This document shows, piece by piece, positions 1-64,000 of a DNA stretch of 64,000 nt; position 1 is the first letter of the stretch, and each line of letters starts with the position of its first letter. Below the pieces are notes generated by a model. That model had not been told where the DNA came from. It worked only from the letters and a program-made list of their open reading frames with translations, and made no database searches. A program made the position numbers and the translations under genes. Origin of the DNA: Paracoccus sp. R12_2 (GTDB taxonomy: Bacteria; Pseudomonadota; Alphaproteobacteria; Rhodobacterales; Rhodobacteraceae); NCBI RefSeq assembly GCF_017744015.1, contig NZ_JAGHRA010000003.1, positions 124,001 through 188,000 of the forward strand, written 5' to 3'.

Positions 1-875
1 GCCCCGGCCAGCAACCGGGCGAAACGCAGGGCGGCCGGGATGCCGCCAAAGGCATTCACATCGGGCAATTGATACAGGCGGCCCTCGGCGACGGGGGCAA
101 GCGCCTGCCACAGGATGCTGCGCCGCAGGGCGCGGTGCGCCGCGACGGGGATATCGCCGACAACCACCAGCCGCGCCTCGGGCATGGTGGCAAGCCGCTC
201 GATCGGAACCGGCGCCAGAAAGCTGAACCGGGTGCCCTCGGTCCAGGCATTGCGCAGGCCAAGCCGGGCCAGAGTGCTGCCGAACAGGCTGTCAAAGCCA
301 AAGGCCCGCAGATGCCGGGCATCGCCGATATTGACCAGCGCGACAGGCCGATCCGAGAAGCCACGAAGACGCGCGGCCAGATCGTCCAGCTCGGCCTCGG
401 CCCGTGCCGTCGCCTGCCCGCCTGCATCCGGATCGCCGACCGCAGCCGACAGCGCATCAACCGCGGCGAATGCCTTGGGCAGCGGCGCTTCACCGGGAAT
501 ATAGAATGGCAGGTTCAGCACCGGCGCCAGCGACTCCAGACGGTCCTGATAGCGCGTGTAGTAGGGCGAGGTCAGGATCAGGTCGGGGCGGGTCAGTTGC
601 AGCAGTTCGAAATTCGGCGCACCGCGCAGCCCCAGGTCGACGACCTTCGCCGGGACCTTCGGCTGTATCGCATCCTCGCGATAGCGGATCAGTTCGCAGG
701 CCGCGACGGGCATGTGGCCGATCAGGATCGCGGTCTCCAGCATCGCCCAGTCGATCGCCGCAAGCCGCGGCTGCGAGGGCAAGGCCCGCAACGGCGATGC
801 CGCCGCCAGCCACAGGCCGGCGGCGGTCAGGATGGCACGGCGATCAGGCCCGGACTTTGCGGCCCGTCCGGTCAC
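1..875 (-). CDS. FhuD-like siderophore ABC transporter substrate-binding protein, C-terminus cut by window edge
   Basis: About 291 residues are visible and the frame is still open at base 1. The predicted GTG start at 875 overlaps the TGA of the TonB receptor gene by 4 nt (GTGA). The N-terminus has a twin-arginine-like stretch (DRRAILTAAG) and a hydrophobic segment, so export is likely. The body has the class III periplasmic binding protein layout: AAIDWAMLETAILIGH near the start, RPDLILTSPYY, a long central helix, then a second lobe with PVALVNIGDARHLRAFG. The family hands ferric siderophores from the outer-membrane receptor to an inner-membrane ABC permease. The linked TonB receptor supports this role. 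The permease and ATPase genes are not visible and may lie beyond the left edge. Confidence 0.8.
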   Translation of the reverse strand, partial: MTGRAAKSGPDRRAILTAAGLWLAAASPLRALPSQPRLAAIDWAMLETAILIGHMPVAACELIRYREDAIQPKVPAKVVDLGLRGAPNFELLQLTRPDLILTSPYYTRYQDRLESLAPVLNLPFYIPGEAPLPKAFAAVDALSAAVGDPDAGGQATARAEAELDDLAARLRGFSDRPVALVNIGDARHLRAFGFDSLFGSTLARLGLRNAWTEGTRFSFLAPVPIERLATMPEARLVVVGDIPVAAHRALRRSILWQALAPVAEGRLYQLPDVNAFGGIPAALRFARLLAG

Positions 876-2956
876 CACTTGTAAGTGACTTTTGCGCTGA
901 CGGTGCGCCCCTCGCCGTAGGAGCAATATGAAAATCCGCAGGCACTGACATAGACTTCATCGGTGATGTTGGTCAGGTTCAACGACATCTCGACATTGTC
1001 GCGGCTGTAGGCGGCACCCAGATCCACCAGGGTCACGCTGTCCAGTTCGGCCGAGTTGGCCGCATCGATGAAGCGTTCCCCGATGTAGCGAACACCGCCT
1101 CCGACACGCAGGCCATTCGCAAATTCGCGATCAAGCCAGATACTGGCGATATGGTTCGGGGCGTCCGCCAGCTGGTTGCCATTCAGCGGATCGCCCTCAG
1201 GTGCGACCTGCTCGGTCTTGTTGTAGGCGTAGCCGGCGCGCAGCTTCCAGGCATCTGCGATTTCGGCGGTCGCCTCGATCTCAAGGCCGCGCGACTTGAC
1301 CTCACCGATCTGCCGGATGCCGGAGATCCCGCCTTCCAGCACAGACCTGTTCACATTCTTCTGGCGCAGATCATACAGCGACGCGGTGATCAGCCCGTCA
1401 AACGCCGTCGGCTGGTATTTTACCCCAAGCTCCCACTGCTCGCCCTCGGTCGGACGCAAGGCGTTTCCATCAATATCCTGCCCAGCCTGCGGATCGAAGG
1501 ATGTCGAATAGCTGGCATATGGCGTAAGGCCATTGGCCATGACATATCCAAGGCCGATGCGACCGGTTACCTTGTTGTCCTTGTACTCGGACACGGTTCC
1601 GTAACGTTCGCCGGTCTGTTCCACCCAGTCATAGCGCAGGCCAAGGGAACCGCGCCAGTTCCCGTACTCGACCTCGTCCTGGGCATAGATGCCGACCTGA
1701 CGCAGCTTCGAGTCACCCGCATTCGGATCGCCTGGGAACGTGCGCCCACCGGCATAATAGTCTGGATCGCGCCAATTCAGATCGCTGGCGGTGCCAAACT
1801 GGCTGCTTTCATAGGCGTCGTACTGTCGAACATCCACGCCGAACAACAGCTTGTGCAGGGCTTGACCAGTCATGGCCTCGCCCGACAAGCGGGTGTCGAG
1901 GCTGATCGTTTCGCTGTCTTCTTCTTGGCGACTGGAGCCCCGGCTGAACGTGTCCGCCCCGGTGACCGCAATGGCGTAGGTACTGCGATAGTCCCAGTCC
2001 AACTTCTCATAGCGGAACCCTTGACTAAGCCTCCAGCCATTGTCGAACTCGTGGCTCAGTTCAAGGCTGAAGCTGGACGATGTTCGGTCGCTGTCGTCCC
2101 AATCCTTCTGACCCGTGTACAGGTCGCGCAGGTAATCGCCATCCGCGCTTTGTGTCAGTGCGAAAGGCACTCCGGTCGGGGACAGGGGCGAATCCTTGGT
2201 GTAGTTCGCCATGATGTCGATGGTCGTCGCGGCATCGGGCGACCACCGGACCGCACCTGCCAGATAGCCGCGCTTGTTGGTCAGGTCATCGATCTGCGTG
2301 TTGTCGTCGCGGCCGATCCCGGTAAGCCGCCAGGATAGCGTTTCGGACGGCGCACGATTGACATCGAAGAACAACTGCCTGCTTTGGTTGCTGTCATAGC
2401 CGACACCGGCTTCACCGAAATCATAGGCTTGGGCACGCTTCTGCACCTGATTGATCACACCTAGCGGAGAACCTGCTCCGTAAAGCGAGGATGACGGCCC
2501 GCGCAGTACCTCGATCTGCTGCATGCCGTAGAGTTCTTGGCCAATCGCGCCGAAATATCGTCCCTGGCGCAGTCCGTTCACATACTGGGCGTTGTCGGCC
2601 CGGAAGCCGCGGATATAGGGCGTGTCGAACCGCGGATCTATTCCGAACGGCTGCGCGTGGACACCCGCCGTATAACCCAATGCCTGACCCAGATTCTCTG
2701 CACCCTGATCCTTGACCTGATCCGTCGTGACAACGGACACGGATTGCTGCATCTCGGCTATCGGCGTGTCTGATTTGGTAGCCGCCTGAGAGTATTCACT
2801 GACATACCCCTCGGGCTGGACGCTGACATCCGTCGTCGCGGTCAGCGTGATCGCATCCAGAACGATGGGCTGCTGCGCCTCTTGTGCAAAGGCGGATGCC
2901 GACAGGGCGAGAACGCTTGCGCTGGCAAGCCATGTGATTCTGAATGCGGTTTTCAT
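872..2956 (-). CDS. TonB-dependent siderophore receptor (FhuA/FoxA type)
   Basis: The protein has 694 residues. A signal peptide ends near AFA at residue 24. A plug domain covers roughly residues 60-165, with motifs QSVSVVTTDQ, YIRGF and IEVLRGPSSSLYGAGSPLG. A 22-strand barrel follows and ends in the outer-membrane signature VTYKW with a terminal aromatic residue. The family imports ferric siderophores across the outer membrane using TonB energy. Translational overlap with the downstream FhuD-like gene indicates a two-gene uptake unit. The specific ligand cannot be read from the sequence; hydroxamate siderophores are the usual substrates of this branch. Confidence 0.9.
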   Translation of the reverse strand: MKTAFRITWLASASVLALSASAFAQEAQQPIVLDAITLTATTDVSVQPEGYVSEYSQAATKSDTPIAEMQQSVSVVTTDQVKDQGAENLGQALGYTAGVHAQPFGIDPRFDTPYIRGFRADNAQYVNGLRQGRYFGAIGQELYGMQQIEVLRGPSSSLYGAGSPLGVINQVQKRAQAYDFGEAGVGYDSNQSRQLFFDVNRAPSETLSWRLTGIGRDDNTQIDDLTNKRGYLAGAVRWSPDAATTIDIMANYTKDSPLSPTGVPFALTQSADGDYLRDLYTGQKDWDDSDRTSSSFSLELSHEFDNGWRLSQGFRYEKLDWDYRSTYAIAVTGADTFSRGSSRQEEDSETISLDTRLSGEAMTGQALHKLLFGVDVRQYDAYESSQFGTASDLNWRDPDYYAGGRTFPGDPNAGDSKLRQVGIYAQDEVEYGNWRGSLGLRYDWVEQTGERYGTVSEYKDNKVTGRIGLGYVMANGLTPYASYSTSFDPQAGQDIDGNALRPTEGEQWELGVKYQPTAFDGLITASLYDLRQKNVNRSVLEGGISGIRQIGEVKSRGLEIEATAEIADAWKLRAGYAYNKTEQVAPEGDPLNGNQLADAPNHIASIWLDREFANGLRVGGGVRYIGERFIDAANSAELDSVTLVDLGAAYSRDNVEMSLNLTNITDEVYVSACGFSYCSYGEGRTVSAKVTYKW

Positions 2957-3479
2957 GATTGCCTGCTGAGTTCTGTTCGCGACCAGAAGGTGCCTGACTT
3001 AATCAGTCGGAATTGTCAATCGCCATCAGACCAACCCGCATTCCAGAAATAACCGACGCGACATCGCGGCGGCACGCTGCAACGTCGGAAGGAGATTTTC
3101 GCGATGAAGTTAAATCGCGCGACGCGGCGAGAAATATCCGAGGGAACGCTGAGCAGGCTCAGAAGAAATCACACCGACTCTTGGAGGGACAAAGATCAAC
3201 AAAACATCTTTGGGTTGCATTCAAAGGTGAAAAGCAACCCTGTGGGATATTGGAGAACTCGCCCAGAGCGTACCTGAAAGGCTTTCCCTCCAACCGTCCA
3301 CGGTAAAAAATGGAACGAATCAGGGGCCTTCACCAAGCCAGATTGTACCATTCGGCGATTTTGATAAGCATTATCGAGGACCGACCTGGATCGATCGCAG
3401 ATTATTGTGATTCAATTCGCTGAAAAGTTGACAAGAAGTCCTGAATCAGCATCCTTGATATTACTGCAAGGAGAAATCC
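2957..3479. other. 523-nt intergenic region, AT-richer than its surroundings
   Basis: No convincing gene lies here. A 97-codon open frame at 3013-3306 (+) has no recognisable domain and no good ribosome binding site. The segment 3180-3480 is visibly richer in A and T than the flanking genes. It holds an inverted repeat GATAA-gca-TTATC (3363-3375) and a TTGACA at 3428-3433, and the GTG start of the next gene follows a good AAGGAGA (3468-3474). It probably contains divergent promoters. Confidence 0.5.
2994..3006. promoter_or_regulatory. Palindrome upstream of the TonB receptor, candidate operator
   Basis: CTGACTTAATCAG is an imperfect inverted repeat (5 of 6 half-site bases match) about 40 nt upstream of the receptor start. 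A TTGACA hexamer on the minus strand (3019-3014) could be the -35 element, which would put the palindrome inside the promoter. An iron-responsive repressor is the natural candidate, but the sequence does not match an Irr box and I cannot name the regulator. Confidence 0.35.
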
Positions 3480-5555
3480 GTGGCACGTTTTATCTGGTCA
3501 GTTTGTTCAGCGATCGTTTTGCTTGTGGTTGCCATTTCGGCGCCTGTTTCGGCGCGCGCACAGCAAGACGAGACGCAGCGCGCGCATGCCTTGCGTCAGA
3601 TCATCGCGACGATGGATGCAGAGGTCGCGCAGCTTGAAGCCCGTTCGGAACAGGCACAGACCAAGCTGGACGAACTGAACGCGGACATTCCCCAGGCCGA
3701 AACAAGATTGCAGGGCTTGCGGTCCGAGATTGACGATCTGACCGCGCGGCGCGACGAACTGGACGCGCGAATCGGTCAGGCGGACGCGCAGGACGAACAG
3801 CAGCAGCAACTGGACGCCGACATCGCCGAGAAGCAGGCATCGGCCGAGGCGCTGGCAGAAACCCTGTCTGCCCGACAGGCCGAACTGGACGCCTTGCAGC
3901 GCCAGATCGACGACGCCGCGGCGAAGCGTCAGGCATTGCAGTCCGACATGGCCGAGGCCGAGGACATGAAGGCGCAGCGCGACAGTCTTGCGGCAGAACT
4001 GGACCAGCAGCAGCAAGAAGCCGAGACGCTGCAACAGATGATCGCGACGCGGCGCGAGGAGGCCGAGGCGCTGAACGCCCAGGCGACCAGCCTTCGCGCC
4101 GAGATCGAAAAGCTTGGCGCCGAACGCGAAAGCCTGCAGGCCGACATCGACACCGCACGCAGCTCTGCCGAGGCTGAGAAAGCGACGCTCGGCGAACTGA
4201 CCGCGCAGGCCGGGGCAATGCGGACGCAGATCGCAGAACTGACGTCGGAACGTGACGAGGTGACGGCGGCGCAGCAGACCGCGCAAGCCGCCTTGCAGGA
4301 TTTGCAGCAGCAGGCGGACCAGCAACGCGCCGATATTGAGAACCTGACCGCGCGCCGGGACGAGTTGCAGGCCGAAATTTCCGAGGGTGGCGAGATCGCC
4401 GACCAAAAACAGCTTGCTGCCAGTCTGGCGGAAACCATCGCCGCACGCCGTCAGGAATTGACCGATCTGGAAGCCGGAACCGCCAAGCTTGCGGAACTTG
4501 AACAGTCCATCGCCACGCGGCAAGGCGAGATGGACGAACTGACAGGCCAGGCGCAGCAACTGCGCGACGAGGTGGCGTCACTGAGCGAACGCCGCGACAC
4601 GCTGCAATCTCAGACCGAACAGGGCGAGGACGCAGTACAGCAACAGGCCGACGCCGACGCGCTTGCCCAGACGATCGCGGAGCGCCGCGAGGAAATCGCC
4701 CGGCTTGATGCACAAAGCACCGAGCTTCGCGACGGGATCGCAGAGATGACCACGCGGCAGCAGGATCTGGAAAGCAGCGTCGCGCAGCAGACCGAGTTGG
4801 CTGAGAAGCTGCAGGATCAGCAGGCAAGTTCGGCGCGTCTGGATGAGGAACTGGCCGGCCGCCGCGCGGAACTAGCTCAGATGACCGAGCGTGCGCGCGA
4901 GCTTGAAGAGCAACTGGCCCAGATGTCCGAGGAACGTCAGTCACTGCAGTCCGAGACCGAAGCCGCCCAAAGCGCCCGCGCCCAGATGTCCGACAGCATC
5001 GAACAACTGCAGGCTGAACAGGCCGAGGGCGAGGACACACTCGCAGATCTTCGCGCCGAGATCGAAGCGATCACGGAGCAACGCCGGGAACTGTCGCAAG
5101 AGGTCGAAAGCCTGGCGGAGTTGCAGGCCGAGCGCGAACGTGTCGCGCAGGCTGTCAGCGAACAGCAGTCCGCCCGCGATGCACTGGCATCCGAGGCCGA
5201 AAGCCTGCGCGCCGAGATCGCGACCTTGCGTGATCAACGCGAGGCACTGACGGCCACCCAGTCGGAAGCTGCGGAATCTGCCCCTGTCGCGGCGGCGCAG
5301 GCGGCAGACCCGATACAATCGGAAATCCAGCCCGAACCAGCGGCAGCCCCCGCTGCATCCCGACCCCGCGACGCGGCGGATGTTGATGCGGCGCTTGCTT
5401 CGGCGCCGGGGCTTCCGCCCGATGCGGCGCAGCTTTCCCGCCTGCGCATCCTGCTGATCGAAGGCGCATGCGCGCCCGACGCGCTGCGCCAGGTGCAGAA
5501 CCCGATCAACCGGCAGACGCTGCTGGCCCTGATGTCACGCCTGGAGCGTTGCTGA
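3480..5555 (+). CDS. Exported long coiled-coil protein of unknown function
   Basis: The protein has 691 residues and starts at a GTG preceded by AAGGAGA. Residues 1-28 form a signal peptide (hydrophobic IVLLVVAISAP, then VSARAQ). Residues about 30-600 are almost pure heptad coiled coil, rich in Gln, Glu, Ala and Arg. There is an internal repeat: a segment around 301-335 (GEIADQKQLAASLAETIAA) recurs around 380-414 with the same LAxTIAxRRxE core, a period near 79 residues. An Ala/Pro linker (about 600-640) leads to a small C-terminal domain with two Cys, ending LMSRLERC. The TAXI protein gene follows after 33 nt, so the two are probably co-transcribed. A periplasmic structural or scaffold role is inferred; no family is recognised. 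Confidence 0.75.
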   Translation: MARFIWSVCSAIVLLVVAISAPVSARAQQDETQRAHALRQIIATMDAEVAQLEARSEQAQTKLDELNADIPQAETRLQGLRSEIDDLTARRDELDARIGQADAQDEQQQQLDADIAEKQASAEALAETLSARQAELDALQRQIDDAAAKRQALQSDMAEAEDMKAQRDSLAAELDQQQQEAETLQQMIATRREEAEALNAQATSLRAEIEKLGAERESLQADIDTARSSAEAEKATLGELTAQAGAMRTQIAELTSERDEVTAAQQTAQAALQDLQQQADQQRADIENLTARRDELQAEISEGGEIADQKQLAASLAETIAARRQELTDLEAGTAKLAELEQSIATRQGEMDELTGQAQQLRDEVASLSERRDTLQSQTEQGEDAVQQQADADALAQTIAERREEIARLDAQSTELRDGIAEMTTRQQDLESSVAQQTELAEKLQDQQASSARLDEELAGRRAELAQMTERARELEEQLAQMSEERQSLQSETEAAQSARAQMSDSIEQLQAEQAEGEDTLADLRAEIEAITEQRRELSQEVESLAELQAERERVAQAVSEQQSARDALASEAESLRAEIATLRDQREALTATQSEAAESAPVAAAQAADPIQSEIQPEPAAAPAASRPRDAADVDAALASAPGLPPDAAQLSRLRILLIEGACAPDALRQVQNPINRQTLLALMSRLERC

Positions 5556-5588
5556 ATGGCCCCACGTCGTTTCCAAGGAGAGAGTATC

Positions 5589-6632
5589 ATGCGTTTGTCC
5601 AAGATCTTGCGGGGCGCCGCGCTTGTCGCAGGCTTCATCGGGGCGGCGGCCCTGCCCGGCCTAGCGCAGGAACCGCGTATCAACATCATGACCGGCTCGG
5701 CGACGGGCACGTATATTCAGTTCGGTCGCGACATGCAGAACCTGATGGCAGGTTGCGGCCAGCAGATGGGCGTGGTCGAATCGGCCGGTTCCCTCGAGAA
5801 TTTCCTTGCGGTGCGTCAGCGGCGGCACACCCAGTTCGGCATCGTCCAGAACGACGTGCTGGAATACATGCAGACGTTTGCAAGCCAGGATCCTGTCGTC
5901 GCGCGGGCCATTCAGGGCGTCCGCATCGCCTTTCCCCTGTATGAGGAAGAGGTCCATATCCTTGCCAAGAAGGACATCACCAGCCTTGCCGATCTGGCCG
6001 GAAAGCGGGTCGGCGTCGGGGACGAGGACAGCGGGACGTTCCTGACATCGTCCCTGATGCTGTCGCTCAGTGGGATAGAGCCTGCGGAACGTCTGCCGCT
6101 GGGACCGAAGGAAGGGCTGGATGCGCTGAATGCGGACCGCGTCGATGCCTTCATCTATGTCGCAGGCGCGCCCGCTTCGCTGTATTCCGAAGGCAACATC
6201 GACGGCGACCGCTTTCACCTTGTCCCGATCTCGGATGACACGCTGACCAGCGTCTATACGCCCTCGACCCTTCCCGCCAACACCTATCCGTTTCAGACCG
6301 AGCCCGTCGAGCTGGTCGCGGTAAAGGCGGTCTTGATGACCTACGAATACAACATGCGCGGCAACAGCTATCACCGCGATGCCTGTACCGCCGTCTCGGA
6401 CCTGTCGTCCCTGATCCTGACGCAATTGGAACAGTTGAAGGCACGCGGCCATCCGAAATGGCAGGATGTGGATCTTGATGCGATCCCGCCGGGTTGGAGC
6501 ATCGGCGCCTGCGTCAATCGCGGCATCAGTCCAGATTACGTCGCGAACTGCACCGCACCGACGATGAGCGATCCCGAAAGCGACGCGAACGCCGCCTATC
6601 GCCGCAGCATCTGTGCCGTCATGGGGTGCTGA
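5589..6632 (+). CDS. TAXI-family TRAP solute-binding protein (orphan)
   Basis: The protein has 347 residues. The ATG at 5589 is preferred to upstream in-frame starts because AAGGAG lies at 5575-5580. A signal peptide ends near GLAQ. The NIMTGSATGTYIQFGRDM segment is the typical TAXI N-terminus, and the AGKRVGVGDEDSGTF block is the second signature. TAXI proteins normally bind small acids for a fused-permease TRAP transporter, but no TRAP membrane subunit is present here. The C-terminal 50 residues carry three extra cysteines (GACVNRG, ANCTAP, ending VMGC), which is unusual and suggests disulfides. The neighbours are an exported coiled-coil protein and a membrane-anchored ATPase, so it may act in sensing rather than import. 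Confidence 0.85.
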   Translation: MRLSKILRGAALVAGFIGAAALPGLAQEPRINIMTGSATGTYIQFGRDMQNLMAGCGQQMGVVESAGSLENFLAVRQRRHTQFGIVQNDVLEYMQTFASQDPVVARAIQGVRIAFPLYEEEVHILAKKDITSLADLAGKRVGVGDEDSGTFLTSSLMLSLSGIEPAERLPLGPKEGLDALNADRVDAFIYVAGAPASLYSEGNIDGDRFHLVPISDDTLTSVYTPSTLPANTYPFQTEPVELVAVKAVLMTYEYNMRGNSYHRDACTAVSDLSSLILTQLEQLKARGHPKWQDVDLDAIPPGWSIGACVNRGISPDYVANCTAPTMSDPESDANAAYRRSICAVMGC

Positions 6633-8462
6633 TCAACCGTCGGAATCGGGGGCCGCGAACCAGTCGGTCGCGGCCACATCCTCTCCATCGGCGCCGATCG
6701 TGACAAAGCGCCACCGCGCCGGCACATTTTCCAGCAGAACGGCGGAACGATCCGTGATGATCCGCTGTATCCGTGCGACACCCTGATCTGTGACGTCATC
6801 GGATTCGGTTTCGATCGCGAAGGTCGCGGGGCTTTCGCCCTCGGCCGCCCGCCAGTGCAGCTCCAGCTGTCCCGAGGGCAGGATCGCCTGCAGGACCGGG
6901 ACGGGTGCCGATGCCGCAGCCTGCACCACGGGTTGGTCCGACAGACCTTCCAGACGGTCTGTCGCACCCCAGATACCCTCTGCCGTGTCATACCAGCTTC
7001 GCGCCCGGTTCGGATCGGCATTCACGCCTTCGCCGATCTCGAAAGCCTGCCCCAGATAATAGGCCGCGCGCGCACTGCCGTGGATCGCCGCACGTTCATA
7101 CAGCAGCGCCGCATCTTCCGGTTCATCCTGCCCGATGGAAAGGGCCTCTGCCATCAAAGCTGCGGGGTCGGGCATGGACACCATCCGTTCGACCTGTGCG
7201 ACCGGCGGCAGCTCCGGATTCTGGGCGAACTGGGTAAATGCACTGGGCGGCAGGTCGTCCGGGTCCGGACGCAACTGCGCGGGCTGTGTGTCGGTGTCGG
7301 CAATGGTCGTCAGGTCCGGATTGCGTTCACGGATCTGCCACCAATACAGCGCCCCCGCAGCGCCGGCGATCGCCAGCACGAAGGCCGCGCGCGAAAGGCC
7401 CGGCGAAGATGATGCCGATTTTTCCGCCCGTACCGGCTGCGAGGTCAGGACCGGCAGGCTGCGCGTCGTGGACACCGGCTGGTCCCCATCGATCACCGGC
7501 GGCATCTCGTGGCGCGGCACAGTCGATGATGGGGGGGCGGTGGTCGGCGGCGGCGCTGCACGTACAGGCAGTTCCACGACGGGCTGTCCCGGTTCCACCG
7601 AAGGCACGTCCTGCCTGTCGGCCACGCCCGCGCCCGGCCGCGCCTTCAGGCCACGCTCTCGCAGGCAGGTATCGACAAACTCCGCGTCCAGCCTGTCGCG
7701 GCCAGCGGCCTGCGCCTGACGCAGGCATTGCCGGGCCATTTCGTTCATCGCCTCGGGAACGCCGCCGGCCCAATGGTGCAGCACCCTGACACTGCCATGT
7801 TCAAAGGGCGATACACCTGCGTGGCATTCGCAGCCCGCGACGGCAAACCGGTGGTCGATATAGGCCCGTGCCTCGTCCACGCCCAAGGGCGGAAGGTCGA
7901 AATATCCCGAGATCAGCCGATACAATCCACGATGCTGCGGATCTGTCAGTCGGGCACGAAGATACGGCGCACCCGCCATCAGCAACGGCATCGTGTCCGC
8001 GCCACGCCCGCCCGGATCGCTTAGCCCGCGCAGATCCTCAAGGGCGTCGGGACGACACAGATGCGCGTCGTCCACGAACAGGATCGCCGGTCGGCCCTGA
8101 CGGTTCTGATCGCCAAGAAATTCCTGCATGCGCAGCAGGACATCTCCCGCGCCGGCCCCGGGAATTTTCAAGCCGAACGCCGCGGGAACACTGGCAAGCG
8201 GATCACGCAAGGCACCCTTGGTTGCGTCAATCCAGCCCACGGTGAATTCGTTGCGCAGTTCCGCGGCGACGACCCGCATCGACAGCGTCTTGCCGGTGCC
8301 CGTGTCGCCCGTCAGAAGGGTCAGCCGATGGCTGGATTCGGCACCGTGAAACAGCACCCTGACGGCCTGACTGTGCCCGGCCGATGGAAAGAACCAAGCC
8401 GGGTCGTGAACCGCGCGAAACGCGGGACAGGGCTTGCCCGAGGCTGGTCTGTTTTCGATCAT
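6633..8462 (-). CDS. ExeA/GspA-like AAA ATPase fused to a membrane anchor and Sel1-like repeat
   Basis: The protein has 609 residues. The N-terminal AAA domain has Walker A GDTGTGKT (52-59) and Walker B ILFVDDAH (127-134) and resembles the ExeA/GspA ATPase of secretion-associated systems. A Pro-rich linker (about 280-350) leads to one transmembrane helix (about 358-376, ending YWW). Beyond it lie a Sel1-like helical repeat (about 449-494, AAYYLGQAFEIGEGV) and a terminal beta-rich domain (about 525-605) that I do not recognise. The topology implied is a cytoplasmic ATPase with a periplasmic sensor or binding region. It abuts the TAXI gene tail to tail with no gap. In ExeA proteins the periplasmic part binds peptidoglycan; here a Sel1-like module takes that place. 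Confidence 0.8.
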   Translation of the reverse strand: MIENRPASGKPCPAFRAVHDPAWFFPSAGHSQAVRVLFHGAESSHRLTLLTGDTGTGKTLSMRVVAAELRNEFTVGWIDATKGALRDPLASVPAAFGLKIPGAGAGDVLLRMQEFLGDQNRQGRPAILFVDDAHLCRPDALEDLRGLSDPGGRGADTMPLLMAGAPYLRARLTDPQHRGLYRLISGYFDLPPLGVDEARAYIDHRFAVAGCECHAGVSPFEHGSVRVLHHWAGGVPEAMNEMARQCLRQAQAAGRDRLDAEFVDTCLRERGLKARPGAGVADRQDVPSVEPGQPVVELPVRAAPPPTTAPPSSTVPRHEMPPVIDGDQPVSTTRSLPVLTSQPVRAEKSASSSPGLSRAAFVLAIAGAAGALYWWQIRERNPDLTTIADTDTQPAQLRPDPDDLPPSAFTQFAQNPELPPVAQVERMVSMPDPAALMAEALSIGQDEPEDAALLYERAAIHGSARAAYYLGQAFEIGEGVNADPNRARSWYDTAEGIWGATDRLEGLSDQPVVQAAASAPVPVLQAILPSGQLELHWRAAEGESPATFAIETESDDVTDQGVARIQRIITDRSAVLLENVPARWRFVTIGADGEDVAATDWFAAPDSDG

Positions 8463-8888
8463 CGGCCCGGCCGGTCAAGCGTATCGGCAAGCCGCAGACA
8501 GATGGCTGGCGGCGCGACGGGCGGAGCTGCGATCACTGAGCGGGAAATCCTCATCGGCGTTACCATGCCACGGTCAACAGACTACACCCATCACGCTATC
8601 CGCTTCGTCGATGCCGTTCAAGGAAACACGCCGGAAACCGGACCGAGTCGTTTCGATTCGGACAATCCATGGTGCAACCGGACAAGAAACCTGTGGGCGA
8701 TCACCTGCCTCTGATGCCGAACAAGGCTGCTGGTGCAGCGCACTGCCGCAAGTCGCGGCACCGCGGCGGCACCGGACGAGCGTCAAGGTTGCACCCATCA
8801 TCGAAGCCGGTCCATAACCTCGGTATCGAGATATATGCGCGAAGGGCAGACCCGGTTCTGATTCGCGATCCATCCGGAGGGATTTCCC
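8463..8888. other. 426-nt intergenic region before bioY
   Basis: No gene is supported; open frames on both strands have random-looking translations. It separates the minus-strand ATPase from plus-strand bioY and must hold both promoters. A possible bioY promoter is TTGCAC (8789-8794), 18 nt, CATAAC (8813-8818). I do not see the BioR-type palindrome that controls biotin genes in many alphaproteobacteria. Confidence 0.4.
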
Positions 8889-9443
8889 ATGCAGCTTACC
8901 AATCGTCAGACACTTGGCCTCAGCCCGGCCCGCGCCATCGGCATCAGCCTGGTCGCCGCCGCCCTGATCACGCTGAGCGCCAAGACCCAGGTTCCGTTCT
9001 GGCCGGTCCCGATGACGCTGCAAACCATGGCGGTCATGGCGATCGCGGCGGCGCTGGGGCCACGGCTGGGGCTTGCCGCCTATCTGACCTATCTGGGCGC
9101 GGGGCTTGCGGGCTTGCCGGTCTTCGCCGGATCGCCCGAACGCGGCATCGGGCTGGCATATGCGCTGGGTCCGACGGGCGGCTTCCTGATCGGCATGGCG
9201 CTGATGGCGTTGGTGACCGGGTGGCTGGCGCAGGGCCGCGCATTGGTCGGGTGCATGGTCGCGATGCTGGCCGGGATCGCGTTGGTCTATGCCTGCGGGC
9301 TTGCATGGCTGTCGGCCTTTGTTCCCGCCGACAAGCTGCTGGCCGCAGGCTTTACCCCGTTCATTCTGGGCGATCTGGTCAAGATCGTGCTGGCCGCCCT
9401 GCTGATCGAAGGCGGGCTGCGCCTGCGCGCCCTGCGCCGCTGA
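8889..9443 (+). CDS. bioY: Biotin transporter substrate-binding subunit BioY
   Basis: The protein has 184 residues, starts at ATG 8889 and is preceded by GGAGGGAT. It is an integral membrane protein with about six helices. The family motifs are visible: KTQVPFWPVPMTLQTMAVM, LAAYLTYLGAGLAGLPVF, and GPTGGFLIG. BioY is the S-component that binds biotin with high affinity; it can work alone or with an ECF module. No bioM or bioN follows, and a terminator lies directly downstream, so it is a single-gene unit here. It would scavenge biotin for carboxylases. Confidence 0.93.
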   Translation: MQLTNRQTLGLSPARAIGISLVAAALITLSAKTQVPFWPVPMTLQTMAVMAIAAALGPRLGLAAYLTYLGAGLAGLPVFAGSPERGIGLAYALGPTGGFLIGMALMALVTGWLAQGRALVGCMVAMLAGIALVYACGLAWLSAFVPADKLLAAGFTPFILGDLVKIVLAALLIEGGLRLRALRR

Positions 9444-9468
9444 TCCCGCAATCAGGCGATGGCAGTCA

Positions 9469-9498
9469 GGCGCGGGTCCGATCGGCCCGCGCCTTTTT
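9469..9498 (+). terminator. Rho-independent terminator after bioY
   Basis: An 8-bp stem GGCGCGGG / CCCGCGCC (9469-9476 and 9486-9493) encloses a 9-nt loop and is followed by TTTTT. It separates bioY from the MOSC-pdxY group. Confidence 0.85.
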
Positions 9499-9518
9499 AT
9501 TGACCAGCCCCGGAACAC

Positions 9519-10202
9519 ATGATGGCATCCCCGACCCTGCTGACCGGCAAGGCCAGCCCGCTGCCCGGAAGCAGACTTCTCAGCGGAATCGCGAAGATCC
9601 CCGCAACTGCGCCGCTGACACTGACCCCGACAGGGTTCGAGGGCGATCAGCAGGCAGACCTTCGCGTGCATGGCGGCCCCGAAAAGGCGCTGCACCACTA
9701 TCCACGCGATCACTATGCGACATGGAACGACGAGATCGGCCCCCTGCCCCTGTTGAACGCAACGGGCGCCTTCGGCGAAAACATCTCGCTGACAGGGATG
9801 ACCGAGGCCGATGTGGCAGTGGGCGACATCTTCCGGATAGGCACAGCGCTGGTGCAGGTCAGTCAGGGGCGGCAGCCTTGCTGGAAGCTGAACCTGCGTT
9901 TCGGGGTTCCCGACATGGCCCGCAGGGTCCAGCGCACAGGACGGACGGGCTGGTATTACCGGGTGCTGCAATCCGGAATCGTTGCACCGGGCGATCGGCT
10001 GAAACTGGTCGACCGGCTTGCGCCAGACTGGTCCATCGCGCGACTGTGGCGGGTGATGTATGTCGACCGGATAAACGCGCAGGATCTGGCCGCGATGGCG
10101 GATCTGGATGTTCTGGCCGATGGCTGGCGCCGCCATGCCGCCAGACGCCTTGAACGCGGCCGCGTCGAGGACTGGACTGCAAGGCTTGAGGGACCGCAAT
10201 GA
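9519..10202 (+). CDS. MOSC domain-containing protein (YiiM-like)
   Basis: The protein has 227 residues. The MOSC core is clear: GFEGDQQADLRVHGGPEKAL, HYATWND, AFGENISLTGM, VGDIFRIG, and the cysteine motif QGRQPCWKLNLRF. MOSC domains relate to molybdenum cofactor sulfurases; YiiM-like members carry Moco and act in reductive detoxification of N-hydroxylated bases. Two ATGs (9519 and 9522) are possible starts and neither has a strong ribosome binding site. The gene overlaps pdxY by 4 nt, so they are translated together. Confidence 0.85.
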   Translation: MMASPTLLTGKASPLPGSRLLSGIAKIPATAPLTLTPTGFEGDQQADLRVHGGPEKALHHYPRDHYATWNDEIGPLPLLNATGAFGENISLTGMTEADVAVGDIFRIGTALVQVSQGRQPCWKLNLRFGVPDMARRVQRTGRTGWYYRVLQSGIVAPGDRLKLVDRLAPDWSIARLWRVMYVDRINAQDLAAMADLDVLADGWRRHAARRLERGRVEDWTARLEGPQ

Positions 10203-11047
10203 CCGACCATGACCGCCCGCCGCTGGTGATCTCGATTCAAAGTCAGGTGGTGCACGGCCATGTCGGCAACTCGGCCGCGGTGTTTCCGATGCAGGCCGCG
10301 GGCCTTGAGGTCGCGGCAATCCCCACGGTGCTGTTCTCGAACACCCCGGATTACGAGACGCTGCGCGGCGCGCCGCTGCCTCCCGATCTGTTCGCGGACC
10401 TGCTGCGTGGCGCGGAAGAACGCGGGTTGCCGGATCGCGCGGCATGGCTGGTCACAGGCTATATCGGATCGGTGGACGTGGCCTTGATGACGGTCGAGTT
10501 CGTTGCGCGGTGCAAGACCCGCAATCCCGCGCTGCGCTATCTGTGCGACCCGGTGATGGGCGACCACGCGCCGGGGCTGTACGTTCCACAGGCAATCGCG
10601 GAAGTCCTGCGCAAGCGGCTATTACCGCTGGCCGATCTGGCCACGCCGAATTCCTTCGAACTGGGGTATCTGACAGATCAACCGATCGACACGTTGGACG
10701 ATCTTCACGCGGCAGCGCGGTCCCTGTCATTGGCTGAACGCGCCCAGCTGGTCGCCACGGGGTGCGAATTGCGCGATACCGCAGCCGGACAACTGGAAAG
10801 CGTGATCCTGGGGCCAGAGGGCTTCAGCCGGCATCCGACGTCGATGTTGCCCGTGTCCCTCCCCGGAACCGGAGATCTGTTCGCGGGGCTGATCGTGGCG
10901 GCACTGGGGCGCGGATACACGCTGATGCAGGCTGTTGATCAGGCGCAGGCGCTGACCGGGATGGCGATGTCGCATGCCGCCCGCATCGGCGCGCGAGAGG
11001 TCGTCCTGTCCGCGCCCGAATTTCGTGGCGCCCTGCTGCGGATGTGA
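10199..11047 (+). CDS. pdxY: Pyridoxal kinase
   Basis: The protein has 282 residues of the ribokinase-like PdxY/PdxK family. ISIQSQVVHGHVGNSAAVFPMQ at the N-terminus is diagnostic, and YLCDPVMGD and the anion-hole motif GTGDLFAGLIV with the catalytic Asp are present. It phosphorylates pyridoxal with ATP to make pyridoxal 5'-phosphate. The ATG overlaps the MOSC stop (ATGA). PLP is used by EctB in the operon 3 kb downstream, though no direct link is implied. Confidence 0.93.
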   Translation: MTDHDRPPLVISIQSQVVHGHVGNSAAVFPMQAAGLEVAAIPTVLFSNTPDYETLRGAPLPPDLFADLLRGAEERGLPDRAAWLVTGYIGSVDVALMTVEFVARCKTRNPALRYLCDPVMGDHAPGLYVPQAIAEVLRKRLLPLADLATPNSFELGYLTDQPIDTLDDLHAAARSLSLAERAQLVATGCELRDTAAGQLESVILGPEGFSRHPTSMLPVSLPGTGDLFAGLIVAALGRGYTLMQAVDQAQALTGMAMSHAARIGAREVVLSAPEFRGALLRM

Positions 11048-11118
11048 CCCTGCGTCACGCTTTGCATCATCCAGGCCGACCGCCACACTTCTCCAAGGAA
11101 CAGGGGGGACACATCGGC

Positions 11119-11580
11119 ATGACGGACACCGAACTGGACCGGGCGGTCATCCGCAAGATCCGCGAAAGCTTCGATCGCCAGGGCCTGATGCGCCATCTTG
11201 GCGCGCGGATCGCGGAAATCAGCGCCGGGGTTGTGACCCTGCACCTGCCCTTTCGGAAGGAACTGACCCAGCAGCACGGTTTCTTCCATGCGGGTGCGAC
11301 ATCGGCCATCGCGGATTCGGCTGGCGGATATGCCGGTTTCACGCTTTTCCCCGAAAACACCGAGGTTCTGACGACCGAATTCAAGCTGAACCTCATCAAC
11401 CCGGCACGCGGCGATCTGCTGGAGGCCACGGGGCGCGTCATCAAGGCCGGTCGTACGCTGACAATCTGCCAGCTTGATGTCTGGGGCGTGACGGGCACCG
11501 CCAGAACGCATTGCGCGACAGGCCTTCAGACATTGATCCGGGTGCAGGCGAACCCGCCGGGCGGCGCAGATCGCGGCTGA
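11119..11580 (+). CDS. PaaI-family hotdog thioesterase
   Basis: The protein has 153 residues. The start at 11119 is chosen because it follows a purine-rich AGGGGGGA; an upstream in-frame start at 11044 would overlap pdxY and has no family similarity. The hotdog motif is QQHGFFHAGATSAIADSAGGY, the PaaI-type helix with the catalytic Asp. Such enzymes hydrolyse acyl-CoA thioesters. It lies in the same direction as pdxY and the downstream dehydrogenase, with gaps of about 70 nt. The substrate cannot be predicted. Confidence 0.85.
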   Translation: MTDTELDRAVIRKIRESFDRQGLMRHLGARIAEISAGVVTLHLPFRKELTQQHGFFHAGATSAIADSAGGYAGFTLFPENTEVLTTEFKLNLINPARGDLLEATGRVIKAGRTLTICQLDVWGVTGTARTHCATGLQTLIRVQANPPGGADRG

Positions 11581-11648
11581 CCCCGTGACAGCGCCCGGCC
11601 GGTGGCCTATGGATGGCGCTAACACAATCAAGGCACGAGGCGCAGGAT

Positions 11649-13043
11649 ATGGGCGAGGCAAGGATCGGATTGATCGGGCTGGGAACGATGGGCGCGGCGT
11701 TGGCGATGAACATCGCAGAGAAGGGCTTTCCCATCGCCGTCTGGAACCGCACGTCCAGCGTCACGCAGGATTTCCATTCTAATGCCGGCGATCTGGCCGA
11801 CCGGATCGTGCCGACCCGGACGCTGGCCGAGTTGGTGGATGCGATTGCGGCACCGCGCACCATCATCCTGATGGTGCCCGCCGGACAGCCAGTGGATGAA
11901 CAGCTGGAGGCCCTGTCACCGCTGCTTGGCGCCGATGATCTGGTCATCGACGCGGGCAATGCCGATTTTCATGACACCACGCGCCGCGCGAATTCGGATC
12001 TGCCCTTCGGCTTCATGGGCATGGGCGTGTCTGGGGGTGAGGAAGGGGCGCGGCACGGCCCGTCGATCATGGCAGGCGGCACACCGGAACAATGGGATCG
12101 CGTCGCGCCCGTCCTGACCGCCATCGCCGCCAAGGCCGAGGACGGGACAGCCTGCGCCGCGCGGATGGGCGTCGAGGGCGCAGGCCATTTCGTCAAGATG
12201 GTGCATAATGGCATCGAATACGCCGACATGCAGATGATCGCCGAAATCTATGGGCTAATGCGTGACGGCATGACGATGGATGCGGCCGCGATCTCGAAGG
12301 TCTTTGACGGCTGGAACGACGGCCCGCTGCAGTCCTATCTGATCGAGATTTCGGCCAAGGTCACGGCTGCGAAGGATCCCCATGGCGACATGCCGATGGT
12401 GGACATGATCCTGGATCGTGCGGGGCAGAAAGGCACCGGGCGCTGGACCGCCATCGAGGCGCAGCATCTGGCGGCGCCGATCCCGGTGATCGAGGCGGCG
12501 GTGATGGCCCGCAACGTTTCGGCCCGGCTGGAGGATCGGCGGGCGGGCGAAGACCGGTTCGGCGCCGCGCCCGGCCCGTGCGGCTTTGCCCCCGCGACGA
12601 TGGAACAGGCGCTGATCGCCGGGAAGATCCTATGCTATGCGCAGGGCTTTTCCATGATCGCCGCGGCGTCCGACAAGTTCGACTGGTCGCTGCCGCTGCC
12701 GGAAATCGCGCGGATCTGGCGGGCGGGATGCATCATCCGGTCGGCGATGCTGAACGACATGGCTGACGCGCTGGCCGATCATCCCGACCGAAATCTGGTG
12801 ATGGCGCCGCATTTCGCCGAACTGGTCGAGGCCGCGCTGCCGGCGCTGCGGCAGGTCGTGTCGCAAGGACTGGCCGCGGGCCATGCCCTGCCCGCCCTGG
12901 CAAACGGCCTGATGTGGTTCGACATGATGCGCACCGCACGCGGCACCGCCAACATGATCCAGGCACAGCGCGACTTCTTCGGTGCCCACGGTTTCGAACG
13001 AACGGACGGAAACCCGGACAAGCACGGCCCCTGGAGCGCGTGA
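11649..13043 (+). CDS. gnd: 6-phosphogluconate dehydrogenase, decarboxylating
   Basis: The protein has 464 residues when started at ATG 11649. The Rossmann motif GLIGLGTMGAALAMN comes directly after the start, followed by MVPAGQPVD, the SGGEEGARHGPSIMAGG block and the catalytic Lys in GHFVKMVHNGIEYADMQM. These are hallmarks of the full-length dimeric enzyme that oxidises 6-phosphogluconate to ribulose 5-phosphate with release of CO2. No other pentose phosphate gene is adjacent. A start at 11613 is possible but adds 12 residues before the Rossmann fold. Confidence 0.93.
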   Translation: MGEARIGLIGLGTMGAALAMNIAEKGFPIAVWNRTSSVTQDFHSNAGDLADRIVPTRTLAELVDAIAAPRTIILMVPAGQPVDEQLEALSPLLGADDLVIDAGNADFHDTTRRANSDLPFGFMGMGVSGGEEGARHGPSIMAGGTPEQWDRVAPVLTAIAAKAEDGTACAARMGVEGAGHFVKMVHNGIEYADMQMIAEIYGLMRDGMTMDAAAISKVFDGWNDGPLQSYLIEISAKVTAAKDPHGDMPMVDMILDRAGQKGTGRWTAIEAQHLAAPIPVIEAAVMARNVSARLEDRRAGEDRFGAAPGPCGFAPATMEQALIAGKILCYAQGFSMIAAASDKFDWSLPLPEIARIWRAGCIIRSAMLNDMADALADHPDRNLVMAPHFAELVEAALPALRQVVSQGLAAGHALPALANGLMWFDMMRTARGTANMIQAQRDFFGAHGFERTDGNPDKHGPWSA

Positions 13044-13065
13044 CGGACGGACCGCTTGCCCCCGG

Positions 13066-13572
13066 TCAGGCCCGGGGGCGGCCCATTCGGATATCGCCGG
13101 TCGCCAGCACCGGCGCCGCGTCGATGCCTTCGGCGTTCAGCATCGCCGCGACACGTTCCAGACTGGCGATCATCATGGCCTGTTCCCAATCGGCCATCGC
13201 CCCGAAGCCTTGGACGAACTGCTGCTGCAGCGCATTCGGCGCAGTCCGCAACGCCTCGGCACCCTCGGGCGTGATCACCACATCTGTCTGCCTGCGGTCG
13301 GATGCGGACCGATGCCGCGCGACATAACCGCGCCTGACGAGTTGATCGACCAGCGCGGTGACGGTCGCCTGACTGACCCCCATCTGATGGGCCAGCGCCG
13401 TGGGCGTCGCACCGTCGCGATCACGCAGGGCCAACAGCTGCAGGACACGCAGCTTCGCCGGCGTCAGACCCACCGACTGCGCCAGATCGCGTTCATACAG
13501 CTCGGTCGCGCGCAGGATACGCCTTAGCGCAATCAGCGCGTCGTCAATGCGATCAGGATCGGTCTTGCTCAT
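13066..13572 (-). CDS. ectR: MarR-family regulator of ectoine genes (EctR-like)
   Basis: The protein has 168 residues from ATG 13572. The winged-helix core is typical of MarR: LTPAKLRVLQLLALRDRDGATPTALA as the HTH region and the wing RRGYVARHRSASDRRQTDVVIT with the DxRxxxV-type signature. It is divergent from ectA, the position occupied by EctR1 in halotolerant methylotrophs and many alphaproteobacteria, where it represses the ect operon and itself. Two palindromes in the shared promoter region are candidate binding sites. The name rests on position and family; the signal that relieves repression is unknown. Confidence 0.85.
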   Translation of the reverse strand: MSKTDPDRIDDALIALRRILRATELYERDLAQSVGLTPAKLRVLQLLALRDRDGATPTALAHQMGVSQATVTALVDQLVRRGYVARHRSASDRRQTDVVITPEGAEALRTAPNALQQQFVQGFGAMADWEQAMMIASLERVAAMLNAEGIDAAPVLATGDIRMGRPRA

Positions 13573-13796
13573 GCCGGAATGATGCCCATGACGCGAATTT
13601 AGTTCAATCCACAAAGCAAACCGGGGCAAATAATTTGCTTGACTAAGCGATTTTTCGGCACTCTCGGCGCCAAACAGCTACAAAACCCTTTTGTTCATAG
13701 CTATTTAGCTGATTTAGGGCATTATTTCACGATTCGGTTGCAACCTGAGGGCGGCTTTACTAGTTAGTTAGCCGAAGCAATTGAGGATCAGATCGC
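13573..13796. promoter_or_regulatory. Divergent ectR-ectA control region with two palindromes
   Basis: This 224-nt region is AT-rich. It contains the perfect palindrome GCAAAT-A-ATTTGC (13626-13638) near ectR and the inverted repeat AGCTA-TT-TAGCT (13699-13710) nearer ectA. A possible ectA promoter is TTGCAA (13738-13743), 17 nt, TAGTTA (13761-13766). MarR dimers bind short AT-rich palindromes, so both repeats are plausible EctR sites. Confidence 0.5.
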
Positions 13797-14345
13797 ATGC
13801 CCAAGGACATGGCTGACATTGAAACGCTGCGCCCCCGGACGCTGACACTTCGCAAACCAACCAGCGAGGACGGCTCTGCAATCTGGGATCTTGTTCGTTC
13901 CTGCAAGCCGCTGGACGAAAATTCCATGTACTGCAATATCGTGCAGGCCGAGCATTTCAGCGACACCTGTGTCGTCGCCGAACTGGAAGGCGACATCGTC
14001 GGCTGGATCTCGGGACACATGATCCCGAACGAGGACGCATTGTTCGTATGGCAGGTGGCCGTCAGCCCCAAGGCGCGTGGTCTTGGTCTGGGCCGCAGAA
14101 TGCTGCAACATCTGATCGGCCGCGAGGCCTGCGCCGAAGCCAACCAGCTGAACACGACGATCACCAAGGATAATGAGGCATCGTGGGCGCTGTTCCGCAG
14201 CTTTGCCAAGCATGTTGGCGGCGATCTGTCCGATGAGGCGCATTACAAGCGCGAAGAGCATTTCGACGGCAAGCACGCCACCGAACACATGGTGACGATC
14301 ACGCTGCCCGAAGAGGATGATACCGATAGCGCGGACGCCGCCTGA
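13797..14345 (+). CDS. ectA: L-2,4-diaminobutyrate N-acetyltransferase
   Basis: The protein has 182 residues of the GNAT fold. LRKPTSEDGSAIWDLV and CKPLDENSMYCNIVQAEHF are EctA signatures, and the acetyl-CoA loop is GLGLGRRMLQHLI preceded by WQVAVSPKARG. It acetylates diaminobutyrate at the gamma amine, the second ectoine-specific step. It is first in ectA-ectB-ectC-ask. Its first seven codons are nearly identical to those of ectB. Confidence 0.96.
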   Translation: MPKDMADIETLRPRTLTLRKPTSEDGSAIWDLVRSCKPLDENSMYCNIVQAEHFSDTCVVAELEGDIVGWISGHMIPNEDALFVWQVAVSPKARGLGLGRRMLQHLIGREACAEANQLNTTITKDNEASWALFRSFAKHVGGDLSDEAHYKREEHFDGKHATEHMVTITLPEEDDTDSADAA

Positions 14346-14400
14346 TCGATCCTCGAACCACTGAAATTCTAGAACGCACCACGGTGCGAAAGGAAAACCT

Positions 14401-15687
14401 ATGCCTAAGGACATGGTTGACATGACCGACATCTTCACTCGACGCGAAAGCGAAGCGCGATCCTATTGCCGCGGCATTCCCGCCGTCTTCACCAAGGCAA
14501 GCGGGTCTGTTCTGACCGGCAATGACGGCACGGAATACATCGACTTTCTGGCCGGCTGTTCCTCGTTGAACTACGGTCACAACGACCCCGACATGAAATC
14601 GGCGCTGGTCGAGCACATCACCGGTGACGGCATCGCCCACGGGCTGGACCTTCACACGACCACCAAGGCCGACTTCCTGAGTGCATTCGACAGTCACATC
14701 CTGACACCGCGCAACATGGACCACCGGGTCATGTTCATGGGGCCGACCGGTGCGAACGCGGTCGAGGCCGCGATGAAGATCGCCCGGAAGAAGACCGGAC
14801 GCACGAATATCGTCGCCTTCACCAACGGCTTCCACGGCGTCACCATGGGCGCGCTTGCGGCGACCGGCAATGGATATCACCGCGGCGGCGCCGGCATGGA
14901 TACGCAAGGCGTGACCCGCATGCCCTATGACGGCTTTGCCGACGGGGTGGACGGCGCGGAACTGCTGGACCTGATGCTGTCGGACGCCTCGGGCGGGATC
15001 GACGCACCGGCTGCGATCATGCTGGAAACCATCCAGGGCGAAGGCGGGCTGAACGCCGCCTCCGGCGACTTCGTGCGCAAGATCGCCGACATCGCCAAGA
15101 AACACGGCGCCCTGCTGATCATCGATGACATTCAGGCCGGTTGCGGACGCTCTGGCACGTTCTTTTCCTTCGAGGAGATGGGCGTGACGCCGGACATCGT
15201 CACCATGGCGAAATCAATCTCGGGCTTTGGCCTGCCCCTGGCCCTGCTGCTGGTGCGTCCCGAACATGACGTGTTCGGCCCGGCGGAACACAACGGCACC
15301 TTCCGTGGCAACACCCATGCCTTCGTGACGGCCCGCGTCGCGATCGAGAAATTCTGGGCCGATGACGCGTTCCAGAAGGAACTGGCCAACAAGGCCAAGC
15401 TGATCGAACGTCGCCTGACCGAGTTGGCGGGTCTGATCCCCGGCGCCTATCTGAAGGGCCGCGGCCTGATGCGGGGCGTCGACGTCGGGTCCGGCGAGTT
15501 GGCCGAAAAGATCTGCGGCCGCGCCTATGACAAGGGTCTGATCATCGAGACCTCGGGCAGCGAGGACGAGGTGGTCAAGGTTCTGGCACCACTGACAACA
15601 CCGGTCGAGACCTTCGAGAAGGGCTTCGACATCCTGATGGATGCGGCCCGCGAAGTTCTTGCAACCACCAATATCGCTGCGGAGTAA
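14401..15687 (+). CDS. ectB: Diaminobutyrate-2-oxoglutarate aminotransferase
   Basis: The protein has 428 residues, a class III PLP-dependent aminotransferase. [55 protein letters not shown] and the PLP lysine in [15 protein letters not shown] are present. It makes L-2,4-diaminobutyrate from aspartate semialdehyde with glutamate as amino donor. The upstream AAAGGAAAA supports the ATG at 14401. An internal ATG at 14422 (MTDIFTRR) is where many homologues begin and has AAGGA 10 nt upstream, so the true start is ambiguous. Confidence 0.95.
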
Positions 15688-15692
15688 CAGAC

Positions 15693-16085
15693 ATGATCGT
15701 TCGTGATTTCAACAAACTGAAAGACACCGACCGGTCGGTGTCGGATGCGAAATGGAATTCGGTGCGGATGCTGCTGGCCGATGATGGAATGGGCTTTTCG
15801 TTCCACATCACCACGCTGCAGGCCGGGTCGGAACATACCTTCCACTACAAGCATCACTTCGAAAGCGTTTATTGCATGTCCGGACGCGGCTCGATCACCG
15901 ATCTGGCCACCGGCCAGACCCACGAGATCAAGCCGGGTGTGATGTACGCACTGAACCTGAATGACAAGCACACGCTGCGGGCCGAAGAAGAACTGGTCAT
16001 GGCCTGCTGCTTCAACCCGCCCGTGACCGGCAACGAAGTCCACCGCGAAGACGGCTCTTATGCCCCGGTGGAAGAAACGGCGTAA
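15693..16085 (+). CDS. ectC: L-ectoine synthase
   Basis: The protein has 130 residues, a cupin. [16 protein letters not shown] is the standard EctC N-terminus. The cupin metal-binding region is visible in [19 protein letters not shown] and the second motif in [18 protein letters not shown]. It cyclises N-gamma-acetyl-diaminobutyrate to ectoine. It starts 5 nt after ectB. No ectD follows, so 5-hydroxyectoine is not made from this locus. Confidence 0.96.
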
Positions 16086-16088
16086 GAC

Positions 16089-17528
16089 ATGGCAGACACC
16101 CAGAAACATCATACGGTCGAGAAGATCGGCGGCACGACGATGTCGCGGGTGGACGAACTGCGTGACACGCTGCTGATCGGCGATCGTGAGGGCAGCGACC
16201 TGTATAACCGGATCTTCGTCGTATCGGCGTTCGGTGGCATCACCAATTTGCTGCTGGAACACAAGAAATCCGGGGAAGCGGGCGTTTATGCCGCCTTCGC
16301 AAATTCTGACGGCGACCATTCCTGGCATCAGGCGCTGGACCGTGTCGAGGCCGAGATGATCGCGGCGCACAAGGCGGTGCTGGATCATCCGGGCGACATC
16401 GAACGCGCCGATGCGTTTGTCCGCGACCGCCTGCTTGGCGCACGCAACTGCCTGATCGACCTTCAGCGCCTGTGTTCCTATGGCCATTTCCGTCTGTCAG
16501 AGCACATGCTGCAAACGCGTGAACTGTTGTCCGGGCTGGGCGAGGCGCATTCAGCCTTCGTCACATCGCTGATGCTTCAGCGTGCCGGCGTGAATGCCCG
16601 ATTCGTCGATCTGTCGGGCTGGCGCGACGAGGGCGACGTGACCCTGGACCAGCGGATCGAAGGCGCCATGTCGGGCGTCGATCCCGCGACCGAGATGCCT
16701 ATCGTCACCGGATATGCGCAATGTGCCGAAGGTCTGATGCGTGAATTCGACCGCGGCTATTCCGAGGTGACGTTCTCGCGTCTGGCCGCCCTGACCGGCG
16801 CGCGCGAGGCGATCATCCACAAGGAATTCCATCTCAGCTCGGCGGATCCGAACCTGGTCGGTCAGGATGCGGTGCGCAAGCTGGGTCGCACGAACTATGA
16901 CGTGGCCGACCAGTTGTCGAATCTGGGGATGGAGGCGATCCACCCGAAAGCCGCCAAGACCCTGCGTCAATCGGGCGTTCCGCTGCGCGTGACCAACGCA
17001 TTCGAACCCCACGATCCGGGCACGTTGATCGACGACCAGCCGGCCGAGAGCCCGGCCGTCGAAATCGTCACCGGGCTGGAACTGTTCGCGCTGGAAGTGT
17101 TCGAACAGGACATGGTGGGCGTGAAAGGCTACGACGCGACGATCATCGACATCCTGACGCGTCACGATGTACGCATCGTGTCGAAGGTGTCGAACGCCAA
17201 TACGATCACGCACTATGTCGACAGCAGCCTGAAAGTGCTTCGCCGGGTCGAGAAGGATCTGCAGGCGAAATACCCGTCTGCCGTCATCACCTCGCGCTCG
17301 ATCGCGATGGTGGCCGCTGTTGGGCGCGATCTGGACACGCTGGCCGTTCTCAGCCGTGGCCTCAACGCTCTGGCCGAGAACGGGCTGGAGGCGATCGGCG
17401 CCACGCAGGGCCCTCGCCCGGTCGATGTCCAGTTCATCGTCGAACGCGAGATCATGAAGCCGGCGATCAAGGCGCTGCATCGCGCGCTGGTCGAATCCGA
17501 CGCGCGGACGGTGCAGAAAGCCGCCTGA
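16089..17528 (+). CDS. ask: Ectoine-type aspartate kinase (Ask_Ect)
   Basis: The protein has 479 residues. The kinase domain opens with HTVEKIGGTTMSR, carrying the conserved KxGGT lysine, and contains VVSAFGGITNLLL. Two ACT-like regions follow near the C-terminus (VGVKGYDATIIDILTRHDVR and a second after VITSRSIAMVAAVG). It begins 3 nt after ectC. Operon-borne aspartate kinases of this class are thought to escape normal amino-acid feedback and supply aspartyl phosphate for ectoine. It is the last gene before a strong terminator. Confidence 0.93.
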   Translation: MADTQKHHTVEKIGGTTMSRVDELRDTLLIGDREGSDLYNRIFVVSAFGGITNLLLEHKKSGEAGVYAAFANSDGDHSWHQALDRVEAEMIAAHKAVLDHPGDIERADAFVRDRLLGARNCLIDLQRLCSYGHFRLSEHMLQTRELLSGLGEAHSAFVTSLMLQRAGVNARFVDLSGWRDEGDVTLDQRIEGAMSGVDPATEMPIVTGYAQCAEGLMREFDRGYSEVTFSRLAALTGAREAIIHKEFHLSSADPNLVGQDAVRKLGRTNYDVADQLSNLGMEAIHPKAAKTLRQSGVPLRVTNAFEPHDPGTLIDDQPAESPAVEIVTGLELFALEVFEQDMVGVKGYDATIIDILTRHDVRIVSKVSNANTITHYVDSSLKVLRRVEKDLQAKYPSAVITSRSIAMVAAVGRDLDTLAVLSRGLNALAENGLEAIGATQGPRPVDVQFIVEREIMKPAIKALHRALVESDARTVQKAA

Positions 17529-17550
17529 TCGCAAAGGACGCAAGATGCGG

Positions 17551-17576
17551 AAAAGGCCCCGGCGACGGGGCCTTTT
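17551..17576 (+). terminator. Rho-independent terminator of the ect operon
   Basis: The stem AAAAGGCCCCG / CGGGGCCTTTTT has a GCGA loop. It starts 22 nt after the ask stop codon and ends in five T residues. Confidence 0.92.
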
Positions 17577-17748
17577 TCATCCGACCAGAGGTCGGGGTTC
17601 ACTTGGTCCACGACGTCAAGCACGCAAGTTCTGCTGGTTGGGGCGGCGAGCCGCAAAGGATACCCGAACGACCACACGGCGTTGTATGCCATATCGTGAA
17701 TGTTGCGAAGTTCGCGGCTCGTGATACCCGCGGTCGACGGTCGCCGCC

Positions 17749-18438
17749 TCAGACGATCCGCGTCTCCAGCGGGGACAGCCCGTCGATCTCGACCCGCACA
17801 ACCTGCCCTCGTTTCACCGCACCGACACCTGCCGGGGTGCCGGTATAGATCAGATCGCCCGGCGTCAGCGCGACCAGTGACGACAGATGCCCGACCACCT
17901 CGGGCACCGACCAGATCATCTGCGCCAGATCGCCATCTTGGCGGATGATCCCATCCACCGTCAGCCGGATCGCGCCGCTGTCACGCGCTCCGATGCTGGA
18001 CACCGGATGGAGAATGCCACAGCCCGCCGATTGATCGAATCCCTTCGCCATGTCCCAGGGCCGACCGGCCTTCTTCGCCTGCGCCTGCAGGTCCCGTCGG
18101 GTGAAGTCGTTGCCGGTCGCATAGCCCCAGACATGGCCCTGCGCGTCAGCCGGCGCGATGTCGCGACCGCCGTGGCCAATCGCCACGACCAGCTCCGCCT
18201 CGAAATGCAGATCGGCGGTCTGCGGCGGATAGCGCAGATCGCCGCTATCCGTCAGCAGTGCATCGGCGGGCTTGGTAAAGAAGAACGGCGGCTCGCGGTC
18301 GGGGTCATGGCCCATCTCGCGCGCATGTTCGGCATAGTTGCGGCCCACGCAAAAGATCCGCCGCACCGGAAAACGCGCAGCCTGCCCCGCGACCGGCACA
18401 GACGGCAGCGAGTTTGGGGCAAAGACATAGTCCATCAT
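17749..18438 (-). CDS. Fumarylacetoacetate hydrolase family protein
   Basis: The protein has 229 residues. The FAH-family motifs are RIFCVGRNYAEHAREMG, PFFFTKPADAL, LHFEAELVVAIG (metal-binding Glu residues), GYATGNDFTRRDLQ and TPGDLIYTGTPAGVG. The family cleaves or decarboxylates beta-diketo acids such as fumarylpyruvate and acylpyruvates. The ATGATG start overlaps the TGA of the upstream VOC gene, so the pair is co-translated. The exact substrate is unknown; pairing with a dioxygenase-like VOC protein fits catabolism of an aromatic or keto acid. Confidence 0.85.
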   Translation of the reverse strand: MMDYVFAPNSLPSVPVAGQAARFPVRRIFCVGRNYAEHAREMGHDPDREPPFFFTKPADALLTDSGDLRYPPQTADLHFEAELVVAIGHGGRDIAPADAQGHVWGYATGNDFTRRDLQAQAKKAGRPWDMAKGFDQSAGCGILHPVSSIGARDSGAIRLTVDGIIRQDGDLAQMIWSVPEVVGHLSSLVALTPGDLIYTGTPAGVGAVKRGQVVRVEIDGLSPLETRIV

Positions 18439-18848
18439 GATGCGAACAGCCCGTCGAAGTCTCGGAAACCCTTGATCTCGATCGGGTTTCCGGACGGATC
18501 GAAGAAGAACATCGTGCGCTGTTCGCCCGGCTGATCCTGGAACCGGATCACGGGCGGAATGTCGAAGGCGACCCCCTTCGCTGCAAGCCGGTCGGCCAGG
18601 GCCAGCCAATCTGGCAGCGGCAGGACCACGCCCATATGCGGCATCATCACCATGTGGTCGCCGACCTTGCCGGTGCGGCTGGTGCCGAACGGCCGGCCCA
18701 GATGCAGAGAAAGCTGGTGTCCGAAGAAATCGAAATCGATCCAGCTATCGGTCGAGCGTCCCTCGGCGCAGCCCAGAACCTCGCCGTAGAACTGACGCGC
18801 CGCCTCCAGGTCGGTGACATGAATTGCCAGATGAAACAGTGATCGCAT
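18435..18848 (-). CDS. VOC-family (glyoxalase-like) protein
   Basis: The protein has 137 residues and two beta-alpha-beta-beta-beta modules. Candidate metal ligands are His in FHLAIHVTDLEAARQFYGEVLG, His in MVMMPHMGVVLPL and Glu in DPSGNPIEIKGF. The family includes glyoxalase I and extradiol dioxygenases. Translational overlap with the FAH-family gene suggests they act on the same substrate or consecutive intermediates. Confidence 0.85.
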   Translation of the reverse strand: MRSLFHLAIHVTDLEAARQFYGEVLGCAEGRSTDSWIDFDFFGHQLSLHLGRPFGTSRTGKVGDHMVMMPHMGVVLPLPDWLALADRLAAKGVAFDIPPVIRFQDQPGEQRTMFFFDPSGNPIEIKGFRDFDGLFAS

Positions 18849-18960
18849 GGTGTCCTCCTGTGCATCAGCTAGCCGATCGATTCGCCCTGCGCCATGGAAA
18901 AGCTTGCATCACACCCCTTCGACATGCCGATAATGGAATGCGAACAGGAGGAGACGCGCA

Positions 18961-19416
18961 ATGAAACTGATCGGAACACTCATCGTGGCGGCTGCCGCGA
19001 TCTGGGCGCTGGCGAGCGGCCCGGTCGTCGCACAGGACGGCTATGCGCCCCAGAAGGTCGTCTATCACATCAATGAAACCGGCGGCGATGACGGCAGCGG
19101 CTACAAGGGTGCGCTTGGCAATATCCGCAATCACATCAAGGCCGTCGGAAAGGACAATCTGGACCTGCGCGTCGTCATGCATGGGGATGGGTTGGACCTG
19201 CTGGCGAAGGCCAGGGACAACCAGCAACTGCAGGGCCTGATCTCGGGCCTCAAGAATGATGGCGTACGTTTTCTTGTCTGTAACAACACCCTGGAAGGTC
19301 GCGACATCGACGCAGAGACAGATCTGTTCGATGTCTGGCCGGAAGACATCGTGCCGTCCGGGGTGGCGGAACTGGGCAAGCTGCAAATGGAAGGTTTTGC
19401 CTATATCAAACCCTGA
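18961..19416 (+). CDS. Exported DsrE-family protein
   Basis: The protein has 151 residues. It has a clear signal peptide (VAAAAIWALAS, then VVAQ) and a strong GGAGGAG ribosome binding site about 10 nt upstream. The mature part has the DsrE fold pattern KVVYHINE, LRVVMHGDGLDLL and FLVCNNTLEGRDI, with one conserved Cys. DsrE-like proteins handle sulfur; periplasmic members are common in proteobacteria but poorly characterised. It lies just ahead of the tmRNA promoter. Confidence 0.82.
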   Translation: MKLIGTLIVAAAAIWALASGPVVAQDGYAPQKVVYHINETGGDDGSGYKGALGNIRNHIKAVGKDNLDLRVVMHGDGLDLLAKARDNQQLQGLISGLKNDGVRFLVCNNTLEGRDIDAETDLFDVWPEDIVPSGVAELGKLQMEGFAYIKP

Positions 19417-19423
19417 CACCGCC

Positions 19424-19452
19424 TTGCGGCGCACCGGGTCCGCCCCTATATT
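19424..19452 (+). promoter_or_regulatory. ssrA promoter
   Basis: TTGCGG (19424-19429) and TATATT (19447-19452) are separated by 17 nt. The predicted transcription start is near 19459, just before the tmRNA acceptor piece. Confidence 0.7.
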
Positions 19453-19458
19453 GAGAAT

Positions 19459-19785
19459 GTTCGGCGCAAGCCGGACTATGGACATAAACGCGCTCGTAAT
19501 AAGCGGATCGGACCCGGGGGCGGTACCCGGCGGCTCCACCAAAAATCACCTCGTTGGGGGATCATGGGGCCGAAACAGGATCGACGAACGTCTAAAGGGG
19601 TTTGCTTTGTCCCGGTGAGCTACCACCGTTATCGGTGCGAAATGTACAGTTGCCAACGACAACCGTGCTCCGGTCGCTCTGGCTGCGTAAGCAGCTCGGG
19701 TAACCGAAACCTAACTCCTTGCGCCTAGCAGCGTAAGGCGGGGCCCGCAGGAGCCTTGCAACAGAATCCTGCACCTTCACCCCTT
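19459..19785 (+). ncRNA. ssrA: Two-piece, circularly permuted tmRNA
   Basis: The acceptor piece comes first. It has a T-arm CCGGG-GGCGGTA-CCCGG (19514-19530), the acceptor strand CGGCTCC (19531-19537), discriminator A and encoded CCA (19539-19541). After a 24-nt intervening loop the coding piece starts with GGGGCCG (19566-19572). This pairs over 7 bp, with one G-U, with the acceptor strand. GAAACAGGATCGACG follows, as in other tmRNA 5' ends. The tag reading frame lies at 19652-19690. This permuted order is typical of alphaproteobacteria, where processing yields two RNAs. The RNA rescues stalled ribosomes and marks the nascent chain for proteolysis. The outer ends (about 19459 and 19785) are estimates. 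Confidence 0.95.
19652..19690 (+). other. tmRNA tag-peptide reading frame
   Basis: The resume codon GCC begins the frame and the tag reads ANDNRAPVALAA followed by TAA. The C-terminal ALAA is the ClpX-recognised degron and AND is the SspB-binding side. The adaptor gene sspB starts about 230 nt downstream. Confidence 0.95.
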
Positions 19786-19916
19786 TTATCGATTGGCTTG
19801 CAGCCGCCGCGACAGATCGCGGCCGGTCGGCACATTTGCCCGGCAGGCGCGAACACGCCCCCTTTTCATCGCCCGTCAGATCCCTATGCTTGGCGCCAAT
19901 CAGCAGAGGTGACGGC

Positions 19917-20402
19917 ATGGCGCGGTCAGGGATCGACTACGGTGGAATGATGCATCGCGCGATGCAGGGACTGATCGCGCGCGTGCTGGAAGGCGTGGCC
20001 CGGGACGGGTTGCCTGGCGATCATCATTTCTTCATCACCTTCGATACCCGTGAAGATGGCGTCGAGATGGCCGACTGGCTGCGCGAACGCTATCCCGAAG
20101 AAATGACCATCGTCATCCAAAGCTGGTTCGAAAATCTGATCATCGACGATGAGGGTTTCGATATCACGCTGAATTTCGGCAACTCGCCCGAACCCTTGCG
20201 GATCCCGTTCGACGCGCTGCGGACCTTTGTCGATCCTTCGGTCGAATTCGGCCTGCGTTTCGAAACGCAGGACAGCGATGACGACGAAGAGGACGAGGAC
20301 GCCGAGTACCAGCTTGACGACGATCAGGGCAGCGACGACAGCCCCGACGACATTCCCCCCGGCGGTGGCGAGGTCGTTCAGCTGGATCGCTGGCGCAAGT
20401 AG
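19917..20402 (+). CDS. sspB: ClpXP adaptor SspB (alphaproteobacterial type)
   Basis: The protein has 161 residues from ATG 19917, preceded by AGAGGTGA. MHRAMQGLIARVLEGVARDGLPGDHHFFITFDT and the strand-rich body (LRERYPEEMTIVIQSWFE, FDITLNFGN) match the SspB-alpha fold. A very acidic flexible linker (SDDDEEDEDAE and onward) leads to a basic C-terminal tail, VVQLDRWRK, the position of the ClpX-binding motif. SspB tethers ssrA-tagged proteins to ClpXP. It lies immediately downstream of ssrA, a functional pairing. Confidence 0.93.
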   Translation: MARSGIDYGGMMHRAMQGLIARVLEGVARDGLPGDHHFFITFDTREDGVEMADWLRERYPEEMTIVIQSWFENLIIDDEGFDITLNFGNSPEPLRIPFDALRTFVDPSVEFGLRFETQDSDDDEEDEDAEYQLDDDQGSDDSPDDIPPGGGEVVQLDRWRK

Positions 20403-20465
20403 CCGTCACACGTCTGTAACCCGTTTGAAATAGGTCGGACTTCGGCATACCAGCAGGAGTCCGCC

Positions 20466-21035
20466 ATGTCAGACCTGTCGTTGTTCTTTCGCCAGTTCAT
20501 CCGGCACCCATCCGAGATCCGAGCGGTTGCGCCGACCGGACGCGCTGCTGCCCGTGAAATGGCGCGGGTGATCACGCCGGACATGCGTGCGGTGGCCGAG
20601 ATCGGGGCAGGCACGGGCACCATCACGCGCGCCATCCTTGGGCGTGGTCTGCCGCCAGAGGCGCTGGAACTTTACGAACTGAATGCGGCCTTCTGCGACA
20701 GGCTTCGGACCCTGTATCCCGGCACCCGCGTCCACAACCTGCCTGCGCAGGAGATGGTCAATGTCGGGCGCGCGAATCTTGACGCGGTGATCTCGGGTGT
20801 GCCGACGCTGCCGATGCCGGATGCGTTGCAGGCGGCCATCGTCGGCGCGGCGCTGCAGATGATGCGGCCGGGCGCGGCCTTCGTGCAGATCACCTATGGC
20901 CCGCTGCCGCCGCTGTCGGAAAGCGTGCGGCGCCAGTTCGGGCTGCGCCACGAACGCAGCCGGCGCATATGGGCCAATCTGCCGCCCGCACGTGTCTATG
21001 TCTTCCGACAGGACCGTGCGACACCCGGCCTATGA
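20466..21035 (+). CDS. Phospholipid N-methyltransferase (PmtA-like)
   Basis: The protein has 189 residues, with AGGAG at 20455-20459. It is a class I SAM methyltransferase with motif I VAEIGAGTGTITRAIL and a following acidic strand ALELYELN. The N-terminus SDLSLFFRQFIRHPSEIRAVAPTGRAA is typical of PmtA-type phosphatidylethanolamine methyltransferases, which place the protein at the membrane. It would convert PE stepwise towards phosphatidylcholine. A KsgA-like rRNA methylase is a less likely alternative because of the short length and N-terminal motif. Confidence 0.8.
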   Translation: MSDLSLFFRQFIRHPSEIRAVAPTGRAAAREMARVITPDMRAVAEIGAGTGTITRAILGRGLPPEALELYELNAAFCDRLRTLYPGTRVHNLPAQEMVNVGRANLDAVISGVPTLPMPDALQAAIVGAALQMMRPGAAFVQITYGPLPPLSESVRRQFGLRHERSRRIWANLPPARVYVFRQDRATPGL

Positions 21036-21809
21036 TCCCACCCTGCTGCGCACATCTGCCAGGTAGCTGCGGCTGACAGGGATCTGCGCGCCGTCGGCGG
21101 TCCTCAGCATCAGCCGGGCGTTCCTGCCGGACGACCGAACCGTCTGAACATCATCTCGCAGCGCGATCCAGTGCGAACGATGCACCCTGATCCCCGGCGC
21201 CGGATCGGTTTCGGCGATGGCGTCCGAAAACCGCATCAGCAGCATCTCGCGGCCCCGGTCGGTGACGACGAGGACATAGTGATCCTGCACCTCGATCCGG
21301 ATCAGCGCGCCGCGCGCCGACGCAGGCAATCGCCACAGCAGCGCGGGCGTTGACACCGTGTCCGAGGATGGTGGTTCCGGTTGGTCCAGCGCCAGCCAGT
21401 TCAGCGCGCATACCGCGACACTGACAGGCAGCGCATGCACGACACCCAGCACGATGCCGGGCATGTCGATCATGTCACCAAGGATGACCCGGTCGACCAG
21501 CGTCACCATGACCCCGATCGGCAGCGCAGCGATGGCCCCGGCGATCAGAAGGCGGATGAATGCGCCGGGAACGACGCGCTGCAGAAGCGATCCTGACAGG
21601 ACTGCCGCGGCAAGGGCGAACAGCCACGCCAGCGCCTGCACGATCAGCCAGTATCCCAGCCGTGCGGCGGGGGGCAGCCGGTCATATGTCCCGAACGGTC
21701 CGGTCACGGCGAACAGTCCCACCACCACCGCGAACACGATCCACAGACGCGGCAGCGACAAGTTGTGCTGCAACTCGCGAAGCGCGGAATGCAGGTCTTT
21801 TGCGTTCAC
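21030..21809 (-). CDS. Membrane-anchored LytTR DNA-binding regulator
   Basis: The protein has 259 residues from a GTG at 21809 with GGAGA just upstream; a TTG at 21857 would give 275. Four hydrophobic helices fill the N-terminal half (WIVFAVVVGLFAVTG, LGYWLIVQALAWLFALAAAV, a third around IAGAIAALPIGVMV, and VLGVVHALPVSVAVCALNWLA). The C-terminal LytTR domain has ALIRIEVQDHYVLVVT, HRSHWIAL and VSRSYLADVRS. LytTR domains bind imperfect direct repeats. Membrane-tethered versions are orphans without a receiver domain, so the signal is probably sensed by the helices. Its 3' end overlaps the end of the methyltransferase gene by 6 nt. Confidence 0.87.
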   Translation of the reverse strand: MNAKDLHSALRELQHNLSLPRLWIVFAVVVGLFAVTGPFGTYDRLPPAARLGYWLIVQALAWLFALAAAVLSGSLLQRVVPGAFIRLLIAGAIAALPIGVMVTLVDRVILGDMIDMPGIVLGVVHALPVSVAVCALNWLALDQPEPPSSDTVSTPALLWRLPASARGALIRIEVQDHYVLVVTDRGREMLLMRFSDAIAETDPAPGIRVHRSHWIALRDDVQTVRSSGRNARLMLRTADGAQIPVSRSYLADVRSRVGS

Positions 21810-21913
21810 GCATTTCTCCGGTCGGGCGGCGCAGGCCGCGTTGATGATCCGCCCCAAGAATGGCCAGTTGCATGGGCAACCGCAACCGACGCCGCCCGGA
21901 AGGAGGCCCGACC

Positions 21914-22399
21914 ATGTTCGACCCGCTGATCCACGCCCCGATTGCGATCCAGATCCATGTCGCGGTGGTCATTCCGGCCGCTTTGCTGGGTGTCGCCCTG
22001 CTGCTGGGGCGCAAGGGCACGAACCGGCATCGCTTCTGGGGCAGGATCTGGATCATCCTGATGGTGGTCGCGGCGGTCTCGTCCTTCTGGATCCAGACGA
22101 TCCGCGTGATCGGGCCCTTCTCGCCGATCCATCTCCTGTCTGCCCTGACGCTGGTCCTGTGCGTGCGTATCCCGATGCTTGCGCGCGCGGGTCGGATCAC
22201 CGCACACCGCCGCAGTGTGACGCAGCTTTTCTGGTTCGCGCTGGTGGGCGCCGGCGCCTTCACCTTCCTGCCGGGCCGGATCATGCATCACGTCGCGTTT
22301 TCGGCGGGGCAGTCCTGGGGCCTGGCGTTTCTGGGCCTTCTTGCGGCAGGGTTGGTCTGGCTGGCGATCCATACCCGCGCCGCGCGGGAATTCAGGTAA
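21914..22399 (+). CDS. DUF2306-like membrane protein
   Basis: The protein has 161 residues; the ATG at 21914 follows AAGGAGG. Four to five hydrophobic helices are visible, with the pattern IQIHVAVVIPAALLG, RFWGRIWIILMVVAAVSSFWIQ, SPIHLLSALTLV, a cytoplasmic HRR motif and LPGRIMHHVAF. Conserved histidines within helices suggest haem or metal binding, but the function is not established. It is divergent from the LytTR regulator by 104 nt, so it could be that regulator's target. Confidence 0.72.
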   Translation: MFDPLIHAPIAIQIHVAVVIPAALLGVALLLGRKGTNRHRFWGRIWIILMVVAAVSSFWIQTIRVIGPFSPIHLLSALTLVLCVRIPMLARAGRITAHRRSVTQLFWFALVGAGAFTFLPGRIMHHVAFSAGQSWGLAFLGLLAAGLVWLAIHTRAAREFR

Positions 22400-22469
22400 A
22401 ATCGCGGCTGACATCTTGCCTTCCGCGTCCATCCATGGCGATCTTCCCGCGCAAGCGAAGGAACCGCCC

Positions 22470-23363
22470 ATGACCCTTTTCCAAGGCATCTCGGCCTTCC
22501 CGATCACCCCGGCAGATGCCGATGGCTGCGCCGATCCTGCCGCGTTGCGGCGGCTTCTGGACCGGCTGGTCGCCGCGCGGGTCGATTCGGTCGGTCTTCT
22601 GGGCAGCACGGGCGGATATGCCTATCTTGGGCTGGCCGAACGTCAGCGCGTCCTGGACCTGGCTCTGGCGCGGGCCGGCGGACAGGTTCCGGTTGTCACC
22701 GGCGTCGGTGCCCTGCGCACGGCCGATGCCGTGGCATTGGCGCGGCACGCCGAACGCGCCGGTGCCAACGGACTGCTGCTGGCGCCCGTCAGCTATACGC
22801 CGCTGACCGAGGATGAAGTGTTCCAGCACTTCGCAACAGTGTCCGAGGCCGCGGGACTGCCGCTGTGCATCTACAACAATCCGTCGACCACGCATTTCAG
22901 CTTTTCCGTGCCGCTGCTGGCCCGCCTCGCGCAATTGCCCAATATCTGCGCGGTCAAGATGCCTCTGCTTGTGGATGGCGATTTCGCGGGCGAGATCGGT
23001 CGTCTTCGCGCTGCCCTGCCTCCGGATTTCGTCATCGGCTACAGCGGTGACTGGGGTGCGGCGCCCTCATTGCTGGCCGGGGCGGATGCGTTCTTCAGCG
23101 TCGCCGCCGGATTGCTGCCCGAACCATTCCTGCGGCTGGGGCGCGCCGCGATGTCGGGCGATGCGCCCCTGACCGGGCGGATCGATGCGGCCTTCGGGCC
23201 GCTGTGGTCCCTGTTTCGCGAGTTCGGCAGTCTTCGGGTCGTCTACGCCGCCGCCAATAAGCTGGGACTGTCCGACGCCCAGCCACCCCTGCCGATCCTG
23301 CCCCTGCCAGCGACACAACAAGACAGGCTTCGCGACGCGCTGGAGGCGCTGCCGCGGCCGTAA
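22470..23363 (+). CDS. DapA-like aldolase (dihydrodipicolinate synthase family)
   Basis: The protein has 297 residues from ATG 22470 with GAAGGA upstream. It is a TIM-barrel class I aldolase. [17 protein letters not shown] corresponds to the GTTGE pyruvate-binding motif, the catalytic Tyr is in [10 protein letters not shown] and the Schiff-base Lys in ICAVKMPLL. The family includes DapA and a range of keto-acid aldolases and dehydratases. With TGG in place of TGE and no lysine pathway neighbours, a catabolic aldolase is more likely than the housekeeping DapA. Confidence 0.82.
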
Positions 23364-23442
23364 CGGCATACGACTGCATACGAATTGCCAATCAGGCCAC
23401 CGGGCGGTAGAACCGCCGCGAAACCGCGAGGGAGCCATCATC

Positions 23443-24837
23443 ATGACCAAGACCCGCACCGAAACCGACAGCTTCGGCCCGCTGGAGGTGGATGCCAGCA
23501 AATATTGGGGCGCCCAGACCCAACGCTCGATCATGAATTTCCCCATCGGCTGGGAACGGCAGCCGGTCGCGATCATTCGCGCGCTGGGGGCGATCAAGCT
23601 GGCCGCGGCACGGATCAACATGGCTGAAGGCAAGCTGGACGAACGCATCGGTCGCGCCATGGAACAGGCCGCCACCGAGGTCTTCGAAGGCAAGTTCGAC
23701 GACAACTTCCCGCTGGTCGTCTGGCAGACCGGGTCGGGCACGCAGTCGAACATGAATGCGAACGAGGTGATCAGCAACCGCGCCATCGAGATCCTCGGCG
23801 GCGAGCTGGGCAGCAAGGATCCCGTTCACCCCAACGACCACTGCAATATGGGGCAGTCCTCGAACGACACCTTCCCGACCGCGATGCATGTCGGCATCGG
23901 CATGATGGCCCGCGACGTGCTGATCCCCGGCCTGGAAAAGCTGCACAAGGCGCTGGAAGAGAAGTCACGGGAATTCAAGGACATCATCAAGATCGGTCGC
24001 ACCCATACCCAGGACGCCACACCGCTGACCTTGGGCCAGGAATTCGGCGGCTACGCCCATCAGGTGAAGATGGGGATCGAGCGTGTGCGGATGTGCCTGC
24101 CGCAGATCTACGAACTGGCACAGGGCGGCACCGCCGTGGGCACCGGGTTGAACACCAGGAAGGGCTGGGACACCGCCATCGCGGCCGAAATAGCCAAGAT
24201 CACCGACCTGCCCTTCGTCACCGCGCCGAACAAGTTCGAAGCGCTGGCCGCCCATGATGCGATGGTGTTTTTTTCCGGCGCGCTGAAGACGGTCGCCGCA
24301 TCACTGTTCAAGATCGCGAACGACATGCGTCTGCTTGGCTCGGGGCCGCGTTCGGGTCTGGGCGAACTGATCCTGCCGGAAAACGAACCGGGATCGTCGA
24401 TCATGCCCGGCAAGGTGAACCCGACCCAAGCCGAGGCGCTGACCATGGCCTGCGCGCATGTGATGGGCAACGACGCCGCCGTCACGTTTGCGGGATCGCA
24501 GGGGCATTTCGAACTGAATGTCTATAACCCGATGATGTCCTATAACGTCATGCAGTCGATGCAGCTTCTGGGCGATGCTGCCAGCAGCTTTACCGACAAC
24601 ATGGTGGTCGGCACCAAGGCCAATATCGAGCGGATCGAAAAGCTGATGAAGGAATCGCTGATGCTGGTCACGGCGTTGGCCCCGACCATAGGCTACGACA
24701 ACGCCACCAAGGTCGCCAAGACCGCACACAAGAACGGCACCACGCTGCGTCAAGAGGCGATCGCGCTTGGCTTCGTGGATGGCGAAACCTTTGACCGGAT
24801 CGTGCGCCCCGAGGACATGATCGGTCCAAAGGATTGA
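23443..24837 (+). CDS. fumC: Class II fumarate hydratase
   Basis: The protein has 464 residues. The start at 23443 follows [31 protein letters not shown], the [18 protein letters not shown] segment and the signature loop [16 protein letters not shown] identify FumC. It interconverts fumarate and malate in the TCA cycle and is iron-independent, useful under oxidative stress or iron limitation. A small VOC-like gene overlaps its stop codon and three more small genes follow. Confidence 0.96.
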
Positions 24838-25217
24838 CGGCGGCTACGCCGCAACTGAAACTTCGGGGCGCGGTGGCTGATGCCGTCGCGCTCTGGTCCC
24901 TCGCCTTCCCGGACATGTCGGCCGAACCGGCCGGCGCGGACGACCCGCCGGCGGCGCAGCGGGTCGAGATCGCCGGCCAGCCGCTGATCCTGACCGATGG
25001 TACGCCTGAAGACGAACCCGCCGATGCGCGGCCGTTCTGCCTGTTGATCCGCTGCGACAGCGCGACCCGGATGGACCGGATCGCCCGGATCCTGGCGACC
25101 GGCGGAGATATACTGATGCCGCTGGGTGAATATCCCTTCGCGCCGCGCTATACTTGGCTGGCCGACAGGTTCGGCGTCAGTTGGCAGATCGCGCTGGCAT
25201 CAGGGGAAAGCGGATGA
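24834..25217 (+). CDS. Small PhnB/VOC-like protein
   Basis: The protein has 127 residues. The predicted TTG start at 24834 overlaps the fumC stop; a GTG at 24873 is an alternative. The C-terminal half, [20 protein letters not shown] then DRFGVSWQI, is typical of PhnB-like VOC proteins. The N-terminal half is weaker and the protein is somewhat short. The role is unknown. It overlaps the DUF4169 gene by 4 nt. Confidence 0.65.
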
Positions 25218-25393
25218 CCACGATCATAAATCTGCGTCAGGCGCGCAAGCAGCGCGGTCGCATGGCCAAGCGCGCCAAGGCCGACGCGAACGCCGCAAAA
25301 TTCGGCGAGGCCAAGAACCAGCGTCAGGCACGCGAGGCCGAGGCAAAGCGAAACGACCGTGCCCACGACGCCCACGAGCGCGATGACGGCTGA
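25214..25393 (+). CDS. DUF4169 family small basic protein
   Basis: The protein has 59 residues. INLRQARKQRGRMAKRAKAD, then a run of Ala, Lys and Arg with NRQAREAEAKR, matches the DUF4169 pattern of a single highly charged helix. It starts in an ATGA overlap with the gene before and ends inside the next. The function is unknown; its composition suggests nucleic acid or ribosome contact. Confidence 0.8.
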   Translation: MTTIINLRQARKQRGRMAKRAKADANAAKFGEAKNQRQAREAEAKRNDRAHDAHERDDG

Positions 25394-25667
25394 CCTGCCT
25401 CCGATGACGCCGCCGATCAAGCGGTCGGTCACCATCGACGGGCATCGCACGTCGGTTTCCCTGGAAGATCCGTTCTGGACGGCGCTGGGTCGCGCCGCGC
25501 GCGCCCGTGGCACGACGCGCGCGCTGCTGATCGGGCAGATCGACCATGCCCGACCCGCCAATGTCGGCCTGGCCACCGCCATCCGCCTGTTCGTTCTGGC
25601 CGATGTGCAAAAAGCCGAACGGGACAGCCGAGAGACAAGCCTCAACCAGCCCGACCGCAACGACTGA
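25383..25667 (+). CDS. Ribbon-helix-helix domain protein
   Basis: The protein has 94 residues from ATG 25383, overlapping the DUF4169 gene by 11 nt; ATG 25404 is an alternative. IKRSVTIDGHRTSVSLEDPFW followed by ALGRAARARGTTRALLIGQID is the RHH pattern, a beta strand and two helices, seen in small alphaproteobacterial proteins found next to fumC. It may bind DNA as a dimer. Confidence 0.78.
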   Translation: MTADLPPMTPPIKRSVTIDGHRTSVSLEDPFWTALGRAARARGTTRALLIGQIDHARPANVGLATAIRLFVLADVQKAERDSRETSLNQPDRND

Positions 25668-25682
25668 AAGCACCCAGAAAGC

Positions 25683-26132
25683 ATGTCCCCGCGAAAGACC
25701 CCGCGCAGCCGCGACGCCTATGCCATATTCCAGCCGATGCAGACCCGCTGGAACGACAACGACCAGTTCGGGCATCTGTATAACGCGACATATATCGCGC
25801 TTTTCGACGAAGCGACGAACATGACTTTGATGGGGATGGGCCTGCTTGACCATCGCGGGCCAGGTCCGATCCAGGTCGTGGTCGAAAATGGCTGCACCTA
25901 TTTCCGCGAGGTCGCCCATCCGGACCGCCTGCAGATCGGACTTCGGGTCGAGGCACTTGGAAACAGCTCGATCCGGATCGAACTGGGGATGTTTCGCGAA
26001 ACGGATCAGGCCGAATCCGCGCGCGCCTTTTTCGTTCTGGTGACCGTCGACAATGACACCCGCAGACCCATCCCGACACCCGCGCCGCAGCTTGATGCGT
26101 TCCGGTCCCTGCAGGCCGCCCCGCAGTACTGA
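25683..26132 (+). CDS. 4-hydroxybenzoyl-CoA thioesterase-like hotdog protein
   Basis: The protein has 149 residues. The hotdog motif is TRWNDNDQFGHLYNATYIALFDEA, with the catalytic Asp of the 4HBT/YbgC class. A core strand reads YFREVAHPDRLQIGLRV. It probably hydrolyses acyl-CoA esters. It follows the RHH gene by 15 nt and is likely the last gene of the fumC group. Confidence 0.87.
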   Translation: MSPRKTPRSRDAYAIFQPMQTRWNDNDQFGHLYNATYIALFDEATNMTLMGMGLLDHRGPGPIQVVVENGCTYFREVAHPDRLQIGLRVEALGNSSIRIELGMFRETDQAESARAFFVLVTVDNDTRRPIPTPAPQLDAFRSLQAAPQY

Positions 26133-26228
26133 CGTCATCGCGACTGCTGAAACCTGCCTGGCTTGCCCACGTTATGCGTTACACTGATGCAAAAGACACC
26201 CTGCCCCACCTGACACCACGGATATGAC

Positions 26229-27107
26229 ATGACCAGCAAACCCAAGGCGAAGAAGATGGTGAAATCCGCAGGCATTGCGCCCGAGACGACCGGGATCGAC
26301 GCCTTGCGGCGCCTGTTGCGCGAGGGTGCAGCGATCTACGAGGCGCGCCGTGTGGGCATCCTGGAATCGGACGATCCCGAGCATGTCCATCAGGCACGGG
26401 TTGCGCTGCGGCGGCTGCGGTCGCTGGTTCGCGGCTTTTCGGACATGCTGACCGGCAAGACCGCGGATCGGCTGAGCGATCTTCTGAAGTCCCGATTTCA
26501 GGCATTGGGGCCGCTGCGCGACGCCGACGTACACGCCGAGGCGCTGAGCCAGACCGACCACGCCGAGGCGGCGTCCCGGGAAGCCGCCAGTCTGCGTGCC
26601 GATATTCGTGAACGGCTTTCGTCGGACAAGGCACTGTCCCTGAAGACCGAGATCGAGGCGCTGTTGCACGATACCAACGCTGCGATGCGTGGCGCGCGGC
26701 GCCAGCGTCTTGCCGCGTCGCCGGTGGGCGTGATGGCGTCGCGCGCATTGCAGACCGCATGGACCGAGCTTCTGTCCTTCGGCCCCGACCTGCGCCGCCT
26801 GCCGCGCGGCGAATTGCACGAATTCCGCAAGCGGGCCAAGGACATGCGCTATCTTTCCGAATTTTTCGGCCCGGTCTTCGCAGATGATCCGAAGACCATG
26901 TCGAAAAGGATGGCCGGCATGCAGGACGCACTGGGCATCGTGAACGATATCGACACCATGCGCGCCGCCGAGGCGTCAGACGAGACGGCCCCGGGCCTGC
27001 CGCCAGACGCCGATCAGATCGAGGCAGACGCTTTGCGCGACGCCCAGAAGGCCTGGAAGAAGCTGCGGCAGATCCCGCCATGGTGGACGGGTGCGCCTCT
27101 CTCCTGA
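26229..27107 (+). CDS. CHAD domain protein
   Basis: The protein has 292 residues and is all alpha-helical. The first CHAD repeat has EHVHQARVALRRLRSLVRGF (the conserved His and Arg face); the second has LHEFRKRAKDMRYLSEFF. CHAD domains bind polyphosphate through these basic residues. No CYTH domain is fused, so it is a stand-alone CHAD protein. It may localise to polyphosphate granules. Confidence 0.9.
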   Translation: MTSKPKAKKMVKSAGIAPETTGIDALRRLLREGAAIYEARRVGILESDDPEHVHQARVALRRLRSLVRGFSDMLTGKTADRLSDLLKSRFQALGPLRDADVHAEALSQTDHAEAASREAASLRADIRERLSSDKALSLKTEIEALLHDTNAAMRGARRQRLAASPVGVMASRALQTAWTELLSFGPDLRRLPRGELHEFRKRAKDMRYLSEFFGPVFADDPKTMSKRMAGMQDALGIVNDIDTMRAAEASDETAPGLPPDADQIEADALRDAQKAWKKLRQIPPWWTGAPLS

Positions 27108-27130
27108 GCCGCAGGCTAAGCTGGCGAAGA

Positions 27131-28753
27131 CTATGGCATCACATGGTCGCGAAACTGTTCGCGCAGCTTCAGCTTGCTGACCTTGCCTGTCGCGGTCAGC
27201 GGCAATTCGTCCACGAAAACCAGATCGTCGGGCAATTGCCACTGGGCCAGGTGCGGGGCAAGGACTTCATGGATTTCGCTCAGGTGCGGCCGATCATCAG
27301 CGTTCTCGGGTTTGACGATCATCAGCGGACGCTCGCCCCATTTCGGGTGCGGCATGGCGATGACCGCGCACTGTGCCACCTTGGGATGGGCCAGCGCGCA
27401 ATTCTCGACATCGATCGAGCTGATCCATTCGCCACCCGACTTGATCAGATCCTTCGCCCGGTCGCGCAGGGTCAGATATCCGTCGGGGCTGATCGAGGCG
27501 ATATCGCCGGTGGCAAACCAGCCCTCGGCATCGATCACCTTCCGACTGGCTTCTTCATTGTTGAAATATCCGCTGGCGATGGTGTTACCACGAACGAACA
27601 ACTGCCCCATCGCGTTGCCGTCATGGGGCTGTCGCTGGCCGGCATCGTCCACGATCTTCATCTCGACGCCGAAGACCCGACGCCCCTGCGTGGCCTTCAG
27701 CGCCATGCGCGCTTCGAAGGGTTCGGCGCGGCTGCTAACGGGTAAGGACCCGTGGCTTCCAAGCGGCGAGGTTTCCGTCATGCCCCAGGCGTGATTCACC
27801 TCGATGCCCAGTTGCTCGAAACCTTCGGTCAGGCTGCGCGGCATCGCACTGCCGCCGACGACGATATGGCGCAGCGCGTCGGGCTTGGCGCCGCGGCGAC
27901 GGATTTCGGCGTAAAGCCCTTGCCAGATCGTCGGCACGCCCCAGGCGCTTTCGACCGCTTCGTCTTCGCAAAGCTGCCACAGGCTGGACCCGTCCAGCTG
28001 CGGACCCGGCATCACCAGCGACGCGCCCATCAACGGCCCGGCGAATGGCAGCCCCCAGGCGTTGACGTGAAACAGCGGCACCACCGGCAGGATGCGCGGC
28101 TGCGGCCCAAGATCGGCGGACAGGCAGACCACAACGCTCATCGCATGCAGCATGTTGGACCGATGCGAATACAATGTGCCCTTGGGATCCCCCGTCGTGC
28201 CCGACGTATAGCACAGCCCCGATGCCGTGGTTTCGGGAAACTCGGGCCAGTCCCGGTCCGAGGGCTGCCCCTGCAGAAGATCTTCGTAGCACAGCGCATC
28301 GAGGCTGTTTTCCGGCATGTTGGCCCGATCGGTCATCAACACATAGCGCATTTGCGGCAACTGATCCTTCAGCCGCTCGACAATCGGCAGGAAGGTCAGG
28401 TCCAGAAACAAGACCTTGTCGCCCGCGTGGTGCGCAATGAAGATCAGTTGCTCGGCCGACAGGCGCGGATTGATCGTGTGGCAGATCGCGCCAATACCCG
28501 GTGCCGCATAATAAATTTCGAAATGCCGATAGCCGTTCCACGCCAAGGTCGCCACGCGGTCGCCCGCGCCAATGCCCATCTGCTGCAGCGCGAAGGACAG
28601 CTGGACCGCCCGCATCCTTGCGACACCGTAGGTCTGTCTGTGGAGATCGCCCTCGACCCGTCGCGATACGATCTCGGCGTCGGGAAAGCTGTCGGCGGCA
28701 TAGTCCAGAAGCCCGCTCTGGATCAGCGGGCGATGCATCATCAGGCCGTCCAT
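27131..28753 (-). CDS. Long-chain fatty acid-CoA ligase family enzyme
   Basis: The protein has 540 residues of the ANL superfamily. The AMP-binding motif is CYTSGTTGDPKGTLYSHRS, followed by VNHAWGMTETSP, GWFATGDIASISPDGYL, the hinge KDLIKSGGEWISSID and the catalytic Lys in TGKVSKLKLR. It activates a carboxylic acid to its CoA thioester through an acyl-adenylate. The thioesterase gene upstream lies 66 nt away in the same direction. Confidence 0.9.
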   Translation of the reverse strand: MDGLMMHRPLIQSGLLDYAADSFPDAEIVSRRVEGDLHRQTYGVARMRAVQLSFALQQMGIGAGDRVATLAWNGYRHFEIYYAAPGIGAICHTINPRLSAEQLIFIAHHAGDKVLFLDLTFLPIVERLKDQLPQMRYVLMTDRANMPENSLDALCYEDLLQGQPSDRDWPEFPETTASGLCYTSGTTGDPKGTLYSHRSNMLHAMSVVVCLSADLGPQPRILPVVPLFHVNAWGLPFAGPLMGASLVMPGPQLDGSSLWQLCEDEAVESAWGVPTIWQGLYAEIRRRGAKPDALRHIVVGGSAMPRSLTEGFEQLGIEVNHAWGMTETSPLGSHGSLPVSSRAEPFEARMALKATQGRRVFGVEMKIVDDAGQRQPHDGNAMGQLFVRGNTIASGYFNNEEASRKVIDAEGWFATGDIASISPDGYLTLRDRAKDLIKSGGEWISSIDVENCALAHPKVAQCAVIAMPHPKWGERPLMIVKPENADDRPHLSEIHEVLAPHLAQWQLPDDLVFVDELPLTATGKVSKLKLREQFRDHVMP

Positions 28754-28819
28754 CCGTCCTGTCCTCCCTTGGTTCGGATCAGATTGCAGCCAGCGCCCGC
28801 GCGGATCAAGTCACGGTGT

Positions 28820-29206
28820 TCAGCGGTGCGTGCCCAGATGGGTCGAGGTCAGGTCCAGCAGAACCTTGCCGCTTTCATCGGTCACTTGGGTCCGCACGGT
28901 CGAGACGCGCCGCCCCCGACGCAGCCAGACGGCCCGCGCAGCAAGGCTGCCCTGCTTCTGATTGGCCAGAAGCTGCGCGTTCAGAGTGATGGCCACCGGA
29001 AAGCTGTCCATGCCTTCGGTGACCTGTTCGCCCCCCATGACAAGATTGGTCGCCACGACGTCTGCGAACCAGATCAGCGCACCCGCGTGGACGGTGCCGA
29101 CGGGGTTCAACATGCCGGGCCCGATCTGCATCTCGCCCTGAGCTTCGGTCTCGGATACAGCTGTGACATCGAACTCGACCTGTCCGGTCAGGGTGCGGTT
29201 GGCCAT
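28820..29206 (-). CDS. PaaI-family thioesterase
   Basis: The protein has 128 residues from ATG 29206 with AGGAGG upstream. MLNPVGTVHAGALIWFADVVATN is the hotdog catalytic helix. A late strand reads RGRRVSTVRTQVTDESGK, as in PaaI proteins. It lies between an acyl-CoA ligase and a hydroxyacid dehydrogenase, consistent with turnover of CoA thioesters. Confidence 0.87.
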   Translation of the reverse strand: MANRTLTGQVEFDVTAVSETEAQGEMQIGPGMLNPVGTVHAGALIWFADVVATNLVMGGEQVTEGMDSFPVAITLNAQLLANQKQGSLAARAVWLRRGRRVSTVRTQVTDESGKVLLDLTSTHLGTHR

Positions 29207-29350
29207 AATGGCCTCCTGTCTGCTAGCGCGCCGAGCAATAGGCCGGCGATTCCTTGTAGCCCATGGTAAACGCGGCGAGACCATCCGGCGTTCCGGCCTT
29301 GCGTTGCGATAATCCCGCGCAACGCGTCCAGACCGGACGCCAGAACCGGG

Positions 29351-30217
29351 CTATCGGGTCAGCCGCGCGATCAGCGACGAGGTGTCCCAACGCCCCCCGC
29401 CCATCACCTGCACGTCCTTGTAGAACTGATCGACCAGGGCCGTGACAGGCATCGACGCCCCGACCTCGTCGGCAGCCGCAAGGCAGATCGACAGATCCTT
29501 GCGCATCCAGTTGACCGCAAAGCCGTGTTCGAACTGACCTGCGGCCATGGTCTTGTGGCGATTGACCATCTGCCAACTGCCCGCAGCGCCCTGGCTGATG
29601 ACTTCGACCACCTTCTCGACATCCAGCCCAGCCTTCTGTGCGAAAGCCAGCGATTCGGACAGGCCCTGAACCAGCCCGGCAATGGCGATCTGATTGCACA
29701 TCTTCGTCATCTGCCCGGCACCGACATCGCCCATCCGGCGGCAGATCTTGGCATAGGCGTCGATAACCGGGGCGGCGCTGTCGAAATCCTGCTGATCGCC
29801 GCCACACATCACCGATAGCTGACCGTTTTCGGCGCCGGCCTGTCCGCCCGAGATCGGCGCATCGACATAGCCGATCCCGTGCTCGTGGGCGATACCGGCC
29901 AATTCTCGCGTCACAGCGGCGGATACAGTGGTGTGATCGACAAAAATCGCGCCTTTCGCCATGCCCGCGAACGCGCCGTCTTCGCCAAGACAGATCGACC
30001 GAAGATCATCGTCGTTGCCGACGCATGCCATCACCAGGTCAGCACCTGACGCCGCCTCGCGCGGGGTCGGCGCCGATGCGCCGCCATGTTGGGCCGCCCA
30101 GGATTTCGCCTTTGACTCCGTGCGGTTATAGACCGTGACCTCATGGCCCGCGGCCTTCAGATGCCCGGCCATCGGATACCCCATCACCCCAAGGCCCAGA
30201 AACGCCAGTTTCGCCAT
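29351..30217 (-). CDS. 3-hydroxyisobutyrate dehydrogenase family oxidoreductase
   Basis: The protein has 288 residues. The N-terminal Rossmann motif is LGLGVMGYPMAGHL, followed by FVDHTTVSAAVTRELA, APISGGQAGAENGQL and the catalytic Lys in GAGQMTKMCNQI. The family oxidises beta-hydroxyacids such as 3-hydroxyisobutyrate or tartronate semialdehyde with NAD(P). The exact substrate is not decided by these motifs. No terminator is visible in the 144 nt that separate it from the thioesterase gene. Confidence 0.88.
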   Translation of the reverse strand: MAKLAFLGLGVMGYPMAGHLKAAGHEVTVYNRTESKAKSWAAQHGGASAPTPREAASGADLVMACVGNDDDLRSICLGEDGAFAGMAKGAIFVDHTTVSAAVTRELAGIAHEHGIGYVDAPISGGQAGAENGQLSVMCGGDQQDFDSAAPVIDAYAKICRRMGDVGAGQMTKMCNQIAIAGLVQGLSESLAFAQKAGLDVEKVVEVISQGAAGSWQMVNRHKTMAAGQFEHGFAVNWMRKDLSICLAAADEVGASMPVTALVDQFYKDVQVMGGGRWDTSSLIARLTR

Positions 30218-30399
30218 ATTCCATCCTCCAGTGTTGCCGCGCCCCGACAGTCGCAGCGGTTGTGACCTGCGCCACCGCTCGCGCGTTGAAATGACAACGC
30301 GGCTGTCCTATGCAACACACCACCATTCAAGCGCGCCATGGTCAAGCACTGGCACGCCCTTTCAAGGCTAGCAGCCCTGCAGATGAACGACGTCCTCTC

Positions 30400-32814
30400 A
30401 TGCTGACCCTATTCCGCTGGCTGCTTCGGCTGACCGTCGTTCTGATCGCCCTTCTGGTGCTGGCCGCGCTGCTGGCCTGGTATTTCGCCGTCCGGTCCCT
30501 GCCGGACTATGGCGCAAGTTACCGGATGGAGGGTCTGTCCGCCCCGGTCGAGATCGTCCGGTCGACCGAGAATGTCCCGCATGTCTTCGGCCAAAGCGAT
30601 GCCGACATGTTCTTCGCACTTGGCGTCGCCCACGCGCAGGACCGGCTGTTCCAGATGACAGTGCTGCGCCGCGCCGCACAGGGCCGCCTGTCGGAAATCG
30701 TTGGCGCGCGCGCCTTTGGCAGCGACAATCTGGCCCGGCGGCTGGAACTGTACCGCACTGCCTCGGCCTCGCTTGAGGCGCAGGACAGCGACACGCGCGC
30801 CGCGCTTGACGCCTATGCCGCCGGGGTGAATCAGTGGATCGCCGAGGTGAACCAGAATGCGCTGGGACGCGGCGCACCCGAATTCTTTCTGGTTCCCGGA
30901 CAGATCTCCTATTGGCAACCCGAGGATTCGCTGGCGGTCCTGAAACTGTTCGCCGCCGCATCCAGCAACGCCGCAACGGAAGAGGTTCTGCGCGCGCGCC
31001 TGTCGCTGGCAGCGCCCGAACACGGAACCGAGGTGCTGGACGGCGCCAGCCTGCCTGGCCTTCCGGCCTATGCGACGCTGTTTCCCGGCACCAGGCTTGG
31101 TACGCCGCGCGCGCATGTCGACCCAGATCAATCCCGCGATCCGCTGGCCTTCCTGCGCCCCGGACAGGGCCTTGGCGCGAACGGCTTCGCCGCTGCGTCG
31201 GATCGCACGGCGGTCGGCGGCGCATTGCTGGCCAACGACCCGCATGTACCGCTGACGGTGCCGTCGCTGTATTATCTGGCACGGCTGCAACTTTCCTCGG
31301 GCGGGGTGATCGGGGCAACCATTCCGGGAATTCCCGCGATCCTGTCAGGGCGCAACCCACGGCTGGCGTGGGGGATAACCCCGGCGCCCGTCGACGATGC
31401 CGATCTTTTCATCGAAGAGCTTCAGCCGGGCAACTCGGCCCGGTATCGCGGCAGAAACGGCTGGACCGAGTTCCAGACACGGCAGGAGGTCATTCGCGTT
31501 CTGGACGGTCAGGACCAGTCGATCACCCTGCGGCGGACCGAGAACGGGCCGCTGGTCCCCGGCTTCGATCCCGGATTGCCCGATATCACCCCGGCTGGCC
31601 ATGTCGCGGCCCTGAACTGGACCGGGCTTTCCGACACCGATCGCACCATGTCCGCCCTGATCGGTCTGATGCGCGCGCCCGACACCCAAAGCGCCAGTTC
31701 CGCGCTGGCCAAGGTCGTCGCGCCCGCCCTGACGGTAACGCTGGCCGACGAGGACGGCGTGCGGCAGATCACGGCCGGTGCCATGCCGCGCCGTGCCAAA
31801 GACCACCCGACCGGCGGGGCTCTGCCGGTGCCGGGTTGGCTGGACAGCACCGGCTGGCAGGGCGCCGAGCCGGTGACCACCGACCTCAGCCCGTCCGATG
31901 GCATTCTGATCGCCACCGAGGAACGCGATGCCCCGGCGCTGCGGCGCACGCGGCTAGGCCGGTTGCTGCAGGATCGCGAGGTGCATTCGCGCGACAGTTT
32001 CATCGCCACGCAGCTTGATACGGTCAGCCCGGCGGCGCGCGCGCTGTTGCCGCCGGTCGGTGCCGATCTGTGGTTCACGGGCGAGCCCGCAGCGCCCGGC
32101 ACGCCCGAGCGTCAGCGTCAGGATGCCCTGAATTTGCTGGCCGAATGGGACGGCGAGATGAGCGAGCACCTGCCCGAGCCGCTGATCTATGCGGCGTGGA
32201 TGCGTGCGTTGCAGGACCGGTTGATCCGGGATGAGCTTGGGCCGCTGGCGGATGACATCACGATGCTGCAGCCGGGCTTCATCGACGCGGTGTTCCGCAA
32301 CAGGGACGGCGCGGCGCGGTGGTGCGACATTGTGCAAAGCGCGCCGGTCGAGGACTGCACGACCATCGCCCGGCAGGCGCTGGACCGGGCGATCCTGGAC
32401 CTGACCGAACGCTTTGGCCCGAATGTCACAAGCTGGCGATGGGGCGACGCGCATCAGGCCCGGCACCTGCATCCGGGCCTGGGCGATCTGCCGGCGCTGG
32501 GATGGATCGTCAACCTGACGCAATCCGTCTCGGGCGGGGATTTCACCATCGCGGTCAGTGGCTTGCTGGGCGGTGGTGCGGAACCTTTCGAGGCGGCGAC
32601 GGGCGCGGGATATCGCGGCGTCTATGATCTGGCCGATCCCGACAGTTCGGTCTTCATCACCTCGACCGGCCAATCCGGGCATCCGTTTTCGCGCCATTAC
32701 GACGACCTGGCGGGGCTGTGGCGGCGGGGCGAATATATCGGCATGTCGCTGGACCCGGAACTGGCACGCGCCGCCGCATTGGGCGTCACGCAGCTGATTC
32801 CGGCAGAGGAATAA
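30400..32814 (+). CDS. Penicillin acylase (Ntn hydrolase) family protein lacking the expected Ser nucleophile
   Basis: The protein has 804 residues from ATG 30400. An N-terminal hydrophobic helix (LTVVLIALLVLAALLAWYF) gives export or anchoring. VPHVFGQSDADMFFALGVAHAQDRLFQM and GALLANDPHVPLTVPSLYYLARLQ are diagnostic of the family. Members autocleave before a Ser in a (A)SN motif, which becomes the catalytic N-terminus of the beta subunit. Here that place reads GLGANGFAAAS, with Ala260 before Asn261 (GCG at 31177-31179). The protein may therefore be unprocessed and inactive, or use another nucleophile. Such acylases hydrolyse beta-lactam side chains or acyl-homoserine lactones. Confidence 0.85.
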   Translation: MLTLFRWLLRLTVVLIALLVLAALLAWYFAVRSLPDYGASYRMEGLSAPVEIVRSTENVPHVFGQSDADMFFALGVAHAQDRLFQMTVLRRAAQGRLSEIVGARAFGSDNLARRLELYRTASASLEAQDSDTRAALDAYAAGVNQWIAEVNQNALGRGAPEFFLVPGQISYWQPEDSLAVLKLFAAASSNAATEEVLRARLSLAAPEHGTEVLDGASLPGLPAYATLFPGTRLGTPRAHVDPDQSRDPLAFLRPGQGLGANGFAAASDRTAVGGALLANDPHVPLTVPSLYYLARLQLSSGGVIGATIPGIPAILSGRNPRLAWGITPAPVDDADLFIEELQPGNSARYRGRNGWTEFQTRQEVIRVLDGQDQSITLRRTENGPLVPGFDPGLPDITPAGHVAALNWTGLSDTDRTMSALIGLMRAPDTQSASSALAKVVAPALTVTLADEDGVRQITAGAMPRRAKDHPTGGALPVPGWLDSTGWQGAEPVTTDLSPSDGILIATEERDAPALRRTRLGRLLQDREVHSRDSFIATQLDTVSPAARALLPPVGADLWFTGEPAAPGTPERQRQDALNLLAEWDGEMSEHLPEPLIYAAWMRALQDRLIRDELGPLADDITMLQPGFIDAVFRNRDGAARWCDIVQSAPVEDCTTIARQALDRAILDLTERFGPNVTSWRWGDAHQARHLHPGLGDLPALGWIVNLTQSVSGGDFTIAVSGLLGGGAEPFEAATGAGYRGVYDLADPDSSVFITSTGQSGHPFSRHYDDLAGLWRRGEYIGMSLDPELARAAALGVTQLIPAEE

Positions 32815-33364
32815 TCTGGCGCAACGGCAACGCGCGTTGCATGAGCACACGCAACAGATGCCACGCCAGGCGCGGCCAGCAAATGCCGGGATTTTCGCTG
32901 CACAAGCCGTGCACCGAGGCGGCGCAGCGCGTGCACAGGCTGTACACAGCTTGCGAACGGTGGTGTTGCGTGGGGCGCAGGAAAGGTGCCTGCGACCACG
33001 CACCACGAGAGGTGGATTTAACGGGTTTCACCCCACCACCAAGACATGGTGGCCGGTGAGAAAGTGGTCTGAAAACTGACCCTACGATCAACCATGCCCA
33101 CCAAGCTCAATCGGAAACGCTTCAGATCGCGATTCGGCAGCTTTGCGCCACAGCGACGGCGGTTGCGCCCATTGCGCCCCAAAGCGCACCCAGACCATTC
33201 AACCGCGACTGAGCCGACAGGGTATCGACAGCTTCAACAGGTTGGCCATCAGAGTTTTTCGAGCCGATCGCAACAGTGAACCATCCATGCTCTTTAGCAG
33301 AATGCTCCTGTTCAGGAACCGGCCCGTGGTGAGGCCGGTTTCCGAATTTTCCCACGCTTCCCGT
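32815..33364. other. 550-nt gene-free region
   Basis: No convincing coding sequence is seen; short open frames on both strands lack domains and ribosome binding sites. It contains two strong inverted repeats: CCACCA / TGGTGG near 33030-33050 and AACCGGCC / GGCCGGTT (33317-33324 and 33333-33340, 8-nt loop). The latter lies at the 3' side of lpd but has no T-run in that direction. The region might be a decayed element; no transposase remnant is recognisable. Confidence 0.4.
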
Positions 33365-34756
<1,392 letters not shown>

Positions 34757-34835
34757 CGCGTCCCCCGCTTGCTGAAGATAGTTCAGCGTTAAACCATTTG
34801 ACCGGGGTCAGCAAGCAGGGGGCGGAGGGCGCAGA

Positions 34836-36098
34836 TCAGCCTTGCGCGGCAGGTCTTTCGGCGTCGTCAGGGGATTGTGCGTCGTCCAGCGCGGCCTCGA
34901 CCGCAAGGACCGTCGCGCTGGGGGTGACGACGGCGTAGTTGCCCTGATCGGCGGTGGGCAGCGCGGCGCGGCGCGTCATCCGCCAGCCGGCATAGGCACT
35001 GAGCGCGGCCATCAGCACGCCCATATAGACCCAGAACCCGTCCGGGCCGATCAGCCCCATCAGCCAGCCGGTGATCAGCGGCCCGGCCATCGAGCCCAGC
35101 CCGTTGATGAACAGCAGCCCCGCCGAGGCGGCGGCCATGTCGGACTGGTCCAGATAGTCGTTGGTATAGGCCAGAAGCAGGCCATAGACCGGGTTGGCGA
35201 CGCCGCCGATCAGCGCACCCGCGACCGTCAGCCACATGATGCCCGGCTGCAGCGCCACGGTCGCCACGACAACCAGCGTGCCGGCGACAGACAGCGCCAG
35301 CACCAACTTGCGCCGGTCCATCCGGTCCGACAGCCAGCCGATCGGGAATTGCAGCAGCAGCCCGCCCGCATAGATCGCCGCGACGAAGATCGAGATGTCG
35401 CGGACCGACAATCCCTTGGCCGACCCCCAGACCGAGGACATGCCGAACATCGCCGAAAAGACGCCGCCCATCAGGAAGATGCCGATGCAGCCCAGCGGCG
35501 AGGCACGATAGAGACGCCCGAAGGACATCCGCTTGATCGTCTCGAACGCGGGCGCGGGCTGGGCCGACAGCAGGATCGGGGTGAAGGACAGCGACACCAG
35601 AACGGACGGGATGATGAACAGCAGAAAGCCCGCCGGATCGCCGGTGTTCAGCAGAAACTGCGCGATGATGATGCCCAGCATCTGCACGATCATGTAGGCG
35701 GCCAGCGCCTGTCCGCGCGTCTTGTTGGTGGCGCTGGCGTTCAGCCAGCTTTCCGCGGTGATGTAGACGCCGCAGAACGAGAACCCGATCAGGAACCGCA
35801 TCACCGACCAGAAGATCCAGTCGGGCGCCACCGCATACAGCACCAGCACCGCCGAGATCAGCGACCCCAGCGCGGCGAACACGCGCACATGGCCGACGCT
35901 TTGGATCATGCGCGGCGCGACGAGGCTGCCCAGCAGGAAGCCGCCGAAATAGGCCGCCATCACGACCGACATCTGCGACGTCGGGATCCCCTCGATCCCG
36001 CCGCGAATCCCCAGCAGCGTGCCCTGCATCCCGTTGCCGACCATCAGCAACAGAATCCCCAAAAGCAGCGGCCAAGAGCTGCGCATCACCGAAGACAT
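34836..36098 (-). CDS. MFS transporter (YcaD-like)
   Basis: The protein has 420 residues from ATG 36098, about 12 transmembrane helices. Motifs include GIRGGIEGIPTSQMSVVMAAYF, GSLVAPRMIQSVGHVRVF and IGWLSDRMDRRKLVLAL (the loop 2-3/8-9 signature). An ATG/GTG start at 36149 would place a perfect 14-bp palindrome inside the coding region. I therefore prefer 36098, preceded by GGGGTG; 36110 is also possible. The substrate is unknown. Confidence 0.85.
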   Translation of the reverse strand: MSSVMRSSWPLLLGILLLMVGNGMQGTLLGIRGGIEGIPTSQMSVVMAAYFGGFLLGSLVAPRMIQSVGHVRVFAALGSLISAVLVLYAVAPDWIFWSVMRFLIGFSFCGVYITAESWLNASATNKTRGQALAAYMIVQMLGIIIAQFLLNTGDPAGFLLFIIPSVLVSLSFTPILLSAQPAPAFETIKRMSFGRLYRASPLGCIGIFLMGGVFSAMFGMSSVWGSAKGLSVRDISIFVAAIYAGGLLLQFPIGWLSDRMDRRKLVLALSVAGTLVVVATVALQPGIMWLTVAGALIGGVANPVYGLLLAYTNDYLDQSDMAAASAGLLFINGLGSMAGPLITGWLMGLIGPDGFWVYMGVLMAALSAYAGWRMTRRAALPTADQGNYAVVTPSATVLAVEAALDDAQSPDDAERPAAQG

Positions 36099-36122
36099 TC
36101 GGCACCCCATTCCATCAAGATT

Positions 36123-36136
36123 TGACTGATCAGTCA
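36123..36136. promoter_or_regulatory. Perfect 14-bp palindrome, candidate operator of the MFS gene
   Basis: TGACTGATCAGTCA is a perfect inverted repeat 25 nt upstream of the preferred MFS start. Its length and symmetry fit a TetR-family operator. No tetR gene is in the immediate neighbourhood, so the regulator would act from elsewhere. Confidence 0.5.
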
Positions 36137-36188
36137 GTTTGTCTGCCACTACGTCCGGCAGCGTGCGGATGCCAGCCGGAATCCGCCG

Positions 36189-37235
36189 TCAGGGTATCAG
36201 AAGCGACGCATCGCCGTAACTGAAGAAGCGGTATCGTTCCGCAACGGCATGTGCATAGATCCGTTCGATATTTTCGGATCCCATCAGTGCCGAGACCAGC
36301 ATCAGCAGCGTCGATTTCGGCAGGTGGAAATTGGTCATCAGCCCGTCGGTCACCCGGAATTGATGGCCGGGATAGATGAAGATGTCGGTGGTCCCTTCAA
36401 ACGGGCGCATCGTGCCGTCGGCGTCCGCCGCCGATTCGATCAGCCGCAGCGCGGTGGTCCCCACCGGGATCACCCGCCGCCCCTGCGCGCGGGCGGCGTC
36501 GATGCGTGCGGCGGCGTCCGGCGTCACCTCGCCCCATTCCGCGTGCATCCGGTGCGTCGTCACATCCTCGACCTTGACGGGCAGGAAGGTGCCGGCGCCG
36601 ACATGCAGCGTGACATGAACGAATTCGACGCCCCGCGCAGCCAGCGCCTGCAACAGCGGCGCGTCGAAATGCAGGCTGGCGGTGGGCGCGGCCACGGCCC
36701 CCTGCCGGTTCGCCCAGACGGTCTGGTAATCGTCGCGGTCCTGCGCGTCGGGCGCACGCAGGCTGGCGATATAGGGCGGCAACGGCATCGCGCCGACCGC
36801 GTTCAGCGCCGCATCGAACGCCTCGCCCGTGGCATCGAATCGCAACCGCAGCCCGCCATCGTCGATCCGGGTCACCTCGGCCGACAGCGCATCACCGAAG
36901 CGGATCACCTCGCCCTCGCGCAGCTTGCGCAGCGGCTTGGCCAGCGCCTGCCAGCCATCGGCGGCGGGTTCCAGCAGCGTGACCTCGATCCTGGCGACCG
37001 CCTCGCCCTGCCCCGTCTGACGGGTTCGCGTTCCGGTCAGCCGTGCCGGGATCACCCGCGTGTCGTTCAGCACCAGCAGATCGCCCGCACGCAGGATCTG
37101 CGGCAGGTCGCTGACACGCCGATCCGCGATCGCGCCGCCTTCGGCCAGCAGCAGACGCGCGGAACTGCGCGGCCGCGCCGGGCGGGTGGCGATCAGATGC
37201 TCGGGCAGGTGGAAATCGAAATCGGACAGTTTCAT
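36189..37235 (-). CDS. queA: S-adenosylmethionine:tRNA ribosyltransferase-isomerase
   Basis: The protein has 348 residues. [20 protein letters not shown] is the standard QueA N-terminus, and [37 protein letters not shown] and [18 protein letters not shown] are family signatures. It adds the epoxycyclopentane moiety to preQ1 in tRNA in queuosine synthesis. Other queuosine genes are not in the window. Confidence 0.95.
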
Positions 37236-37378
37236 GGCCCGGGCTTCTGCGCCCGCGCGCGCGACAGGTCAAGCGAGACTCGTCAGGCGACACTCGCCCA
37301 CATGTGTTTCCCAATCGAAAACCTTGGTCTTTACTTATCCGACAAATTCGCTAGGGTCCGCCCAGTTCCGGAGGCTTC

Positions 37379-37672
37379 ATGATCGTCTGCCACTGCACCC
37401 AGATTTCCGACCACGAGATCCGCGCCGCCATCGACTGGATGCGCGCATCTGACCCGCACACGATCATCACCCCCGGCAAGATCTATCACGCCCTTGGAAA
37501 GTCAGCAGATTGTGGCGGCTGCATGCCGCTGTTTCTGGACACCATGCGCGGTTGCGATAGTCTGGGAGTAGCCCCGCCGATCTTGCGGGCGAAAACAGGC
37601 AATACGAAAGGCAACCGGAATGAAGGGCGACGCAAAGGTCATCGAATATCTCAACGCGGCACTACGCTCTGA
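37379..37672 (+). CDS. bfd: Bacterioferritin-associated ferredoxin
   Basis: The protein has 97 residues. [18 protein letters not shown] and [11 protein letters not shown] supply the CxC and CxxC cysteines that bind a [2Fe-2S] cluster in BFD-like domains. It releases iron from bacterioferritin by reducing the stored ferric core. The reading frame runs 53 nt into bfr in another frame. The last 30 or so residues (after RAKTGNT) look like read-through sequence rather than domain. Confidence 0.9.
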
Positions 37673-38105
37673 ACTAACGGCGGTCAGCCAGTACTGGCTG
37701 CATTACCGCCTGCAGGAAGACTGGGGTTATGGCCACGTGGCCGACAAGTCGCGGGCCGAATCCATCGAAGAGATGAACCATGCCGACCGGCTGATCCAGC
37801 GAATCATCTTCCTGGAAGGTCATCCGAACCTGCAGAAGCTGGATCCGCTGCGGATCGGCCAGAACCTCAAGGAAGCGCTGGAGGCCGATCTGGCCGGTGA
37901 ACATGATGCGCGGACCCTGTATGTCGAGGCGCGCGACCACTGCGACAAGGTCGGCGATTATGTCAGCAAGAACCTGTTCGAGGATCTGATCGCGGACGAG
38001 GAAGGCCATATCGACTTCCTGGAAACCCAGCTGGAACTGCACGACACGATCGGCGCCCAGCAATACGGCCAGTTGAACGCCAAGCCCGCCAGCGAGGCGG
38101 AATAG
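37620..38105 (+). CDS. bfr: Bacterioferritin
   Basis: The protein has 161 residues, a four-helix ferritin. Ferroxidase ligands are visible: Glu in [14 protein letters not shown], Glu and His in [13 protein letters not shown] (its Met is the haem ligand), Glu in [14 protein letters not shown] and EExH in [16 protein letters not shown]. It stores iron in a 24-mer with haem at dimer interfaces. It follows and overlaps bfd. Confidence 0.96.
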
Positions 38106-38116
38106 GCTCAGGATTT

Positions 38117-38165
38117 GCGTGTCCCGCCCCTGCCGACTGGCAGATCTGGCACGGGCGGGACACGC
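38117..38165 (+). repeat. Long stem-loop after bfr
   Basis: A perfect 13-bp stem GCGTGTCCCGCCC / GGGCGGGACACGC encloses a nested CTGCC-gact-GGCAG hairpin. It starts 12 nt past the bfr stop codon. There is no T-run, so it may protect the mRNA 3' end rather than terminate transcription. Confidence 0.6.
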
Positions 38166-38210
38166 TGCCTGATTTGCGGGCGGCGCCTCTGACCGCCCGC
38201 ATCGGAACCG

Positions 38211-38240
38211 TTAACGCGGAACGGTTAACGAAGGCTTAAC
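38211..38240. promoter_or_regulatory. CtrA-like box
   Basis: TTAACGAAGGCTTAAC (38225-38240) matches the CtrA consensus TTAA-N7-TTAAC, and a third TTAAC lies at 38211. The 10-bp units GGAACCGTTAACG and GGAACGGTTAACG are near-identical tandem repeats. The region is between convergent genes bfr and gph, with no annotated gene starting nearby. Confidence 0.45.
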
Positions 38241-38271
38241 GCCGATTTCTTCTTTGCAGGAATATCCTGAA

Positions 38272-38310
38272 GGGGCAGTCCCGGCACGGGACGGGCTCGG
38301 ACCGCCCCCT
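38272..38310 (+). terminator. GC-rich stem-loop at the 3' end of gph
   Basis: GTCCCG-GCA-CGGGAC forms an inner 6-bp hairpin and GGGGC / GCCCC can close an outer stem, followed by CTTT on the plus strand. It could end a transcript from the CtrA-like region, or gph from the other side. Confidence 0.35.
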
Positions 38311-39024
38311 TTACCGCGCGAAACCGTGACCGGGATCCTCCGGCCCCGATGACCGCAGCCAGCGATGCGCCAAGCCGTGCAGCTCGTCGTAATGGCCGAT
38401 CAGCGCCTCGGGGGCCAGCCGCGCGATTGCCTCGCCCTCGGGGCCAAAGGACACCAGTGCCACCCGAACCCCGGCGGCCTGACCGGTGCGGCGGTCGGTT
38501 TCCGTGTCCCCCAGCAGGAAGGACTGTCCGACCTTCCCGCCGGCCGCCTCGACCGCCGCCCGGTAGGGGCGCGGATCGGGCTTGCGGACCGGCAGCGTGT
38601 CGGCCCCGATCAGCGCGTGAAACACGCCTGCGATGCCCAGCTCGGCCAGCAGCGTTCGGGCCAGCGCCTCGGGCTTGTTGGTGCAGACGGCAAGCCGGAA
38701 CCCGTCGTCCTGCAGCCGGTCCAGCGCCGCCGCGACCCCGGGATACAGCCGCGTGTGGACGGCGATGTTGCGTCCGTAGTGATCCAGAAGCCGGGGATAA
38801 TCCTCATCCTCGGCCGCCGGCGGCAACAGCGTGTCGCCATTGATCCGCCCGTATCCCGCCCGCAACATCGCGCGGCCTCCGTGAAAGGCGATCAGCGCGT
38901 CCGCCACCGGGTCCAGCAGCGCGCCAAGGCCGCGCGCCTCGAAACAGGCGTTCGCCGCGGCGACCAGATCGCCCGAGGTATCGGCCAACGTGCCGTCCAG
39001 ATCGAAGACCACCGTTCCCGTCAT
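38311..39024 (-). CDS. gph: Phosphoglycolate phosphatase (HAD family)
   Basis: The protein has 237 residues. The start at ATG 39024 follows AGGATGG. HAD motif I is VVFDLDGTLADTSGDL, motif II VCTNKPEALA, motif III in RKPDPRPY and motif IV LLGDTETDRRTG. It removes phosphate from 2-phosphoglycolate formed in DNA repair or photorespiration. The reading frame stays open far upstream across glmU on the other strand, but that extension has no homology and is discounted. Confidence 0.9.
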   Translation of the reverse strand: MTGTVVFDLDGTLADTSGDLVAAANACFEARGLGALLDPVADALIAFHGGRAMLRAGYGRINGDTLLPPAAEDEDYPRLLDHYGRNIAVHTRLYPGVAAALDRLQDDGFRLAVCTNKPEALARTLLAELGIAGVFHALIGADTLPVRKPDPRPYRAAVEAAGGKVGQSFLLGDTETDRRTGQAAGVRVALVSFGPEGEAIARLAPEALIGHYDELHGLAHRWLRSSGPEDPGHGFAR

Positions 39025-39087
39025 GCGCCATCCTGTCTTGCGAAATGTTCCGTAAACAAAGGTGAACGCGCCCGGGCCGACAGGGCC

Positions 39088-39116
39088 TTTCCAGCGCGCC
39101 GTGCCCGGACTAGAAC
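39088..39116 (+). promoter_or_regulatory. Possible glmU promoter
   Basis: TTTCCA (39088-39093), 17 nt and TAGAAC (39111-39116) lie 37 nt upstream of the glmU start. The -35 element is weak. Confidence 0.3.
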
Positions 39117-39153
39117 GCTTTGCAAGCAAAATGAACAGGTAATGAGGGCAGAG

Positions 39154-40497
39154 ATGGCGGATGTTCCGATAGCGGTGGTGATCCTGGCGGCGGGTCAGGG
39201 CAGCCGGATGCAGTCGGATCTGCCGAAGGTGCTGCACCGTCTGGGCGGGGTGCCGCTGATCGGTCACGCGCTTGCGGGGGCGCGCAGCCTTGATCCGGAA
39301 CAGGTCATCGTCGTCGCGGGCCATGGCGCCGATCTGGTGCAGGGGGCCGTGGCGAGGCTGGATCCCGAGGCGCGGATCGTGCTGCAGCGCGAACAGCTTG
39401 GCACCGGCCACGCGGTGCGCCAGTCCCTGCCCGAGCTGGAGGGGTTCGAGGGCAAGGTCGTCGTGCTTTACGGCGACACGCCCTTTATCGGGGCCGACAC
39501 GCTGGCCGCGCTGGCCAGCCACCCCGCCGATCTGGTGGTGTTGGGCTTCGAGGCCGAGGATCCGGGTCGCTATGGCCGGCTGGTGGTCGGTGCGCGCGGG
39601 CTGGAACGGATCGTCGAATACAAGGACGCGGACGCAGCCACCCGCCAGATCGCCCTGTGCAACAGCGGTGTGATGGCGCTGGACGCGGCGCGGCTGCGGC
39701 AACTGATCGGGCGGCTGGGCAACGACAACGCGGCGGGCGAATACTATCTGACCGACCTGGTCGCGCTGGCCCGTGCCGAGGGGCTGCGCGCCGATGTCGT
39801 GACCTGCGACGAGGAAGAGACGCTGGGGATCAATACCCGCGCCGAACTGGCCGCCGCCGAGGCCGCGTTCCAGGCCCGCGCCCGCGCCGAGGCCCTGGAG
39901 AACGGCGTCACGCTGAGCGATCCGGGCACCGTCTGGTTCGCGCTGGACACCTGTATCGGTCGCGATGCGATCATCGGCCAGAATGTCGTCTTCGGACCGG
40001 GCGTGACGATCGAATCCGGCGCCGAGATCCTGCCCTTCTGCCATCTCGAAGGCTGCCATGTCTCGGCCGGGGCGACGGTCGGTCCGTTCGCGCGGCTGCG
40101 TCCGGGGGCCGAGCTGGGCGGGGATGCCCATGTCGGCAATTTCGTCGAGATCAAGAACGCGGTGCTGGAAGAGGGCGTCAAGGTCGGCCACCTGACCTAT
40201 CTGGGCGACGCGCATGTGGGCGAGCACAGCAATATCGGTGCGGGCACGATCACCTGCAATTACGACGGCGTCGGCAAGCACCGCACCGAGATCGGTCCCC
40301 GCGCCTTCATCGGCAGCGACACGATGCTGGTCGCGCCGGTGCGTGTCGGCGCCGAGGCGCTGACCGGATCGGGATCGGTGATCACCCAGGACGTGCCGGA
40401 CGGGGCGCTGGCGGTGGCGCGGGCGCGACAGGCCAACAAGCCCGGCCTTGCGGTGCGGTTGATGGCCAGCCTGCGCGCCGCGAAGGAGAAGAGATAA
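39154..40497 (+). CDS. glmU: Bifunctional UDP-GlcNAc pyrophosphorylase / glucosamine-1-phosphate acetyltransferase
   Basis: The protein has 447 residues from ATG 39154 (GAGGG five nt upstream; ATG 39142 is possible). The uridylyltransferase domain begins VVILAAGQGSRMQSDLPKVLH and has EQLGTGHAV and LYGDTPFI. The C-terminal left-handed beta helix has hexapeptide repeats with HLTYLGDAHVGEHSNIGAGTITCNYDG, the acetyltransferase active site. It makes UDP-GlcNAc for peptidoglycan and lipopolysaccharide. Its TAA overlaps the glmS ATG. Confidence 0.97.
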   Translation: MADVPIAVVILAAGQGSRMQSDLPKVLHRLGGVPLIGHALAGARSLDPEQVIVVAGHGADLVQGAVARLDPEARIVLQREQLGTGHAVRQSLPELEGFEGKVVVLYGDTPFIGADTLAALASHPADLVVLGFEAEDPGRYGRLVVGARGLERIVEYKDADAATRQIALCNSGVMALDAARLRQLIGRLGNDNAAGEYYLTDLVALARAEGLRADVVTCDEEETLGINTRAELAAAEAAFQARARAEALENGVTLSDPGTVWFALDTCIGRDAIIGQNVVFGPGVTIESGAEILPFCHLEGCHVSAGATVGPFARLRPGAELGGDAHVGNFVEIKNAVLEEGVKVGHLTYLGDAHVGEHSNIGAGTITCNYDGVGKHRTEIGPRAFIGSDTMLVAPVRVGAEALTGSGSVITQDVPDGALAVARARQANKPGLAVRLMASLRAAKEKR

Positions 40498-42314
40498 TGT
40501 GCGGCATCATCGGCATTCTGGGGAAGCACGAGGTCTCACCGCAGCTGGTCGATGCGCTGCGGCGGCTGGAATATCGCGGCTATGACAGCGCGGGCGTCGC
40601 GACCGTGGACGCGGGCGGGCGGCTGGACCGCCGCCGCGCGGTCGGCAAGCTGATCAACCTGTCCGACCGCCTGGTGCACGAGCCGCTGCGCGGTCACGCC
40701 GGGATCGGCCACACGCGGTGGGCCACCCACGGCGCCGCGACCGAAGCGAACGCGCATCCGCATCGGCACGGGCCGGTCGCGGTCGTCCATAACGGCATCA
40801 TCGAGAATTTCCGCGATTTGCGGGACGAACTGATCGCCGCCGGCATTCAGCCGCAATCGCAGACCGATACCGAGACCGTGGCCCTGATGACGGGCCGGCA
40901 CATGGAACAGGGCCTGTCCCCGGTCGAGGCCGCACGCGCGACGCTGGCCAGGCTGCGCGGCGCCTTCGCGCTGGCCTTCCTGTTCCAGGGCGAGACCGAT
41001 CTGATGGTCGTCGCCCGCAAGGGCAGCCCGCTGGCCATCGGCCATGGCGCGGACGAGATGTTCGTCGGCTCGGACGCGGTGGCGCTGGCCCCCTTTACCG
41101 ACCGCATCACCTATCTTGAGGACGGCGACCACGCCGTGCTGACCCGCGCCGGGGCGCAGGTGTTCGACGGCGACGGGAGCCCCGTCGCCCGCCGCGAGAC
41201 CCGCATCGACGTGGGCGCGACCGCGATCGACAAGGGCGGCTACCGCCATTTCATGGCCAAGGAGATCGCCGAGCAGCCGGTGGTGATCGGCGATGTCCTG
41301 AATCACTATGTCAAGGGCGACCGGATCGTGCTGCCCGACGGGCTTGATTTCGCGGGCGTCGACCGTATCGCGCTGGTCGGCTGCGGCACGGCGCATCTGG
41401 CCGGACATGTGGCGCGATACTGGTTCGAACAGTTGGCCGGACTGCCCTGCGACATCGACGTGGCGTCCGAGTTCCGCTATCGCGAACCGCCCTTGTCGGC
41501 GCAAAGCTGGTTCGTCGCGATCAGCCAGTCGGGCGAGACAGCCGACACGCTGGCCGCGCTGCATTACGCGCGCGACCATGTGGCGCGGACCGTCGGGCTG
41601 GTGAATGTCGGCACCTCGGCGATCGCCCGCGACAGCGATATCGCGCTGCCGACGCTTGCCGGGATCGAGGTCAGCGTGGCGTCGTCGAAGGCGTTTACCT
41701 GCCAGTTGACGGTGTTGGCGATCCTGGCGCTGAAGGCCGCGCATGACCGGGGCCGGATCGACGATGCGGACCTGGCCCGGCACCTGGCCGACCTGCGCCG
41801 CATCCCCGGCCTTCTGCAACAGGCGCTGGACCTGTCGGATGATTGCCGGGTGCTGTCCGAATGGCTGTCGCAGGCTCAGGACGTGCTGTATCTGGGACGC
41901 GGCGCCCTGTTCCCGGTGGCGCTGGAAGGCGCGCTGAAGCTGAAGGAGCTAAGCTATATCCACGCCGAGGGATACGCCTCGGGCGAGTTGAAGCACGGCC
42001 CCATCGCGCTGATCGACCGCGACGTGCCGGTGATCGTGCTGGCCCCGCATGACGCGCTGTTCGAAAAGACCGTCTCGAACATGCAGGAGGTGATGGCCCG
42101 GCACGGCCAGATCCTGCTGCTGTCGGACCGCGCCGGGATCGCGGCTGCGGGCGACGGCCCCCACGCGACGCTGTGCCTGCCCGAAGGCGGCGGGATCTTT
42201 CAGCCGATCCTGTATGCCATCCCGATGCAGTATCTGGCCTATCACAGCGCCGTCGCGAAAGGCACCGACGTCGATCAACCCAGAAACCTTGCAAAATCCG
42301 TGACGGTCGAATGA
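40497..42314 (+). CDS. glmS: Glutamine-fructose-6-phosphate aminotransferase (isomerising)
   Basis: The protein has 605 residues. Cys2 in MCGIIGILGKHEVSPQLVDALRR is the glutaminase nucleophile; EYRGYDSAGVAT and GHTRWATHGAATEANAHPH complete that domain. Two SIS domains follow, with ISQSGETADTLAALHYA and the C-terminal AKSVTVE typical of the enzyme. It makes glucosamine 6-phosphate, the substrate chain for GlmU. Translation is coupled to glmU through a TAATG overlap. Confidence 0.97.
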   Translation: MCGIIGILGKHEVSPQLVDALRRLEYRGYDSAGVATVDAGGRLDRRRAVGKLINLSDRLVHEPLRGHAGIGHTRWATHGAATEANAHPHRHGPVAVVHNGIIENFRDLRDELIAAGIQPQSQTDTETVALMTGRHMEQGLSPVEAARATLARLRGAFALAFLFQGETDLMVVARKGSPLAIGHGADEMFVGSDAVALAPFTDRITYLEDGDHAVLTRAGAQVFDGDGSPVARRETRIDVGATAIDKGGYRHFMAKEIAEQPVVIGDVLNHYVKGDRIVLPDGLDFAGVDRIALVGCGTAHLAGHVARYWFEQLAGLPCDIDVASEFRYREPPLSAQSWFVAISQSGETADTLAALHYARDHVARTVGLVNVGTSAIARDSDIALPTLAGIEVSVASSKAFTCQLTVLAILALKAAHDRGRIDDADLARHLADLRRIPGLLQQALDLSDDCRVLSEWLSQAQDVLYLGRGALFPVALEGALKLKELSYIHAEGYASGELKHGPIALIDRDVPVIVLAPHDALFEKTVSNMQEVMARHGQILLLSDRAGIAAAGDGPHATLCLPEGGGIFQPILYAIPMQYLAYHSAVAKGTDVDQPRNLAKSVTVE

Positions 42315-42429
42315 ACCGGGACGGTCGTACCGGCGCGGGTTCCTGAACCCTACCCGATGATGCCGCTTTTCGTCGCCCCGCCGCGCGGCTAACCTGCGCG
42401 CCGCAGATGCTGGACCAAGGAGCCCGCCC

Positions 42430-43089
42430 ATGCTGACCATTCACGGCGTCACCCGATCGCGCGCGTCACGGATCATCTGGCTGTGCCACGAGATCGGGCT
42501 GCCGTTCCGCCAGATCCCGGTGATCCAGGCCTATCGCCTGCCCGACCCGATGGCTGCGGATGCGCCGCTGAACACGCGGTCGTCTGCATTCCTGCGGCTG
42601 TCGCCGGCAGGTGCGATCCCGGTCATCGAGGATGACGGGCTGCGGCTGAGCGAGTCGATGGCCTGCACCCTGTATCTGGCACGCAAATATGGCCAGCCCT
42701 TCGGCCCCGCCGATGCGGCCGAAGACGCGCTGATGATGCAGTGGAGCTTCTACGCCGCGGCGACGATCGAGACCGATGCCCTGACGCTGCTGTTCCTGCA
42801 TGCGCCCGGCCGGACCCCGTCGGCCAACGAGGCCGCCGCCGTCGAGGTGGCCGCCGAACGCCTGATCCGTCCGCTGAGCGTGGTCGAGGACCACCTGACC
42901 ACGCAGGGGAACATGGTGGGGCGGCGATTTACCGTCGCCGACATCAACATGGCCGAGGTGCTGCGCTATGCGCAGGGCTACCGGCCATTGCTGGACCGGT
43001 TTCCCGCGATCCGGGCATGGCTGGAGGATTGCCAGTCCCGCCCCGCCTTCCGCAAGATGTGGGAAGCGCGGCTGGCCGAACCGGAATAG
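42430..43089 (+). CDS. Glutathione S-transferase family protein
   Basis: The protein has 219 residues. The thioredoxin-like N-terminal domain is MLTIHGVTRSRASRIIWLC, with the cis-Pro region GAIPVIEDDGLRLSESMA. The helical C-terminal domain contains RRFTVADINMAEVLRYAQ. Soluble GSTs conjugate or reduce electrophiles with glutathione. Nothing nearby points to a particular substrate. Confidence 0.9.
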   Translation: MLTIHGVTRSRASRIIWLCHEIGLPFRQIPVIQAYRLPDPMAADAPLNTRSSAFLRLSPAGAIPVIEDDGLRLSESMACTLYLARKYGQPFGPADAAEDALMMQWSFYAAATIETDALTLLFLHAPGRTPSANEAAAVEVAAERLIRPLSVVEDHLTTQGNMVGRRFTVADINMAEVLRYAQGYRPLLDRFPAIRAWLEDCQSRPAFRKMWEARLAEPE

Positions 43090-43210
43090 AGGCAGGCCGG
43101 GCCGACGCTAGGGGATGTGGACGTATCTGCGGTCCACCACAAACCCTTGCCGCCGCAGCCTTCGCCATGAGATAGTGCCACCAAAGCGATACAAAGAAAA
43201 CGAGCAGCCC

Positions 43211-45172
43211 ATGGCCGACGATCTTCTTTCCGCCGCCGACGCCGGTGCAGACAGCTATTCCGCCTCGTCGATCGAGGTTCTGGAAGGGCTGGAACCTGTC
43301 CGCAAGCGGCCTGGCATGTATATCGGCGGCACCGATGAACGGGCACTGCATCATCTGGTCGCCGAAATCCTCGACAACTCGATGGACGAGGCCGTGGCCG
43401 GTCACGCCAGCCGCATCGAGGTCGAACTGCTGGCCGATTTCAGTGTCGTGGTGCGCGACAACGGGCGCGGCATTCCGATCGACCCGCATCCGAAATTTCC
43501 CGGCAAGTCCGCGCTTGAGGTGATCCTGTGCACGCTGCATGCGGGGGGCAAGTTCTCGGGCGATGCCTATGCCACCTCGGGCGGTCTGCACGGCGTCGGC
43601 GCGTCAGTCGTCAACGCGCTGTCGGACAGCCTTGTCGTGCAGGTGGCGCGCAACAAGGAATTGTTCGAACAGCGCTTTTCGCGCGGTGTGCCCGAAGGCC
43701 CGGTCGCCAGGATCGGCGCGGCGCCGAACCGGCGCGGCACCACCGTCACCTTCCACGCCGATGAAGAGATCTTCGGCCATCACCGCTTCAAGCCCGCGCG
43801 GCTGATGAAGATGGTGAAATCCAAGGCCTATCTGTTCTCGGGCGTCGAGATCCGCTGGAAATCCGAGATCGACGACGGCGAGACGCCCGTCGAGGCGGTG
43901 TTCCATTTTCCCGGCGGGCTGGCCGACTATCTGTCGGAAACGCTGAATGGCGCAAGCAGCTATGCCGACCGCCCCTTCGCCGGAACGGTCGATTTCAAGC
44001 GATTCAACGTGCCGGGCAAGGTCGATTGGGCGATCAACTGGACGCCGTCGCGCGACGGGTTCATCCAGTCCTATTGCAATACCGTGCCGACGCCCGAAGG
44101 CGGCACCCACGAGGCGGGGTTCTGGGCCGCGATCCTGAAGGGCGTGCGCGCCTATGGCGAACGGGTCAGCAACAAGAAGGCTGCGCAGATCACCCGCGAG
44201 GATCTGCTGACCGGCGGCTGCGCGCTGGTGTCGTGCTTTATCCGCGAGCCGGAATTCGTCGGCCAGACCAAGGACCGGCTGGCCACCAGCGAGGCCGCGC
44301 GGCTGGTCGAAAATGCGGTGCGCGACCATTTCGACAACTGGCTGGCCTCGGACACCAAATCGGCGGGGGCGATCCTTGATTTCCTGGTCCTGCGGGCCGA
44401 GGAACGTCTGCGCCGCCGCCAGGAAAAGGAAACCGCCCGCAAGACCGCGACCAAGAAGCTGCGCCTGCCGGGCAAGCTGGTCGATTGCAGCGCCACCAAC
44501 CGCGACGGCACCGAACTGTTCATCGTCGAGGGCGACAGCGCGGGCGGGTCGGCCAAGGCCGCGCGGGAACGCCAGACGCAGGCGCTGCTGCCGCTGCGCG
44601 GCAAGATCCTGAACGTGCTGGGCGCGGCCAGTTCGAAACTGGGCCAGAACCAGGAGATCAACGATCTGTGCCAAGCGCTTGGCGTCGGGATGGGATCGCG
44701 CTTCAACATCGACGACCTGCGCTATGACAAGGTCATCATCATGACCGACGCGGATGTGGACGGTGCCCATATCGCGTCGCTGCTGATGACGTTCTTCTTC
44801 AGCCAGATGCGGCCGATGATCGACAAGGGCCATCTGTATCTGGCCTGCCCGCCGCTTTACCGTCTGACGCAGGGCGCGCATCGCGTCTATGTCGCCGACG
44901 ATGCCGAAAAGGACCGACTGCTGGCGAAGGGTCTGGGCGGCAAGGGCAAGGTGGACATGCAGCGGTTCAAGGGTCTGGGCGAGATGGACGCCAAGGACCT
45001 GAAGGAAACCACCATGAACCCGAAGACGCGCAAGCTGATCCGGGTCAGCATCGACGACGACGAGGGCGGCGAAACCGGCGATCTGGTCGAACGGCTGATG
45101 GGCAAGAAACCGGAACTGCGATTCGAGTATATCCAGGAAAACGCCCGGTTCGTGGAAGAGCTGGACGTGTGA
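43211..45172 (+). CDS. parE: DNA topoisomerase IV subunit B
   Basis: The protein has 653 residues from ATG 43211. The GHKL ATPase motifs are EILDNSMDEAVAGHA, VRDNGRGIPID and GGLHGVGASVVNALS. The TOPRIM domain has LFIVEGDSAGGSAK and IIMTDADVDGAHIA. Its length and early divergence (SSIEVLEGLEPVRKRPGMYIGG) indicate ParE, not the larger GyrB. With ParC it decatenates daughter chromosomes. An upstream in-frame extension to 43115 has no homology. Confidence 0.93.
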   Translation: MADDLLSAADAGADSYSASSIEVLEGLEPVRKRPGMYIGGTDERALHHLVAEILDNSMDEAVAGHASRIEVELLADFSVVVRDNGRGIPIDPHPKFPGKSALEVILCTLHAGGKFSGDAYATSGGLHGVGASVVNALSDSLVVQVARNKELFEQRFSRGVPEGPVARIGAAPNRRGTTVTFHADEEIFGHHRFKPARLMKMVKSKAYLFSGVEIRWKSEIDDGETPVEAVFHFPGGLADYLSETLNGASSYADRPFAGTVDFKRFNVPGKVDWAINWTPSRDGFIQSYCNTVPTPEGGTHEAGFWAAILKGVRAYGERVSNKKAAQITREDLLTGGCALVSCFIREPEFVGQTKDRLATSEAARLVENAVRDHFDNWLASDTKSAGAILDFLVLRAEERLRRRQEKETARKTATKKLRLPGKLVDCSATNRDGTELFIVEGDSAGGSAKAARERQTQALLPLRGKILNVLGAASSKLGQNQEINDLCQALGVGMGSRFNIDDLRYDKVIIMTDADVDGAHIASLLMTFFFSQMRPMIDKGHLYLACPPLYRLTQGAHRVYVADDAEKDRLLAKGLGGKGKVDMQRFKGLGEMDAKDLKETTMNPKTRKLIRVSIDDDEGGETGDLVERLMGKKPELRFEYIQENARFVEELDV

Positions 45173-45186
45173 GACGGTGAGCGGAG

Positions 45187-45969
45187 ATGATGCAGTCAAT
45201 TGTCTCCGCCATCATCGAACATCAGCTGCCGATCATTCTGGGCTGCTTTCTCAGCGGGCTTCTTGGCATGGCTGTGGTCATGCGCCACAGCCGTCACAGC
45301 CGCTGGTGGCGCATCGCGGATCTGGTCTGGGTCGCGCTTGGCGGTCTGGGTGTGGTCACGGCGCTGCTGGCCGGGGTCTATGCCGATGACAGCAACCGGC
45401 TGAAGCGGCAAATCGACCTGAGCTTTTCGGCATCCGACAGCTTTGATCGCGATGCGGCGCGCTTTCGTTTGCGATATTGCGCGGCCCAGCCTGCCCCGGC
45501 CGTCCTGATCCTGTGTGACAAGGTCGAGTTCCTGTCGGCCTCGACCGCGATCAACGCCGATCTGCCGTTTTTCGCGGATGTCGCCCATGCCAGCGCACCG
45601 CTGCGAGCGTTGCGCCCCCTGATCGGAGAACCGATGCATCCGGACGGCGAAGGCCGGGCGGATTATGCCGACAAGCTGACCCGTGTCCAAGAGTTCGACA
45701 TGGCAAGGCTGGTCGCCTTTGATCCGCTTGATGCGGAGGTGGTCATGGCGATCAAGACCGCCGAAATCGCAACACCCGAGATCGCCGCCGATTTCCGGGT
45801 TCTGGCCATGACATATCGAGATCTGATCGAATCGCTAAGGCGCGTGAAGGCCGACTGGGAATTCCTGCAAAACAATTCGCTGTTCGTGCTGTTTCAGGTG
45901 CTTGCACTGTCGCTGATCGCCATTGCGGCGCCTTTCCGGCTGGGAAAGTCGCTGGTCGAGCTGCGCTGA
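45187..45969 (+). CDS. Membrane protein of unknown function with a periplasmic domain
   Basis: The protein has 260 residues and starts 14 nt after parE. Two N-terminal helices (LPIILGCFLSGLLGMAVVM and VWVALGGLGVVTALLAGVY) and one C-terminal helix (LFVLFQVLALSLIAIAAPF) flank a soluble domain of about 150 residues. That domain has two cysteines (RLRYCAAQPA and LILCDKVEF) that could form a disulfide. I do not recognise the family. Co-direction and short spacing suggest co-transcription with parE. Confidence 0.65.
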   Translation: MMQSIVSAIIEHQLPIILGCFLSGLLGMAVVMRHSRHSRWWRIADLVWVALGGLGVVTALLAGVYADDSNRLKRQIDLSFSASDSFDRDAARFRLRYCAAQPAPAVLILCDKVEFLSASTAINADLPFFADVAHASAPLRALRPLIGEPMHPDGEGRADYADKLTRVQEFDMARLVAFDPLDAEVVMAIKTAEIATPEIAADFRVLAMTYRDLIESLRRVKADWEFLQNNSLFVLFQVLALSLIAIAAPFRLGKSLVELR

Positions 45970-45980
45970 ACGGCAACGAC

Positions 45981-46388
45981 CTATTCCTGCAGCCCCTCGA
46001 CATATTCCAGCATCGCGACCAGACGCGCGGGCGTGGGCGTCGGAATGCCGTCGCCGCTGTCATACATGACCGTCCTGCCGTCCATCAGGTCGCCGAATTG
46101 CGGCATCGGCGATTCGCTGCGGCCCGGGGTGAAGCCGTAGATATGGCTCATTACCCGCGCCTTCGGCAGGACGCCGCCATTGTCGCGGGCGATTCGGGTG
46201 ATGTCCACGGGCCTGGGCGTCATACCCTCGGCCAGCGGGCCGTCGCCCTTGCCGCCGGGGCCATGGCAATCGGCGCACAGCGTCACATAATCCTCGGCCG
46301 CGCTGGACGCCTGCGTTTGCGGTGCGCAGGCGGCGATCAGCCCCGCCAGCCCCACACCTGCCAAACCTGCACAGAATAACGGTTTCAT
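45981..46388 (-). CDS. Cytochrome c lipoprotein
   Basis: The protein has 135 residues from ATG 46388. A lipobox LIAAC follows a hydrophobic signal segment, so the mature protein is probably membrane-anchored at Cys. The single haem motif is CADCH, and a Met in the PMPQFGDLM region is the likely sixth ligand. It is a small class I cytochrome c with a possible role in periplasmic electron transfer. It lies tail to tail with the membrane-protein gene. Confidence 0.87.
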   Translation of the reverse strand: MKPLFCAGLAGVGLAGLIAACAPQTQASSAAEDYVTLCADCHGPGGKGDGPLAEGMTPRPVDITRIARDNGGVLPKARVMSHIYGFTPGRSESPMPQFGDLMDGRTVMYDSGDGIPTPTPARLVAMLEYVEGLQE

Positions 46389-46437
46389 CGCTGCCACCTT
46401 GGGTTGCCTGTGCGCAAGCTTGCATCGCCAGCAAGCC

Positions 46438-47112
46438 TCAGGCAAGCCTTTCGTCAAGCCGGATCACCCGGTCCATCCGCGCGGCAAGATCGTGGTTATG
46501 CGTCGCGATCAGCGCCGACAGTCCGGTATCGCGCACCAGCCCCATCAGCACGCCGAAGACCCGGTCCGAGGTTTCGGGGTCCAGATTGCCGGTCGGCTCG
46601 TCCGCCAGCAGCAGGGCCGGGCTGTTGGCCAGCGCCCGGCAGAACGCCACCCGCTGCTGTTCGCCGCCCGACAGTTCCGCCGGGCGGTGATCGGCACGCG
46701 GGCCAAGCCCCACACGATCCAGCAAGTCGGCGGCCCGCAGCCGGGCCTGCCGTGCCGGAACCGCATTCGCCAGTTGCGGCAGAACGATATTCTCGGCCGC
46801 GGTGAATTCGGGCAGCAGGTGGTGGAACTGATAGACAAAGCCCAGCTCGCGGCGCCGCGCCTGGGTTCGCGCCTTGTCCCCCAGCCCGGTCATGTCCCGA
46901 CCGTTCAACACGACCCGCCCCGAATCCGGCGTGTCCAGAAGCCCCGCGATATGCAGCAGCGTGGATTTCCCCGCCCCCGAAGGCGCGACAAGCGCCACGA
47001 CCTCGCCGCGCGCCACGGTCAGGTCCAGCCCATGCAGCACCTCGACCGGCGCGGGGCCGTCCTTGCCATAGGTCTTGCCGACCGCTTCCAGACGCAGAAC
47101 CTCGTTACTCAT
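46438..47112 (-). CDS. lolD: Lipoprotein-releasing system ATP-binding protein LolD
   Basis: The protein has 224 residues. Walker A is [12 protein letters not shown], the signature [15 protein letters not shown], Walker [13 protein letters not shown] and the H-loop in [12 protein letters not shown]. It energises extraction of outer-membrane lipoproteins from the inner membrane. It overlaps the permease gene by 8 nt, in the order permease then ATPase. Confidence 0.93.
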
Positions 47113-48406
47113 AGCGCAGCGCCTCGACCGGGTTCATGCGCGCGGCACGGCGCGCGGGAAAGATCGTCACGATGAAGGACAGCCCCAGCGACAGCGCCAC
47201 GGCCCGGAAGATGTCCCAGGCCCGCAGTTCCGCCGGCAGGCGATAGATGCCGCGCACCTCGGGTTGCCAGGCCCCGCCCCCTGTCAGCGCATTGATGCCC
47301 GCCATGATGTGATCCACGTTCAGCGCCAGCAGCACACCAAGGATCACCCCGGCGATGGTCCCGATGATGCCGGTGAACGCCCCGCACAGGAAGAACACGC
47401 GCAGCACCGCGCCCTGGGTCAGGCCCATCGTGCGCAGGATGCCGATATCGCGGCCCTTGTTCTTGACCAGCATGATCAGCCCCGAGGTGATGTTCATCGA
47501 CGCGATCAGCACCAGCACCGACAGGATCACGAACATCACGTCGTCTTCCATGTCCAGCGCGGACAGGAAGGAGCCCGAGGCGTCGCGCCAGCTCCAGACC
47601 TGGGCGCCCTCGCCCGCTGCGCGCAGCAGTGGCAGCGTCCAGTCATCGACATTTTCGGGATCGTCCACGAAGATCTCGATCTCGTCGGCGACGCCTTCGC
47701 GGTTGAAATAGCTTTGCGCCTCGGCCATCGGCATGTAGATGCGCGTGCGGTCGATGTCATAGCGACCGGCGCTGAAGACATAGACCACCTCGTAGGCGTT
47801 GACGCGCGGCGTCGTGCCAAAGGCGGTGCGCGCGCCCTCGGGGGCGATCAGCCTGACCTTGTCACCGATCCGAAGGTTCAGTTCGCGCGCGATCCCGGCG
47901 CCGATGGCGACGCCGTTGCCGAAATCCGCGATGTCGCCGGTGGCCGTGGAGGGATCAACGATCCGAGGCATTTTCTTTAGGTTTTCAACGGTTATCCCGT
48001 AAACTTCAGCGACGTTTGAACTGTCGTTGGCGGTCGCCATGACCTGCCCGCGGATGACCGGCGCGGTCCGTTCCACGCCGGGGATCTGCGCCAGGCTGGC
48101 CGCCATCTGATCGTAATCCGCGATCCGGCCCGGCACGACATAGACATCATCGGTGAATTCGTTCTCGACCCGCTGCGGCGCCATGTAGACGGTGGTATGC
48201 GCGTTGGCGCCCAGGATCGTGTCCACGAATTCGGCGCGGAAGCCCGCGCGCACCGACAGCGTCGCGATCAGCGCCATCACCCCCAGCGCGATCCCGATCA
48301 GGCTGATCCAGGTCATCACGCTGACCCCGCCCTCGGCCCGTCTTGCGCGCAGATAGCGCCAGGCGATCATGAATTCGTATCGAGAGAACGGCGCGGGGCT
48401 GGACAT
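47105..48406 (-). CDS. lolC: Lipoprotein-releasing system transmembrane protein LolC/LolE
   Basis: The protein has 433 residues. The MacB-like topology is one helix, a large periplasmic domain and three helices. [20 protein letters not shown]-like N-terminus (seen as [16 protein letters not shown]), [13 protein letters not shown] and the C-terminal [25 protein letters not shown] are typical. Alphaproteobacteria usually carry one LolC/E-type permease that works as a homodimer with LolD, as seen here. Confidence 0.92.
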
Positions 48407-48531
48407 GCGTGAACCTTGCGAAAATCGCGCAGACCCTGACCCCGCGCGCCGGGAAGTTCAAGCCGACAATGGCGTGAGCGGCGCGTGCCCGCCCCCTTCC
48501 CTCGGCGCGCGCACGGCGCTAGAAACGGGGC

Positions 48532-49335
48532 ATGGATATTCTGGACAAGATCAAGGCCTACAAGCTGGACGAGATCGCCGCCGCCAAGGCCGCGCGCCCT
48601 CTGGCGGATATCGAGGCCGCCGCCCGCGCCGCATCCGCGCCGCGCGGCTTTGCCCGCGCGCTGGACGCCAAGGCCGAAACCGGTCCCGCGCTGATCGCCG
48701 AGATCAAGAAGGCAAGCCCGTCGAAGGGCCTGATCCGTCCGGATTTCGACCCGCCGTCGCTGGCCCGCGCCTATCAGCAGGGCGGCGCGGCCTGCCTGTC
48801 GGTTCTGACCGACGGCCCCAGCTTTCAGGGCGCGCCCGAGTTTCTTGGCGCCGCCCGCGAGGCTTGCGATCTGCCGGCGCTGCGCAAGGATTTCCTGTAT
48901 GACACCTATCAGGTCGCCGAAGCGCGCGCGTGGGGTGCCGATTGCATCCTGATCATCATGGCGTCGGTCGATGATACTCAGGCGGCCGAGCTTGAGGACG
49001 CGGCGCAGCACTGGGGCATGGACGCGCTGATCGAGGTTCACGACGCGGCCGAGCTGGACCGCGCGCTGCGCCTGAAATCGCCGATGATCGGCATAAACAA
49101 CCGAAATCTCAAGACGTTCGACGTCACTCTTGATGTCACGCGCGAGCTTGCGCCGCGCATTCCGGCCGATCGGCGGATCGTGTGCGAAAGCGGGCTGTTC
49201 AGCCCCGATGACCTGACAGCGATGATGCATGTCGGGGCGCGACGTTTCCTGATCGGCGAAAGCCTGATGCGGCAGACCGACGTGGCCGCCGCGACGCGCC
49301 GCATCCTTGAAATCGCCCCGGCGGGGGCAGCATGA
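48532..49335 (+). CDS. trpC: Indole-3-glycerol phosphate synthase
   Basis: The protein has 267 residues. [21 protein letters not shown] is the catalytic Lys motif, followed by [42 protein letters not shown] and [12 protein letters not shown]. It closes the indole ring in tryptophan synthesis. It heads trpC-moaC-moeA, joined by 4-nt overlaps, an arrangement familiar in Rhodobacteraceae. Confidence 0.96.
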
Positions 49336-49805
49336 GCCTGACCCATTTCGACAGCGCCGGTCAGGCACATATGGTCGATGTCTCGACCAAGGACGTGACG
49401 ACGCGCGAGGCCACTGCTGAAGGCTGTGTCCTGATGACGGCAGAAACCCTTGCGCTGGCGCAAGGCGGCGCGGCCAAGGGCGATGTGCTGGGCGTGGCAC
49501 GGCTGGCGGGGATCATGGCAGCCAAGCGGACCTCGGACCTGATCCCGCTGTGCCATCCCCTGCCCCTGTCGCGCGTTGCACTGGACCTGACGCCGGATCA
49601 CGAACTGCCGGGAATTCGCGTGACCGCCACGGTGCGCACGACCGGGCGCACCGGCGTCGAGATGGAGGCCCTGACCGCCGTTTCGGTAGCCTGCCTGACG
49701 ATCTATGACATGTTGAAGGCGGCGCAGAAATCCATGCGTATCGACGCGATCCGGCTGGTTGCGAAAAGCGGCGGGAAATCGGGCGACTACAGGGCAGAGC
49801 CATGA
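49332..49805 (+). CDS. moaC: Cyclic pyranopterin monophosphate synthase MoaC
   Basis: The protein has 157 residues. [20 protein letters not shown], the [17 protein letters not shown] segment and [22 protein letters not shown] are the MoaC signatures, including the catalytic His and Lys regions. It converts the MoaA product to cyclic pyranopterin monophosphate in molybdenum cofactor synthesis. It overlaps trpC and moeA by 4 nt each. Confidence 0.97.
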
Positions 49806-50986
49806 TTACTGTCGTCGAGGCCCTTGCCCATGTGCTTGCGCTGGCCGGCGCGCCCCGGCCAGAGACGGTTCGCCTGGATCAGGCAGCGGGACGTGCGCTG
49901 CTGCTGCCTGCAACCGCAAGACTGACCCAGCCCCCCTTCGATTCCGCGGCGATGGACGGCTATGCGCTGCGATCCGAGGATCTGAACGGCGGGCTGACCG
50001 TCATCGGCGAGGCCGCGGCAGGGCATCCATGGTCGGGCAAGGCCGCGCCCGGCACCGCAATCCGCATCTTCACCGGTGCTCCGGTCCCTGCGGGTTATGA
50101 TCGGGTGATCATGCAGGAAAATGCCCGACGCGAGGGTGATCGCCTGACCGTGACCGAGCATGGCGAGGCCACTCATATCCGCCCGCGCGGCGGGGATTTC
50201 GCCACCGGCGACCAACTTGCCCCCGGACGGCGGCTGAACGCCGCCGATATCGGCCTGCTGGCCGCGATGAACGTGCCCGAGGTCACCGTCGCTCGCCGTC
50301 CTCGTGTCGCGATCCTTGCGGGCGGGGACGAACTGATCCGGCCGGGTCAGACGCCGAAGGACGGCCAGATCATCAGTTCCAACGATCTGGCCATCGCGGC
50401 ACAGGTGGCCGAGGCCGGTGGCATCTCGAAGATCCTGCCGATCGCCCGGGATACGCTGGAAAGCCTGCGCGACGGCTTTGCCGCCGCGTCCGACGCCGAC
50501 CTGATCGTGACCATCGGCGGCGCCTCGGTCGGCGATCACGATCTGATCGCCAAGGTCGCGTCCGAACTGGGGATGCAGCGCAGCTTCTACAAGATTGCCA
50601 TGCGTCCCGGCAAACCGCTGATGGCCGGGAAGATCGCCGACCTGCCAATGCTTGGCCTTCCGGGAAACCCCGTTTCGGCAATGGTTTGCGGAATACTGTT
50701 CATGCAACCCCTGATCCGCGCGATGCAAGGGCTTGGCGACGGCATCGCGCTGCGGCGCGCACGGCTGGACCGCGATCTTGCTCCCGAAGGGCCGCGCCAG
50801 CACTATCTTCGCGCCGGGCTGCGGGACGGCGACGACCTGCCGCTGATCCGGCCTTTCGCGGATCAGGATTCGGCGCGGCTGTCCCTGATGTCGCAGGCAG
50901 ACGTGTTGCTGGTGCGTCCTGCTGCGGACCCGGCACGCGCTGCGGGCGACATCGTGACCTACCTGCCGCTGCCACGTCAGGCTTAA
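49802..50986 (+). CDS. moeA: Molybdopterin molybdenumtransferase MoeA
   Basis: The protein has 394 residues. [47 protein letters not shown] and the [13 protein letters not shown] and [10 protein letters not shown] motifs identify MoeA. It inserts molybdate into adenylated molybdopterin. It follows moaC directly; the MOSC protein earlier in the window would use the same cofactor. Confidence 0.96.
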
Positions 50987-51016
50987 CCGTTTCTTCACCC
51001 CGTTTTGTTCTGCTGA

Positions 51017-51056
51017 TTGACGCGATTCGCGATGCAGGCTAGAACATTAACGGAAC
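51017..51056 (+). promoter_or_regulatory. lexA promoter with SOS box
   Basis: TTGACG (51017-51022), 17 nt and TAGAAC (51040-51045) form the promoter. GAACATTAACGGAAC (51042-51056) is an exact alphaproteobacterial LexA box, GAAC-N7-GAAC (the reverse complement of GTTC-N7-GTTC), overlapping the -10. lexA is therefore autoregulated. Confidence 0.88.
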
Positions 51057-51075
51057 ATATGGTGAGGACAAACCA

Positions 51076-51807
51076 ATGCTGACCAAGAAGCAGATCCAGC
51101 TGCTTGAATTCATCCACAAGCGGATGGCGCGCGACGGCGTCCCCCCCTCGTTCGATGAGATGAAGGATGCGCTGGACCTGCGCTCGAAGTCCGGGATCCA
51201 TCGGTTGGTGACGGCTCTGGAGGAACGCGGCTTCATCCGCCGCCTGCCGCACCGTGCGCGGGCGCTGGAAATCGTTCGCCTGCCCGATGCGCTGTCCGGT
51301 CTTGCGGCGCCCGGTCCAAACCCAAAGGATTCCGAACATCATGGCACCGGGTTCCGTCCACGCGTGATCTCGAACGACCGTCCGGCGCGGCCGCGAGGCG
51401 CCGTCAGCATCGTCGACAGCCCGGCCGTTGAACTTCCGCTGATGGGCCGCATCGCGGCCGGCGTTCCGATCGAGGCGATTTCCGAGATTTCGCACCATAT
51501 CTCGGTGCCCGGCACGATGCTGTCCGGGCGCGATCATCACTATGCGCTGGAAGTCCGGGGCGATTCGATGATCGAGGCCGGGATCAATGACGGCGACGTC
51601 GTGGTGATCCGTGAACAGAGTACCGCAGACAACGGTGACATCATCGTCGCTTTGGTCGAAGGGCACGAGGCGACACTGAAAAGATATCGCCGCAAGGGTG
51701 CGATGATCGCGCTTGAGGCCGCCAATCCCGCCTATGAGACCCGCATCCTGCCCGAAGAAAGCGTGCGTATCCAGGGGCGGCTTGTCGGACTTATCCGCAG
51801 CTATTGA
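51076..51807 (+). CDS. lexA: SOS response repressor LexA
   Basis: The protein has 243 residues. The winged HTH is [17 protein letters not shown] through [16 protein letters not shown]. The self-cleavage site is Ala128-Gly129 ([10 protein letters not shown]). The catalytic Ser164 is in [10 protein letters not shown] and Lys202 in ATLKRYRR. The linker of about 55 residues between the domains makes it longer than E. coli LexA, usual for this class. RecA filaments trigger cleavage and induce SOS genes. Confidence 0.97.
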
Positions 51808-51816
51808 TCGGGTCGC

Positions 51817-51835
51817 GGCAGGCGGCCAGCCTGCC
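51817..51835 (+). terminator. Hairpin after lexA
   Basis: GGCAGGC-ggcca-GCCTGCC is a 7-bp stem starting 9 nt after the lexA stop codon. No T-run follows, so terminator function is uncertain. Confidence 0.4.
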
Positions 51836-52014
51836 CGGCGAACACTGCAATTGCCATTCATGTAAGACTGGTGCGCCGCCTGCGCGCCATGATCGGTCCG
51901 CAGTCAACTGCGGCGCAGGATCTTAAGCCGCTGACGACCGGGAAGGCGCAGTCTGAGATGGGAGGGCACCACGATCTGCCAAGATGCCATCGGGTCACGT
52001 TTCGCGACGTTGGA

Positions 52015-52956
52015 TCAGATATGGTCGAAGAATCCCGGACCGGCCTTGGCCAGCAATTCCTCTGCCAGATCATGCCCCATCGCCGGCCCGTCGGCGATTT
52101 CGCCATCGCGCCGGCCGCTGATCTCGATGGTCCCGTCCGGTAGCAGGATCTGGCCGCGCAACAGCAGCCTTCCGTCGATCAGTTCCGCCAGCGCGCCGAT
52201 CGGCGTTTCGCATGACCCGTCCAACCTGGCCAGGAACGCCCGTTCGGCGGCAATGCGCTGGCCGGTCTCGACATCATGGATCGGTCGCAGAAGCGCCGCC
52301 GTCATCATGTCATCGTCGCGACGCTCGATCCCGATGGCGCCTTGCGCCACGGCAGGCAGCATTTCGGCGGGATCGATGGCGCTGCGCGCCACATGCAGCA
52401 TGTCCAGCCGGCGCAATCCCGCCATGGCGAGGAAGGTCGCCACCGCCACGCCGTCCTGCAGCTTTTTCAACCGCGTCTGCACATTGCCGCGGAACTCGAC
52501 CAGTTTCAGATCGGGCCTGCGATGCGCCAGCTGCGCGCGCCGCCGCAGGCTGGACGAACCGACCACGGCGCCTTCAGGTATCTCGGCGATCGAGGCTACA
52601 TGCGGGCTGACGAAAGCGTCGCGTACATCCTCGCGCGGCAACAGGCAGTCGATCAGCAGGCCGTCCGGCTGGACCGTCGGCATGTCCTTCATCGAATGCA
52701 CGGCGATGTCGATCTCGCCCTGGGTCAGCGCCTCTTCGATTTCCTTGGTGAAAAGTCCCTTGCCGCCGATTTCCTTCAGGGGGCGGTCGGTCACGCGGTC
52801 GCCGGTGGTCTTGATGACCACCACCTCGAACGCCTCGGCAGGCAGGTCATGGGCAGCCATCAGCCGGGCACGCGTCTCGTGCGCCTGCGCCAGCGCCAGG
52901 ACCGAGCCGCGCGTGCCGATTTTCAGAGGACGGGTGGGATCGGGCATCTGTGTCAT
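52015..52956 (-). CDS. hemC: Hydroxymethylbilane synthase
   Basis: The protein has 313 residues from ATG 52956 (ATG 52947 possible). KIGTRGSVLALAQAHETRARL, TTGDRVTDRPLKEIGGKGLFTKEIEEAL and VHSMKDMPT are conserved, and the Cys in LDGSCETPIGA carries the dipyrromethane cofactor. It polymerises four porphobilinogens. It is divergent from hemE with 76 nt between the starts, so the two haem genes share a control region. Confidence 0.96.
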   Translation of the reverse strand: MTQMPDPTRPLKIGTRGSVLALAQAHETRARLMAAHDLPAEAFEVVVIKTTGDRVTDRPLKEIGGKGLFTKEIEEALTQGEIDIAVHSMKDMPTVQPDGLLIDCLLPREDVRDAFVSPHVASIAEIPEGAVVGSSSLRRRAQLAHRRPDLKLVEFRGNVQTRLKKLQDGVAVATFLAMAGLRRLDMLHVARSAIDPAEMLPAVAQGAIGIERRDDDMMTAALLRPIHDVETGQRIAAERAFLARLDGSCETPIGALAELIDGRLLLRGQILLPDGTIEISGRRDGEIADGPAMGHDLAEELLAKAGPGFFDHI

Positions 52957-53032
52957 GGCCCTGCCATAGCTGGCGGCCGCGTCCTTGACAACGCCTGCCG
53001 CCTCGCCTTCATGGGCCGGGCAAGGAGGCCCC

Positions 53033-54061
53033 ATGACGAAACTGCTGCTGCGTGCCCTGGCCGGAGAGACCCTGCCGACGCCCCCGATCTGGATGATGCG
53101 CCAGGCCGGACGCTATCTGCCCGAATACCGCGCCACTCGTGAGAAGGCCGGCGACTTCCTGTCGCTGTGCTACAATCCCGAGCTGGCCGCCGAGGTGACG
53201 TTGCAACCGATCCGGCGTTTCGGCTTTGATGCCGCCATCCTGTTCGCCGACATCCTGCTGGTTCCGCAGGCGCTGGGGGCGGATCTGTGGTTCGTCAAGG
53301 GCGAGGGTCCGCGCCTGTCCACCATCACCGATGCGGCCGGGGTCTCGGAACTGAGACCCGCCGAGGACGTGCACGAGACGCTGTCGCCAATCTACGAAAC
53401 GGTGCGGATCCTGTCGCGCGAACTGCCCGCAGATGTGCCGCTGATAGGTTTCGCCGGCGCCCCCTGGACGGTCGCGACCTACATGATCGCCGGCCGCGGC
53501 ACGCCCGATCAGGGCCCCGCGCATCAGTTCAAATCGGCCGACCGTGCAGCATTTTCCGCGCTGATCGACCGCATCACCGAAGCGACGATCCTGTATCTGT
53601 CCGCCCAGATCGATGCGGGCGCCGAGGCCGTGAAGCTGTTCGACAGTTGGGCCGGCAGCCTGGTCGGGCGCGATTTCGATGACTTCTCGGTGGCCCCGGC
53701 CCGCAAGATCATCGCGACGCTGAAGGCGCGCCATCCTGGCATCCCGATCATCGCGTTCCCGCGAGAGGCGGGCGAACGCTATGTCGGCTTTGCGCAGGCG
53801 ACGGGGGCAGACTGCGTGGCGCTGGACAATTCGGTCGGCGCGGAATGGGCGGCCAAGAACGTGCAGACCCAAGGCTGCGTGCAGGGAAATCTTGATCCGC
53901 GCCACATGGTCACCGGCGGACCCGATCTGGTTTCCGAGGCGCAACGCATCACCCGCGCCCTGCGCGGCGGACCGCATGTCTTCAACCTGGGCCACGGCAT
54001 CACGCCCGACGCCGATCCCGACAACGTCGCGCGAATGATCGAGGCTGTCCGGACAGCATGA
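53033..54061 (+). CDS. hemE: Uroporphyrinogen decarboxylase
   Basis: The protein has 342 residues with AAGGAGG at 53022-53028. [54 protein letters not shown] and FDSWAGSL are HemE signatures, and [15 protein letters not shown] closes the protein. It decarboxylates the four acetates of uroporphyrinogen III to give coproporphyrinogen III, the substrate of HemF encoded 0.9 kb away. Confidence 0.97.
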
Positions 54062-54936
54062 TCTGGGTCGCCGCCACCCTGATCGCTGCGGTGGCGCAGA
54101 CCGCGCGAAACGCCGCGCAGGCCGGTCTGACCGCGCGGATCGGCACGATCGGCGCGACCTCGGTCCGGTTCATCTTCGGGCTGCCCTTCGCGGCGCTGGC
54201 CTTGCTGTGCCTGTCGGTCCTTGCCGATCTGCCGCCGATCGGCCCCCGCACGCTTGCCTTCACGGCGCTTGGCGCAGCCGCGCAGATTGCCGCCACGGCA
54301 TTCATGCTGCTGACCATGCGCGGCCAAAGCTTTGGCATCGCCACCGCCCTGATGAAGACCGAACCCGTGACCCTGGCCATCATTGGCGCGGTCGTGCTGG
54401 CCGAGCCGCTTGGCCCGGCACGAATGACCGCCATCGCGATGGCGACGCTGGGGGTGGTTCTTGGCAGTGGCGCCAGATGGTCTCGCGCGGGGCTGGGCCC
54501 GGTCCTGACCGGGCTGGTGGCGGGCGCGCTGTTCGGCCTGTCGGCGGTCGGTTTCCGCGGCGCGCTGCTGTCGCTGCCGCCCGGCGGCTATGTCGTGCAC
54601 GCGCTGACGATCCTGGTCCTGACACTGGCTCTGCAATCGGCGGCGATGCTGATTTGGCTGGTCATGGCTGACCGTGCCGCGTTGCACGGCATCGTCGCGG
54701 AATGGCGGGTATCGCTGTCGGCAGGGGCGCTTGGCGCCTTCGCGTCGCTGTTCTGGTTCATCGGTTTCGCGCTGACGCCGGCGGCGAATGTGCGGACGCT
54801 GGCGCTGGTCGAGGTGGTGTTCGCGCAGATCGTCTCGGGTCGGGTGTTCCGTGAACGGACCTCGAAGCGGCAACTGGCGGGCATGGCATTGATCGTGGCC
54901 GGGGTCGGGTTGCTGCTGGCGGTCGCCACGACCTGA
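54058..54936 (+). CDS. DMT/EamA-family permease
   Basis: The protein has 292 residues and about ten transmembrane helices in two EamA repeats. [22 protein letters not shown] ends the first repeat and [19 protein letters not shown] the second. It overlaps hemE by 4 nt (ATGA). EamA permeases export or import small metabolites; the substrate is unknown, but coupling to hemE makes a link to porphyrin metabolism worth considering. Confidence 0.87.
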
Positions 54937-54954
54937 TCCCGTCTCACGCGCGCA

Positions 54955-55809
54955 TCAGGTCCATTTCGCCAGCGGGGGCAGGCTCATCAGGACCGCATCC
55001 GGATTGTGCCCCGTTTCAAGCCCGAACCGGGTTCCGCGGTCATAGACAAGGTTGTATTCGGCATACAGTCCGCGATGCACAAGCTGCGTCTCGCGGTCGG
55101 CGTCGTCCCATGGCTGCGACATGCGTGCCTCGGCCAGCGGCAGGAAGGCCGGCAGGAATGCGGCGCCAACGTCGCGTGTGAAGGCGAAATCCGCCTGCCA
55201 GTCGCCGCTGTTCAGATCGTCATAGAAGATCCCGCCGACGCCACGGGCGCGGCCGCGATGCGGGATGAAAAAATACTCGTCGGCCCATGCCTTGAAGCGA
55301 TCATAGTATTCGCTGCCATACGGCGCGCAGGCATCGCGAAGCGTCTGGTGGAAATGGGCCGTATCCTCGGGGTATTCGATGCAGGGGTTAAGGTCCGATC
55401 CGCCGCCGAACCACCAGGCGCCGGGGGTCCAGAACATCCGGGTATTCATGTGCACGGCTGGGGCGTGCGGGTTCTGCATATGCGCCACGAGACTGATCCC
55501 CGAGGCCCAGAAGCGCGGATCCGTGTCCATGCCCGGCACACCGCGCGCGGCCATCGCCGCCTGGGCCTTGGGGGCCAGCGTGCCATGGACCTCGGACCAG
55601 TTGACACCGACCTTCTCGAAGACCCGGCCGCCGCGCATCACCGACATCAGCCCGCCACCGCCATCCTCGCCGCGCTGCGTCGGCGTGACGACGAAACGGC
55701 CGGGCATGCTGGTTCCCGGACCGCGATCCTCCAGCGCCTCGAAGGCCAGCACGATCCGATCGCGAAGTTCCCGAAACCAGCTTGCGGCGTGGCGGCGTTG
55801 GTCCAGCAT
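54955..55809 (-). CDS. hemF: Oxygen-dependent coproporphyrinogen III oxidase
   Basis: The protein has 284 residues. RGEDGGGGLMSVMRGG, VFEKVGVNWSEVHG, PAVHMNTRMFWT, WWFGGGSDLNPCIEYPEDTAHFH and the C-terminal RGLYAEYNLVYDRGTRFGLETG are HemF signatures. It oxidatively decarboxylates coproporphyrinogen III using O2, which indicates aerobic haem synthesis. It is convergent with the DMT permease gene. Confidence 0.97.
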   Translation of the reverse strand: MLDQRRHAASWFRELRDRIVLAFEALEDRGPGTSMPGRFVVTPTQRGEDGGGGLMSVMRGGRVFEKVGVNWSEVHGTLAPKAQAAMAARGVPGMDTDPRFWASGISLVAHMQNPHAPAVHMNTRMFWTPGAWWFGGGSDLNPCIEYPEDTAHFHQTLRDACAPYGSEYYDRFKAWADEYFFIPHRGRARGVGGIFYDDLNSGDWQADFAFTRDVGAAFLPAFLPLAEARMSQPWDDADRETQLVHRGLYAEYNLVYDRGTRFGLETGHNPDAVLMSLPPLAKWT

Positions 55810-55883
55810 TCAAACCTCATCGTGAGTTGCCAAGCGGGCCGCCCGGCAGATAGCATCCGCTGACACGCTTAATGAGACAGGCC

Positions 55884-56300
55884 ATGCCCCGCAACACCAC
55901 CCTTGCCGTGATCGTCCTGCCGCTGGTCCTTGCCGCCTGCGGCACACCGCAGGATCGCTGCATCAGCCGCCATACCGGCGAATACCGCACCGTCAGCCGC
56001 CTGCTGGCCGAGGTCGAGGGCAATCTGTCGCGCGGCTATGCGTGGGAGGAACGCCAAGTCGTCCGCGACCGTCTGACCCAATGCCGCGACGTGTATCGCG
56101 ACAAGGACGGGAACGCGCAGGTCAGCTATACACCCTGCTGGCGGGATTATGTCGATACAGAACGCTATCGCGTGCCGATCGATCCGGCGGCCGAACAGCG
56201 CAAGCGTGACGGCCTGGCGGCACGCAAGGCCGCGCTGAGCGATCGGGCCGCCGCCTATGTCCGCGCCTGCAAGGTGGCCTTCCCCGAGGATGGGCAATAG
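55884..56300 (+). CDS. Small lipoprotein of unknown function
   Basis: The protein has 138 residues from ATG 55884 (142 from ATG 55872). A hydrophobic signal ends with lipobox LAAC. The mature part is Arg-rich and contains four further cysteines (DRCISRH, TQCRDV, TPCWRDY, RACKVA), possibly two disulfides. I do not recognise the family. Confidence 0.7.
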   Translation: MPRNTTLAVIVLPLVLAACGTPQDRCISRHTGEYRTVSRLLAEVEGNLSRGYAWEERQVVRDRLTQCRDVYRDKDGNAQVSYTPCWRDYVDTERYRVPIDPAAEQRKRDGLAARKAALSDRAAAYVRACKVAFPEDGQ

Positions 56301-56303
56301 CGG

Positions 56304-57110
56304 CTACAGATCCTGCGCCGTGACCGGGTCGGCAAGGCTGCGCCCGCCATCGACCGTGACGATCTGCCCGGTGATGAAGCGCGCGCCTTCGCTGGCCAGA
56401 TAATGCACCGTGTCGGCCAGTTCGTCAGCCGACGCGATGCGGCCCAGGGGCGTGCCGTCGATGATCTGCTGACGCATATCGGCGTCCTCCTTCAGCGCAC
56501 ATTTCAGTTCGTGCGACATGATGCTGCTGAAACGCACTCCGTTCACCCGGATCCGGTGCGGCGCCAGCGCCAGCGCCAGCCCGCGCGTCGCCTGTTCCTG
56601 CGCCGCGCATGCAATGGAATAGCCCAGCATCGCGGGCACCGGGCGCGACGCCGCCAGCGTCGAGACATTCACGATCGATCCGGCCTGCACGATATCGGGC
56701 TGGCCTTCGCTTTGCTTGATCATCCGCTTGGCGACCATCTGCGACAGCCGCAGCCCGGCGATCATGTTCTGGCGCAGCATTTCTTCCAGAATTCCGGGAT
56801 CGGTGTCCAGCGGGTCCGATCCCTTCACGAAACGATGCGCGTTCACAAGGATATCGACACGATCATAGGCATCCAGCGTCGCCGACAGCAGGTTGGCCAT
56901 GACCAGTTTTTCACAGATGTCGCCGGGAAAATCCAGAACTTGCGGATTGTCCTTGCCATGGTCCGACACCACCCGGTCCAGACCTTCCTCGTCGGCATCG
57001 GTGAAGACGACATTCGCGCCGCGTTCGACAAGGTTCTGGGCGACGGCAAGGCCGATGCCCCGGGCCGCGCCGGTGACGATGGCGGTCTTGCCCTGAATGG
57101 ACAGGCTCAT
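56304..57110 (-). CDS. SDR-family protein with degenerate catalytic motifs
   Basis: The protein has 268 residues from ATG 57110. The cofactor motif VTGAARGIGLAV is intact. Three other SDR motifs are altered. NNAG is replaced by VNAHR. The catalytic Ser position, 13 residues before Tyr, is Thr. The YxxxK motif reads YSIAC, with Cys for Lys. The C-terminal IRVNGVRFSS is otherwise typical. It overlaps the RsmC-like gene by 4 nt (ATGA). It may have lost dehydrogenase activity and act by binding nucleotide or RNA modification partners. Confidence 0.8.
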   Translation of the reverse strand: MSLSIQGKTAIVTGAARGIGLAVAQNLVERGANVVFTDADEEGLDRVVSDHGKDNPQVLDFPGDICEKLVMANLLSATLDAYDRVDILVNAHRFVKGSDPLDTDPGILEEMLRQNMIAGLRLSQMVAKRMIKQSEGQPDIVQAGSIVNVSTLAASRPVPAMLGYSIACAAQEQATRGLALALAPHRIRVNGVRFSSIMSHELKCALKEDADMRQQIIDGTPLGRIASADELADTVHYLASEGARFITGQIVTVDGGRSLADPVTAQDL

Positions 57111-58114
57111 TTCCGGCCTCCCTTGCGGTTTGCCGGGCGTCCGGCACCGCTGGCTTCGATGACCTTGAAGCGATTGTCGCCGCCGATCTCTGCGATCTGC
57201 GCGAAATGATCGGCAAGCACGTTCTCGTACGGCAAGTGACGGTTCGCGACCATCCACAACCGGCCCGCGCCGGTCAGCAATCGCGCCGCCGACGCAATGA
57301 ACGCGGCGCCCAGTCTGGGATCGGCGTCGCGCCCCAGATGAAACGGCGGGTTCATGATGACCCCGTTCACCGGTTCGGGCAGCACGAAGTCGCGTGCGTC
57401 GGCCCAGTGAAACCTGGCGCGCGGATCGTCGATATTGTCGCGCGCAGATTCCAGCGCATCGTGATCGGCCTCGACAAGATGCACGATCTCGACACCGGAA
57501 TGGGACAGGGCCTGCGCGGCAAGCCAGCCCCAGCCCGCGCCCAGATCGACCAACCGCGTCGGCAGCCTGTCGGGAAGATGCCTCGCCAGCAGCGCCGAAC
57601 CCGGATCGATGCCGTTTGCCGAGAAGACACCCGGTCGGGTGACAAAGCCCGGCGCGGCCTGATGTGGTTCCGCGGCCCAGTCCGCAGGCAGCCAGTCGCC
57701 CTGCGGCACGGTCACCCGGAAGATCTTGCCATGCGCCTTGCTGTGAACCTCATCGACATCGGCAAGCCCGCGCATCTCCTTCAGCATCGAATCGATGCCA
57801 TCCGTCTTCTGCCCGTCGATCCACAGCGATGCGCCTGCGGGAAGGCCGCTGGCGGCGTCCGCGATCCACGCACGCGCCTGCGACTTGGCGCGGGGCAGCA
57901 CGACGATGGCCGTGTCGAATTCCCCCTCGACCTGCGGCGACACCTGCCAGCCCTGCGCGGACAGCGCCCGGTGATCCGGGAAGTGTCCCTGCCGGATCCG
58001 CGTCGCGGAAGGATCAAGGCCCGCAAGGTCGCTGTCGGCACGGGCGCCAACGACCAGAACCCTGCCCTCGGGGCTGCCGGCCGGGAAGGCCAGCGCGAAT
58101 CTTGATCCCGACAC
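57107..58114 (-). CDS. rsmC: RsmC-like 16S rRNA methyltransferase
   Basis: The protein has 335 residues from GTG 58114. It has an N-terminal degenerate methyltransferase-like half and a C-terminal SAM domain with VDLGAGWGWLAAQAL and the catalytic NPPFH motif (VIMNPPFHLGRD), as in RsmC and RlmG. It probably makes N2-methylguanine in 16S rRNA (G1207 in E. coli numbering). It lies 3 nt from clpS and overlaps the SDR gene. Confidence 0.87.
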   Translation of the reverse strand: MSGSRFALAFPAGSPEGRVLVVGARADSDLAGLDPSATRIRQGHFPDHRALSAQGWQVSPQVEGEFDTAIVVLPRAKSQARAWIADAASGLPAGASLWIDGQKTDGIDSMLKEMRGLADVDEVHSKAHGKIFRVTVPQGDWLPADWAAEPHQAAPGFVTRPGVFSANGIDPGSALLARHLPDRLPTRLVDLGAGWGWLAAQALSHSGVEIVHLVEADHDALESARDNIDDPRARFHWADARDFVLPEPVNGVIMNPPFHLGRDADPRLGAAFIASAARLLTGAGRLWMVANRHLPYENVLADHFAQIAEIGGDNRFKVIEASGAGRPANRKGGRK

Positions 58115-58117
58115 GGG

Positions 58118-58447
58118 TTACTCTTTTTCCATGGTGCATTGCAGCGGGTGCTGCTGGCGGCGCGCAAGTTCCATGACCTGAGCCACCTTGGTTTCCGCAA
58201 TCTCGTGCGAGAACACACCGACCACCGCGACACCCTTGCGATGCACGGTCAGCATGATCTCGATGGCTTGCGCGTGGGTCATGTTGAAAAGCCGTTCAAG
58301 AACATGGACGACGAACTCCATCGGTGTGAAGTCATCATTCAGCATCAGCACCTTGTACAGGGGCGGCCGCTGCGGTTTCGTGCGCGGCTTGACGGCCAGT
58401 TCGATCTGGTCGTCGGGCTTGTCGCTGTCGGTCATCCAATGCGTCAT
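58118..58447 (-). CDS. clpS: ClpAP adaptor ClpS
   Basis: The protein has 109 residues from ATG 58447 (ATG 58435 is an alternative). [27 protein letters not shown] is the N-degron-binding core and [21 protein letters not shown] completes the domain. It delivers N-end-rule substrates to ClpAP. No clpA gene is beside it. Confidence 0.96.
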
Positions 58448-58612
58448 CGCGTCATGTTCCGGCCGTCTTGGGGCCTGCTGCAAGAATTTCCGGGCCGCGA
58501 CCAGGGCAGCCCGTTCGCGTTGAAATATAGTCGATTCTGCCGTGGATGAAAGCCCCGCAACTGCCGCAGGCGCCCACGGACGGCACGCAGGCAAAATAAG
58601 TCAAATGCAAGG

Positions 58613-58641
58613 TTTCACGCGCAATATACTCATGCTATTAT
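58613..58641 (+). promoter_or_regulatory. Candidate promoter of the carboxypeptidase gene
   Basis: TTTCAC (58613-58618), 17 nt and TATTAT (58636-58641) lie in an AT-rich stretch upstream of the GTG at 58705. A GGTGT / ACACC hairpin is possible in the 5' leader. Confidence 0.45.
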
Positions 58642-58704
58642 CGTTTTATCAACGACGGGTGTGCGACAAAAGATACACCTGCACGAGGCAGAGAGACCGC
58701 GACA

Positions 58705-60411
58705 GTGACCCGATTTCCCCTGACAGCCCGGCTGTGGGCATTCATCATGCTGGCCGTCCTGATGCCGGTCAGCCTTTCGGCGGCACCGTTTGCCGCCTAT
58801 GTGATGGACGCACGCACCGGTCAACCGATCTACAAGCAAAACGCCGATACCAAGCTTCATCCGGCGTCCCTGACAAAGATGATGACCCTGTATCTGGCGT
58901 TCACCGCGATCGAACGCGGCCAGGTGCGTCTGGATTCGAAGTTCCCGGTGTCGTCCAACGCCGCGGCCGAGCCGCCCTCGAAGCTGGGCCTCCGGGCCGG
59001 GCAGAAGATCGAGCTGCGCTATCTGCTACGCGCCGCCGCGATCAAGTCGGCCAACGACGCAGCGACAGCGATCGGCGAGGGTCTGGCCGGATCCGAAACC
59101 GCGTTCGCGCAACAGATGACGGCGATGGCGCGGGCACTTGGAATGCGCAACACGCAATTCAAGAACGCGAACGGCCTGACGCAGGAAGGCCACTATTCGA
59201 CCGCCCATGACATGAGCATTCTGGGGCGGCACCTGTTCTACGATTTTCCCCAGTATTACAACCTGTTCTCGCGCCGCTCGGCCGATGCAGGGATCGCCAA
59301 GGTCTCATCGACGAACAAGCGTTTCCTTGATGCCTATTCCGGCGCGGACGGGATCAAGACAGGCTATACGCGCGCCGCCGGCTTCAACCTGACCGCCTCG
59401 GCGCAGCGCGGCAAGAAAAGACTGATCGCAACAGTCTTCGGGGGCACCTCGACCGCGCAGCGCAATCAGACAATGGCGCAGCTGCTGGATTCGGGCTTCA
59501 GCCGCGTTCCCAACCGTGTGCGCGAAACCCGCCCCGCCCCGCCCAAGCTTGTGGCGCAGCAGAAGGTCGTGCGTCGTGCGCAGGTCCAGCCGAAACCGGC
59601 AGCGACACAACCCCAGACGCAACGCCTGGTCCTGAACTCGTCGGAACCGCCGGCTCCGGCAAGCCGTGGCTCGGCGTCAACGGCTGCGGTTGCGACACGC
59701 GACGCACTTGCCGCTGCGATGCGCGAGGCGACGAAGGCCGCGCCGTCGCCTGCAGCATCGGCCAGCCGCCTTGCTCTGGCGTCCAGCATCCGGCCTAGGC
59801 TGCGGCCAGCCGCTCAGGGGGCCGCCGTGGACGAAGCGGTTGCCAGCGCGGTTGCCTCGGCCGCTGAGCCTGCTGCACAATCGGCCAGCCTTGCCGCACC
59901 CGTGCTGGAAGCGTCGATGCGCCCCGCGCGCGCCCCCCGCAGCCGCGAGTCGCAAGGCTCTGCCAGCGTTGCGGCAGTCCAGCCCCGCGACGACGGGCAG
60001 GCGGACGCTGTCGCACAGGCGGTCGCCGAGGCGACCGGGCAGGACAACAATTCCCTGTCGCTTCTGGCATCGCCCGCGCCGAAACCCCGATCCGAGACGG
60101 TCATCCTGGCGGCGATGGGCGAAGGCGACATCGCCGAACCCGAAGCGCTGGAGATCGTGTCCCGACCGGCAGACAGCGGGCGGCACTGGGGTGTCAATCT
60201 GGGCCTCTACCGGTCGCATACGGAAGCCGAAAAGCTGCTGTTGCAAACCGCCCTGCAAGACGGAACGGTGCTTGAAGGGGCAAATCGCCGCATCGCCGAC
60301 ACGCTGCGCGGTTTCGAGGCGAACTTCGTGAACCTGTCGAAATCTGACGCGCAACTGGCGTGCGAGCGACTGAAGGCCCGTTCGCAGACCTGCCGCGTGG
60401 TTGGCCCCTGA
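58705..60411 (+). CDS. D-alanyl-D-alanine carboxypeptidase with a SPOR-like C-terminal domain
   Basis: The protein has 568 residues from GTG 58705. A signal peptide ends near SLSAA. The penicillin-binding motifs are Ser55-LTK (SLTK), Ser115-Ala-Asn (SAN) and Lys218-Thr-Gly (KTG), the DacA/DacC class. A long Ala/Pro linker (about 265-485) leads to a SPOR-like domain of about 75 residues (GRHWGVNLGLYRSHTEAEKL and onward), ending CRVVGP. It trims peptidoglycan pentapeptides; the SPOR module would target it to denuded glycan at the division site. Confidence 0.93.
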   Translation: MTRFPLTARLWAFIMLAVLMPVSLSAAPFAAYVMDARTGQPIYKQNADTKLHPASLTKMMTLYLAFTAIERGQVRLDSKFPVSSNAAAEPPSKLGLRAGQKIELRYLLRAAAIKSANDAATAIGEGLAGSETAFAQQMTAMARALGMRNTQFKNANGLTQEGHYSTAHDMSILGRHLFYDFPQYYNLFSRRSADAGIAKVSSTNKRFLDAYSGADGIKTGYTRAAGFNLTASAQRGKKRLIATVFGGTSTAQRNQTMAQLLDSGFSRVPNRVRETRPAPPKLVAQQKVVRRAQVQPKPAATQPQTQRLVLNSSEPPAPASRGSASTAAVATRDALAAAMREATKAAPSPAASASRLALASSIRPRLRPAAQGAAVDEAVASAVASAAEPAAQSASLAAPVLEASMRPARAPRSRESQGSASVAAVQPRDDGQADAVAQAVAEATGQDNNSLSLLASPAPKPRSETVILAAMGEGDIAEPEALEIVSRPADSGRHWGVNLGLYRSHTEAEKLLLQTALQDGTVLEGANRRIADTLRGFEANFVNLSKSDAQLACERLKARSQTCRVVGP

Positions 60412-60837
60412 TCCGACCGGACTGTCGTTCACAAAATCAAAGGGGCGTCGCGATGCAAATGCGCGGCGCCCCTGTCATATAGAAGGCCATGAAGCCTTGG
60501 CTGATCATCGCGACGCGACCAGCCGCCTCCAGCCCATCAATCCACGCATTTCCACAAAAACGATGTCTGCAAGTGCCGTGGCATGACCCGCAGCGGATCA
60601 TGCGAATGCTCGGTGCCGGCTTTGAAAAAAGAGATGCGCGTGCCTGACGAGACGCGGTCGTCCTGACATCTTCGTGCAGCGTTTCGACCCGACATCGGCA
60701 GAACGAGATCGAACGTCGATCACCGCCCGCGGAATTGGAAGAACCTGCGATGCTATAGATTGGCCGGGGATAACGCTCTGGCAAGTTGCTGATCTGTGGC
60801 GTCAGACCACCAGATTATCCTATCATTTCAAGGATAA
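60412..60837. other. 426-nt interval between the carboxypeptidase gene and tRNA-Tyr
   Basis: No gene is supported. It holds the terminator-like stem at 60441-60473 and, at its right end, an 8-bp inverted repeat ATTATCCT / AGGATAAT (60814-60821, 60831-60838) that runs into the 3' CCA of the tRNA. Confidence 0.5.
60441..60473 (+). terminator. Stem-loop after the carboxypeptidase gene
   Basis: AGGGGCG / CGCCCCT (60441-60447, 60467-60473) forms a 7-bp stem about 30 nt past the stop codon. Only GTCAT follows, so termination is likely but not certain. Confidence 0.5.
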
Positions 60838-60921
60838 TGGTGGGCGACCCTGGAATCGAACCAGGCATGGGTCTCCCCGGCGGAGTTACAGTCCGCTGCC
60901 GCACCTTGCAGCACGTCGCCC
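60838..60921 (-). tRNA. tRNA-Tyr (anticodon GTA)
   Basis: The gene is 84 nt including an encoded CCA. On the minus strand the acceptor stem GGGCGAC / GTCGCCC pairs perfectly. The anticodon stem GCGGA / TCCGC holds loop CTGTAAC (GTA at 60889-60887), a variable arm of the class II length follows, and the T-arm is CCTGG-TTCGATT-CCAGG. Queuosine, made through QueA encoded in this window, is placed at G34 of this tRNA class. Confidence 0.95.
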
Positions 60922-61043
60922 GCCGAACGCCGTCGGCGTGGGGGCGTGATTAGCTGCCTCGGTCGGGGGCGTCAAGCGGATTTCCGGGTCTTGCGCGAAC
61001 GCGTCTGCACGCGCAGAGAGGAAGGCGACAACAGGAGATTTCG

Positions 61044-61847
61044 ATGGCAGGCAAAGAGTCGAAGCCGCAGAAACCCGCATGGGTGATCGACAAGGAACGA
61101 AGCCGGCGCGCTGCGGCCGCCGAGACGGTCTGGATGTTCGGCCTGCACGCGGTTCGCGACGCGCTTGCCAACCCGGCCCGTCAGAAACTGCGCCTGGTCG
61201 TGACGCGCAACGCGCTGGACCGGTTGGGCGATCTGTTCGGCATGACGCCCGAAATCACCGATCCGCGCGTCTTCGGCAAGACCGTGCCCCTTGCGCCCGA
61301 CAGCGTGCATCAGGGCGCGGCGCTTGAGGTGCGGCCGCTGAAATGGGGCAGTCTCAGCGAAGTCGTCCTGCGCGAGGTGCCGGGCGAGACCCGGCCGCTG
61401 CTGGTTGCGCTGGATCGCGTCACCGATCCGCACAATATCGGTGCGATCCTGAGATCCGCAGAGGTGTTCGGCGCACGCGCCGTCATCGCGCCCGCGCGGC
61501 ATTCCGCCCCGGAAACGGGCGCATTGGCCAAGACCGCCTCGGGCGCGCTGGAACGGCAGCCCTATCTGCGGGTGCCCAACCTGGCCGAGGCGCTGTCGCA
61601 GCTGAAAGGCATGGGATTCACGCTGATCGGCCTTGATGGCACTGCGACCGACACCCTTCCCGACCTGCTGTCCGACCTGAAGGGGCGCGCGATCTGTCTG
61701 GTCATGGGATCCGAGGGGCCGGGAATGCGCGACCTGACGATGAAGAACTGCGATCATCTTGCCCGTATCCCGTTCGCGGCCGATTTCGGGTCGCTGAACG
61801 TCTCGAACGCCGCGGCAGTCGCGTTGTATGCCGCCGGCCGATCCTAG
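61044..61847 (+). CDS. rlmB: 23S rRNA (guanosine-2'-O-)-methyltransferase RlmB-like (SpoU family)
   Basis: The protein has 267 residues. The SPOUT knot motifs are LDRVTDPHNIGAILRSAEVFG, ICLVMGSEGPGMRDLTMKNC and the terminal SLNVSNAAAVALY. The N-terminal domain (VWMFGLHAVRDALANPARQ) is the substrate-binding L30e-like domain of RlmB. It probably methylates G2251 of 23S rRNA. TrmH-family tRNA methylases are the alternative. Confidence 0.92.
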   Translation: MAGKESKPQKPAWVIDKERSRRAAAAETVWMFGLHAVRDALANPARQKLRLVVTRNALDRLGDLFGMTPEITDPRVFGKTVPLAPDSVHQGAALEVRPLKWGSLSEVVLREVPGETRPLLVALDRVTDPHNIGAILRSAEVFGARAVIAPARHSAPETGALAKTASGALERQPYLRVPNLAEALSQLKGMGFTLIGLDGTATDTLPDLLSDLKGRAICLVMGSEGPGMRDLTMKNCDHLARIPFAADFGSLNVSNAAAVALYAAGRS

Positions 61848-61932
61848 CATCACTTCGCTGCGACATCGGCATGGCGACGTTGAGAATCACCTTCGGGCCT
61901 GCCATTTAGGCTGATAGCCCGAAAGTACCCGC

Positions 61933-62346
61933 ATGAAGACCGCTGCCCTGTCACTTCTGATCACCCTGCTGAGCCCGCCCGTTGGCGCGATGGCGCAGGA
62001 TTGGGCGTTAGGCGGCTTTGACGCGGTTGCATCCCGTGGCGCGGGCCACGCGGTTCCCGGCCGAAGCGATGTCGTGACGATGTGGAAGGGAAAGCTGTGG
62101 CATTTCGCGACCGAGGACAATCGTGCACGATTCGAAGCAGACCCACGCGCCTACGCGCCCGGATTCGCAGGGTTCTGCCCGATGTCCCTGTCCGAGGGAC
62201 GGCGCGAAAAGGGCAATCCCCGGCATGTCGTGGTGATCGGCAAACACCTGTATCTGATGCGATCAGAGGCAGCCGCGCGCAGAATACTTGCCGCCCCGCG
62301 GAAGACGCTTGAGAAAGCAAAGCAGAACTGGCGAAAACTGAAATGA
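61933..62346 (+). CDS. Exported YHS domain protein
   Basis: The protein has 137 residues with a signal peptide (LSLLITLLSPPVGAMAQ). The YHS-type core reads GFDAVASRGAGHAVPG, MWKGKLWHFATEDNRARFEADPRAYAPGF then GFCPMSLSEG, with the Cys that binds copper in related periplasmic proteins. The function is probably metal-related. Confidence 0.8.
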   Translation: MKTAALSLLITLLSPPVGAMAQDWALGGFDAVASRGAGHAVPGRSDVVTMWKGKLWHFATEDNRARFEADPRAYAPGFAGFCPMSLSEGRREKGNPRHVVVIGKHLYLMRSEAAARRILAAPRKTLEKAKQNWRKLK

Positions 62347-62426
62347 CAATCGTGAACCCGTGATTCAGAATCACGAATTCGCGACAGATCTGGAACTTTG
62401 GGCGGGTGATGCTCATTTGTCTAACA

Positions 62427-62453
62427 GAACATGACCCCGGAACGGTCATGTTC
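62427..62453 (+). repeat. Perfect 10-bp inverted repeat
   Basis: GAACATGACC / GGTCATGTTC enclose a 7-nt loop, 80 nt downstream of the YHS gene. It is not the LexA consensus, since the two GAAC units are 9 nt apart. It could be a protein-binding site or an RNA hairpin. Confidence 0.6.
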
Positions 62454-62480
62454 GGATCACTGTCCCTCGTTCCGCGACTT

Positions 62481-62515
62481 GCGCCCGGCCGGATTTCTGG
62501 ACCGGGCGCCTTTTC
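62481..62515 (+). terminator. Rho-independent terminator
   Basis: GCGCCCGG / CCGGGCGC (62481-62488, 62502-62509) is followed by CTTTTCT. It ends transcription from the YHS gene or from a small RNA upstream of the CoA-binding protein gene. Confidence 0.75.
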
Positions 62516-62560
62516 TATGTCAGGTTGCTGCAACCTGTGGATGAGGTAGGGAGGCTCGCC

Positions 62561-62992
62561 ATGGACATTGATCTTGACGACGACGAGGACATCGCGCGGA
62601 TTGCGAGATCCACGAAAGTCATTGCGATGGTTGGCCTTTCACCCAGGGAAGATCGGCCAAGCTGGGGCGTTGCGCGCTACCTTCAGGCGCAGGGCTATCG
62701 GGTCATTCCGGTCAACCCGAATCATGCGGGAACGAACATTCTGGATGAACGGGTCTATGGCGATCTGTCTGACATCCCGGCTGACGCCGGCGTCGAGATG
62801 GTAGATATCTTTCGCCGTTCAGAGGCGGTCGCGGGGATCGTGGACGAAGCCCTTGCCTGCCTGCCCGATCTGCGGGTGATCTGGACGCAGTTGGGCGTCC
62901 GCGATGACGCAGCCGCCGCCAAGGCGGTCAAGCGGGGCATCACGGTCGTTCAGAATCGCTGCCCGAAGATCGAGTTTCCGCGACACCTCTGA
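62561..62992 (+). CDS. CoA-binding domain protein (YccU-like)
   Basis: The protein has 143 residues from ATG 62561, with AGGGAGG just upstream. The Rossmann core is VIAMVGLSPREDRPSWGVARYLQAQGYRVIPVNPNH. The later VDIFRRSEAVAGIVDEAL and RCPKIEFPRH are typical of the family. It resembles the CoA-binding domain of succinyl-CoA synthetase but stands alone, function unknown. Confidence 0.9.
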   Translation: MDIDLDDDEDIARIARSTKVIAMVGLSPREDRPSWGVARYLQAQGYRVIPVNPNHAGTNILDERVYGDLSDIPADAGVEMVDIFRRSEAVAGIVDEALACLPDLRVIWTQLGVRDDAAAAKAVKRGITVVQNRCPKIEFPRHL

Positions 62993-63016
62993 CACAACGC
63001 CCGATCGCAGATAGAA

Positions 63017-63044
63017 AAGGCCCCGACAGGATCTGCGGGGCCTT
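63017..63044. terminator. Bidirectional terminator between convergent genes
   Basis: AAGGCCCCG / CGGGGCCTT has a 10-nt loop. An A-run lies on the left, which becomes T on the minus strand. It serves the CoA-binding protein gene and the OmpA-family gene. Confidence 0.8.
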
Positions 63045-63073
63045 CGTGATGTCTGGGGTCGTTCCCCGTTGCG

Positions 63074-64000
63074 CTAGCGGCTGTCGGCGACCTGCAGCAG
63101 GTCGGTGACGCGCCGCACGGCGACGCGGCGATTGTCCCTGACATCCCCTTCGGCGCGCACCTTGAGAAACTGTTCTCCGTAGCCCTGCACGACAAGGTTT
63201 TCCGGCGGGACATCGAAATACTCGGTCAGTGCAAGCGCCACGGATTCGGCGCGCCGATCGGACAGGGCAAGGTTCACGACGTCGGGACCGACGGTATCGG
63301 TGTATCCCTCGATCATGAAGATCTCGCGCGGGTTCTCGGCCACCGCGGTGCCGATCGCCGCCCCCAGTGAGGACAGCTGCGCGGCCTGATCGGGACGAAG
63401 CGCCGCAGATCCGGTGTCGAACGTGATCGCATCCAGATCAAGCGGCGCGGCAAGCGAACGAACCTCGGGGATGTTCCGGATCTGGCCCAGTGTGAAGCGC
63501 CGATCGATCGACGTTTCCCGGCGCAGCGCCTCGCGCAGCGCGGCCTGATCCATGTCGGCATCGTTGCGCGAGGCAGGGGCCGGAACGGGACGCGGCAGAG
63601 AGGCGATATCGACGGGTGGAACCGTCTCGGTGTCGTCGATCAGCCGTGTGCTGCGACCATCCGCCGAAATCAGCGTTCGGCGCAGGATACGCAGATCCGC
63701 GTCACGGATCGTCACGACCTTGCTGCCATCCGGACGCGTCACGATGGTCCTGGAAGACCCGTCGTCGAAATTCTCGGTCGTCACGTTCGATCCAGGCTGC
63801 CGCAGCAGGACCGTTTCGTCCTTGACCACTTCGTGACTGCCGTCAGGACGCGTAAAGACGACCCGATCCGGGCTGCTGAGTGCGACCTGACGATTGTTGT
63901 TCAGCATCGATCCGACCGCCAGGGCCCCTGCCCCCAACAGCAACGCCTTGACCAGATCGTTGTCGTCGTCGTCATCCTTGCGCGCGCGATCACGCGGCGC
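63074..64000 (-). CDS. OmpA-family protein, N-terminus cut by window edge
   Basis: About 308 residues are visible and the frame is open at base 64000. The fragment begins APRDRARKDDDDDNDLVKALLLGAGALAVGSML, a charged stretch then a hydrophobic segment. A repetitive region with VFTRPDGSHEVVKDE and IVTRPDGSKVVTIRD follows, then a C-terminal OmpA domain (DLDAITFDTGSAALRPDQ, IEGYTDTVGPDVVNLALSDRRAESV, GYGEQFLK). The OmpA domain binds peptidoglycan through the conserved Asp and Arg. The true start lies beyond the window. Confidence 0.9.
   Translation of the reverse strand, partial: APRDRARKDDDDDNDLVKALLLGAGALAVGSMLNNNRQVALSSPDRVVFTRPDGSHEVVKDETVLLRQPGSNVTTENFDDGSSRTIVTRPDGSKVVTIRDADLRILRRTLISADGRSTRLIDDTETVPPVDIASLPRPVPAPASRNDADMDQAALREALRRETSIDRRFTLGQIRNIPEVRSLAAPLDLDAITFDTGSAALRPDQAAQLSSLGAAIGTAVAENPREIFMIEGYTDTVGPDVVNLALSDRRAESVALALTEYFDVPPENLVVQGYGEQFLKVRAEGDVRDNRRVAVRRVTDLLQVADSR

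Follow-up and report, generated by a model that had tools for sequence, protein, structure and literature searches.

Organization of the locus

The window analysed here is a 64,000-nucleotide stretch of Paracoccus sp. R12_2 (contig NZ_JAGHRA010000003.1, positions 124,001 to 188,000). It carries three consecutive genes, in the order coiled-coil protein (CC, plus strand), TAXI solute-binding protein (plus strand) and convergent AAA protein with a transmembrane (TM) helix (minus strand). All three open reading frames were found where the original prediction had placed them. The locus comprises the following features:

3480..5555, plus strand: CC, exported coiled coil, first gene of the trio (ORF list and sequence reading)
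5367..5552, plus strand: conserved C-terminal domain of CC, ~62 aa (alignment A4, 12/12 rows)
5589..6632, plus strand: orphan TAXI solute-binding protein, 347 aa (TRAP_TAXI match; no permease nearby)
6630..6635, no strand: TGATCA palindrome holding both stops of the convergent TAXI and ATPase genes (sequence)
6633..8462, minus strand: AAA-TM-Sel1-FN3 protein, 609 aa (Pfam, alignment, model)
7653..8381, minus strand: cytoplasmic AAA domain, residues 28-270 (alignment; Foldseek)
7323..7391, minus strand: single predicted TM helix, residues 358-380 (model helix and hydrophobic sequence)
6939..7166, minus strand: Sel1-like repeats, residues 433-508, predicted periplasmic (Pfam Sel1, structure match)
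6657..6902, minus strand: fibronectin type III-like beta domain, residues 521-602 (predicted model, structure matches)

The TAXI and ATPase genes meet tail to tail with zero gap, as had been predicted, and both stop codons lie within the TGATCA palindrome. The same zero gap was found in 13 of the 16 Paracoccus loci with an adjacent ATPase gene, the window included. The next genes scanned around the trio encode a TonB receptor, BioY and a MOSC protein; the trio is conserved while the outer flanks differ in most loci. In three comparisons, dN/dS stayed below 1 for each of the three genes; it was lowest for TAXI (0.05-0.21) and reached 0.33-0.57 for CC and the ATPase in the wider comparisons.

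The coiled-coil protein

The CC reading frame runs from a GTG start at 3480 to 5555 and encodes 691 aa. Its N-terminus is hydrophobic and, judged by eye, signal-like. Residues 30-600 contain a single proline, with E, Q, A, K, R, L, S, D and T making up 89% of the composition, and matches in Pfam and NCBIfam were generic coiled-coil ones only. This agrees with the secreted 691-residue coiled coil described originally. The internal period of 79 residues proposed at the same time was not borne out: against a null of 7-residue-block shuffles, lag 79 reached z 3.2, below the 95% bound of 3.7 for the best of 250 lags, and lags 35, 14, 59 and 45 all scored higher.

The conserved C-terminal domain, encoded directly 5' of TAXI, has two invariant cysteines and an NRQ-L motif. 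No known family was found among its matches, and a sequence search against the PDB gave no convincing relative (best E 0.04).

The TAXI protein and its ligand pocket

The best start of the TAXI gene is the ATG at 5589, preceded by AAGGAGAG. The protein has a signal-like N-terminus and passed the curated cut-off of the NCBIfam TRAP_TAXI model (TIGR02122; 126.1 bits, cut-off 84.35), the match spanning only positions 6-264 of the 320 in the model. Its C-terminal fifth differs from that of TAXI proteins of TRAP transporters (Vibrio cholerae VcGluP, 8S4J; Thermus protein, 1us4/1us5) and carries the motif HPKW...PGW and six cysteines. The extra C-terminal cysteines had been pointed out before. We found all six (C56, 266, 308, 321, 342 and 347) in 10/10 trio-clade rows of alignment A1 besides that of genome G146, which has the first four; the full set was present in 0/3 of the more distant rows.

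The ligand-binding residues described for VcGluP (PMC11574862) were compared with those of the window TAXI, the numbering being transferred by hand from the alignment to 8s4j_A. Seven are shared (VcGluP Y45, S75, Q93, E125, G156, Y200 and G203, corresponding to Y42, S68, Q87, E120, G149, Y190 and G193), and all seven are kept in 10/10 trio-clade rows besides G146. Among them are the main TAXI-TRAP ligand residues, Tyr45 and Gln93 of VcGluP, and the key glutamate-binding residues are retained in the window protein; the main Tyr, Ser, Gln and Glu, like the solute-binding family itself, are common to it and to the TAXI-TRAP proteins. Four other pocket residues have changed (Y46, H123, D157 and M201 to I43, Y118, T150 and V191), and position S40 is variable. 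Elsewhere, the pocket Tyr is lost in the TAXI proteins of G146 and of loci L071 and L091, the Gln in L072 and L093, and both in L092 and L094.

A TAXI clade without adjacent permeases

No TRAP permease lies near the trio, and the three other TAXI genes of the window genome each adjoin a fused TRAP permease gene, which upholds the earlier description of an orphan TAXI protein. With a profile built from three permease sequences, a fused DctQM permease was found within 1.5 kb in 0/39 loci of the trio-type TAXI clade and in 23/30 ordinary TAXI loci. The clade differs in this respect from TAXI-TRAP systems, and uptake through a local permease was rejected. The possibility raised in the original prediction, that such TAXI proteins have a TRAP permease elsewhere, also found no case within 1.5 kb. 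Over wider loci (65, spanning 3.6-21 kb and many covering the same places), three had a permease match: in the clade member G120 (L050), a fused TRAP permease is encoded on the opposite strand, 6.5 kb away from TAXI, while L058 has a weaker match at 5.8 kb and L151 one at about 4 kb. In a quick tree with several long-branch rows, the trio-type TAXI proteins were well separated from the 30 ordinary ones, part of the split being due to the choice of rows, since the ordinary rows were those that scored highest with TRAP_TAXI.

Within 1.5 kb, 24/39 clade loci had a neighbour of Sel1-like, CC-domain or AAA type, compared with 0/30 ordinary loci; of the 39, three (L136-L138) come from outside the class and are only weakly matched. 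The Sel1-like partner (22/39) was commoner than the ATPase, which was matched in 4/39, the window included, and no companion was detected within 1.5 kb in 15/39. Seven of the 39 loci had provided seeds for the Sel1-like profile and an eighth is the window itself; with these eight set aside, a companion was present in 17/31.

The membrane-anchored ATPase

The third protein matches Pfam AAA_22 (53.8 bits, cut-off 27). Its Walker A (GDTGTGKT) and Walker B (ILFVDD) motifs are intact, with K58 and D131 invariant in 15/15 rows. In a Foldseek search with the full-length model, the matches listed (50 of 1443) were all AAA-type, with ORC2, RuvB and TnsC near the top; the periplasmic part was therefore modelled separately from the AAA domain. 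One TM helix is predicted, in line with the earlier description of an AAA protein with a single such helix, and falls in a low-confidence stretch of the model (pLDDT <50).

The Sel1-like repeat noted originally was recovered: Pfam Sel1 was matched in all 15 ATPase rows at E <= 0.5, with 4.1e-9 as the best value. The window protein reached E 2.8e-6 and 28.1 bits in this search, just under the cut-off of 30.7, and 23.0 bits in the general Pfam scan; the modelled region aligns with 6onw_A (Z 14.0, rmsd 1.0, 78 aligned). The predicted helical part would share its repeat fold with Sel1-repeat proteins (6onw; LpnE, 6deh; AlgK, 3e4b), but has about two repeats and is part of a fusion with an AAA-TM protein. 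The beta-rich end, previously called unrecognised, could be recognised in the model (mean pLDDT 91.3) as a fibronectin type III-like fold, with structure matches at Z 9-9.8, among them 8fn9_H (Z 9.7, rmsd 2.8 over 91), and Foldseek E values of 5e-4 to 5e-3; Pfam gave no FN3 match. The best NCBIfam match was the XrtA/PEP-CTERM ATPase model TIGR03015, at 122.4 bits against a cut-off of 324.5. This likeness is limited to the AAA domain, as the match extends to residue 268 and does not reach the TM helix or the periplasmic part, and identity with the XrtA ATPase was rejected on the score.

Distribution of the trio

Of 121 Paracoccus genomes surveyed, 33 had a TAXI match; the profiles A2, A3 and A4 include Paracoccus sequences that recur in this survey. 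The CC C-terminal domain is encoded just upstream in 33/33 of these genomes, and an ATPase with the periplasmic part is present in 31/33, adjacent and convergent in 28 and kept at a distance from TAXI in three (G458, G544 and G468). No such ATPase was found in G500 and G523. TAXI was not matched in 88/121 genomes, so that the genus does not depend on the module; these absences are not proof, because only the best few candidates per genome were scored (10 for the ATPase, up to 17 for TAXI and up to 46 for CC).

The trio is not peculiar to the window genome, a case the original prediction had raised, as the neighbourhood survey showed it in other genomes. The same CC-TAXI-ATPase arrangement was read in G048, G106 and G035. 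In G146 (L049), AAA, TM, coiled-coil and CC-domain parts form a single 1279-aa ORF beside TAXI. In G600 (L145), of the distant family f155, genes for a Sel1-coiled coil-Sel1-like protein, a TAXI protein and an AAA-TM-SPOR protein are consecutive and in the same direction, the SPOR domain scoring 26.8 bits (cut-off 21). Among the CC-TAXI loci read outside Paracoccus, the ATPase is a separate adjacent gene in 3/7; L045, L047 and L048 have no adjacent ATPase, and in L070 the P-loop of the partner is degenerate. The trio is therefore a conserved unit, in which the ATPase is one form of TAXI partner, neither universal nor obligatory. Co-occurrence, adjacency, the G146 fusion and the G600 trio support a functional link of the ATPase, the TAXI protein and the coiled coil.

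Discussion

The genes of the trio are conserved as a unit, their parts can be fused, and the TAXI clade lacks an adjacent permease and retains the main ligand residues. We propose, with moderate confidence, that the trio encodes a trans-envelope, ligand-responsive protein complex. For this complex we infer a physical association, a topology, a direction of coupling, a ligand and an output. The TAXI protein would be a periplasmic Venus-flytrap receptor without a TRAP permease of its own, its ligand probably being small and of amino-acid type. Its docking site may be the Sel1/FN3 part that the membrane-anchored AAA protein would expose in the periplasm, or else CC, which would form a periplasmic rod ending in the small two-cysteine domain. 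The single TM helix could link ligand-dependent docking to a nucleotide-dependent assembly of the AAA domains in the cytoplasm, and the output would be either an inward signal or control of envelope assembly. The ATPase may respond to TAXI, or the two may assemble something.

The strongest alternative, which we nevertheless consider rather unlikely, is an envelope scaffold without sensing, in which the AAA protein assembles or positions a peptidoglycan- or outer-membrane-linked structure, CC is its periplasmic rod and TAXI a recruited structural adaptor with an incidental pocket. Sel1 and FN3 folds often mediate protein interactions, the G600 ATPase bears a SPOR domain, and pocket residues are lost in part of the TAXI clade, all of which suit a scaffold. 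However, Tyr42, Ser68, Gln87 and Glu120 show no change across the 10 trio-clade rows besides G146, and of the three proteins TAXI is under the strongest constraint, which would be unexpected for a passive adaptor.

Uptake in trans, with TAXI serving a TRAP permease or other carrier encoded elsewhere and its neighbours being unrelated envelope genes, appears improbable. The TAXI fold and main pocket residues are kept, G120 has its fused permease 6.5 kb away, and a TAXI protein outside TRAP has a published partner: in Bordetella pertussis, a TAXI protein is reported to be tied genetically to the Na+/glutamate symporter GltS (PMC12344293). The likeness to the window protein is that of a TAXI protein outside TRAP linked to another membrane protein; the partner there is a symporter, whereas the window partners are AAA/Sel1/coiled-coil envelope proteins with no adjacent transporter. 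No GltS symporter was found beside or fused to the window TAXI, whose direct neighbours are CC and the ATPase. Against uptake in trans also stand the conserved linkage to these two genes, the incomplete coverage of the TRAP_TAXI model and the pairing of each fused permease of the window genome with its own TAXI.

The original prediction drew an analogy with ExeA, which is weak here, and it is very improbable that the ATPase is a secretin assembly factor of the GspA/ExeA type and the other two proteins its accessories. ExeA/GspA of type II secretion shares with the window protein an AAA_22-type domain, one TM helix and a periplasmic C-terminal part, and ExeA is reported to be needed together with ExeB for secretin assembly (PMC4098917). 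However, secretin PF00263 gave 0 matches at E <= 0.001 in the window genome (99.99% complete), a search that found it in 6/14 genomes as a control, and secretin assembly is disfavoured for this genome. The ATPase matched no peptidoglycan-binding Pfam family at E <= 1; its predicted periplasmic part consists of Sel1 and FN3-like domains, and its G600 relative has SPOR. That the genes are neighbours by chance or by hitchhiking, or belong to a defence island, is suggested by the patchy presence (33/121 genomes) and by partial PADLOC matches of CC to SMC-like models, apparently generic coiled-coil ones, but is scarcely credible given that the trio is kept while flanks change, that it recurs fused in G146 and again in G600, that CC and TAXI look exported, and that PADLOC gave no match for TAXI or the window ATPase, on which ground a defence system was rejected.

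The ligand-responsive complex remains our preferred reading, and the trio looks like an undescribed cell-envelope machine. What would be new is the system as a whole, the recognisable domains belonging to known families. Searches of an open-access library found no description of TAXI associated with Sel1, an AAA ATPase or ExeA among the papers listed; if the complex exists, its pairing of a familiar type of ligand receptor with a familiar type of ATPase would be one that the literature searched does not describe.

Solute-binding proteins for which no transporter is evident occur in many bacteria, and their role is a standing puzzle. Here, gene neighbourhood, co-occurrence and shared modules tie a whole TAXI clade without an adjacent permease to Sel1, coiled-coil and AAA proteins anchored in the membrane, and the idea is directly testable in non-pathogenic Paracoccus strains. 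Tentatively, and with some doubt, we suggest that an external solute may directly set an ATP-dependent assembly state: with Sel1/FN3 and coiled-coil modules as the link, a permease-free, TRAP-derived periplasmic amino-acid receptor would drive an AAA+ ATPase that spans the membrane. This would be a new class of bacterial envelope machine, with the permease-free TAXI clade across Alphaproteobacteria as its receptor half.

Organization of the trio

ORF reading of the window (G000:C33:124001-188000; host genome 4.07 Mb) confirmed the three adjacent genes of the original prediction:

3480-5555, + strand: CC, a coiled-coil protein with a signal-like start
5589 (most likely ATG start), + strand: TAXI, a solute-binding protein beginning 33 bp after the CC stop
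6633-8462, - strand: ATPase, an AAA-TM-Sel1-FN3 protein, convergent with TAXI at zero gap

The predicted tail-to-tail arrangement is exact, both stop codons lying within one palindrome, TGATCA. CC is nearly free of proline over residues 30-600, and its mature part has two cysteines, both within the last 30 residues; the 79-residue internal period attributed to it failed a shuffle test. The dN/dS values were below 1 for CC, TAXI and ATPase, and lowest for TAXI, when the window was compared with related loci L054 (0.25, 0.05 and 0.28, respectively), L055 (0.45, 0.18 and 0.33) and L057 (0.46, 0.21 and 0.57). Upstream of the trio, and divergent from it, lies a TonB-dependent receptor gene (872-2956), whose cluster comprised, among the loci compared, only the window and L054.

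In the full ATPase model (mean pLDDT 70.3), the cytoplasmic AAA part is joined by a disordered linker, which includes the TM helix, to a compact end; predicted alone, this end gave pLDDT 91.3 and pTM 0.88. Its first part matched Sel1 repeats (6onw_A; Z 14.0, rmsd 1.0, 78 aligned residues), and its second is FN3-like (best shown by 8fn9_H; Z 9.7, rmsd 2.8, 91 aligned; Foldseek E 5e-4 to 5e-3). All 15 Paracoccus rows keep Walker A Lys58 and Walker B Asp131, together with Cys12 (8427-8429), Cys211 and Cys213 of the AAA part; His214, which completes a CxCH motif (residues 211-214; 7821-7832), and Cys246 occur in 14. The Cys12/CxCH cysteines are absent, as read, from the proteins of three other Rhodobacteraceae (G048, G106, G035), and their invariance in Paracoccus may point to a metal or redox site particular to that lineage.

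TAXI has no permease nearby and retains the main ligand residues

The fused TRAP model found three permeases over the cut-off in the window's genome, each adjoined by its own TAXI gene. The TAXI of the trio is the fourth TAXI match and has no permease nearby, which bears out its predicted orphan status. Its TRAP_TAXI match covers only positions 6-264 of 320; in the C-terminal fifth, an HPKW...PGW segment and cysteines replace the end of that domain.

In a study of VcGluP, the TAXI protein of a Vibrio cholerae TAXI-TRAP transporter (structure 8S4J), substitutions Y45A and Q93A lowered glutamate affinity 213- and 990-fold, respectively (PMC11574862). The equivalent Y42 and Q87 are present in all 10 trio-clade rows other than that of genome G146, which has lost the Tyr; four lesser VcGluP positions (Y46, H123, D157, M201) differ in TAXI. 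By alignment, TAXI keeps the residues most important for glutamate binding by VcGluP. Several more distant members of the clade have lost the Tyr, the Gln or both.

Conservation in Paracoccus and Rhodobacteraceae

A genome-contig scan, from which the window's own record was possibly left out, gave 19 loci, 16 of them from Paracoccus; the closest named one was from Paracoccus maritimus (TAXI identity 98%). The conserved C-terminal domain of CC (CC domain) lay upstream in 16/16 Paracoccus loci and an ATPase adjoined in 15; the ATPase of L064 is cut by a contig end, and L060 has none nearby. The TAXI-ATPase gap is zero in 13 of the 16 loci with an adjoining ATPase, window included. Outer flanks are common mainly to pairs (e.g., window/L054, L062/L063, L059/L069).

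Among 121 Paracoccus genomes, TAXI (E <= 1e-60) was found in 33 and the CC domain (E <= 0.001) in 35, the latter lying just upstream on the same strand in all 33 TAXI-bearing genomes; these co-occurrence counts ignore kinship and score the best few candidates per genome. The CC domain occurred without TAXI in G538 and, weakly (E 6.7e-4), in G477. An ATPase with the periplasmic part (match past model position 500) was present in 31 of the 33, adjacent and convergent in 28, and elsewhere or on another contig in G458, G544 and G468; G523 had an AAA-only match, and G500 yielded nothing at E <= 1e-25. Of the 88 genomes in which TAXI was not matched, only G538 had such an ATPase; in G447 the match runs off the contig at position 317. 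In G538 (C41:65602-67672) ATPase and CC stand tail to tail, their matched parts ~120 bp apart, and TAXI gave no match.

In the family, TAXI (E <= 1e-20) matched 10/149 genomes, the window's own counted, six others being 56-62% identical; G023, the sole other genome of the genus in this set, had no match. The surrounding 7-20 kb were read in the nine other genomes. The CC domain lies directly upstream of TAXI in seven, three of which (G048, G106, G035) also have, in convergent orientation, an ATPase sharing the window protein's periplasmic part; the two weakest, G120 and G116, have neither.

A wider permease-free TAXI clade

Profile A1 matched 11/289 genomes of the class at E <= 1e-45, and profile A6, built from diverse members, 18/385 class and 17/299 phylum genomes at E <= 1e-55; A6 matches were weak (E 1.7e-67 to 8e-57) in the three genomes that lie outside the class. 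Many TAXI proteins of this clade adjoin a protein with a C-terminal Sel1-like part, which is frequently preceded by a TM helix, by a coiled coil or by both, and at two loci of G424 the neighbour is AAA-TM-Sel1. A profile built from nine such C-termini matched 33 of 4351 ORFs from 69 loci; 32, including the nine seeds and six window-type ATPases, lay <=200 bp from a TAXI ORF or overlapped it through over-long starts.

Equal 1.5-kb flanks were compared for 39 clade loci (the window among them) and 30 ordinary TAXI loci: a companion (Sel1-like in 22, CC-domain or AAA) was present in 24 and 0, and a TRAP permease in 0 and 23, respectively. Two of the 15 companion-less loci, L086 (itself a seed) and L166, show a companion once longer sequence is read; at L087, a divergent protein matches Pfam Sel1 under the cut-off. 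Also among the 15 are L160 (6025-8403, G823) and L157 (7049-9505, G838), where a permease-free TAXI follows a LivJ-type periplasmic binding protein in one fused protein (PF13458, 170 bits in L160; as read in L157), a tandem receptor made of two binding-protein folds. In a quick tree, 54 clade rows were split from 30 ordinary rows by a branch with SH-aLRT 100, and 13 Rhodobacteraceae trio-clade rows plus G219 formed a group of 14 (support 99). Hence the ATPase represents one version of TAXI's partner rather than a universal one.

When wider stretches were read, the clade TAXI of G120 (L050; 7942-8811) proved to lie 6.5 kb from a fused TRAP permease on the opposite strand (15340-17001), possibly a transitional case. 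LivJ/LivH-type ABC transporter genes (as read) lie near TAXI in three other genera (L043, L044, L048); transporters of this kind are common in this group. A small secreted-looking protein recurs near TAXI in L092, L094, L151, L155, L163 and L167, the copies resembling one another at the C-terminus (QEQGW or QERGW followed by S/T-Y); it presumably resembles DsrE-like proteins, and the L151 copy had no Pfam match at E <= 0.01. Directly 3' of TAXI in L163 lies a VasI-like protein (6661-7275; PF11319, 22.5 bits, cut-off 26.5, E 1e-4).

Fusion and distant recurrence

In G146 (L049), a single 1279-aa ORF adjoining TAXI encodes, in order, AAA (PF13401, 41.1 bits), TM (as read), coiled coil and CC domain (E 6e-15); ATPase and coiled coil can therefore be one protein. 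The coiled coil, exported elsewhere, here comes after the TM helix, an order that supports a periplasmic location of the ATPase C-terminal part. G600 (L145, family f155) has three consecutive genes in one direction:

Gene 1: 744-aa protein with Sel1 repeats (Pfam Sel1, 99.3 bits), a coiled coil and a Sel1-like C-terminus
Gene 2: TAXI
Gene 3: AAA-TM protein with a C-terminal SPOR domain (26.8 bits, cut-off 21)

Possible function

The trio is a conserved unit that also occurs in fused form, has no permease next door and keeps an intact ATPase motif and the main ligand residues; our confidence that the module is real is high. According to a review (PMC5812351), TAXI-TRAP had invariably been found with fused DctQM. 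In the open-access literature, which omits most subscription journals, we found no description of TAXI with Sel1, ExeA-type or AAA partners; the nearest published parallel is TAXI-GltS, where the partner is a symporter (PMC12344293).

The main rival to a receptor-to-ATPase mechanism is a scaffold that does no sensing at all. A search of the window's genome detected no secretin, which speaks against secretin assembly of the ExeA type. We consider the receptor-to-ATPase mechanism the likeliest reading, with about even confidence: TAXI would close on a small amino-acid-type ligand and dock with the Sel1/FN3 part or the coiled coil, and the docking state may be relayed by the TM helix to the AAA domains, or in the reverse direction.
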